Of a stretch of DNA of 35,862 nt, positions 1-35,862 are shown piece by piece. Each line of letters begins with the position of its first letter. The stretch's first letter is position 1. This DNA comes from an uncultured Pseudomonadota bacterium (GTDB lineage: Bacteria > Myxococcota_A > UBA796 > GCA-2862545). A program made the translations under genes and the position numbers. Under the pieces are notes generated by a model, which saw only the letters and a list, made by a program, of their open reading frames with translations, had not been told where the DNA came from and did no database searches. The DNA lies in assembly GCA_903861005.1 (NCBI GenBank), contig CAIOSP010000195.1:1-35862 (forward strand). The letters are read 5' to 3'.

Positions 1-1
1 C

Positions 2-2497
2 CTCGACGTGCCCGGCGGTCGCCTGGACGAGGACTCGGTGGAGACGTCGCTGCGCGTGGTCGGCACCGTCCGCACGCCCGCCGAGATCGAGGACTTTGTG
101 GTCGGCCAGGCGCAGGGCGCCACCGTGCGCGTGCGCGACGTCGGCCTGGTGCTCGACACCACCGCCGAGCGCCGCACGATCATCCGCGTGGACGGCGAGG
201 AGGCCGTGTCGCTGGAGGTCCTCAAGCAGGGCGGAACCAACATGGTGGCCGTGGCCGACGGCGTGTACGCCACGCTCGACAAGGCCCGCGCCGCGCTGCC
301 GCCGGACGCCAAGCTCTCCGTCGTGTCGGACTCGTCGGTGTTCATCCGCGAGAACGCCAACCAGGTCGAAGAGGAGCTGGTGATCGGCGGCCTGGCCGCC
401 ATCGCGATCATCTTCTTCTTCATGCTCGACTGGCGCTCCACGTTCATCTCGGCGCTGGCGCTGCCGACGTCGGTCGTGGCCACGTTCGCGGTGATGTACG
501 TGGCGGGCTTCACGCTCAACATGATGACGCTGCTCGGCCTGTCCTTGTCGATCGGCCTGCTCATCGACGACGCGATCGTCGTCCGCGAGAGCATCTACCG
601 GCACATCGAGGCCGGAGAGCCGCCCATGCTGGCCGCCAGCAACGGCACCAAGGAGATCGCGTTGGCCGTCATGGCCACCACGTTCACCATCTTGGCCGTG
701 TTCATCCCCGTCGCGTTCATGGGCGGGATCATCGGCCAGTTCTTCAAGCAGTTCGCACTGACCATCTCGGCCGCCGTGCTGGTGTCGCTGTTCGTGGCCT
801 TCACGCTCGACCCGATGCTGTCGGCGCGCCTGGTCAAGCAGCACGACCCGAACGTCCGCGAGACGGAGAACGTGGTCGCCCGCAACATCCGCCGCATGCT
901 CGACGCCATGGACGAGGGCTACCGCACCATGCTCGCGTGGTCGCTCGGCCACCGTAAGACCGTCCTGTTCGCGTCCGTCGTCATGCTCGCCGCGTCCGTC
1001 GCCACCGTCGCGCTGACCGGCATGGAGTTCTTCCCTAAGCCCGACCGCGGCCAGTTCAGCATCGCCGTCACCCTGCCCGCGGGCTCGTCGCTCGACGCCA
1101 CGTCCAAGGTGGTGACCGAGATGGAGGGCATGCTGCAGGCCGACAAGGACGTGCAGCTGGTCTACGCGACCGTCGGCGTGAACGAAGAGGCCCGCCGCGC
1201 CAAGATCCGCGTCAACGCCGTGCCCAAGAGCGAGCGCGACCGCACGCAGAACCAGATGATGGCGGACATCCGCAAGCAGTTCGCCAAGTTCGCCGGCGTG
1301 AAGTTCAGCCTGGCCGAGGCCGGCATGGTCGACGGCGACATGGACGTCCGTGAGTCGCCCATCGCGCTGTCGGTGCGCGGGCCGGACATGGCCACGCTGG
1401 CCGAGACCGCCTCCAAGATCGAGGCGATGGTCCGCGCCACGCCGGGCTCCGCCGACATCTCCAGCACGTACGCGCCCGGCCAGCCCGAGCTGCGCGCCCG
1501 CATCGACCGCACCGCCGCCTCCGCGGTCGGCCTGTCGGGCGGCGGGCTCGGCATGTCGGTCCGCTCCGCGGTGGTCGGCGACGTCGCCACCCGCTTTCGC
1601 GACGGCGAGGACGACATCGACGTGCGCGTCCAGCTCAGCGAGGCCGACCGCAACTCCCGCGAGGCGCTCGCCGGGCTCTTGATCCCCACGCCGACGGGCC
1701 TGGTCCCGCTGCGCCAGATCGCCACGCTCGAGAACCGCACCGGCCCGTCCACCATCGAGCGCCAGGACCGCCAGCGTCAGATCACCATCACCGGCGAGGT
1801 CGCGCTGCGGCCGCTGTCCGACGTGGTCTCCGACATTCAGGCGGGCATCGCCAAGATGGACCTGCCGCCCGGCTACACCACCAAGTTCGGCGGTGAGGCC
1901 GAGCGCATGGCCGAGACGAACAAGGCGTTCGGCGTGGCCATGCTGCTGGCGATCATCTTCGTCTACATCGTGCTCGCCAGCCAGTTCGAGAGCTTCCTGC
2001 ACCCGTTCACCATCATGGTGTCGCTGCCGCTCGCCATCGTCGGCGCGCTGCTGGGTCTGTTCCTGTCCGGCTACACCATGGGCATGTCGGCCATGATCGG
2101 CATCATCCTGTTGATGGGCCTGGTCACCAAGAACGCCATCTTGCTGGTCGACCTGACCAACACGTTGCGCGACGAAGGCGCCGACGCGATCGATGCGATC
2201 ATGACGGCAGGCCCCCGCCGACTGCGCCCCATCCTCATGACCAGCGCCGCGATGGTGCTGGGCATGATGCCGACCGCCACCGGCCAGGGCCCCGGCTCCG
2301 AGTTCCGCGCGCCCATGGCGATCGCGATCATCGGCGGCGTCATCACGTCGACCATGCTCACCTTGGTCGTCGTGCCGATCGTCTACCTGTGGTTCGACAA
2401 GTGGACCGCGCGTCACAAGCGCGAGGACGAGCACCACAGCCACGACCACGAGGCGCCGCCTGCGGGGCCGCACCTGGTGGAAGGGGCGGCGAAGTAG
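2..2497 (+). CDS. RND efflux permease (HAE1/AcrB type), 5' end missing
   Basis: This is the C-terminal ~830 residues of an inner-membrane resistance-nodulation-division pump that uses the proton gradient to export hydrophobic compounds through a tripartite channel. The frame is open from base 2 and the first residues read as the interior of a porter domain, so the real start lies upstream; the GTG at base 8 is not a true start. Seen directly: the TM4 motif LLIDDAIVV with the paired Asp codons at 566-571, the TM10 motif GLVTKNAILLVD with the conserved Lys at 2129-2131, and a second set of transmembrane segments near the end. These are the AcrB proton-relay residues, so the pump looks functional. 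The tail is unusually His-rich (HHSHDH), which could bind metal. No adaptor or outer-membrane gene follows, so partners are presumably upstream. Confidence 0.95.
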   Translation, partial: LDVPGGRLDEDSVETSLRVVGTVRTPAEIEDFVVGQAQGATVRVRDVGLVLDTTAERRTIIRVDGEEAVSLEVLKQGGTNMVAVADGVYATLDKARAALPPDAKLSVVSDSSVFIRENANQVEEELVIGGLAAIAIIFFFMLDWRSTFISALALPTSVVATFAVMYVAGFTLNMMTLLGLSLSIGLLIDDAIVVRESIYRHIEAGEPPMLAASNGTKEIALAVMATTFTILAVFIPVAFMGGIIGQFFKQFALTISAAVLVSLFVAFTLDPMLSARLVKQHDPNVRETENVVARNIRRMLDAMDEGYRTMLAWSLGHRKTVLFASVVMLAASVATVALTGMEFFPKPDRGQFSIAVTLPAGSSLDATSKVVTEMEGMLQADKDVQLVYATVGVNEEARRAKIRVNAVPKSERDRTQNQMMADIRKQFAKFAGVKFSLAEAGMVDGDMDVRESPIALSVRGPDMATLAETASKIEAMVRATPGSADISSTYAPGQPELRARIDRTAASAVGLSGGGLGMSVRSAVVGDVATRFRDGEDDIDVRVQLSEADRNSREALAGLLIPTPTGLVPLRQIATLENRTGPSTIERQDRQRQITITGEVALRPLSDVVSDIQAGIAKMDLPPGYTTKFGGEAERMAETNKAFGVAMLLAIIFVYIVLASQFESFLHPFTIMVSLPLAIVGALLGLFLSGYTMGMSAMIGIILLMGLVTKNAILLVDLTNTLRDEGADAIDAIMTAGPRRLRPILMTSAAMVLGMMPTATGQGPGSEFRAPMAIAIIGGVITSTMLTLVVVPIVYLWFDKWTARHKREDEHHSHDHEAPPAGPHLVEGAAK

Positions 2498-2549
2498 TCA
2501 GGGCTCAGTGACGCCGGGCCGCGAGGCACGGCGGGGCGGCCAGCTCCGA

Positions 2550-3335
2550 TCAGCGCGCGGCCGGCGCGCAGTCTCGGAGATCGGGCCCGTTGTCCACGCA
2601 GTCGGTGCAGGACGTGCCCAGCCGCGTCGCCAGCGCGTCCACGTCCGACGGACAGAGGAACGGGTTGCTGAACACGGACAGCACCCCACCCAGCGAGCTC
2701 AGCCCATCCAGCGCGTCGATCGACCCGAGGTTGGCGTTGATCGCGATCTGGAGGTCACTGTCAATCGCGGTGAGCCCCTGCAACCCGTCGAGCGAGGTCA
2801 GCGCGTAGTTCCCCACCACGCTCAGGCCGCCTTCGAGGTGCGAGATCGACGCGAGCGCCTGGACGGACACCAGCACCGGGTTGCGGCCGATGGCGACGCT
2901 TCGGACCGTGCTGAGGTGCTCCAGCCCGGCCAGCGAGGTCAGGGACAGCGCGCTGTCGATCGACAGATCGCCCGCGCTCTTCAGCCCCCGCAGCCCCTCG
3001 ATCGAGACCAGATCCACGTTCGCGTCGATGCGCACGCCTTCCCCCACCTTCTCCAGCGCCTCCAGCCCGTCGAGGTTGGTGAGCAAGGTGTGCTCCACGC
3101 TCAGCGCGCCCGTGATCTCCCGAACGCAGCGCAGCGCCGCCAGGTCGTCCGTGTTGTTCACCATCGCGGTGCCCTCGTGCACCGTGGTGCCGTCCGGGCA
3201 CAGGTCGGTGTCCTGCGTTGAGGCCACGTCGGAGTCGCCGGTGGCGTTTGGGTCGGTGTCCGAGCCGGGACCGTGGGTCCCACCTGCGCATCCCATGGTC
3301 AGGAGACACGCCATCCACGAGATCGAACGCGGCAT
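2550..3335 (-). CDS. Surface lipoprotein with leucine-rich, receptor-L-like repeats
   Basis: Predicted 261-aa exported lipoprotein. The start is placed at the ATG at 3335 rather than an in-frame ATG 24 bases upstream, because an AAGGGG ribosome site sits about 5 bases before it and the signal peptide then begins directly (MPRSIS). A short hydrophobic stretch ends at TMGC (Cys16), a rather weak lipobox. An Asp/Thr-rich linker (DTD, QDTD) follows, as is common in Myxococcota lipoproteins. From about residue 60 to 235 there are five or six repeats of roughly 24 residues of the type L.SLDGL.GL, resembling receptor-L or leucine-rich repeat folds that bind proteins or glycans. Three Cys near the end may form disulfides. 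It is convergent with the RND gene. The ligand is unknown; fold class is inferred from the repeat rhythm only. Confidence 0.8.
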   Translation of the reverse strand: MPRSISWMACLLTMGCAGGTHGPGSDTDPNATGDSDVASTQDTDLCPDGTTVHEGTAMVNNTDDLAALRCVREITGALSVEHTLLTNLDGLEALEKVGEGVRIDANVDLVSIEGLRGLKSAGDLSIDSALSLTSLAGLEHLSTVRSVAIGRNPVLVSVQALASISHLEGGLSVVGNYALTSLDGLQGLTAIDSDLQIAINANLGSIDALDGLSSLGGVLSVFSNPFLCPSDVDALATRLGTSCTDCVDNGPDLRDCAPAAR

Positions 3336-3532
3336 CTGAACCCCTTCGCCGCCAGGCACGGCGCCACCAAGGGCGCACGCCAGCGTCGTAGCGTCCTCGT
3401 ACCCGGACCGCGGCGCGGTTCACAGGTCCGGAAAGGCCCGCGTCCAAGCCTCCAGCGACTTCGCGCGGAACAGCGTGTCCGGCGCCTCTCCGTCCGCGAG
3501 CACCACCGGGCTCCGTCAACCTGGGCCAGCCG

Positions 3533-3928
3533 TCAGGGCTCGGCGACGCCGGACTGGCCAAGCAGCGCGCGGTCGAACGTCACCAACGTCGCGCACCCGG
3601 CCTCGTGGCCGCGCGCGGCGATCAGGCAATCGGCGAACCCGGCGGAGCCGGCCTGGAATCGCAAGAGCGCGCGGCGGAGCAGGTCGGTCGACTCGAAGAC
3701 GAGGTGCTCGGCCTCGAGCAGCGCGCGCAGCGCGGCGCCGATCTGGACGCGCTCGAACCGGTACGCGGCTCGGAGCACCCACGTCAGCTCAGCCACCACG
3801 ACGTCGCCGACGAAGAAGGTCTCGCCGCGGGCGATCCCTCGGCGGAAGAGCGCGACCACCCGCTGGTGCTGCGCCATGTCGTCCGCCACCAGGAAGCGCA
3901 CCAGGACGTTCGTGTCCAACGCGATCAC
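3533..3928 (-). CDS. PIN-domain toxin (VapC-like RNase)
   Basis: 131-aa PIN-domain protein, the presumed toxin of a type II toxin-antitoxin pair that would cleave RNA. The start is the GTG at 3928, overlapping the antitoxin stop by 4 bases (GTGA); longer upstream readings translate the antitoxin gene in the wrong frame. The acidic Mg-binding residues of PIN nucleases are visible: Asp5 in ALDTNVLV, Glu47 in VVAELTW, Asp100 in GFADCLIAA, and Asp119 in TFDR near the C-terminus. Length is normal for VapC. The overlap implies translational coupling to the AbrB-type antitoxin, so whatever happens at the antitoxin start also affects this gene. No target RNA can be inferred. Confidence 0.9.
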   Translation of the reverse strand: MIALDTNVLVRFLVADDMAQHQRVVALFRRGIARGETFFVGDVVVAELTWVLRAAYRFERVQIGAALRALLEAEHLVFESTDLLRRALLRFQAGSAGFADCLIAARGHEAGCATLVTFDRALLGQSGVAEP

Positions 3929-4179
3929 GAGCCCGCCCCGACGTCGGCCGCGAGCAGCGCGCCGATCGCGTCGTCCATCTCCTCCACCGACACCGGCGGA
4001 CCGTCCCACTTGAGCATGCCGGCCAGGGACAGCAGGTCCCGAGTGCGAGGCGTCAGCTCAACCACGCCGTCCGCCCGCAGGAAGAACTCGACCCGGTCGC
4101 CGCTCTGCACGCCGAGCGCGTCCCGGATGTCCTTGGGGATGGTGATCTGGCCCTTGGTGGTGACGGTGGCGGTGGAAAT
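3925..4179 (-). CDS. AbrB/MazE-type antitoxin with irregular start (possible 5-base frameshift)
   Basis: Antitoxin partner of the PIN toxin. The swapped-hairpin DNA-binding core is clear (TVTTKGQITIPKDIRDALGV, then GDRVEFFLRADG), followed by a toxin-binding tail with GMLKWDGPPVSVEEMDDAI, as in AbrB antitoxins paired with PIN toxins. The beginning is odd. In this frame no ATG, GTG, TTG or CTG occurs between an upstream TAA and a GTG at 4110, which lies inside the AbrB core. The coordinates given start at ATT (4179), which has GAGG 5 bases upstream. An ATG at 4190 has a good AAGGA site 7 bases upstream, but reads ATG-AGG-TAA and stops. Removing five bases (TAAGG, part of AGGTAAGG) would restore MRISTATV..., a normal AbrB N-terminus. 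So the gene is either a rare ATT-start gene behind a minimal ORF or a recent frameshift. Confidence 0.7.
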   Translation of the reverse strand: MSTATVTTKGQITIPKDIRDALGVQSGDRVEFFLRADGVVELTPRTRDLLSLAGMLKWDGPPVSVEEMDDAIGALLAADVGAGS

Positions 4180-4208
4180 CCTTACCTCATTTGTGATTCC
4201 TTACTTAA
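4174..4208. promoter_or_regulatory. AT-rich patch with two CCTTAC direct repeats upstream of the antitoxin
   Basis: In an otherwise very GC-rich region, 4174-4212 is AT-rich and carries CCTTAC at 4180-4185 and 4199-4204, 19 bases apart (close to two helical turns). Flanking bases are partly conserved (11 of 16 matching). It covers the ribosome site and start of the AbrB antitoxin. AbrB antitoxins commonly autorepress by binding repeats at their own promoter, so this is a plausible operator. The role is inference. Confidence 0.4.
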
Positions 4209-4301
4209 TAGAATGCGAGGTCGCAAGACGTGCGGCCCCGTCGGCGGCCAACTTCGGGCGGGCGCGCAGGGTCCCGAGCGGATGCCGGACGGCCGACCGA
4301 C

Positions 4302-4330
4302 TTGCCCTCAGGGACGAGCGGGCGTATGTT
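4302..4330 (+). promoter_or_regulatory. Possible sigma-70-like promoter of the abiE pair
   Basis: TTGCCC (4302-4307) and TATGTT (4325-4330) are separated by 17 bases, each matching four of six consensus positions. The predicted transcript would begin near 4337, directly before the GGAGGA ribosome site (4338-4343) and the GTG at 4354. Spacing is ideal, but matches of this quality occur by chance. Confidence 0.4.
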
Positions 4331-4353
4331 TTCTCCCGGAGGATTCATACACC

Positions 4354-4932
4354 GTGGCTGTCGCCCACCCCAGCCTTGTGCCAGGACGTGTGTACCGCAC
4401 GCGCGATCTGGCCGTGTGGAGCGCGAACACGCCACGCCTGGCCCGGCGCTTGGTCGAGGGGGGAGCGCTGGTGCCGCTCGCGCACGGCCTCTTCGCGCAC
4501 CCCCGTCAGAGCCGCTTCGGGCCGGTGCCGCCGCGAGACGAGGAGATCATGCGCGCCTTCCTCGACGGTGGGCCGTTCGTGTTCACCGGCCCGGAGCGCT
4601 GGAACGCGCTGGGCCTCGGCACCACGGCGGTGTTCGCCGTGCCGCTCGTCTACAACACCAAGCGCTCCGGCACGTTCACGTTCGGCAACCGTCGCTTCTT
4701 GCTTCGGCGCGTGGCCTTCCCCGAGGACCCGCCCGCGGAGTGGTTCGTCATCGACCTCCTCGAGCACGCTGACCAAGCGGCGGCGTCACCGGCGGACCTC
4801 GCCGAGGCCCTCGGCCGCGCCCTGGCGCACGGGCGATTCGATCGCGGGCGTCTTGTGGAGCTCGCCCGACGCTTCGGCTCGCGGGCGACGCAGACGCTCG
4901 TCGAGGGCGCGGGCGCGGGCGCGGCGCCGTGA
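4354..4932 (+). CDS. AbiEi-type antitoxin / transcriptional regulator
   Basis: 192-aa protein that looks like the antitoxin of a type IV AbiE system, which in known members represses its own operon and counters the AbiEii nucleotidyltransferase. The GTG at 4354 is chosen because GGAGGA sits 10 bases upstream and the protein then begins directly with the winged-helix region (VPGRVYRTRDLAVW...RLVEGGALVPLAHGLFAHP, residues ~9-50), the signature of AbiEi-like antitoxins. The remainder (FTGPERWNALGLGTT, later FVIDLLEHAD) matches the AbiEi C-terminal domain layout. The open frame extends far upstream, but that part is a shadow of the opposite-strand pair. The stop overlaps the next start by 4 bases (GTGA), so both are probably translated together. 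Confidence 0.85.
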   Translation: MAVAHPSLVPGRVYRTRDLAVWSANTPRLARRLVEGGALVPLAHGLFAHPRQSRFGPVPPRDEEIMRAFLDGGPFVFTGPERWNALGLGTTAVFAVPLVYNTKRSGTFTFGNRRFLLRRVAFPEDPPAEWFVIDLLEHADQAAASPADLAEALGRALAHGRFDRGRLVELARRFGSRATQTLVEGAGAGAAP

Positions 4933-5894
4933 GGTTCGTCCACCAGAACCGCCAGGAGTTCGCCGACCTCATCGAGATCGTCGCGGCCGAGAGGGGCCTG
5001 CGCCGCTCGATCGTCGAGAAGGACTACTGGGTCACCCACGCCTTGTGGGCGCTCTCCGTCGCCGGCTTCGACGTCTGGTTCAAGGGCGGCACTTCGCTGT
5101 CCAAGGGCTTCGGCCTCATCGAGCGATTCTCCGAAGATCTGGACCTGAAGGTCGAGGCAGGCGCCGTGACCGCCTTGCCGCTCGTGTCGAGCTGGAAGAG
5201 CGAAGGCGCGAACGCGACCGCGGAGCGCCGGAACTACTTCGAAGCGTTCGCGAGCGCGCTTGTCGTGCCGGACTGTCGGGTCGCGCTCGACGTCGAGAGC
5301 GCGGACAAGGCCTGGCGAGGCGCGAGCCTGCGCGTGATCTACCCGAGCCTGTACCCGGGAGAGCTGCCTGCCGAGGTCTCCGGCCACGTCCTCCTGGAGA
5401 TTGGGAGCGCGCGCGTCACGCCGCACGTCCCGCGCGACATCACGTCGTGGGTCCAGGAGAAGGTGGACGCATCCGGGCTCGGCGCCGAGTTCGACGACAA
5501 CGGAGCTCGCGGGGTGCGGTGCGTCCACCCGCTGGTGACCCTGCTGGAGAAGCTCGACGCGCTCCATCGTCGCTTCCCGAACGAGAAGGCGGCACCCCAG
5601 ACCTTCGTGCGCCACTACGAGGACGCCGCCCGACTGGCCCTCAGCGCGGACGCTCTCCCTCCGCTCGTGGGCTACGCCGACGTCCGAGCGCTCGCGAGCG
5701 AGATGCTGGCGCAGAAGCAGCTGGTCGTGATGCCGATCGCGGACGACGACGCCCTCGCGCCACATGACGACGCGCGCTGGGAGGCGATCCGACGTGCGCA
5801 CGACGCGATCCAGCCGATGTTCTGGGGACCGCGAGTCTCGATCGACGACGCGTGCGCCGCGATTCGTGGGTGGATCGCGGTGGCGCTCCGATAG
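4929..5894 (+). CDS. AbiEii/AbiGii family nucleotidyltransferase toxin
   Basis: 321-aa toxin of the AbiE system, a family of nucleotidyltransferase-like enzymes that cause growth arrest and abort phage infection in characterised members. Family motifs are visible in order: EKDYWVTHALW (residues ~35-45), motif I KGGTSLSKGFGLIERFSEDLDL (about 55-77) with the GG-S and D-x-D catalytic signature, motif III LLEKLDALHRRF (near 200), and motif IV RHYEDAARLA (near 225). Length is typical. It starts with GTG inside the AbiEi stop. All motifs are intact, so it should be active. It lies beside a second, divergent toxin-antitoxin pair, making a small defence or stabilisation island. Confidence 0.92.
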   Translation: MRFVHQNRQEFADLIEIVAAERGLRRSIVEKDYWVTHALWALSVAGFDVWFKGGTSLSKGFGLIERFSEDLDLKVEAGAVTALPLVSSWKSEGANATAERRNYFEAFASALVVPDCRVALDVESADKAWRGASLRVIYPSLYPGELPAEVSGHVLLEIGSARVTPHVPRDITSWVQEKVDASGLGAEFDDNGARGVRCVHPLVTLLEKLDALHRRFPNEKAAPQTFVRHYEDAARLALSADALPPLVGYADVRALASEMLAQKQLVVMPIADDDALAPHDDARWEAIRRAHDAIQPMFWGPRVSIDDACAAIRGWIAVALR

Positions 5895-5908
5895 CCGCTT
5901 CGGGGCTA
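5892..5908 (+). terminator. Small UUCG-loop hairpin at the end of the AbiEii gene
   Basis: TAGCC(G)C-TTCG-GGGCTA can fold into a 6-bp stem with one bulged G and a C(UUCG)G tetraloop, beginning within the AbiEii stop codon. There is no T-run after it, so it may only be a stabilising or weak terminator structure. Confidence 0.3.
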
Positions 5909-6020
5909 CACGGGCGTACGCGCGGGTCGTGTCCAATGGACGGACGGGGAAGCACCTCCAGGCGAACGGTGGTGACCTCGCAGGCGCGCTCGGCTCGGAG
6001 ATGGGCGCAGCCGTTCGACG

Positions 6021-7430
6021 TCACCCCGCCAGCGCCACCACCTCGGGCAACCTGAAGTCGTCCGTTTCCGCGAGGTGGGTCCAGAGCCGATCCCGCAGTT
6101 CCGCCAGCACCGCCGCCATCGCGGGGTCACCCACCAAGTTCGTCCGCTCGAGCGGATCCGCGTCCAGATCGAGCAGCTCCTCAGGCGCTCGCGGCTCGTC
6201 GAAGTGCTGGTCCGGCAGCGCCCCCACCTCTTCTCGCCAGGCGCCGTCGCCTTCGCCCATGCCCCAAGCCTGGTCGGACAAGTTCACGATGTACTTGTAC
6301 CGGTCCGTCCGCACCGACCTCGCGGGGATCGGCCCGCCGTGCTGCTCCATCTCGCCGAAGAGGGCGTCTCGGGGCTCCTCGCTCCCTCCGAGCCCGAGCA
6401 ACGGCCGCCACGATCGGCCTTGCATGTTCGGCAGCGGGGGCACCCCCAACAGGTCCAGCAGCGTCGGCGCCAGGTCCACGCTGCTCACCAGGACGTCCGT
6501 TCGCGCAGGGGTGATGGCGCGGGGCCAACGCACCATGAGCGGCGAGCCGAGACCCCGATCGTAGAGGGTGAGCTTGCAGCCGCTGAAGGCTGGGCCGTTG
6601 TCGGAGACGAACACGATGAGGGTGTCGTCGGCGAGGCCGAGATCGTCGATCGCGCGGAGCACGTCGCCGATGAGCGAGTCCATCCACGCGAGACGGCTCA
6701 TGTAGCCCGCCACTTCCTCGCGGATCTCGGGCCAGTCGGGCAGGCCCCACCACGCGGGCGGGTGCGCGTCGTCGGGGGAGACCTCGAAGCCCTCCGCCTG
6801 GGGAAAGCTGTCGTAGAACGGATCGCGGTGGGTCTGCATGAAGTTGAGTTCAAGGAAGAACCGATCCCGTCGATGCGCCTCAAGGAACGCCTTGGCGGCG
6901 TCCGCGCTGCGGATCAGCTGATCGAAGTCGGTGGCCAGGAACGTGTCGTAGCCGAAGTCCTCCACGTCCTCGACGAAGGACAGGTGCCACTTGCCCTGGA
7001 GCGCGGTGGAGAAGCCGGCGTCCTGGAAGGCGCGCGCCAGGTGGGGCGTGGTCGAGGGCAGCGACAGCTCGGGGTTTCGGTGCACCAGGCCCGTGACGCC
7101 GTGCGTGTGCGGGTACTGGCCCGTGGCGAACGTGGCGCGGCTTGAGCTGCACGTGGAGGTGACGTCGAACGCGCGATCGAAGGTGACGCCCTCCGCCACC
7201 AGCCGGTCGAGCGCGGGCGTGGGCACCGTGGTGAGCCCGTACGCGCCCACGTCCTTCCACCCAAGGTCGTCCGCCGTGATCAGGATCACGCCGCGCGGGA
7301 CGACGGGCGCGTCCGTGTCGTCGAGCGGGGCGTCCGTGTTGCCGCTCCCGCGAGGCAAACACCCCGCCGCCGCGATCACGCCCAACAGCGCGCCGTTCAC
7401 CTCTCGACGGGTCCAGCGACGTGCGGTCAT
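6021..7430 (-). CDS. Tat-type lipoprotein sulfatase, heparan N-sulfatase-like (S1_8-like)
   Basis: 469-aa exported sulfatase that would hydrolyse sulfate esters or sulfamates, probably on glycans. The start is the ATG at 7430, giving a twin-arginine signal (TRREVNG) and a lipobox AAGC (Cys24). A Pro/Asp linker follows. The alkaline-phosphatase-like core shows ITADDLGW (Asp54, Asp55), the nucleophile region TSTCSSSRATFATGQ (Cys94 to Arg98), GKWHL (Lys147), MQTHRDPF (His201) and VSDNGP (Asp277, Asn278). The order and wording of the second half (M-D-x-x-I-G, then SDNG, then a C-terminal LLDLDADPLERTNL) resemble N-sulfoglucosamine sulfohydrolase. The active-site motif is C-S-S-S-R instead of C-x-P/A-x-R, so whether the Cys is converted to formylglycine is uncertain. 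It stands alone; no maturase or other sulfatase is nearby. Confidence 0.9.
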   Translation of the reverse strand: MTARRWTRREVNGALLGVIAAAGCLPRGSGNTDAPLDDTDAPVVPRGVILITADDLGWKDVGAYGLTTVPTPALDRLVAEGVTFDRAFDVTSTCSSSRATFATGQYPHTHGVTGLVHRNPELSLPSTTPHLARAFQDAGFSTALQGKWHLSFVEDVEDFGYDTFLATDFDQLIRSADAAKAFLEAHRRDRFFLELNFMQTHRDPFYDSFPQAEGFEVSPDDAHPPAWWGLPDWPEIREEVAGYMSRLAWMDSLIGDVLRAIDDLGLADDTLIVFVSDNGPAFSGCKLTLYDRGLGSPLMVRWPRAITPARTDVLVSSVDLAPTLLDLLGVPPLPNMQGRSWRPLLGLGGSEEPRDALFGEMEQHGGPIPARSVRTDRYKYIVNLSDQAWGMGEGDGAWREEVGALPDQHFDEPRAPEELLDLDADPLERTNLVGDPAMAAVLAELRDRLWTHLAETDDFRLPEVVALAG

Positions 7431-7595
7431 GTTCAGAGCCTCTGGGCGCCGTAACGCCGACGCGGCTCGGTCGCCGTCGGCTTCGGTGTGCGCTCGAGGC
7501 ACCGGGCGACTTCAGCGCGCCGCCGCCGGGACTGCGCGGCGGCGGCGGGGAGAGCACGCCGCGCTAACCGGCAAAGCTGCTTCAGTGGGACCCGC

Positions 7596-7626
7596 TAAGC
7601 GCAGGATGTGGCCGATCCTGCGCTTA
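7596..7626. repeat. Perfect 12-bp inverted repeat hairpin
   Basis: TAAGCGCAGGAT (7596-7607) and its exact reverse complement (7615-7626) flank a 7-base loop. It lies between two divergently transcribed genes, 165 bases upstream of the sulfatase start. No T-run follows on either strand, so it is not a typical intrinsic terminator here. A regulator site, a short RNA hairpin or a remnant of a mobile repeat are all possible. Confidence 0.7.
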
Positions 7627-7657
7627 AGGATTCGACCCCACAGATCGCATCCGGTAG

Positions 7658-7695
7658 CGTCATCGAGATCGCACCCTCGTCAAACAACGATGACG
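7658..7695. repeat. 8-bp inverted repeat upstream of the small lipoprotein gene
   Basis: CGTCATCG (7658-7665) pairs exactly with CGATGACG (7688-7695) across 22 bases. It is 55 bases upstream of the ATG at 7750, where an operator or leader structure could sit. Arms this short occur by chance fairly often. Confidence 0.3.
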
Positions 7696-7749
7696 GCTGG
7701 GTGTGGTGATCTCCGCCAAGCTCAACCACGCTCGAACCAGGTTGCCACC

Positions 7750-8034
7750 ATGAACCCGTCCCGCGTCACGGTGTCCCCGACCTTGCTCCGCGCCGCGCGC
7801 ATCCTGGGCGTCTTCGCCCTGGTGTCCGCGTGCCAGACCGCCGACGACGCCGCGGACGAAGGCCCGGTCACCTGCGCGTCCTACTGCGCGCTGTTCCACG
7901 ACGAGGGCTGCGCGGGGAGCCAGTGCTCGTCGGCGTGTAGCACCCTGAGCCAGGGGAGCCGGGACTGCCGCTACGCGTTCCTGCTGGAAGGCGACTGCAC
8001 GAACGGCGGCTTCTTCAGCGCCGCGTGTCAGTGA
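7750..8034 (+). CDS. Small Cys-rich lipoprotein
   Basis: 94-aa predicted lipoprotein. The ATG at 7750 gives a basic N-terminus, a hydrophobic helix and the lipobox LVSAC (Cys28). The mature part is only about 67 residues and contains nine further Cys (CASYC, GCAGSQCSSAC, DCRYAF, DC, AACQ), spaced as in small secreted disulfide-knotted domains. This points to an oxidising location outside the cytoplasm. Short Asp/Ala runs follow the lipobox as in other lipoproteins of the window. The function is not recognised. It is read toward the YhaN-like ATPase gene on the other strand, so it is probably monocistronic. Confidence 0.75.
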   Translation: MNPSRVTVSPTLLRAARILGVFALVSACQTADDAADEGPVTCASYCALFHDEGCAGSQCSSACSTLSQGSRDCRYAFLLEGDCTNGGFFSAACQ

Positions 8035-8102
8035 GCGGCCGAGCCCGTTCGCTCGCTCGCGGCGCGTGACCGCGCGTGGTGCCTCACCGCGCGCGACACC
8101 CC

Positions 8103-10730
8103 CTACGCCGTCCGCGGCGGCCTCCCCCGCACCTCCGCAAACCACGCCGCCCCGAGCCGATCAAAGTCCTCCTCGTGGCAGGTGAACACCAAGATCTGCA
8201 GCCGCTCCGACGCGCGCCGCAGCACCTCCACCATCCGGCTCCGCCGGTTGGCGTCCGAGTTCACGAGCGCGTCGTCCAGCAGCACCGGCAGCCGCCGATC
8301 GCCCGCCAGCACCTCCGCCAGCCCCAGCCGCACCAGCACGCCCAGCTGCTCGCGCGCGCCGCCGGAGAGCTGGTCAAACGTCTCCAGCACCCCGTGCGTC
8401 TGCAAGCCGACCACGTCGCCAGAGTCATCAAACGCCAGAGACGAGCCTGGGAAGAGCAGGCCGACGTAGCGCTCGACCGCGCGGCGGACGGGCTCGACGA
8501 AGCGCTCCTGCTGACGACCCCACGCGTCCTCGACCGCCTCGTGGGCCACGCGCAGCACCTCGGCCTCGTGGGCCACTTGTGCGGCGCGAGCACGGGCGCG
8601 CTCCACCGCGACCTCGGTCTCCTGCACGCGCTCGTGCAGGCCCTCCTCCAGCCGCTCGGCGAGCGTGGCGCGACGGCCGCCGATCTCCTCGCGCACGGCG
8701 TCGCGGCGGCCGACCAGGGCCTGGAGCGCCGCGCGCTCCTCGCGCACCGCGCGCGTGGCGCCCTCACCGCCCGCGGCGTCGAACGCCTTGCGGTGCGACT
8801 CCACCTTGGCCGACGCCTCGGTCAGCGCGGCGCGGGCGCGCTCGGCGGCCACCGCCAGCGAACCGGCGTCCGCCAGGCTGCTGCGCTTGCCGGCCAGCGC
8901 GTCGCGCTTCTCGCGGTCAGACCGCACCGCCGAGCGCGCCTCGGACCACGCGGTCCGCGCGGCCTCGGAGCGGGCGTCCGCTTCGCGCGCCGCGGTCGAC
9001 GCGGCGACCTCACGCGCGTCGGCCTTGTCCCAGGTCGCGCGCGCCTCCACCAGCGACGGCAGGTCGCCGTCGTCGTCCACCGCGCCGATCGCCGCGCGGG
9101 CGGCCTCCAGCTGCTCGCGGAGGGAGAGGATGCCGCCCGGGGCCAGCACCTCGAACGCCTTCTGGTGCTCAAAGCGGCGGCGCTCGAGCTCGCGGCGCTC
9201 CTCCACCAGCTGGCGCGCCTCACCGACCGACGACACGCCCAGCGTCTGCAACGAGCGCGACAGGCGCGTGCGCGCGTCGTCGTAGGCGATCGCCAGGTCC
9301 TCCCAGCCGACCTCGCCGGGGCGCAGCTCGATCGCCAGGCGGTCGTCGACCACCACGCGCTTGGTCGACTCGAAGCGCACCTCCAGCGCCTCACCCACCG
9401 CCAGCGCGTTGCCGTCGATGGTCGTGGGCTGGAGCGCGGTGAACACCACGCGCGACGAGGCACCGTCGAGCCGATCCTTGGCGACGTCGCGTGCGCGGAC
9501 GCGGTCTTCGAGCTGGGTCAGATCGTCCGGGCGTACGGGGATGCGGTCGATCGCGTCGACCGCGTGGCGCGCGTCGGCCTCGTGCGCGGACGCGCGGGTG
9601 ATGCGCTCGGCGAGCTCGTCGGCGCGGGCGGCCAGGCCGTCACGCTCGGCGCGACGCGTGACCCGATCGACCACCTCGCGCGCACGACGCGCCGTCGACG
9701 CGGCGATCTCCGCCTCGGTGCGCGCGCGGGCGCGCTCCACCTCGCGGGCGTCGCGCAGGGCCTCGGCCTCCGCCACGCGCGCCTCGCCCTTGGCCAGCGT
9801 CGCGTCGAGCACGGCCCACGCCTGATCCAGGCTCGCGCGCTCCTTGGCGCGACCGTCGGCCTCGACCTCGGCCTGCCGCAGAAGCACCAGCTCGCGCGAC
9901 ACCACCTCCAGAGCGCGCGACGCGTCGTCCGCCGCCCGCGCCCGCGCCTCGGCCGCGTCGACCAGCAGGCGCTGCTCGCGGATGCGACCCTCCAGGCTGC
10001 CCACCTGCCGTTCGGCGTCGGCCAAGTCCACCGCCATGCGGCGGGTGGCGGCGAAGCGCTCGCGGGCGTCCAGCAGGTCGCGCTCGGCGGCCTCGAACGC
10101 CTCGTCCACCGCCACCCGGGCGGCGTTGCGCTTGCCGGTGGGGGTCCACCAGCGGGCGTAGGCGTCCGCGGCGCGCGTGCGGACCGCGAGCCCCAAGGGA
10201 CCGGCGATCATCGCGCCCGTCTGCTGGCCCAGCGACGAGGTCAGCAGCGCGCGGGCGTCGGGCACCAGCGCGTCGCGCGTGGGCGTGCCGGACTGGCCCT
10301 GACGGACCCACAGCAGCGGCCAGATGCCCAGCTCCTCGGGCTTCATGGCGCGGTTGCCGCCCGGTCGCGTGCCGAAGATCGCGCGCAGGCGGGCCTCGGC
10401 GTCGGCGTCCTTGGCCACCACGTTGCGGCCTTCGAGCGTGGTGAACGGCCGGTCGAGGAAGCGCTTGTGGACGTGCCAGGTCTCGCCGTTGTCGTCGGTG
10501 AAGCTGACCTCCACCTCCGGCGCGTCGTCGCTGCCCCACGACCAGACCTCGCGCTTGTGCTCGGCCTCGCCCTTGGCCTTCTCGAACAGGCCGAAGTGCA
10601 GGCCCTCGACCAGCGTGGACTTGCCGGACTCGTTGGGGCCGTAGAACAGGCAGAGCTTCTCGGACAGCGCGTCGAAGCGCGCGTCCTTCACGCCGCGGAA
10701 GTTGCGGAGGGCCAGGCGGTTGAGGATCAT
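8103..10730 (-). CDS. YhaN/SbcC-like coiled-coil ATPase
   Basis: 875-aa ABC-type DNA repair ATPase of the SMC/Rad50/SbcC group, closest in layout to YhaN. The start is the ATG at 10730, which overlaps the nuclease stop (ATGA); the open frame further upstream is a shadow. Residues 1-40 hold the N-terminal half-ATPase with Walker A GPNESGKST (31-39), and WPLLWVRQGQSG follows, typical of this family. Residues ~190-780 are a long Ala/Glu/Arg-rich coiled coil with no CxxC zinc hook, unlike Rad50 and SbcC. The C-terminal half has the signature LSGGAREQLG (788-797) and Walker B LPVLLDD (814-820) followed by ALVNSD. With the upstream metallophosphoesterase it should form a complex acting on DNA ends in the cytoplasm. 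Confidence 0.92.
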   Translation of the reverse strand: MILNRLALRNFRGVKDARFDALSEKLCLFYGPNESGKSTLVEGLHFGLFEKAKGEAEHKREVWSWGSDDAPEVEVSFTDDNGETWHVHKRFLDRPFTTLEGRNVVAKDADAEARLRAIFGTRPGGNRAMKPEELGIWPLLWVRQGQSGTPTRDALVPDARALLTSSLGQQTGAMIAGPLGLAVRTRAADAYARWWTPTGKRNAARVAVDEAFEAAERDLLDARERFAATRRMAVDLADAERQVGSLEGRIREQRLLVDAAEARARAADDASRALEVVSRELVLLRQAEVEADGRAKERASLDQAWAVLDATLAKGEARVAEAEALRDAREVERARARTEAEIAASTARRAREVVDRVTRRAERDGLAARADELAERITRASAHEADARHAVDAIDRIPVRPDDLTQLEDRVRARDVAKDRLDGASSRVVFTALQPTTIDGNALAVGEALEVRFESTKRVVVDDRLAIELRPGEVGWEDLAIAYDDARTRLSRSLQTLGVSSVGEARQLVEERRELERRRFEHQKAFEVLAPGGILSLREQLEAARAAIGAVDDDGDLPSLVEARATWDKADAREVAASTAAREADARSEAARTAWSEARSAVRSDREKRDALAGKRSSLADAGSLAVAAERARAALTEASAKVESHRKAFDAAGGEGATRAVREERAALQALVGRRDAVREEIGGRRATLAERLEEGLHERVQETEVAVERARARAAQVAHEAEVLRVAHEAVEDAWGRQQERFVEPVRRAVERYVGLLFPGSSLAFDDSGDVVGLQTHGVLETFDQLSGGAREQLGVLVRLGLAEVLAGDRRLPVLLDDALVNSDANRRSRMVEVLRRASERLQILVFTCHEEDFDRLGAAWFAEVRGRPPRTA

Positions 10731-11623
10731 CGCGCCGCCTCCACCAGCTGGCCGGTCAGCCACGCGGCCGCATCGAGCGCGGTGGCGTCGCCCGCCTTGA
10801 GCACGTCGAGCGCGGACGCCAGGTAGGGCGGCACCGCCAGATCCCCCAGCGGGTCGCCCTCGGGGACGGGCTCGGGTGCCGCGGCCTCGGTCGGGACCAA
10901 CCTGTCGACCCGCACCGCGCGCACGATCGGGTCCTGACCGCGGGCCAGGTCGACGATCAGCACCTCGCCGCCGCCGTCTGCCCCGGCCACCGGCGAGCCG
11001 GGCCACGCCGCGCGGACGTCGATCGGGCGGTGGGTCAGGCCGTCGCCCAGCGCGACCCAGTCGACGCCGCGTCGGGCCAGCGCCGCCGTATCCACGCGGG
11101 ACAGCACCTCGGCCGAGCCTCCCGCGCCCAAGGCGCCGCCGTGCGCCACCACCACCTGGATCGACTCGTCGTCCGGGCCGCGCACCGGCACCTCCCGGGT
11201 GGGGTCGTCGGGGTCGGCGCGGCGGGTGATCGGGCAGGCCAGGACGGTGAACCCGGCCAGCGCGACGGGGCCGCGGGTGGTCGCGACCGTCACATGCGCC
11301 AGCGGACCCACGCCCGCGCCCAAGCGGGACAGCGCGCCGCCCGGCTCGGCCGGGTCGGACGTGCCCGCGACCAGCAGCACGGGGATGGGGGCGAACGCGA
11401 CCAGCCGCTCGGCGGCGGCGCGCAGCACGCGGCCTGAGACCTGGTTGTCGTCGAACACGTCGCCCGCGACCACCACCAGCCCGACGCCCTCGGCGTGCGC
11501 GACCGCCGCGATCTGCGACACGACCTCAAGCCGGCGCGCCCGCGCCGCGGCCAGGTCGGCGTCGGCCGAGGCGGGGACGGCGCGCCCGAGGCGCCAGTCG
11601 GCGGTGTGCAGGATTCGCGGCAT
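10727..11623 (-). CDS. YhaO/SbcD-like metallophosphoesterase with altered metal site
   Basis: 298-aa partner of the coiled-coil ATPase and first gene of the pair. The Mre11/SbcD frame is clear, but several ligands are changed. Motif I reads HTADWRLGR (Asp9 kept; the usual His after it is Arg11). Motif II AGDVFDDN (Asp55) is normal. Motif III, normally GNHD, reads AGTSD (86-90), losing both the Asn ligand and the catalytic His. Motif IV VVAHGG keeps His161. Motif V, normally GH.H, reads LGDGLTHRP (192-200). As I recall, related YhaO-type proteins already have Gln in motif I and GDWH in motif V, but they keep GNHD. Nuclease activity is therefore doubtful; a structural or DNA-binding role is possible. 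Confidence 0.85.
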   Translation of the reverse strand: MPRILHTADWRLGRAVPASADADLAAARARRLEVVSQIAAVAHAEGVGLVVVAGDVFDDNQVSGRVLRAAAERLVAFAPIPVLLVAGTSDPAEPGGALSRLGAGVGPLAHVTVATTRGPVALAGFTVLACPITRRADPDDPTREVPVRGPDDESIQVVVAHGGALGAGGSAEVLSRVDTAALARRGVDWVALGDGLTHRPIDVRAAWPGSPVAGADGGGEVLIVDLARGQDPIVRAVRVDRLVPTEAAAPEPVPEGDPLGDLAVPPYLASALDVLKAGDATALDAAAWLTGQLVEAAR

Positions 11624-11703
11624 GGAGGCTCCCAGGGCATCCCCGGTAACGCCACCCCATCGGCAGGCCCACGGTTCGTGCTAGCGTGACGGTGGAGGTG
11701 CCC

Positions 11704-12417
11704 ATGCCCGTTCGCTCGGCCCGACTCTGGTTGTGCTTCGGTCTAGCCGCCCCCGCTTACGCCCAGCCGCTGGCCGCTGTTCCCGACCCCGCGCCCGCGC
11801 CTGCCCCGGCCGCGGCGCCACCGACCGCGCCTGCCCCGGCCGCGGCGCCACCGACCGCGGCGCCGTCAGGCACCCGCGACTGCGTGGGCACGGTCACCGG
11901 GTTTGGCGACGGCAGAGACCGGGTCGAGGTCAAGTGCGACGACGGCCAAACGCTCTCCGCGTTCACCGGCACCACCATGCTGCCCGACAACCTGGCCATC
12001 GGGACGCACGGCACGCTCACCTGCACGCACGCCACGGGCAGCAGCCTGTGCACCATGAACCAGTTCGTCGACACGTCGGGGGTCGTGTACACGCCTGCCG
12101 CGAGTTGCTTCCTGACCACCGCCGTGACGCGGGCGCGCGGCGAGCCGGACGACGGGCCCACGCTCACCGCCCTGCGGCGCTTCCGCGACGGGCCGCTCGC
12201 GGGCCACCCGGACGTGGACGAGTACCGTCGCATCGCCCCGGCCATCGTCCACTTCGTCGAGGCACGTGCGGACGCGGCGCAGATCTGGCGCGTCGTGGAC
12301 GAGGACTACCTGCGCCCGATCCTCGCAGACGTACACGCGGGTCGGAACGCGGACGCGCACGCTGGGTACCGGAACCTGGTTCGTGATCTCCAAGCGGTGA
12401 TGTCGCGGATCGGGTGA
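11704..12417 (+). CDS. Secreted CFI-box domain protein
   Basis: 237-aa exported protein. The ATG at 11704 has GGAGG 5 bases upstream and gives a signal peptide ending AYA; an in-frame GTG at 11686 lacks such a site. A Pro/Ala-rich linker (residues ~22-58) contains an exact duplicated block. A small domain with four Cys follows (DCVGTVTGF, VKCDDGQTL, LTCTHATGSSLCT), then from Cys135 a C-terminal domain starting CFLTTA and continuing LRRFRDGPLAGHP and YRRIAPAIV. This matches the CFI-box C-terminal domain found in many exported bacterial proteins. The biochemical role of that domain is not established to my knowledge. It is divergent from the nuclease-ATPase pair and ends 52 bases before dapD. 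Confidence 0.75.
   Translation: MPVRSARLWLCFGLAAPAYAQPLAAVPDPAPAPAPAAAPPTAPAPAAAPPTAAPSGTRDCVGTVTGFGDGRDRVEVKCDDGQTLSAFTGTTMLPDNLAIGTHGTLTCTHATGSSLCTMNQFVDTSGVVYTPAASCFLTTAVTRARGEPDDGPTLTALRRFRDGPLAGHPDVDEYRRIAPAIVHFVEARADAAQIWRVVDEDYLRPILADVHAGRNADAHAGYRNLVRDLQAVMSRIG
11797..11856 (+). repeat. 30-bp exact tandem duplication in the Pro/Ala linker
   Basis: Two identical 30-base units (11797-11826 and 11827-11856), with a 3-base start of a third, encode a duplicated Ala/Pro block. The unit is a multiple of three, so the frame is kept; such repeats change copy number by slippage and would vary linker length. Confidence 0.85.
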
Positions 12418-12469
12418 CCGGCGCTCGTGCGCGCCGATCTCGCGCGATAGCGCGCTGCACGGAGGCAGC

Positions 12470-13270
12470 ATGGATGACTTGAAGGCGCGGATCGAGGCGT
12501 CGTGGGCGGGCGGGCCGCTCGACAAGGACGCGGTCGCCGCGGTGTTGGAGGCCCTGGACACCGGCAAGCTTCGCGTGGCCGAGAAAGTGGGCGACGCCTG
12601 GGTGACCCACGCCTGGGTCAAGTCGGCGATCCTCCTGTACTTCCGCATGATGGAGATGCGGGTTGGCACCTACGGGGACTACGTCTACCACGACAAGATC
12701 CCCCTCAAGACCCGCCTGGTGGAGCAGAACATCCGCGTCGTGCCGCCTGGCACGGTCCGCTACGGCGCCTTCCTGGAGCCCGGCTGCATCGTGATGCCCG
12801 GGTACGTGAACATCGGCGCGTACGTGGGCGCGGGCACCATGGTCGACACCTGGGCGACCGTCGGCAGCTGCGCGCAGATCGGCAAGAGCGTGCACCTGTC
12901 GGGCGGCGTCGGCATCGGCGGCGTGCTGGAGCCGCCGTCCGCGACGCCGGTCGTGATCGAGGACGGCGCCTTCATCGGCAGCCGCTGCATCGTGGTCGAA
13001 GGCGTGCGCGTGGGCGAGGAGGCCGTGATCGGCGCCGGCACCACGCTGACCGCCAGCACCATGATCATCGACGTCAGCGGCCCGACCGAGGTGGTGACCA
13101 AGGGCTTTGTGCCGCCGCGCTCGGTGGTGATCCCCGGCACGCGCCTCAAGCGGTTCCCGGCCGGCGAGTACGGCGTGAACTGCGCGCTGATCATCGGCCA
13201 GCGCAAGGAGAGCACCGACCGCAAGACCTCGCTCAACGACGTCCTGCGCGAGTTCGCGGTCGCGGTGTGA
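12470..13270 (+). CDS. dapD: 2,3,4,5-tetrahydropyridine-2,6-dicarboxylate N-succinyltransferase
   Basis: 266-aa enzyme that transfers succinyl from succinyl-CoA to tetrahydrodipicolinate in the succinylase branch of diaminopimelate and lysine synthesis, supplying peptidoglycan. The ATG at 12470 has GGAGG just upstream. The N-terminal helical part (with LRVAEK) is followed by a left-handed beta-helix of hexapeptide repeats (from VVPPGTVRYGAFLEPG to ITT-like turns), including GTMVDTWATVGSCAQIGK and GGVGIGGVLEPP, both highly conserved in DapD, and a C-terminal domain. Length is close to the E. coli protein. No other dap genes are in the window. Its stop overlaps the rhomboid gene start by 4 bases. 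Confidence 0.97.
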   Translation: MDDLKARIEASWAGGPLDKDAVAAVLEALDTGKLRVAEKVGDAWVTHAWVKSAILLYFRMMEMRVGTYGDYVYHDKIPLKTRLVEQNIRVVPPGTVRYGAFLEPGCIVMPGYVNIGAYVGAGTMVDTWATVGSCAQIGKSVHLSGGVGIGGVLEPPSATPVVIEDGAFIGSRCIVVEGVRVGEEAVIGAGTTLTASTMIIDVSGPTEVVTKGFVPPRSVVIPGTRLKRFPAGEYGVNCALIIGQRKESTDRKTSLNDVLREFAVAV

Positions 13271-13923
13271 AGGGGTCGCCGGCGACTCCCGCGCCGCGCG
13301 CCACGACGCCGGCAGCCTGGGCGCTGTCGGCCGTGCTGTGCGCGGTGCACGTCGCCACCGGGGCGTGGGCGCTGTCCACGCGCCGCGTGCCCGACGCCTG
13401 GGCGGCGTTTGTGGGCGAGCGCCCCGCCGAGCTGCGCGTCCTGCTGGGCGACCGTGACAGCGCGCGCGTCGCCGCGGGCGAGCTCTGGCGCTTGGTCACG
13501 GGCCCGTTCGTGCACGCGAGCGGTCTGTTCCTGCTGATCAACGTCGTGGCGCTGCTGGCGCTCGGGCAGATCGTGGAGACCCGGCTTGGCGCCAAGCGCT
13601 GGCTGGTGGTGTTCCTGCTCGGCGCGGTGGGCGGCGGGCTGGTGTCGCAGCTCTCGGGCGTGGTGCGGACCGACGGCGCGAGCGGCGGGGCCTATGCGCT
13701 GCTCGGGGCGGCGATCGCCTGGGGTCGCTGGGCGCCGGACCTGGACGACGACGAGCGGCGCTGGCTGGTGCGTGTGCTGGGCGCCTTCGCGGCGGCGAAC
13801 GTGGTCTGGTCGCTGGTCGATCCCAGGCTGGACGCGGCGGCGCACGTGGGCGGGTTGGGGATCGGCGCGTGGCTGGTGTGGCGGTGGATGCGCGGGGCGC
13901 GCACGCAGGAAGGACTTGGTTAG
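13267..13923 (+). CDS. Rhomboid family intramembrane serine protease
   Basis: 218-aa membrane protein translationally coupled to dapD (GTG inside the dapD stop). About six hydrophobic segments are present. Rhomboid landmarks: ELWRLVTGPFVHAS (the WR loop 1 region), LLINVVALLALG with Asn92, the nucleophile Ser139 in GASGGAYALLG, and the general base His193 in AAAHVGGLGIGAW. These fit a catalytic Ser-His dyad in the membrane. The oxyanion His that precedes the Asn by four residues in GlpG is Phe88 here. The family cleaves transmembrane substrates; this substrate is unknown. The link to lysine synthesis is probably only positional. Confidence 0.88.
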   Translation: MKGSPATPAPRATTPAAWALSAVLCAVHVATGAWALSTRRVPDAWAAFVGERPAELRVLLGDRDSARVAAGELWRLVTGPFVHASGLFLLINVVALLALGQIVETRLGAKRWLVVFLLGAVGGGLVSQLSGVVRTDGASGGAYALLGAAIAWGRWAPDLDDDERRWLVRVLGAFAAANVVWSLVDPRLDAAAHVGGLGIGAWLVWRWMRGARTQEGLG

Positions 13924-13945
13924 ACGCCACCTATGTAGCGCCCGT

Positions 13946-13974
13946 GCAAATGGAACGATAACCATTCCAAATGC
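13946..13974. promoter_or_regulatory. Imperfect inverted repeat spanning the start of the DUF4143 ATPase gene
   Basis: Ten-base arms GCAAATGGAA (13946-13955) and TTCCAAATGC (13965-13974) match at 8 of 10 positions across 9 bases, and the right arm contains the ATG at 13971. The segment is AT-rich compared with its surroundings. It could be a repressor site. No ribosome binding site is visible, which also leaves a leaderless transcript possible. Confidence 0.35.
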
Positions 13975-15143
13975 ACCAACCCCAGCCTCGCCACCTCTCA
14001 GTCCTCCTGGATCGCGACCTCGCGCAGCTTCCCGCGGTGGCGATGGTCGGACCCCGCCAGTGCGGAAAGACCACGCTCGCCCGCGCCACAGTCGAACGGC
14101 TCGCACGCACCGGATCTCCAGCGATCCTCCTGGACCTGGAGCGCCCGTCCGACCGCGCCAAGCTGACGGACCCTGAGAGCTTCCTCCGCCGCCACGCGCA
14201 CGAGCTGGTGGTGCTGGACGAGGTCCAGCGGGCGCCGGAGCTGTTTGAGGTGCTGCGCGTGCTGATCGACGAGGACCGTCGCCCCGGCCGCTTCCTGCTG
14301 CTGGGCTCCGCCTCGCCGTCGCTTCTTCGGCAGTCGTCCGAGTCGCTCGCCGGGCGCCTGTCGCTGCTGGAGCTCACCCCCTTCCTGTGGGACGAGCTCG
14401 TCCCCGCGGGCGCCGCCACGCTGGACGCGCTGTGGCTGCGCGGGGGGTTCCCCGACAGCGTGCTGGCGTCGGACGACGTGGCGAGCTTCCGCTGGCGCGA
14501 GCAGTTCATTCGAACCTTCCTTGCGCAAGACATCCCGCAGCTCGGCTTTCGCGTGCCCGCCGCCACGCTCGACCGGTTCTGGCGCATGTGCGCCCACCTG
14601 CACGGGCAAGTGCTGAACCTGACCGCGCTCGGACGCGCGTTGGGCGAGAGCCACACGGCGGCCCGCCACCACCTCGACATGCTCGAGCAGACCTACGTGC
14701 TCCGCACGCTCCCGCCGCTCATCGCGAACGTCGGGAAGCGGCTGGTAAAGTCCCCCAAAATGTACCTCCGCGACAGCGGACTGCTGCACACGCTGCTGGA
14801 TCTGGACTCCTTGGACGCGATGGCCGGGCACCCAGTCTACGGCGCGTCCTGGGAGGGCTTCGTTGTCGAGCAAGTCCTGGGTCGGTCTGAGGGCTGGCAA
14901 GGCGCGTATTACCGGACTGCGAAAGGCGACGAGCTCGACTTGGTCGTGGAGCGTCGTGGGCGTCGGGTCGGGATCGAGTGCAAGGCGAGCGCATCCCCCA
15001 CCGTCGGAAAGGGCACGTGGGTCTGCCGTCAGGACCTAGGCCTGGACGAGGTGTACGTGGTCGCGCCCATCCGCGAAGCGTTCTCCCTCGGCCAAGGCGT
15101 GGAGGCGTTGCCGATCGGCGAGCTGCTCGCGCGACTGGCCTGA
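13971..15143 (+). CDS. AAA_14 / DUF4143 ATPase
   Basis: 390-aa protein of the widespread AAA_14-DUF4143 family. The N-terminal ATPase shows Walker A GPRQCGKTT (27-35; Cys where Val is usual), LLDLE near 54, Walker B LVVLDEVQRAPE (79-90) and the sensor-like LLLGSASP. A winged-helix-like middle part (LTALGRALGESHTAARHHLDMLE) is followed by the DUF4143 region with KMYLRDSGLLHTLL, WEGFVVEQVL and a PD-(D/E)XK-like core GDELDLVVE...GIECKAS. The cellular role of this family is not established; it is often found in accessory DNA and near toxin-antitoxin genes. The gene is complete. An imperfect inverted repeat covers its start. Confidence 0.9.
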   Translation: MHQPQPRHLSVLLDRDLAQLPAVAMVGPRQCGKTTLARATVERLARTGSPAILLDLERPSDRAKLTDPESFLRRHAHELVVLDEVQRAPELFEVLRVLIDEDRRPGRFLLLGSASPSLLRQSSESLAGRLSLLELTPFLWDELVPAGAATLDALWLRGGFPDSVLASDDVASFRWREQFIRTFLAQDIPQLGFRVPAATLDRFWRMCAHLHGQVLNLTALGRALGESHTAARHHLDMLEQTYVLRTLPPLIANVGKRLVKSPKMYLRDSGLLHTLLDLDSLDAMAGHPVYGASWEGFVVEQVLGRSEGWQGAYYRTAKGDELDLVVERRGRRVGIECKASASPTVGKGTWVCRQDLGLDEVYVVAPIREAFSLGQGVEALPIGELLARLA

Positions 15144-15159
15144 CCTACGCGGACCGCCC

Positions 15160-15181
15160 GTCAGCACCGCTCGGTGCTGAC
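15160..15181. repeat. Palindromic hairpin, 10-bp arms, 2-base centre
   Basis: GTCAGCACCG (15160-15169) and CGGTGCTGAC (15172-15181) are exact reverse complements around CT. It lies 17 bases after the DUF4143 ATPase stop and covers the end of a minus-strand fragment. It could serve as a transcription end for either side, or be a near-palindromic protein site; no T-run follows on either strand. Confidence 0.6.
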
Positions 15182-15310
15182 GAGCACTCCGTCGGCGTCC
15201 CAGCTCTCCCAGACCCCCACCGGCTCCCCCGCCTTGTACTGCCCCGTCCACTCCCGCGAGGTGGGCGTCGACGGCGTCGGCGCCCGTGGGCTTTGCGTTC
15301 CCCATGCGAA
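15161..15310 (-). pseudogene. Fragment resembling the end of a MORN/YwqK-type repeat protein
   Basis: On the minus strand the last 30 or so codons read SREWTGQYKAGEPVGVWE, SWDADGVLVSTERC and stop. The G-x-Y-K-x-G-x-x-x-G-x-W-x-x-W-x-x-D-G pattern is typical of MORN_2-like repeat proteins. The frame is open from 15310 but has no ATG, only an internal GTG, and its first 20 codons are low-complexity Pro/Thr. It follows the disulfide-repeat lipoprotein gene at close range. The simplest reading is a degraded or frameshifted remnant; a small GTG-start gene is possible. Confidence 0.35.
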
Positions 15311-15335
15311 TCACCGCTCCGATGGGCGGCCCATC

Positions 15336-16727
15336 CTACCAGTACACGAACTCCAGCTGGTACTTGTGGATCGAGTACGCGCTGTTCGTGAACAGGAAGG
15401 TGTCCCCGGTGCCGGGGTCACTCCACACGTCGAGGTACTCGCTGATCGAGTAGGTGGGGTTCACGTTGGCGACCGCAAACACGCTCGCGATGGCGCCGTC
15501 AGCCGAGTAGACCATGACCTCCGTCCCGGTCCGGCGGAAGTACATCCGGTCCTGCGCGTCGATCGCGAACCCCGTGTTCGTCTCAAGCGCCATCACCACC
15601 GGCGCCTCCGACACGAAGGTCCCGCCGTCAAAGATGTCGATGCGGTTGAGGTCGACGTCGAAGACGAACAGGCGCCCGGTGCTGTCGTACTCGGCGGTGT
15701 AAGGGCTGGTGAGCTGGCCCGGCTCCGTGCCAAACACGCCGAACTGCCCGACGTAGTCTGCGGTGGACTTGGTCGTGAGCAGCACCTCGTGCGCCGCCGC
15801 CGTCGCGATCGTGCCCATCGGCGAGAGGTTCTGCACGGACCCGTAGAGGTTGACCGTCGCCACCTCGTCGCCGACCTTCGACACCGCGAAGTGGTTCGCG
15901 CTGTTCAGGTTCGTCGAGTTGTTGAGCATCTTGTACGCGCCGACCAATGCGCCGTCGCCGTCGTACTTGCGCAGCACCCAATCGCCCCACACGTAGACGT
16001 CCCCGACCTCATCCACCTCGATGTCCATCGGGTTCGAGTAGGACCACTCCCGCAGGAAATTGCCATCGGGGTCCAGCTTCTGGACGCGGTCGTTCACGAA
16101 GTCGGCGGCGTAGACGTTGCCGTCGGCGTCCACCGCGATGTCGCCCACGTTGTCGAACTGGGCGTCGCCGGTGCCCTGCGTGCCGACCTCCCAGACCTCG
16201 GTCGCGACGATGTGCGGGACCTCTGGCTGACAGGTCGCGCTGCAGCCGTCGCCGTCGTCCTGGTTGGAGTCGTCACACGCCTCCTCGGCGTCGGTGACGC
16301 CGTCGCCGCATGCAGGCAGCGCGCAGTTCAAGCGGCAGGCATCGGGCGTGGTGTCGCTGTTCGCGGCGGCGTCATCACACGACTCGTCCGCGTCCATCAC
16401 GCCGTCACCGCACGTCGCCTCCACGCAGCTGGTGCGGCACGCGTCGGCGGTCGTGTCGCTGTTGGCGTCCCCGTCGTCGCAGACCTCGATGGTGAGCGGA
16501 TCGACGATCCCGTTTCCGCATGTCTCGTCGGACAGGCAGTCCGCCGAGCACCCATCGCCGCCCACGACGTTGCCGTCGTCGCACAGCTCGTCGTCGTCCA
16601 CCACGTCGTCGCCACACGCGGCGTCCGGGTTGGTGTCCGGATCCTCGGGCTTGCAGCCCGCCAGCGCAAACGTCGCCGCCAGCACCAGGACCAGCGGACT
16701 CACACGGAGAGACAGGTTCGGGACCAT
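15336..16727 (-). CDS. Lipoprotein with Myxococcus-type Cys-rich repeats and NHL-like propeller
   Basis: 463-aa exported lipoprotein. The ATG at 16727 has a strong AGGGAGGT site and yields a signal peptide with lipobox LAGC (Cys25). Residues ~38-170 contain four repeats of the Myxococcus Cys-rich type (CGDG...E.CDDGN...GDGCS..C), which are thought to form disulfides. Residues ~178-463 have NHL-like strands ([47 protein letters not shown]), suggesting a beta-propeller on the cell surface. Its ligand is unknown. The ribosome binding site lies in the 3' arm of a 9-bp hairpin, so translation may be controlled. A MORN-like fragment lies just downstream. Confidence 0.88.
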
Positions 16728-16734
16728 CGTAGAC

Positions 16735-16760
16735 CTCCCTTGGGTGGAGATCCAAGGGAG
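16735..16760 (-). promoter_or_regulatory. Hairpin sequestering the ribosome binding site of the 15336-16727 gene
   Basis: In the minus-strand transcript CUCCCUUGG pairs perfectly with CCAAGGGAG (16752-16760 with 16735-16743) around an 8-base loop. The 3' arm contains most of the AAGGGAGGU ribosome site and ends 7 bases before the ATG. When folded it should block ribosome entry. Such a fold suggests control by temperature, an RNA-binding protein, or a small RNA, but chance cannot be excluded. Confidence 0.55.
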
Positions 16761-16913
16761 CACCGGTCGAAGTGCGTCACCGCGGCGACGTCGCTGCGGC
16801 ACGAGCCTGCGCGCGCCAACCCCCGTCGGGATCAAGCGCCTTCGTGGGTGTGTCTCTGTCTCCAACTCGTGTTGCTGTGGGAGTGGAGCTGAGCAACGCG
16901 CATGCCACCTACG

Positions 16914-17345
16914 TCAGCGGCGGGTGGAAACCACGGCCTCCACCAGCCGCGCGTTCACCGCGCCGTACATGTCACCGTGGCGCGCCCCGAGCACCCGCGG
17001 CACCAGCGGCGCGAGCAGCCCGACGAAGGTCTCGTGGTGGGTGATCACGCAGCCGTCGCCGTCTGGCCGCAGCGTGAAGCCGTGCACCACGTCCAGCAGG
17101 CCGCGCACGCCGCCGCGCCACGCCAGCGCGCGGGCTGGCTCCACCGTCACCACGCGCACCGTCACGTGACGCGTCGCGCCGCGCGCGTGCAGCGCGAGCG
17201 TCCACCGCGCACCCAACTCCAGCGCCGCGGGCGACACCGGCGACACCGTGTTCCAGCGCGACCAACCCGGCAGGTCAGCGAGCACCGACCACACCGCCTC
17301 GCAGGGCGCGTCCACGCGGGTCTCAGCTAAAAAGCGCAGCGTCAT
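16914..17345 (-). CDS. SRPBCC/START-like domain protein
   Basis: 143-aa single-domain protein of the polyketide cyclase/dehydrase-like SRPBCC superfamily, which forms a deep hydrophobic pocket for ligands. Typical features are the N-terminal strand and helix with [19 protein letters not shown], a central Arg/Val-rich sheet, and the C-terminal long helix ([14 protein letters not shown]). Members often bind lipids or aromatic compounds, or act as coupled activators, and the ligand cannot be predicted. It is 35 bases downstream of the subtilase gene on the same strand, so the two could be co-transcribed. Confidence 0.8.
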
Positions 17346-17380
17346 GCCGCCCGTCTATCGGGGGAGGACGCCGCGCGCGC

Positions 17381-19291
17381 TCACTGACCGATGCAGTACG
17401 TGGAGGTGCCGATCTTGCGGACCACGCGCCACCGGAACTGCGCGCCGTTCAGGCGCGAGGGCACCGTGTAGGTGATGTGCTCGGCGACGCCCGAACCCGC
17501 CGTCGAGCTGCCCGTGGCGCCCGTCCAGGTGGAGGTGCCCGCAGGCGCGGTCTCCAGGATGAAGTCCAGGTCCGCCGAGGTCGTCGTCCAGCGCAGGTAC
17601 TCGTCGAGCACGCGGCCGGTGGGCGCGGTGCCCAGGTTGTGGAAGGTGTTGAGCGTGGTGCTGATCGTGCCCGCGAAGTCGCAGGTGGACGAGGTGGAGG
17701 CGGTGATCGTCGCGGTGGTGCTCGCCTTGGCCGTCAGGCCCAGGTTGTCGGTGACGGTGAGCGTGACCGTGTAGGTGCCGGCCGTGGTCCAGGTGTGCGA
17801 GACCGCCGCACCCACCGCCGAGCCGCCGTCGCCGAAAGTCCAGGCGTAGCGGGCGATCGAGCCGTCGGCGTCCGACGACGACGCGCCGTTCAGGCTGCGC
17901 GCCACGCCGACCCGCGACGTGTACGGGCCGCCCGCCACCGCGGTGGGCGCCACGTTCGGGTGGTGCGCGGCGGTCCACGCCGTCAGCGCCTTGTCCACCT
18001 GGATGAGGCCCGCGCCGTAGGTCGTGTCCGCGCCCGCGGTGCCCAGGTCCAGGGCGTTGTTCTTGAGCATCGACTCGGCCTGCACGTTCGTCGCGCCCTT
18101 GGCCATCAGCATCGCGGCCGCGGCGGCCACGTGCGGCGACGCCATCGAGGTGCCCTCGTAGAAGTAGTAGCTCCAGCTGCCCGACAGCTTGGTCTCGGCC
18201 AGGATGCCGTCGTTGTAGCCGTCGGCGTTGGCGTCCACGCTGTTGTCGCCACCAGGCGCCACCAGGTCCAGCCCGGCGCCCTTGTTGGAGTAGGGCGCGA
18301 GCGTGTTGCGGTAGCCGGTCGCGCCCACCGACACGACGCCGGGGTCGGCCGCCGGGAAGTTGATCGTGGAGGCGGCGTCATTGCCGGCCGCGGCGGCGAC
18401 GAACACACCCGCGGCGTTCGCGGCCTGCATCGCGGAGGCCTCAGCCTGCGACGAGCTGGTCGAGCCGAGGCTCAAGTTGATCACCTTCGCGCCGTGGGAC
18501 ACCGCGTACTCGACGCCGAGGATGACGTTGGAGGTCAAGCCCGAACCATCCTGGTTCAGGACCTTCACCGGTAGGATGGTGGCGTTGTAGGCCAGGCCCG
18601 CAGCGCCGATGCCGTTGTTCGTCTTCTCGCCGATGGTGCTGGCGACGTGCGTGCCGTGGCCGTTGTCGTCGGCGGCGCTGGCGTCGTTGTTCACAAAGTC
18701 CCAGCCGGCGTTGAGGTGCGTGATGCCGTCGTTGGGCGACGTGCCCACGCCGGTGTCGATCACCGCCACCACCACGCCCAGACCGGTGGACATGGTCCAC
18801 GCCTTGTCCGCGCCGATCTTGTCGAGGTTCCACTGATTCTTGCGGAAGGGGTCGTTCACCGCGCTCGCGTGGCGCTCGTAGTCGAGCTCCGCGTAGGCGA
18901 CCGCGCCCGAGGCCTGCAGCCACTGCACCACGTCCATCGGCGACAGGCCGTCCGGAACACCGTACACGCCGCCGTCGATCAGCTGGAAGGCGGCGCGGCG
19001 AACGAGCGTGTGGCCCTGGACGGTGAGCTCCTTGGGGGCAAAGCCGAACGTGCCGACCAGCACGCGATCCTGCGCGAAGGCCTGCACGGCGGCGATGGAG
19101 CCGACCCGCGGCGCATCGCTCGGGTCGGCGACCACCGCTTCGGGCGCCATGTCGGTGTCCTCGGCAGCAGTCGCGGTGTCGACCGCGTCCGGCGAGAGAG
19201 GCTCGACGATCTCCTCGGTGGCGTCCGTCGGCAGCAGCTCCACGGGAGCGTTGCAGGCGACGAGAGCGAGGAGGAGGAGGGGACGACGCAT
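17381..19291 (-). CDS. Subtilisin-like serine protease (S8) lipoprotein with PKD domain
   Basis: 636-aa exported protease. The signal peptide ends in lipobox LVAC (Cys13), followed by an acidic Asp/Thr-rich linker. Residues ~65-140 look like an inhibitor I9-type prodomain. The catalytic domain has Asp179 in VVAVIDTGVG, His212 in DNGHGTHVAS, the oxyanion Asn304 in AAAGND, and Ser382 in EGTSMASPHVAAAAA, so the triad is complete. A PKD domain follows at about residues 445-530 (YAWTFGDGG, YTVTLTVTDN), then a ~100-residue C-terminal domain with two Cys. It probably degrades proteins outside the cell or at the surface, as expected for a predatory or scavenging bacterium, although that lifestyle is inference. 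It is followed closely by the SRPBCC gene. Confidence 0.95.
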   Translation of the reverse strand: MRRPLLLLALVACNAPVELLPTDATEEIVEPLSPDAVDTATAAEDTDMAPEAVVADPSDAPRVGSIAAVQAFAQDRVLVGTFGFAPKELTVQGHTLVRRAAFQLIDGGVYGVPDGLSPMDVVQWLQASGAVAYAELDYERHASAVNDPFRKNQWNLDKIGADKAWTMSTGLGVVVAVIDTGVGTSPNDGITHLNAGWDFVNNDASAADDNGHGTHVASTIGEKTNNGIGAAGLAYNATILPVKVLNQDGSGLTSNVILGVEYAVSHGAKVINLSLGSTSSSQAEASAMQAANAAGVFVAAAAGNDAASTINFPAADPGVVSVGATGYRNTLAPYSNKGAGLDLVAPGGDNSVDANADGYNDGILAETKLSGSWSYYFYEGTSMASPHVAAAAAMLMAKGATNVQAESMLKNNALDLGTAGADTTYGAGLIQVDKALTAWTAAHHPNVAPTAVAGGPYTSRVGVARSLNGASSSDADGSIARYAWTFGDGGSAVGAAVSHTWTTAGTYTVTLTVTDNLGLTAKASTTATITASTSSTCDFAGTISTTLNTFHNLGTAPTGRVLDEYLRWTTTSADLDFILETAPAGTSTWTGATGSSTAGSGVAEHITYTVPSRLNGAQFRWRVVRKIGTSTYCIGQ

Positions 19292-19452
19292 CGGAGACTC
19301 CGCACGGTGGCTGGGCTTGCAAGGCCTCGCGCACCGTCCTTCATCTCATCGTGGCGCCTCCGCGGGATTTGGAGGGCGTTCCACGTCCCGACGACTCGAT
19401 CTCTCGATCGACCTCGTGAATTGCCCGATCCGGCGATCCCGCGCGCGGACGC

Positions 19453-21246
19453 CTACGCGACCAGGTCGCGCGTCTGCGTCTGGTCCGTCGCCAGAGTCGA
19501 CAGGTCACCTTCGGGGAGGCCCGACTCGCGCGCGCGAAGCAGGCGGCGCAAGATCTTCCCGGTGCGCGTGCGCGGCAGCGCGGGCACGAAGTCGAGCTCC
19601 TTAGGCGCCACCGTAGGACCCAAGCGCGTGCGCGCGATCGACAAGACCTCTCGGCGGATCTGGTCGGTCGCCTCGAAGCCGGGCTTGAGGACCACGAACG
19701 CCTTGAGGAGCTGGCCAGTGTGCGTGTCCGGCTTGCCGATCACCGCCACCTCGGCGACCGCCGCGTGGCTGAGCAGCGCGCCCTCGGCCTCCACCGGGCT
19801 CACGCGCACGCCCGAGGTGACGATCATGTCCTCAGCGCGACCGAGGAACCACACGAACCCGTCCCCGTCCATGCGGGCCTGATCGCCAGACAGGTACCAC
19901 CCGCCCTCCACGACGGGCGGCGTCGTGGCGCCGCGCACGGTGCCCAAGGACATCGAAGGCCACGGCACGTGCACGGCGAGCTCACCGTCCTCGCCCAACG
20001 GCGCCTCCACCAGCGCGCCCGTTGCGTCCCGCTGGAGCACCGCCACCGTCACGCCCGGGAGCGCGCGACCCATCGAACCGGGCCGCACCTCGACGCCCGC
20101 GTAGTTGGCGATCAACACGCCGCCCGCTTCGGTCTGCGCCCACCCGTCGTGGATCGCCAGCCCGTAGGTGTCGAGCCCCCACAGCACGGCCTCGGGGCTG
20201 AGCGGCTCGCCATGGCACGCGACGAAGCGCAGGTGACGCGCAGGCCCCGCGGAGCGCGTCTCCATGCTCGCCCGCATCATCGCGCGCACCACCGCGGGCG
20301 TGGTGTCCCACACGCACACGCGCTCCTCAGACAAGATCCGCGCGTAGCGCTGCACGTCCACGTCACCCTGATCCATCACCACCGTCAGCCCGTGCGACAG
20401 CGGCGCGAGCAGGCCGTAGGCGACGCCGCTCAACGTGCTCGGGTCGGCGGTGCACCACACGGTGTCGTCGGGGTGCAGGTCCAGCGCGTACCAAGCGCCC
20501 GTGTGGTGCACGACGATCGCTTCGTGCGGCAGGAGCACGCCCTTGGGCGCGCCGGTCGCGCCGCTGGTGAACAGCAGCAGCGCGGGCGAGCGGGGGTCGG
20601 TGGTCGGCACGTCAAAGGTCGAGCTGGCATCCGCGAGCAGCGACGCCAGATCCAGCGTGTCGGCCGGGAGCTCCTCGGGCGGCACCGGCCCGCCGTCCTC
20701 GCCGATCAACAACACGTGGCGCAGCGTGGGCACCGCGGCGCGGATCGGTTCGACGCGCTCTCGGTACAGCGTCGGCGTGGTCACCAGCACCGCGGCGTCA
20801 CCCGCGCGCAGGTCCTGACGAACGCTCTCCGCGCTCGACTTGCAGCAGAGCGGACACACGACCGCGCCGAGCTTGAGGCCGCCGACCAGCGCGATCGTCA
20901 GCTCCGGGAGGCGGCCACACACCAGAAACACGCGCTCGCCGCGACCGACGCCAAGGTCCAACAGGGCGTTGGCGAACCGCGCGCTCTCCCCGGCGAGGTC
21001 GCCGTAGGTCAGCTCGCGCCGCCGGTCGGTCCGACCGATCCAGCGAATCGCCACCTTGTCGCCCAGGCCACCGTCCACATGTCGATCGACGACCTCCACG
21101 GCCATGTTCAGGCCGCCGTCCGGCTGCCCGATGAGCCCGCTGCGCGCCCCCTCCCAGGTGAAGGCGAGGCGCTCGGCGTCGTAGTCGACCAAGTTTGGTC
21201 TGACCGCGTGAAGCGAAAGCTCCTTGAGGATGCTCTCGTAGGTCAT
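19453..21246 (-). CDS. AMP-dependent acyl-CoA synthetase, AcsA-like
   Basis: 597-aa adenylate-forming ligase that would activate acetate or a related short acid to its CoA thioester. The ATG at 21246 has GGAG close upstream; longer readings are poorly coding. Features in order: ELTYGDLAGESARFANALL (~78-96), P-loop TSGATGAPKG (227-236; Ala230 where Thr is usual), WCTADPSTLSGVAYGLLAPL (264-283), GWAQTEAGG (368-376), the Asp455 motif YLSGDQA, and Lys564 in PRTRTGKILRR, the lysine needed for adenylation and often acetylated. The tail PEGDLSTL is typical of AcsA-type acetate-CoA ligases. It is divergent from a TetR-type regulator gene 131 bases away, which may control it. Confidence 0.92.
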   Translation of the reverse strand: MTYESILKELSLHAVRPNLVDYDAERLAFTWEGARSGLIGQPDGGLNMAVEVVDRHVDGGLGDKVAIRWIGRTDRRRELTYGDLAGESARFANALLDLGVGRGERVFLVCGRLPELTIALVGGLKLGAVVCPLCCKSSAESVRQDLRAGDAAVLVTTPTLYRERVEPIRAAVPTLRHVLLIGEDGGPVPPEELPADTLDLASLLADASSTFDVPTTDPRSPALLLFTSGATGAPKGVLLPHEAIVVHHTGAWYALDLHPDDTVWCTADPSTLSGVAYGLLAPLSHGLTVVMDQGDVDVQRYARILSEERVCVWDTTPAVVRAMMRASMETRSAGPARHLRFVACHGEPLSPEAVLWGLDTYGLAIHDGWAQTEAGGVLIANYAGVEVRPGSMGRALPGVTVAVLQRDATGALVEAPLGEDGELAVHVPWPSMSLGTVRGATTPPVVEGGWYLSGDQARMDGDGFVWFLGRAEDMIVTSGVRVSPVEAEGALLSHAAVAEVAVIGKPDTHTGQLLKAFVVLKPGFEATDQIRREVLSIARTRLGPTVAPKELDFVPALPRTRTGKILRRLLRARESGLPEGDLSTLATDQTQTRDLVA

Positions 21247-21377
21247 GGGAACTCCGACGTCGCCAATCACAAAGCAAAGGGTGTGCCTATCGGCAGAGCG
21301 CGCCGACGATCGCGGCCCCGGCGCGTTGAGCGGAGCCGACGCGCACGCTACAGCCCAGCCGAGCAAAGGCGGCGCAG

Positions 21378-21974
21378 GTGCCCAAGATCGTCGATCACGA
21401 CAAGCAGCGTGAAGCGCTCCTCGACGCGAGCTTCCGTTTGTTCGCCGAGGGCGGCTACGACGCCGCGACCATGCGCAAGATCGCGGCGGCTGCGGGCGTG
21501 AGCACCGGCGCGCTCTACCACTACTTCCCCGACAAGCCGTCGATCCTGGCCGCCATGTTCGACCTGCTCACCCGCCGCGACATCGCGCGTGTGCAGGGTC
21601 AGCTGCCGCTGGAGGCGCCGGTGCCCGCGCGCATCGCGGCGCTGTTCGCGTTCCTGCGCGAGAACGTCGAGTACCTGCGCGCGCTCTTGAGCCTGGCGCT
21701 CGAGGTCTACCGGCACGAGCCGGGCAGCGCGTCGCGCGCGTACGTGCAGACCGCGCTGCGGAGCTATCGGACGGCCATGGCCGACATTCTGGGCGTCGAC
21801 GGCACGCTGGCCGAGATGGCGTTCACCTTCCTGCTCGGATCGCTCACCTACGGCACGCTCGACCCCGACGGCCTGGACCTGGCGCAGGCGGAGACGTTTG
21901 TGCAGGGCGTGTGGACCCGCTTCGCCGCGGCTCAGGGCGGGCCCGTGCCTGCGTCAGGCTCCGCCGCGGGGTAA
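21378..21974 (+). CDS. TetR/AcrR family transcriptional regulator
   Basis: 198-aa repressor. It begins with a GTG at 21378 and the standard TetR N-terminal helix-turn-helix: REALLDASFRLFAEGGYDAATMRKIAAAAGVSTGALYHYFPDKPSIL (residues ~10-56). The remaining helices form the ligand pocket and dimer surface; the ligand cannot be inferred. It is divergent from the AcsA-like gene, a common arrangement for a regulator and its target, and lies 25 bases upstream of the glycosyltransferase gene on the same strand, which it may also regulate. No obvious long palindrome is present in the divergent gap. Confidence 0.9.
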   Translation: MPKIVDHDKQREALLDASFRLFAEGGYDAATMRKIAAAAGVSTGALYHYFPDKPSILAAMFDLLTRRDIARVQGQLPLEAPVPARIAALFAFLRENVEYLRALLSLALEVYRHEPGSASRAYVQTALRSYRTAMADILGVDGTLAEMAFTFLLGSLTYGTLDPDGLDLAQAETFVQGVWTRFAAAQGGPVPASGSAAG

Positions 21975-21999
21975 GGGCCGCTCGCTGCGGGGGGACGCC

Positions 22000-23694
22000 A
22001 TGGACGACACGCAACCGACCGACCGGTCGGCTCGGTGGCTGTGGATCATCCTGCCCGTCGCCGCCGTGATGCTGTTCGCGGGCTGGTGGACCTTCCGCTT
22101 CCTGTGCGACGACGCGTACATCGCGTTCCGCTACATCGGGAACCGCCACCTGGGCTGGGGCTACACCTGGAACCCGCCGCCCTTCCGCCCGGTCGAGGGC
22201 TACACGAGCTTCCTGTGGGTGGTGCTGCTCGACGCGATCTGGACGCTCACCGGAAAGGACCCTCCGGCGACCGCCAACACGGTGAGCCTGGTGTTCGCGG
22301 CGGGCTCGGTGGCGCTGACGGCGGCCATGGCATGGTCGTCCGCCGGGCGCGCGTGGGCGGGCGCGCGGGCGGGCATGGTCGCGCTGGTGCTGTGGGGCGT
22401 GCTCACCAACCGCACCTTCCTGACCTGGACCACGTCGGGCCTGGAGACGCCGCTCTTTGTCTTCCTGGTGCTGCTGTGGACGTGGATCGCGCTCTACGCG
22501 CGGCGCGGCGCCGCGTGGCCGTTCGCGCTGATGGGCACCACGGCGCTGGTGGCGCTCACGCGGCCGGATGGCCTGCTCTACATGGCGGCGGCGCTCGTGA
22601 TGTTCGCCGCCGAGGCGTGGCGGCGCGGCCCCAAGTGGCGTGACCTGGTGGGCCTGACGCCGCTGCTCCTGATCGTCGCACACCTGCTGTGGCGTCACGC
22701 GACCTACGGCGCCTGGCTGCCCAACACGTACTACGCCAAGACCCTGGGCGCGTGGTGGCCGCGGGCGGGCCTGACCTACCTGGCGCTGTTCGCGCTGCAG
22801 TACTTGTGGTGGCTGTGGCTGCCGGTCGCGTTCATGGCGTGGCGCACGCGCCGCACGCAGGGCCCGTACAACGTCCGCGAGCACGCCGCGTCCATCGTGG
22901 CGGTGCTCACGCTGATGGCGGAGATCGCGTACTACACGGTGGTCACCGGCGGCGATCACTTCGAGTTTCGTGTGTTCGCGCACCTGCCGCCGCTGCTGTT
23001 CGTGGCGCTCGCCGTGCTGGCCGACCGCGCGCAGATCACGCGCGCTCGCCAGGTCGTGATGTTCCTCAGCTTCACCGCCGCGGGCTGGATCCTGCCGTGG
23101 ACCGACTGGGCGTCGCAGCGCGCCGTCACCGACCGCGACCACATCTTCCGGCTCGACACGCGCATCGAAGGCACGCTCTGGCCGCTGTGGCCCTATGTGT
23201 GGGTGGCCGAGGAATTCCAGAGCTGGCTGGTGAACCAGAGCATCTGCGCCCCGTGGCAGACGCACAAGTGGTTCGCGATCAGCCAGGCCGGCATGATGCC
23301 GTCGCGCCCCGACAGCCTGGAGTTCGCGGACCCCGACGACTGGGCCGAGGACGCCAGCGGCCCCTCCGCCTTCCCCGTCACCGTGGTCAGCTCAGTGGGC
23401 GTGATCGGCTGGCGGCTGCCCTACGTGGCGGTGATCGATGAGCTGGGCCTGAACGACTACGTCGTCGCGCGCACGCCCATCCCCCCCGACCGCGCGTGGC
23501 GCATGGCCCACACCCGCCGCCCGCCCGCTGGCTACACGGCCTGCTTTGCGCCCGACGTCACCGCGACCGAGGGCCCCAAGCTCAAGGACCGCAAGGCCGA
23601 GGTCACCGCCGACAGCATCCGCGCCTGCGAGGACCTGTGGTGGGGAAAGACCGACCGCGGCGAGCTGCCGAACAAGGCCGCCAAGGGCGACTGA
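22000..23694 (+). CDS. AftB-like GT-C membrane glycosyltransferase
   Basis: 564-aa inner-membrane protein with about ten hydrophobic segments and an extracytoplasmic C-terminal region. The start is the ATG at 22000. The first loop has the acidic pair Asp37-Asp38 in CDDAYIAFRYIGN, then GWGYTWNPPPFRPVEGYTSFLWVVLLD, and the tail holds LPYVAVIDELGLNDYVVART. This combination (DDAyI-fRy, G-WN, EGYT-fLW and a C-terminal D-LGLND) is the pattern of AftB-type arabinofuranosyltransferases of mycobacteria and their relatives elsewhere, which use polyprenyl-phosphate sugars. The sugar and acceptor in this Gram-negative setting (probably an outer envelope glycan) are unknown. Its stop directly abuts the stop of the convergent 497-aa gene. 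Confidence 0.78.
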   Translation: MDDTQPTDRSARWLWIILPVAAVMLFAGWWTFRFLCDDAYIAFRYIGNRHLGWGYTWNPPPFRPVEGYTSFLWVVLLDAIWTLTGKDPPATANTVSLVFAAGSVALTAAMAWSSAGRAWAGARAGMVALVLWGVLTNRTFLTWTTSGLETPLFVFLVLLWTWIALYARRGAAWPFALMGTTALVALTRPDGLLYMAAALVMFAAEAWRRGPKWRDLVGLTPLLLIVAHLLWRHATYGAWLPNTYYAKTLGAWWPRAGLTYLALFALQYLWWLWLPVAFMAWRTRRTQGPYNVREHAASIVAVLTLMAEIAYYTVVTGGDHFEFRVFAHLPPLLFVALAVLADRAQITRARQVVMFLSFTAAGWILPWTDWASQRAVTDRDHIFRLDTRIEGTLWPLWPYVWVAEEFQSWLVNQSICAPWQTHKWFAISQAGMMPSRPDSLEFADPDDWAEDASGPSAFPVTVVSSVGVIGWRLPYVAVIDELGLNDYVVARTPIPPDRAWRMAHTRRPPAGYTACFAPDVTATEGPKLKDRKAEVTADSIRACEDLWWGKTDRGELPNKAAKGD

Positions 23695-25188
23695 TCAGCC
23701 GCCGTCCGCGTCCCGCGCCGCGAGCACGCGCTGCCAGGTGCCCCAGAACCACTCGGCGATGACGTCCTCCGGCGGCGGCAGGCGGCCGTTCTCCGGGCGC
23801 CACAGACGGCCCACCGGGGCCGCGGCGGCGTAGTGCGCGAAGAAGAGCAGCAGCACGCGGTGGTGCGGGGCGCGGTTGTCCGCCTCCATCCGCCACGCGC
23901 GGAACAGGCTGGCCTGGGTGATGGCCAGGTGGGTCACCAGGATGGACTGCACCGTGTACGGGCGCTCCTCGGTGGGGACGCCGCCCCAGCTGGCGCGCGC
24001 GGCCTTGAGCCAGCCCTCGCGCACCGTGGCGAGCGCCGCGCCCACGTGCCGGACGTCGGCGCCGATCTGATCGGCGATCTCACGGTGGGTGGCGGGCGCG
24101 GCAGCCCAGTCGAGCAGGGGCTGCAGGCAGCGCTGCACGTAGGGGGCCAGGTCGAACAGCGCCGCCTGACGGTCGGGCGCGATGGTCTCGCCCAGGAGCA
24201 GGCGCGCGCAAAGTTCGGCGTACAGGCCCTGCATCATGATGGTCACGCGCGACATGGCGTGGCGGTCGAACACACGACGGGCGTCCGACAGCGCCAAGCC
24301 GCCTTCGCCCTGGGAGATCCAGCCGTCCGGCGGCAAGCCGTCGCTGGCCAGCGGCAGGGACAGCCACGCGGCGCTCGGGTGCGCGCGACCGAGGCCGGTC
24401 AGCGCCGCCCACCCCTCGCCGCGCCAGCGGTCGTGGTCGAGGAAGGTGTTGTGGTCGGCGTTCGGCACGGTGCAGACCATCTGGTCCAGCATGTCGCGGA
24501 CCTCTTCGTCGGACGCGCCGATGCCGCGGCACAGGCTGCGGATGGTGGCCGGGTCGACAAAGCGCGCCGCGAAGTGCGTGTCGGGCACGCAGCTCCAGCG
24601 CCCGGACTCGGGCAGCCAGGGCAGGTAGAGCGCCTCGCGGGGGGGCGGGACGTCCTCGTCGACCAGCGCGTACAGGCGGCAGCCGCGGTGCGTGAAGCGC
24701 TGCGCGGGCGCGCCCACAGCGCCGGGGAACAGCATGTGGAACAGCGCCTCCGGCTGCAGGCGCGGGTTGCCGGCGCGCTGCCAGAGCCAGTGCAGGGCGC
24801 GGGTCTGCTTGAGCACGCCCGACACGCGCAGGTCGACGTCGGTGCGGATCTCGTCAAGCTCGGTGGCGGTCAGGCCGAGCGCGTCGGTCATGGACGGGGT
24901 GACGTCAAACAGCGGCGCGTCGTGACGCGTCGAGTAGACCGACAGCGTGCGCGACATGTGCGGGACGCTGAACAGGGCCTTGGCCATGGCGAGCGCGACC
25001 GGCCGAGGCGGCGGGCCCTCGCACTGGGTGCGCATGGGACGGCCCGCCAGACCCGCGACGTGGGCGACGTGCCCGCCGATCTCGATGCCGGTGCGGCGAC
25101 TGTCGTCCAAGTCGCCGCGGGCGATCAAGCGCCCGTGGCGTGCGAGCGCCGCGAACAGGTCAGCGACGGCGGAGGGTGTGGGTTCCAT
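23695..25188 (-). CDS. Conserved-looking protein of unknown function, 497 aa
   Basis: A clean 497-aa coding frame with typical GC-rich codon use starting at the ATG at 25188. I do not recognise a family. There is no signal peptide or transmembrane segment, so it is probably cytoplasmic. It is rich in Ala, Arg, Leu and Trp, with several His/Cys scattered (GCRLYALVDED, SLCRGIG, MVCTVPNADHNTFLDHDRW, CARLLLGE) but no spaced metal motif that I can name. The C-terminal third looks largely helical. It is divergent from the efflux operon, sharing the region upstream of it, and convergent with the glycosyltransferase gene. An enzymatic role cannot be assigned. Confidence 0.7.
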   Translation of the reverse strand: MEPTPSAVADLFAALARHGRLIARGDLDDSRRTGIEIGGHVAHVAGLAGRPMRTQCEGPPPRPVALAMAKALFSVPHMSRTLSVYSTRHDAPLFDVTPSMTDALGLTATELDEIRTDVDLRVSGVLKQTRALHWLWQRAGNPRLQPEALFHMLFPGAVGAPAQRFTHRGCRLYALVDEDVPPPREALYLPWLPESGRWSCVPDTHFAARFVDPATIRSLCRGIGASDEEVRDMLDQMVCTVPNADHNTFLDHDRWRGEGWAALTGLGRAHPSAAWLSLPLASDGLPPDGWISQGEGGLALSDARRVFDRHAMSRVTIMMQGLYAELCARLLLGETIAPDRQAALFDLAPYVQRCLQPLLDWAAAPATHREIADQIGADVRHVGAALATVREGWLKAARASWGGVPTEERPYTVQSILVTHLAITQASLFRAWRMEADNRAPHHRVLLLFFAHYAAAAPVGRLWRPENGRLPPPEDVIAEWFWGTWQRVLAARDADGG

Positions 25189-25217
25189 GGGGCGCCCCGA
25201 ATCTGAGCGCGGAGCCT

Positions 25218-25299
25218 ACCACCGTCCACCGCCGCAGGCTGGACGATCCGGTGGTGCGCCCGTCACGCTGGGTAAAGCCTGCGGCGCAACGCCGGTGGT
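25218..25299. promoter_or_regulatory. Repeat cluster upstream of the efflux operon
   Basis: This 158-base divergent gap holds an exact 11-bp inverted repeat, CGCCGCAGGCT at 25230-25240 and its complement at 25276-25286, 35 bases apart. CGGTGGT occurs at 25249-25255 and 25293-25299, with its complement ACCACCG at 25218-25224. A cluster this close to the efflux adaptor start could be regulator sites or a leader hairpin. No -35/-10 pair stands out. Confidence 0.45.
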
Positions 25300-25346
25300 T
25301 CGAATAGGTCGCGCCCGGCGCGCAGCGTGCGCCGGATGAGGGTTTC

Positions 25347-26540
25347 ATGCGGTGGGCCTTGCTTTCGCTCGGGATGTTGGCGGCGTGTTCGTCCTGGGGC
25401 GGCAAAGGGGAAGACGAGGACCAGGCGCCCCCTGAGCCCGTCACGGTCGTGCAGACCCAGGTGGTCACGGTCGGCGACGTGGCCGATCGCCTGCTGACGA
25501 GCGCCACCATCGAAGCGGCCGCCTCGGCCGACATCACCGCCCAGGCCACCGGCACGGTCGTGTCGATCGCCAAGGACGTGGGCGATCACGTCCGCCGCGG
25601 CGAGCTGCTGGCCGTCATCGACAACGTGCAGCTGGACGCAGGCGCTGAGCGCGCCGACGCTGAGGTCGCCAACCTGCTGGCCCGCGTGGCCGAGGCCGAG
25701 ACGCTCCACACCCGAGGCGCCGTGTCGTCGCGCGAGCTGGAGGACCTGAAGTACCAGCTCTCCACCGCCCGCAGCTCCCAGCGCGAGGCCGACCGCGGCC
25801 GCGGCACCCTGCGCCTCACCGCCCCGTTCGACGGCGTGGTCGCCGCGCGCGACCTGCACGTCGGCGAGCTGACCAGCCCGGCCCGTGTGGCGTTCACCGT
25901 GGTCGATCCAAGCGAGCTGCGCATCCGCGCCCGCCTGCCCGAGCGTGACGTCTCTCGCGTGAAGATCGGACAGATCGCGTCGCTGACCGGCGCCTACGAC
26001 GCGTCTGGCACCGCCACCGCCCACGTCACCCGCATGGCGCCCGTGATCGACGCCACCAGCGGCACGTTTGAGGTGGTGCTGACGTTGGACCCCACTCAGA
26101 CCACGCTCCGGCCCGGCCAGTTCGTCTCGGTCGACATTGAGGTCGACAAGCACACCGGCGTGGTCGTCGTGCCCAAGGACGCCGTCCTGCGCGACCGCGG
26201 CCAGCCGGTCGTGTACCTGGTCGCCGACGCGCCCGCCGAGGCGGTCCACACCGACGAGTCCAAGAAGGACGACGCCAAGAAGGACGAGCCGAAGAAGGAT
26301 GACGCCAAGGACGAGTCGGAGCCCCCCGGCCCCCGCTGGGTGGCCAAGCGCACCGAAGTGCAGACCGGCCTGGGTGACCCCGACCGCATCGAGATCACCG
26401 GCGGCTTGGCGGCCGGCGCGCGCATCGTCGTCGTCGGTCAGTCCAACCTCAAGGACGGCGCCCGCATCCGCGAGCCGGTGGTAGACGCCGCCGTGCCCGC
26501 GACGCCCCCCGCACCCACGGCTGCGACGGAGAATCCGTGA
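25347..26540 (+). CDS. RND efflux periplasmic adaptor (membrane fusion) lipoprotein
   Basis: 397-aa adaptor linking the inner-membrane pumps to the outer-membrane channel. The signal peptide ends in lipobox LAACSS (Cys14). The lipoyl half-motifs are visible (ADITAQATGTVVSIAKDVGDHVRRGELLAVID and, after a short helical hairpin, LRLTAPFDGVVAARDLHVGE), then a beta-barrel domain (LRIRARLPERDVSRVKIGQ) and the membrane-proximal domain. The hairpin (about 60 residues) is short, as in adaptors that act with HAE1-type RND pumps. An unusual Lys/Asp-rich low-complexity insert (residues ~303-328, KKDDAKKDEPKKDD) interrupts the membrane-proximal domain. It is the first gene of the operon; the following GTG overlaps its stop. 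Confidence 0.95.
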   Translation: MRWALLSLGMLAACSSWGGKGEDEDQAPPEPVTVVQTQVVTVGDVADRLLTSATIEAAASADITAQATGTVVSIAKDVGDHVRRGELLAVIDNVQLDAGAERADAEVANLLARVAEAETLHTRGAVSSRELEDLKYQLSTARSSQREADRGRGTLRLTAPFDGVVAARDLHVGELTSPARVAFTVVDPSELRIRARLPERDVSRVKIGQIASLTGAYDASGTATAHVTRMAPVIDATSGTFEVVLTLDPTQTTLRPGQFVSVDIEVDKHTGVVVVPKDAVLRDRGQPVVYLVADAPAEAVHTDESKKDDAKKDEPKKDDAKDESEPPGPRWVAKRTEVQTGLGDPDRIEITGGLAAGARIVVVGQSNLKDGARIREPVVDAAVPATPPAPTAATENP

Positions 26541-29500
26541 ACGAGGAGACCGCGACACCCGAGGAGCGCCACGGCCCGATCGCGATGCTGGTCAACCGAC
26601 CGGTCGCGGTGACCATGCTGTTCTTGGCGGCGCTGGTGTTCGGCTTTGTGTCGTACAAGCGGCTGCCGGTCGAGCTGATGCCCGACATCAGCTACCCGAC
26701 GGTCACCGTGCGCACGACGTTTGGCGGCGCGGCCCCGCAAGAGGTCGAGTCGCAGATCAGCCAGCCGATCGAGGAGGCCTTGGCCACGCTCGACGGGCTG
26801 GTGACGCTGGAGAGCCGCAGCCGCGCGGGCACCAGCGACGTGGTGCTCGGCTTTGACTGGGGCACGGACATGCCGGCGGCGGCGCAGTCCATCCGCGAGG
26901 CGCTGCAGACCACCTTCCTGCCCGAAGACGCCGACCGCCCGCTGATCTTGCGCTACGACCCGTCGCTCGAGCCGTTCATGCGGCTCGCGCTGTCGATCGA
27001 CCCCACCAAGGTCACCACGTCGCCCGAGCAGTCGCTGTTCGTGCTGCGCGAGGTGGCCGAGGACGAGATCCAGCGCCGCCTGGAGGGCATGAAGGGCGTG
27101 GCCGCGGTGCGCGTGCGCGGCGGCCTGGAGCGTGAGGTCCGCATCGCGGTGCACGACGACTGGCTGGTCGCGCGCAACGTCACGCTGGAGGACGTGCGCA
27201 ACGTGCTCACCGGCGAGAACGTGAACGTCGCCGGCGGTCAGGTGCTGGAAGGCGACACCGAGTACCTGGTCCGCACCGTGGCGCAGTTCGCCGATGTGTC
27301 GGACATCCGCGCGCTGCAGATCCGCCGCGCGGACGGCGTGCTGGTGCCGATCACCGACGTGGCCGAGGTCACCGACAGCCACACCGACCGCACCGTCGTC
27401 ACCCACCTGGACGGCGTGGAGGCGGTGGAGTTGGAGATCTTCAAGGAGGCCGACGCGAACATCGTCGAGGTCGCGTCGCAGGTGCAGCACGCGCTCGACG
27501 GCGACGACGTGGGCTTCACCCAGGCGGACGTCGACAAGGCCACCACCGGCAAGGCGCGCGTGGACATGCAGGCGCAGCTCGACGCGGCCAAGGGCCTCAC
27601 CGCGCAGCTCCCGGACGGCGTGCGCTTGGCGGTGCTCGACAACAGCGCGGAGTTCATCCAGTCCGCGATCGACAACCTGCGCGACGCGGTGCTGATGGGC
27701 GGTCTGCTCGCGATCGCCGTGCTGTTCTTGTTTCTGCGCGACTACCGGGCCACCGCGATCATCGGCATCGCCATCCCGATCAGCCTGCTGATGGGCTTTG
27801 GCCCGCTCTACATCGCGGGCGTGTCCCTCAACCTGATGTCGCTCGGCGGCCTGGCGCTGGGCGTCGGCATGCTGGTCGACAACTCGATCGTCGTGCTCGA
27901 GAGCATCCAGCAGTGGCTGGACGCCGGTATGAGCCGACGTGACGCCGCCATCCGCGGCACCACCGAGGTGGCGGCCGCGGTGAGCGCGTCCACCATGACC
28001 ATCGTCGCCGTGTTCCTGCCGATCGGCTTCATCGAGGGCGTCGGCGGCGAGCTGTTCGGCGACCTGGCGCACGCTGTCGTGTGGTCGCACGTCGCGTCGC
28101 TGCCGGTGGCGCTCTTCCTGGTGCCGACGCTGGCCGCCTTCGGCACGGGGATCGCGCTGCCGGACGCGGACGCCGCCCCAGGTCGCGCGTTCGACTTCTC
28201 CGGCGTGACCGCAGAGTGGCGCGAGGGTCGCGCGTGGACCCAGGGCGCGCGGTGGCGGCGCGTCGCGCTCGTGTACTTTGCGCTGCGCGCGCTCGCGCAT
28301 GGACTCGCGGTCGTGGGCAGCGGGCTGGCCTTGCTCGGGTGGGGCCTGCTGCTGCGCGTGCTGTTCGCCGCGTGGGCCTACGTCGTGGTCCCGGTCGGCA
28401 ACCTGTTGTTGATCCCCGCAGACTGGTTCCAGGCCGGCTACCGGCGCTTCGCGGACGCGCACGCCCGCTCGATGGGCTGGATCGTGCGCAAGCCGTGGTC
28501 GGTGGTCGGTGTGGCCATCGCGCTGTTCGCCATCACGACCGCGGTGCTCACCAACCTGGGCACGGAGCTGGTGCCCGAGGTGCACCAGGGCCGCTTCACG
28601 GTCGACGTCGCGATGCCGATCGGCACGCCGCTCGCGCGCACCATCGCCGTCGTGACCGAGGCCGAGCGTCGCATCGCCGCTGACCCCGACGTGGACGCGG
28701 TGTACACGACGATCGGCACCGATCCGCGCGACGAGACGCGCGCCGACGCGGGCGAGCACTCCGCGCGCATTCGCGTGCAGCTCAAGTCCGGCGTGGGCGG
28801 CGACGTGGCCGCGCGCGAGGCCCGCGCGATGTCCGCCATCCGCCGCGAGCTGGCCGAGTCGGTCGGCCTGTCGGCCCGCTTCTCGCGGCCCGCGCTGTTC
28901 AGCTTCCGCACGCCGATTGAGGTGGTGGTGCACGGCGAGGACCTCGACCGGCTGCGCGCGATCGGCGACGAGCTGGTCGCGTCGTTGAGCGCCGTGCCCT
29001 CGCTCGCCGACGTGAAGTCGAGCCTGCTCGCGGGCAACCCCGAGATCCAGATCAGCTACGACCGCGTGCGTCTGGCCCACCTGGGCCTGGACACCAACAC
29101 CGTCGCCCAGCGCCTGCGCGACCGCGTGCAGGGCGTCGTCGCCACGCAGCTGCACGGCGGCGCCGACCGCGTGGACCTGCGCGTGCAGCTCGATGCCGAT
29201 CAGCGCGGCTCCATCCAGGACCTGCGCCAGATCAACATCAACCCGGCGATCGATCCGGCCATCCCCCTCGACGCGGTCGCCACGCTGACCGAGGCCGTGG
29301 GGCCGTCGGAGATCCGCCGCGTCGATCAGCGCCGCGCGGTCGTGCTGTCGGCCAACCTCGCGGGCTTTGACCTAGGCGGCGCCATCCAGTCGGTCACGGG
29401 TGTGCTGCGTGCCGAGGCGCTGGACGCCGACCAGACCTGGGAGCTGGGCGGTCAGGCGCGCGAGCTGTCCTCGTCGGGCAACTCGCTGGTGCTCGCGCTC

Positions 29501-30055
29501 GGCCTCGCCATCTTCCTGGTCTACGTCGTCATGGCCGCCACGTTTGAGAGCGTGATCCACCCGCTGGTCATCCTGCTCACCGTACCGCTCGCGCTGTTCG
29601 GCGTGGCAGGCGGGCTGTGGATCTGCGGCCTTCCGCTGTCGGTGCCTGCGTTCATGGGCATCATCGTGCTGGCTGGCGTCGTCGTGAACAACGCCATCGT
29701 CCTGGTCGACGCGACGAACCGGCTGCGCGAGCGCGGCGAGGCGCGCTTGTCCTCCGTGCGACACGGCGCGGCGCTCCGTCTTCGCCCCATCCTCACCACC
29801 GCGATCACCGCGATCCTCGGCCTGCTGCCGCTGGCCCTCGGGTTTGGCGCAGGCGTCGAGGTGCAGCGCCCGCTCGCCGTCACCGTGATCGGCGGCCTCA
29901 CCACGGCCACGCTGCTGACGCTGGTGGTCATCCCCGCGGTCTACGTGCTGGTCACCGGCGGCACGCGCCCGGATGCCGAGCCGCAGGCGGCGCTGCCCGA
30001 CGCGCGCGTCACGCCCGCACCGGACGCGCCCGCTCCGGAAGGAGCGTCCGCGTGA
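26537..30055 (+). CDS. RND efflux permease 1 of the operon, with extra hydrophobic insert
   Basis: 1172-aa pump subunit, about 120 residues longer than AcrB. It starts at a GTG overlapping the adaptor stop. The two six-helix halves are clear. TM4 reads GMLVDNSIVVLE (Asp448, then Asn449 where AcrB has a second Asp), and TM10 reads VVVNNAIVLVD (Asn1051 where AcrB has its proton-relay Lys). This VDN/VNN version is common in one RND branch. Between TM6 and TM7, residues ~535-643 form an enlarged linker with a hydrophobic stretch (VALVYFALRALAHGLAVVG, then LGWGLLLRVLFAAWAYVVV) that looks like two extra membrane helices. It is paired with a second, different RND gene that follows immediately. Confidence 0.95.
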   Translation: MNEETATPEERHGPIAMLVNRPVAVTMLFLAALVFGFVSYKRLPVELMPDISYPTVTVRTTFGGAAPQEVESQISQPIEEALATLDGLVTLESRSRAGTSDVVLGFDWGTDMPAAAQSIREALQTTFLPEDADRPLILRYDPSLEPFMRLALSIDPTKVTTSPEQSLFVLREVAEDEIQRRLEGMKGVAAVRVRGGLEREVRIAVHDDWLVARNVTLEDVRNVLTGENVNVAGGQVLEGDTEYLVRTVAQFADVSDIRALQIRRADGVLVPITDVAEVTDSHTDRTVVTHLDGVEAVELEIFKEADANIVEVASQVQHALDGDDVGFTQADVDKATTGKARVDMQAQLDAAKGLTAQLPDGVRLAVLDNSAEFIQSAIDNLRDAVLMGGLLAIAVLFLFLRDYRATAIIGIAIPISLLMGFGPLYIAGVSLNLMSLGGLALGVGMLVDNSIVVLESIQQWLDAGMSRRDAAIRGTTEVAAAVSASTMTIVAVFLPIGFIEGVGGELFGDLAHAVVWSHVASLPVALFLVPTLAAFGTGIALPDADAAPGRAFDFSGVTAEWREGRAWTQGARWRRVALVYFALRALAHGLAVVGSGLALLGWGLLLRVLFAAWAYVVVPVGNLLLIPADWFQAGYRRFADAHARSMGWIVRKPWSVVGVAIALFAITTAVLTNLGTELVPEVHQGRFTVDVAMPIGTPLARTIAVVTEAERRIAADPDVDAVYTTIGTDPRDETRADAGEHSARIRVQLKSGVGGDVAAREARAMSAIRRELAESVGLSARFSRPALFSFRTPIEVVVHGEDLDRLRAIGDELVASLSAVPSLADVKSSLLAGNPEIQISYDRVRLAHLGLDTNTVAQRLRDRVQGVVATQLHGGADRVDLRVQLDADQRGSIQDLRQININPAIDPAIPLDAVATLTEAVGPSEIRRVDQRRAVVLSANLAGFDLGGAIQSVTGVLRAEALDADQTWELGGQARELSSSGNSLVLALGLAIFLVYVVMAATFESVIHPLVILLTVPLALFGVAGGLWICGLPLSVPAFMGIIVLAGVVVNNAIVLVDATNRLRERGEARLSSVRHGAALRLRPILTTAITAILGLLPLALGFGAGVEVQRPLAVTVIGGLTTATLLTLVVIPAVYVLVTGGTRPDAEPQAALPDARVTPAPDAPAPEGASA

Positions 30056-33000
30056 GAGACTGGATCCCGCGCAACGCCTACGACCGCCCGGTCGCCGTGC
30101 TCATGGCCTTCTTGGCCATGCTGGTGCTGGGCGTGATGGCGTACAGCCGGATCCCGCTGCAGCTCATGCCGGACGGGTTCGCGTCGCACTACTTGTGGGT
30201 GCAGATCCCGTTCCCGAACGCCACCCCGGGCGAGTCCGACGAGCTGATCGTGCGGCCCATCCTGGAGCAGCTCTCCACGCTGTCGGGCATCAAGAGTGTC
30301 GACTCCGACGCGGACTCCAACTCGGCAAGCTTCAACCTGGAGTTCTACCCGTCCGCGGACATGGACGACGCGTACAACGACGTGGTGGACCGCATCGAGC
30401 GCGCGATGCCCGAGCTGCCGACCGACATCAGCCGCTACTGGATCTACAAGTTCAGCCCGACCGATGAGCCGGTGCTGTGGCTGGGCGTCACGTTCCCCGA
30501 CGACATGGAGGACCCCTGGCACACCGTGGAGAAGGTGGTCATCCCGCGGGTGGACCGCGTCCCTGGCGTGGCGACCGTGGAGACCTACGGGCTTGAGCAG
30601 CGGCGCGTGTTCGTCGACTACGACCGCGAGCAGCTGATCGCGCACGCGGTGGACCTGGGCGACGTGCAACGCAAGCTGCAAACCGACAACTTCCAGATGA
30701 GCGGCGGCCGCGTCGAGGACGGCGGACGCGTGGTGAACGTGCGCTCGCTCGCGCGCTTGGACGACCCGTCGCAGCTGACGCAGTGGCCCGCGCGCGCCGA
30801 CGGCCTGCGGCTCGGCGACTTCGCGGACGTGTCGATCCGCCAGGTGTCCAGCGGCGACATCGGCCGCGTGAACGGCCGCAATGCCGCGGCGCTCGGCGTG
30901 CGCAAGGAGTCGAACGCGAACACGGTCGACGTGACGCGCGACGTGTCGACGGTGCTCGACGAGCTCGCGCACGACCCCGCGGCCGGGGGCTTGCAGTTCT
31001 TCCCGTTCTTCGATCAGGGCAAGCTGATCTCCGAGAGCTTGGGCCAGCTGCAAGAGGCCCTGATCGAGGGCGGCGTGCTGTCGGTCCTCATCCTGTGGAT
31101 CTTCCTGCGCGAGTGGCGCATGACCCTGCTGGTCAGCGCGTCGATCCCGTTCTCGCTGCTGGTGACCGTCGCCATCTTGTGGATGAGCGGCAGCAGCATG
31201 AACCTAGTCGCGATGATGGGCCTGATGCTCGCGGTCGGCATGGTGGCCGACGACGCGATCGTCGTGGTCGAGGCGATCTACCTGCGGCGCGCGCGAGGCC
31301 AAGACACACGCACTGCGGCGATCGAGGGCACGGGCGAGGTGGGCCTCGCGATCCTGGCCGCGACCGCCGCGTCGATGGTGGTGTTCCTGCCGGTCATCCT
31401 GATGACCGAGAACGCGGACTTGGGCGTGCTCATGGCGGTGCTGGGCCTGCCCGTGGTGTGGGCGCGCGCGGTGTCGTTGCTGGTGGCGTGGGTGTTCATG
31501 CCGCTTGCCACGCGCTTTGTGACCACCGCGCAGATCCGGCCTGACCCGGCGTGGCTCGCGTGGTTCACGCGCAAGTACGCGGTGCTGCTGGAGGCGACGA
31601 TGCGCCGGCGCGTCGACTCCGCGATGTTCTTGATCGCCACCCTGATGCTGACCGCGATCCCCATGTCCGGCGTGAAGTGCTCGCCGGGTGACCAGGGCGG
31701 GATCAACGACTTCTCCGTGCGCTTCGTCGTTCCCGCCGAGGCCTCGCCGCCCGAGCGCGACGCGATCGTGCACCGCTTCGAGACCTGGATCGAGTCGCAC
31801 CGCGCCGACTGGGGCATCGACGTGTACCGGGCGACGCTCGACTATGGCAGCACGCGCGGCCGCCTGTCGGTGTACCTCGTCGACGACCCGCCGCTGTCGA
31901 ACGAAGCCATCGTCGACGCCGCAAAGAAGGAGCTGCCCAAGGACATCCCGGGCGTCACCGCGTCGATCGGCTGGGACAGCCAGTCCGGCGACGAGAACCG
32001 CGTCACGCTCACCGTGTACGGCGACGACACCGAGGTGCTGCGCACGCTGGGCGAGGAGATCGCGCGCCGCGTGGAGGACGTGAAGGGCGTGCTGTCGACC
32101 ACGGTGGGGGACTCCGACGGGTCGCGGCGCGAGATCCAGCTGCACCCTGACACCGACGCGCTGCGCCGCTACGGCGTCGACGCATCCACGGTCGGCAACA
32201 CCATCGCGTTCGCCATGCGCGGCAGCACGCTGCACCCGCTGGTGCAGGGCAGCGACGAGCTGGAGGTCGAGACGCGCCTGTCGGTCAAGGACCGCTCGGA
32301 CGTGGGCACGCTGCTCGACTTCCCGATCTTCTCGCCGGCCACCATGAGCTTGGTGCCCGCCCGCGCGCTCACCGACGTGACCTACGGCTCAGGCCCGTCC
32401 AAGATCGAGCGCACCGAAGGCCGCACCGCGCAGGCGATCACGCTCGACCTGGGCAAGGGCGCCGACAAGGCCGAGGTGGTGCCCGCCGTGCACGCCGCGC
32501 TCGCCGACATGGTGCTGCCGCGCGGCTACACCTGGGAGGCCGGCGACTGGGAGGCCGATCAGGACAACGAGATGCAGGCGACCTACTTCGCGCTCGGCAT
32601 GTCGGTCGTGTTCGTCTACCTGCTGATGGGCATCCTGTTCGAGAGCTGGACCCTGCCGTTGGCGATCCTCTCCACGCTCCCCATGGCCGGCATCGGCGCG
32701 TGGTGGGCGCTGTACCTGACCGACACGGCGATGGACACCATGGCAGGCCTGGGTCTGGTCGTGCTGGTCGGCGTCGTGGTGAACAACGGGATCGTGCTGA
32801 TCGACTACGTCGAGCAGCTGCGGCGTGGCGGCATGCCCCGCGACGAGGCGATCCAGGTGGCGGCGGCGCGGCGCCTGCGGCCAATTCTGATGACGGCGCT
32901 GACCACCACGGTGGGGCTCTTCCCGATGGCGGCGGGCTCATCGGAGTTCGTGGGCATTCCGTACGCACCCCTCGGGCGTACGCTGATGGGCGGGATGATC

Positions 33001-33111
33001 ACGTCGACGCTGCTGACGCTGTTATTTGTGCCATACGTGTACGTGGTGTTGGACGACATGCGCGCGTCCGCGCTCGAAGGCGTCCGCTGGGCGCTCCGGA
33101 GAACTTCATGA
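30052..33111 (+). CDS. RND efflux permease 2 of the operon
   Basis: 1019-aa RND permease. The start is GTG at 30052 (GTGA overlap with the preceding stop, AAGGAG upstream), beginning VRDWIPRNAYDRPVAVLMAFLAM; the longer open frame upstream is not coding. TM4 has GMVADDAIVVVE (Asp400-Asp401, the AcrB-like pair), while TM10 reads VVVNNGIVLIDYVE (Asn911, Asn912) without the Lys. The periplasmic porter regions differ clearly from permease 1, so it is not a recent duplicate. Having two unlike RND subunits between one adaptor and one channel suggests a heteromeric pump, as in MdtBC. The length is normal. Its stop overlaps the TolC-like gene by 4 bases. Confidence 0.95.
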   Translation: MRDWIPRNAYDRPVAVLMAFLAMLVLGVMAYSRIPLQLMPDGFASHYLWVQIPFPNATPGESDELIVRPILEQLSTLSGIKSVDSDADSNSASFNLEFYPSADMDDAYNDVVDRIERAMPELPTDISRYWIYKFSPTDEPVLWLGVTFPDDMEDPWHTVEKVVIPRVDRVPGVATVETYGLEQRRVFVDYDREQLIAHAVDLGDVQRKLQTDNFQMSGGRVEDGGRVVNVRSLARLDDPSQLTQWPARADGLRLGDFADVSIRQVSSGDIGRVNGRNAAALGVRKESNANTVDVTRDVSTVLDELAHDPAAGGLQFFPFFDQGKLISESLGQLQEALIEGGVLSVLILWIFLREWRMTLLVSASIPFSLLVTVAILWMSGSSMNLVAMMGLMLAVGMVADDAIVVVEAIYLRRARGQDTRTAAIEGTGEVGLAILAATAASMVVFLPVILMTENADLGVLMAVLGLPVVWARAVSLLVAWVFMPLATRFVTTAQIRPDPAWLAWFTRKYAVLLEATMRRRVDSAMFLIATLMLTAIPMSGVKCSPGDQGGINDFSVRFVVPAEASPPERDAIVHRFETWIESHRADWGIDVYRATLDYGSTRGRLSVYLVDDPPLSNEAIVDAAKKELPKDIPGVTASIGWDSQSGDENRVTLTVYGDDTEVLRTLGEEIARRVEDVKGVLSTTVGDSDGSRREIQLHPDTDALRRYGVDASTVGNTIAFAMRGSTLHPLVQGSDELEVETRLSVKDRSDVGTLLDFPIFSPATMSLVPARALTDVTYGSGPSKIERTEGRTAQAITLDLGKGADKAEVVPAVHAALADMVLPRGYTWEAGDWEADQDNEMQATYFALGMSVVFVYLLMGILFESWTLPLAILSTLPMAGIGAWWALYLTDTAMDTMAGLGLVVLVGVVVNNGIVLIDYVEQLRRGGMPRDEAIQVAAARRLRPILMTALTTTVGLFPMAAGSSEFVGIPYAPLGRTLMGGMITSTLLTLLFVPYVYVVLDDMRASALEGVRWALRRTS

Positions 33112-34583
33112 ATCGGTCCCTGGTCCTGGCTCTCGGCTTGATGCTGGCGAACGTCGCTTTGGCCGGAGATCGGTCCGTGACCTACGAGGACGCGGTGGCC
33201 GCGGCGCTGCAGCACGCCCCCGACGTGGTCCAGGCCAACCTCGCCAAGGAGTCCGCGCGCCATGCCGTGCTGACCGCCAACGGCGCCTTCGACCCGACGC
33301 TGCAGCTCGACAGCCGCTTTGACCGCGCGCTCTCGCTGCAGCGGTTCAGTCAGTTCCCCGACCCGTTCCGCCTGACGTCTGACGGCTGGAGCGCGGGCCT
33401 GAACGTGTCCGAGGTGGCGCCCACCGGCACCAGCGTCCAGTTCGACACGCGCTTCCGGTCGTCCAACGCCACGATCAACATCCCCGACCCCAACTCCACG
33501 CTGGCCGCGCTGTTCACGGACGGCAGCGTGCAGAAGTCGTTCGAGCCTTCCTTCCAGCTGAGCTTGGGCCAGGAGCTGCTGCGCGGCGTGCTGATGTCGT
33601 ACAACCTCCAGGGCGTGCGACGGGCCAAGGAGGGCCTCACGATCGCCCAGCTGCAGGCCGAGGGCGCGCGTCAGCAGGCGGTGGCCGACACCGCGACCGC
33701 GTACTGGACCTGGGTGCAGGTCGTTCGCACCGCTGAGATCGCGCAGCGCGCCGTCGAGGTGGCGGAGGAGTCGTTCCGGATCGGCGCCGCGCGCGTGGAC
33801 GCCGGCGAGGCCGCGCCGATCGAGCGCACCCGCCTGGAGGCCGCGGTGGTGCAGGCCAAGTCCGACGCGATCGCCGCAGGCCAGGCCGCCGAGCAAGCCG
33901 CCGACGCGCTCCTGCGCGTGATGGGGGAGTCGCCCGACACCCAAATCACGCCCGGCAGCGAGCCCGGCGACGCGCCGCCGCTGACGCTGGACCCCGAGCA
34001 GGTGGTGCGGTCCGCGCTCGAGGGCTCCGTCGAGCTGTCCGTGCAGCGCGCCATGGTCGACAGCGCCCGTCGCGGCCTGGGCGACGCCCGCCACGCCGTG
34101 CTCCCCAGCCTGCGCGCCGACGTGACGGGCGGCCTGACCGGCTTCGACAAGGACGCCTGGTCCGGCGCGTTCACGCTCAACGAGTCGATGTTCCCCAACA
34201 TCGGCGTGGGCGGCACGCTCACCGTCCCGCTCGGCTTCCGCGCGTCGCTGGGCGCCCAGCGCAGCGCCGAGGTGGAGGTCGCGCAGCAGGAGGCGCTGCT
34301 GTCGGACGCCATCGTCGGCGTGCGGATCGCGGTCGCGCAGCAGCTGCGCGTGCTCACCGCCGCGGCGACGCGCATCGAGCTCGCGGACGTCCAGGTTCGC
34401 CTCGCCAAGCAGACCTTGGCGTCTGAGGATGCCATGCACGAGGCCGGTCGGTCGCTGCTGCAGGACGTGCTGGAGGCCCGCGCCGCGGTCGACACCGCCG
34501 AGGCCGCCGCCGTTCGGGCCCGCACCGACTTCCGCATCGCGACGGTCGAGCTGCAGCGCCTGCAGGGCACGCTCGACAAGTAG
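33108..34583 (+). CDS. TolC-like outer-membrane efflux protein
   Basis: 491-aa outer-membrane channel completing the tripartite pump. The start is the ATG at 33108 overlapping the permease stop (ATGA); the signal peptide ends near ALA-G (residue ~19). The mature protein begins with the TolC-family pattern SVTYEDAVAAALQHAPDVVQANLA, and has two similar halves rich in Ala, Gln and Glu helical segments (e.g. QAVADTATAYWTWVQVVRTAEIAQRAVEVAEE and LEARAAVDTAEAAAVRAR), as expected for the periplasmic alpha-barrel, with intervening beta segments for the outer membrane. It is the last gene of the operon; a short 5-bp hairpin (34604-34616) follows but no clear terminator. Confidence 0.93.
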   Translation: MNRSLVLALGLMLANVALAGDRSVTYEDAVAAALQHAPDVVQANLAKESARHAVLTANGAFDPTLQLDSRFDRALSLQRFSQFPDPFRLTSDGWSAGLNVSEVAPTGTSVQFDTRFRSSNATINIPDPNSTLAALFTDGSVQKSFEPSFQLSLGQELLRGVLMSYNLQGVRRAKEGLTIAQLQAEGARQQAVADTATAYWTWVQVVRTAEIAQRAVEVAEESFRIGAARVDAGEAAPIERTRLEAAVVQAKSDAIAAGQAAEQAADALLRVMGESPDTQITPGSEPGDAPPLTLDPEQVVRSALEGSVELSVQRAMVDSARRGLGDARHAVLPSLRADVTGGLTGFDKDAWSGAFTLNESMFPNIGVGGTLTVPLGFRASLGAQRSAEVEVAQQEALLSDAIVGVRIAVAQQLRVLTAAATRIELADVQVRLAKQTLASEDAMHEAGRSLLQDVLEARAAVDTAEAAAVRARTDFRIATVELQRLQGTLDK

Positions 34584-34661
34584 GGCGCGGCACCCGCCGA
34601 TCGATTCGTGGCGAATGCCCTACGGTTCGGCTACATTGGCGCGCATGACGGGGTCTGTTCC

Positions 34662-35669
34662 ATGCGCCTGCCCGCCTCGATGTCCGTGTTGGTCCTGCTC
34701 GCGAGCTGCGGGGGGCTGAAGAGCTACGGCATCGGCGACACCGCGGACACCGACCTCAGCGGCACGACGGACCAGGGCCCGACCGACGAGGGCGCCGGCG
34801 ACACCGACCCGGTGGTGGACACCGACGTCGAGGACACCAGCGTGCCCACCGACACCGACGGCACCAGCGGCAGCGGCGGCGGCGGCACCAAGCTGATCAC
34901 GGAGCTGGTCGCCGGCGATTTGGTCCTGACCGAGCTGATGGTGGACCCGGACGAGGGCGGCGCCTGCAGCGACAGCGACGGCGAGTACATCGAGTTCAAG
35001 AACGTGTCCGGCAGCGCGGTGGACCTGCGCGGCCTGCGCGTGCATGACAGCAACACCTCGTGGACCGTGGCCAACAGCGTGGTCGTGCAGAACGGCGAGT
35101 GGGTCCTGGCCGCGCTCGAGCCGCGCACGGTCGGCTGCTATGGGTTCGCGCCGACGCTGCAGTACACGAGCACGGTATCGCTCTCCAGCCAGGGGGGCGC
35201 GGTCAGTCTGGACTACGTGGTCCCCAGCACCGGCAGCGCCGTGATGATCGACGCCATCGTGTACCCGTCGATCGTGGCGGCGCCCCCTGGCATCTCGCTG
35301 AGCCTCGACCCGGCGCACGCCACGGCCGCCGACAACGACGACCCCGCGAACTGGTGCGCGTCCACCACCGCCATCGCAGGCCACACAGACCTGGGCACGC
35401 CCGGCCTAGCCAACCTGACCTGCGGCGGCGGCGGCGGCCCCGGCGGCCCCACCGACACCAAGGACACGTCGCCCGGCGGCGGCCCTGGCGGTCCCGGTGG
35501 GCCTGGCGGACCTGGCGGACCTGGCGGACCTGGCGGCACGCCCGACACCGACACCTACGCGCCCCCCGTCGACACCGACACGCCCGGCGGCGGCCCCGGT
35601 GGCGGCCCTGGCGGCGGCCCTGGTGGCATCGGCGACACCGGCCTTCCCCCGGGCGGCACCGGCATCTAG
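34662..35669 (+). CDS. Lipoprotein with lamin-tail domain and Gly/Pro-rich tail
   Basis: 335-aa exported lipoprotein. The ATG at 34662 gives a signal peptide and lipobox LLASC (Cys16); the ATG-like start further upstream is not preferred because it puts extra residues before the signal. An Asp/Thr/Gly-rich linker (DTADTDLSG, DTDPVVDTD) is typical of Myxococcota. A lamin-tail domain follows at about residues 85-190 (LVLTELMVDPDEGG, GEYIEFKNVSGSAVDLRGLRVHD, GEWVLAAL), often found in exported bacterial nucleases and surface proteins. The C-terminal ~80 residues are Gly/Pro repeats (GGPGG) mixed with DTD, like a collagen-like or spacer tail. The function is unknown. It is transcribed alone after the efflux operon. 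Confidence 0.82.
   Translation: MRLPASMSVLVLLASCGGLKSYGIGDTADTDLSGTTDQGPTDEGAGDTDPVVDTDVEDTSVPTDTDGTSGSGGGGTKLITELVAGDLVLTELMVDPDEGGACSDSDGEYIEFKNVSGSAVDLRGLRVHDSNTSWTVANSVVVQNGEWVLAALEPRTVGCYGFAPTLQYTSTVSLSSQGGAVSLDYVVPSTGSAVMIDAIVYPSIVAAPPGISLSLDPAHATAADNDDPANWCASTTAIAGHTDLGTPGLANLTCGGGGGPGGPTDTKDTSPGGGPGGPGGPGGPGGPGGPGGTPDTDTYAPPVDTDTPGGGPGGGPGGGPGGIGDTGLPPGGTGI
35502..35537 (+). repeat. Tandem 9-bp repeats encoding Pro-Gly-Gly
   Basis: Four copies of CCTGGCGGA (last copy ending in C) run from 35502 to 35537 inside a longer Gly/Pro-coding stretch (about 35472-35640). Each unit adds one Pro-Gly-Gly step, so slippage would change tail length in frame. Confidence 0.75.
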
Positions 35670-35678
35670 GTCAGGGCG

Positions 35679-35862
35679 CTACGGCGCGTCGAACGGGTCG
35701 ATCGCCTCCGACAGCCCGTCGTCCAGCCAGGTCTGGAACCAGCGCGGCATCTGGACCTTGTTGCTGTCGCACGCGAAGATGTGCGTGTGCGTGGCCTGCA
35801 CCAGCTGCCCGTCGTCGACCATGTCGTCGTACTGGTAGAGCACCGCCGTGCGGCCGTTCACG
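35679..35862 (-). CDS. C-terminal part of an unrecognised protein, cut by window end
   Basis: The minus-strand frame is open from the window end to a TAG at 35679-35681, giving the last 60 residues of a protein whose start lies beyond the window (the GTG at the edge is not a trusted start). The visible part (VLYQYDDMVDDGQLV, ATHTHIFACDSNKVQMPRWF, DGLSEAIDPFDAP) reads as coding with plausible codon use, but no family can be named. It is convergent with the lamin-tail lipoprotein gene, only 9 bases apart. Confidence 0.6.
   Translation of the reverse strand, partial: VNGRTAVLYQYDDMVDDGQLVQATHTHIFACDSNKVQMPRWFQTWLDDGLSEAIDPFDAP

What the first reader, a model, noticed from the sequence alone, without database searches (positions are those of the whole stretch)
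16728..16762. 9-bp hairpin hides the ribosome binding site of the disulfide-repeat lipoprotein
CTCCCTTGG and its perfect complement lie just upstream of the ATG, and the 3' arm is the Shine-Dalgarno sequence. Exact complementarity to the ribosome site is what RNA thermometers and protein-repressed leaders do.
Basis: partly seen in the sequence, partly recalled or inferred. Interest (0 to 1): 0.5.

Follow-up and report, generated by a model that had tools for sequence, protein, structure and literature searches.

The report
Hairpin over lipoprotein gene's ribosome site
A very stable hairpin in the messenger RNA covers most of the ribosome-binding site of a surface lipoprotein gene; it probably just keeps translation low and does not look like a temperature sensor.

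Summary
The inverted repeat is real. On the minus strand CTCCCTTGG (16760-16752), an 8-nt loop and CCAAGGGAG (16743-16735) precede ATG 16727-16725 of a 463-aa disulfide-repeat lipoprotein gene. The 3' arm covers GGAG of the Shine-Dalgarno GGAGGT (16738-16733). A perfect SD-covering stem of 9 bp or more occurs in 2 of 765 ATG/SD genes sampled from this genome (shuffles predict about 0.5): rare, but within what chance allows genome-wide.

A thermometer is not supported: the stem is uninterrupted and stays about 91% paired at 90 C in silico, with no Rfam match. CsrA was not found in either genome of the genus. The one ortholog keeps the SD and 8 of 9 pairs; its single stem change is uncompensated, yet the SD stays occluded in prediction because a second anti-SD segment takes over.

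The better-supported element is a conserved sigma-54 promoter, TGGCATG-CGCG-TTGCT (16907-16892), 165 nt upstream of the ATG. Best reading: a sigma-54-driven lipoprotein whose leader hairpin is a fixed translational brake, selected or merely tolerated. Regulated opening is not shown.

The parts
16892..16907 (-). sigma-54 -24/-12 promoter, TGGCATG-CGCG-TTGCT
   Evidence: 9 exact motif matches in 5.8 Mb, all 23-165 nt upstream of an open reading frame start; conserved in the ortholog except one spacer base; M. xanthus consensus TGGCACG-N4-TTGC(T/A) read in PMC9765219 passages
16728..16881 (-). predicted 5' untranslated leader, about 155 nt
   Evidence: inference: start about 12 nt downstream of the -12 element; no transcript data
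16752..16760 (-). 5' arm of hairpin (anti-SD), CTCCCTTGG
16744..16751 (-). hairpin loop ATCTCCAC, which contains a second anti-SD CTCC
16735..16743 (-). 3' arm of hairpin, CCAAGGGAG
16746..16752 (-). alternative anti-SD segment GATCTCC
   Evidence: pairs with GGAGGTC, P 0.002 here and about 0.92 in the G001 ortholog
16732..16738 (-). GGAGGTC, partner of the alternative segment; includes the whole SD
16733..16738 (-). Shine-Dalgarno sequence GGAGGT, 5 nt from the ATG
   Evidence: direct reading
15336..16727 (-). 463-aa lipoprotein gene: lipobox LAGC, myxo_disulf_rpt (TIGR02232)/DUF4215 repeats, then weak NHL/SGL-like similarity

Best explanation
The gene is transcribed from a sigma-54 promoter at 16907-16892, giving a 5' leader of about 155 nt. 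In the mRNA the 9-bp hairpin at 16760-16735 forms and pairs GGAG of the SD, so ribosomes must pay about 12 kcal/mol to load, or load only on nascent RNA or by a standby route. The hairpin therefore acts as a fixed brake on a conditionally transcribed surface lipoprotein, with no dedicated sensor. It is either selected for low output or merely tolerated in a weakly expressed gene. Shown: the sequence, predicted occlusion in two species, and the conserved promoter motif. Inferred: transcript start, in vivo folding, effect on translation.
For: Hairpin in isolation -16.8 kcal/mol; SD GGAG paired at P 0.99 at 37 C in a 64-nt context and 0.99-1.0 in a 241-nt leader context. SD-opening cost 11.6 kcal/mol against a sample median of 4.2. 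The ortholog keeps the SD and 8 of 9 pairs, and its SD stays occluded (opening cost 9.3 kcal/mol at 37 C). Hairpin plus SD-ATG differ at 1 of 36 aligned columns, against 13 of 132 in the rest of the leader and 19 of 232 four-fold sites; suggestive only. Start choice: strong SD, ATG and lipobox; an insertion in the ortholog's leader breaks the upstream reading frame. Sigma-54: motif conserved, rpoN present, 13 PF00158 matches at E below 1e-19 among 22.
Against: No expression, probing or transcript-start data. Only one ortholog, and its stem change is uncompensated. Genome-wide, 2 of 765 such stems against about 0.5 expected is within chance. Whole-leader folding is not exceptional (z -1.48). 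Folding programs are uncertain on leaders of this length.
Confidence: 0.5

Rival explanations
1. Coincidence: a chance inverted repeat with no regulatory role, kept because the gene needs little translation.
For: About 0.5 such stems expected and 2 found among 765 genes. Only one ortholog, uncompensated change. Lipoprotein genes show no depletion of SD-pairing stems (8 against 6.4 expected at 5 bp or more), whereas other genes do (15 against 35.7), which fits relaxed selection.
Against: The two stems of 9 bp or more are both in lipoprotein genes (2 against 0.07 expected from shuffles; post hoc, target included). The hairpin and SD region is slightly more conserved than the rest of the leader.
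Confidence: 0.3
2. A regulated switch: two mutually exclusive anti-SD helices (CTCCCTTGG and GATCTCC) or a trans-acting RNA or protein open the SD under the condition that activates sigma-54 transcription.
For: Both anti-SD segments are present in both species; the single base difference moves the predicted ensemble from main helix (P 0.99) to alternative helix (P about 0.92) (same in the 64-nt fold).
Against: Both helices occlude the SD, so exchanging them alone gives no ON state; no ligand, small RNA or repressor identified; no Rfam match; CsrA not found in G000 and G001.
Confidence: 0.12
3. RNA thermometer.
For: SD paired in a hairpin directly before the start codon.
Against: Uninterrupted 9-bp stem; predicted 99% paired at 42 C, 97% at 70 C and 91% at 90 C. 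Known classes rely on imperfect or weak pairing (PMC11182007, passages).
Confidence: 0.03
4. A DNA-level operator: a 9-8-9 palindrome bound by a dimeric transcription factor downstream of the promoter.
For: Perfect symmetry and a 26-bp span.
Against: No second copy in the own genome at up to 2 mismatches, one weak at 3. In 93 genomes (own included) at up to 2 mismatches there are 20 sites besides this one and its ortholog, against 14 for the reversed control pattern (my count). One arm coincides with the SD, which explains the sequence without a protein.
Confidence: 0.05

Closest known systems
SD-sequestering 5'-UTR hairpins (general class)
   Same: SD pairs with an anti-SD just upstream of the start codon; predicted to lower initiation.
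   Different: No known sensor, ligand or tested effect; a perfect stem.
fourU and ROSE RNA thermometers
   Same: Terminal hairpin holding the SD.
   Different: No U tract, bulged G or mismatches; does not melt in a physiological range in silico; no Rfam match.
CsrA/RsmA-repressed leaders
   Same: A GGA and an SD lie in or beside a hairpin.
   Different: CsrA (PF02599) not found in G000 or G001.
Sigma-54-dependent lipoprotein promoters of Myxococcus xanthus (Nla28 targets such as MXAN881, PMC9765219 passages)
   Same: TGGC-type -24/-12 element before a lipoprotein gene.
   Different: Enhancer-binding protein and transcript start unknown here; long leader with an SD hairpin.

Membership tests
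RNA thermometer (fourU/ROSE) | SD held in an imperfect or weakly paired helix (U tract, bulged G, G-U pairs) | tested here: not met
   Nine uninterrupted Watson-Crick pairs
RNA thermometer (fourU/ROSE) | Helix opens within a physiological temperature range | tested here: not met
   Predicted 91% paired at 90 C (prediction only)
RNA thermometer (fourU/ROSE) | Match to a curated family | tested here: not met
   Rfam: none at gathering score in the window; only an unrelated E 8.8 match in the leader
RNA thermometer (fourU/ROSE) | Heat-induced translation | not testable with these tools
   needs reporter fusions
SD-sequestering leader | SD base-paired in the predicted leader structure | tested here: met
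   in both species
SD-sequestering leader | Pairing conserved by compensatory changes | tested here: inconclusive
   One ortholog, one uncompensated stem change, 8 of 9 pairs kept
SD-sequestering leader | Opening the stem raises translation | not testable with these tools
   needs mutants
CsrA-repressed leader | CsrA encoded in the genome | tested here: not met
   0 of 2 genomes of the genus; 2 of 19 genomes searched have it; assemblies are incomplete
Sigma-54-dependent promoter | GG and GC elements 10 nt apart with TGGCAYG-N4-TTGCW context | tested here: met
   11 of 12 consensus positions, consensus
Sigma-54-dependent promoter | RpoN and enhancer-binding proteins encoded | tested here: met
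   rpoN; PF00158 (this family also rings in control genomes, so only its strong matches count)
Sigma-54-dependent promoter | Transcription start about 12 nt downstream, dependent on RpoN | not testable with these tools
   no transcript data

The most novel reading that the evidence does not exclude
In this Myxococcota-like lineage, lipoprotein genes form a class in which strong anti-SD hairpins are retained while other genes avoid them. Here two interchangeable anti-SD segments keep the site closed through sequence drift, adding a translational lock to sigma-54 control of the cell surface that is opened by an unknown factor.
Probability: 0.08. Interest if true: 0.5.

Novelty: new member of a known kind. 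Interest (0 to 1): 0.22.

Why it matters
If real, the gene has two layers of control: conditional sigma-54 transcription and a closed ribosome site, a way to keep a surface lipoprotein at low copy. Separately, the sigma-54 promoter gives a concrete, testable regulatory handle on a family of disulfide-repeat lipoproteins whose regulation is little studied as far as I recall (not searched for exhaustively). As a thermometer claim it should be set aside.

Tried and rejected
Thermometer: rejected on predicted stability and lack of family match. CsrA leader: rejected, no CsrA found in the genus. Transcription terminator: no terminator-like site on either strand at 16600-17000. Multi-copy repeat or regulon palindrome: single copy. 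Leader peptide: the small frame beginning at the ATG inside the sigma-54 motif differs in length and sequence in the ortholog (direct reading). Upstream in-frame GTG start: no SD, and the frame further upstream is broken in the ortholog.

More orthologs: of 93 genomes (own included), 71 match the protein, but beyond the own genome only G001 matches at full length (96% identity); the remaining listed matches cover the repeats or other short stretches (its listing was cut). Leaders of the more distant proteins were checked only crudely: one search read every locus in one orientation, so the minus-strand matches in it are void and I draw nothing from it. Orthologs of the two other hairpin genes were sought in 19 genomes each (own included) and none was found with its leader.

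Lipoprotein association: found after seeing the second hairpin gene, so post hoc. In one search, of 1179 SD starts I kept the 765 with ATG (414 dropped): stems of 7 bp or more in 3 of 119 lipoprotein genes and 1 of 646 others (Fisher p 0.013); 8 bp or more in 2 of 119 and 0 of 646 (p 0.024). Leaving out the target leaves 1 of 118 at 8 bp or more, which proves nothing. The test on opening energy was flat for all genes (p 0.46) and for the strongest SDs (p 0.46), and marginal in one subset (p 0.045). Gene calls and the lipobox rule are my own simple scripts. An order-wide pattern count (63 genomes) was listed only in part and is not used.

Papers: passages of PMC9765219, PMC12316311, PMC3162934 and PMC11182007; abstract and outline of PMC2816680; all others only as search listings.

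Full report
What is there. The hairpin is on the minus strand: CTCCCTTGG (16760-16752), loop ATCTCCAC (16751-16744), CCAAGGGAG (16743-16735), followed by GTCTACG-ATG with the ATG at 16727-16725. The SD is GGAGGT at 16738-16733, 5 nt from the ATG; the stem takes its first four bases. The gene (15336-16727) encodes 463 aa with a lipobox (LAGC), disulfide repeats (TIGR02232, E 8e-21; DUF4215, E 1e-13) and a C-terminal part with weak NHL/SGL similarity.

Is it more than chance? In one search, 591 SD-preceded genes from 1.06 Mb of the same genome gave 2 perfect SD-overlapping stems of 9 bp or more; shuffling the upstream region gave 15 of 11,820 (0.13%). In one search, with 2.04 Mb, ATG starts only and both arms upstream, it was 2 of 765 with about 0.5 expected. 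The cost of opening the SD ranks 9th of 962. So the hairpin is among the strongest SD occlusions of the sample, but the number of such hairpins does not clearly exceed chance. For the 17 SD-preceded genes of the window the chance is about 2%.

A second case. The other stem of 9 bp or more is 10 bp, again with an 8-nt loop, before another putative lipoprotein (L091:12634, start somewhat uncertain). A third, 7 bp, precedes a lipoprotein at L192:8751. Non-lipoprotein genes avoid SD-pairing stems (15 against 35.7 expected at 5 bp or more), lipoprotein genes do not (8 against 6.4). Avoidance of structure at starts is a known general trend, stronger in GC-rich genomes (PMC2816680, abstract). The lipoprotein contrast is post hoc and includes the target; it is equally well explained by relaxed selection.

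Comparative test. Beyond the own genome, only G001 of the 93 genomes examined matches the protein at full length in the listing (listing cut), and it alone carries the leader (the other listed hits are 24-65 nt at E 4e-4 to 8e-4 and at most touch the edge of the hairpin). The same contig appears under a name as CANJMY010000079.1 (L041). Between the two, the 5' arm has one T-to-C difference giving a C-A mismatch; loop, 3' arm, SD and ATG are identical. Hairpin plus SD-ATG: 1 of 36 columns differ; the rest of the leader 13 of 132; four-fold sites 19 of 232. This neither proves nor refutes selection on pairing. In predicted ensembles G000 uses the main helix (P 0.99; 0.91 at the outer pair) while G001 shifts to GATCTCC/GGAGGTC (P about 0.92), which covers the whole SD; the 64-nt folds agree. 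Taken alone, the interrupted main helix in G001 is still the more stable of the two (-12.6 against -9.5 kcal/mol), so this shift depends on context and is uncertain.

Thermometer. Paired probability of GGAG is 0.99 at 42 C, 0.97 at 70 C and 0.91 at 90 C. Known thermometers use imperfect or weak pairing (PMC11182007, passages). No Rfam match. I reject this reading as far as prediction allows.

Promoter. At 16907-16892 lies TGGCATG-CGCG-TTGCT. The M. xanthus consensus is TGGCACG-N4-TTGC(T/A), and pilA there has TGGCATG-N4-GTGCT (PMC9765219, passages). In the whole own genome the motif TGGCAYR-N4-TTGCW occurs 9 times against 2 for the reversed control, and in G001 5 times against 0. All 9 lie 23-165 nt upstream of an open reading frame start; these include rpoN itself (L091:8240-9553, three sigma-54 Pfam domains) and four lipoprotein genes. 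Start choice favoured lipoprotein starts among the candidates, so that share leans upward. The motif before this gene is conserved in G001 with one change in the spacer. Twenty-two PF00158 matches occur in the genome, 13 of them at E below 1e-19; this family also rings in genomes without sigma-54, so the weak ones mean little. A sigma-54 link with the cell exterior and lipoproteins has been proposed before (PMC3162934, passages). So the leader is probably about 155 nt long and includes the hairpin.

Verdict. Real hairpin, likely real occlusion, most simply a fixed brake or a tolerated structure in a sigma-54-driven lipoprotein gene. Temperature or protein control is not shown.

Noticed in passing
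window 16892-16907 (-): Conserved sigma-54 -24/-12 promoter 165 nt upstream of the lipoprotein ATG; one of only 9 exact motif matches in the genome.
   Followed up: yes
L091 8240-9553 (-), motif near L091:9644: rpoN itself is preceded by TGGCACG-GATC-TTGCT, suggesting sigma-54 autoregulation in this lineage.
   Followed up: partly
L258, L260 (G000:C130 53591 and 59972) and L253, L255 (G001:C17): Two more lipoprotein genes with sigma-54 motifs about 60 nt upstream, 6 kb apart on one contig in both species; one encodes a CXXCH-bearing cytochrome-like protein.
   Followed up: no
L091:12605-12636 (+): 10-bp perfect hairpin with 8-nt loop covering the SD of another putative lipoprotein gene about 3 kb from rpoN; no ortholog with its leader found in 19 genomes.
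   Followed up: partly
genome sample, 765 ATG/SD genes: Non-lipoprotein genes avoid SD-pairing stems (15 against 35.7 expected) while lipoprotein genes do not (8 against 6.4).
   Followed up: partly
window 16914-17345 (-): A Polyketide_cyc2 (SRPBCC) protein gene ends six bases upstream of the sigma-54 motif.
   Followed up: no
window 25374-33111 (+): HlyD-type adaptor followed by two large pump-like genes (the first matches ACR_tran), with a TetR-type regulator at 21378-21974: a probable efflux locus.
   Followed up: no
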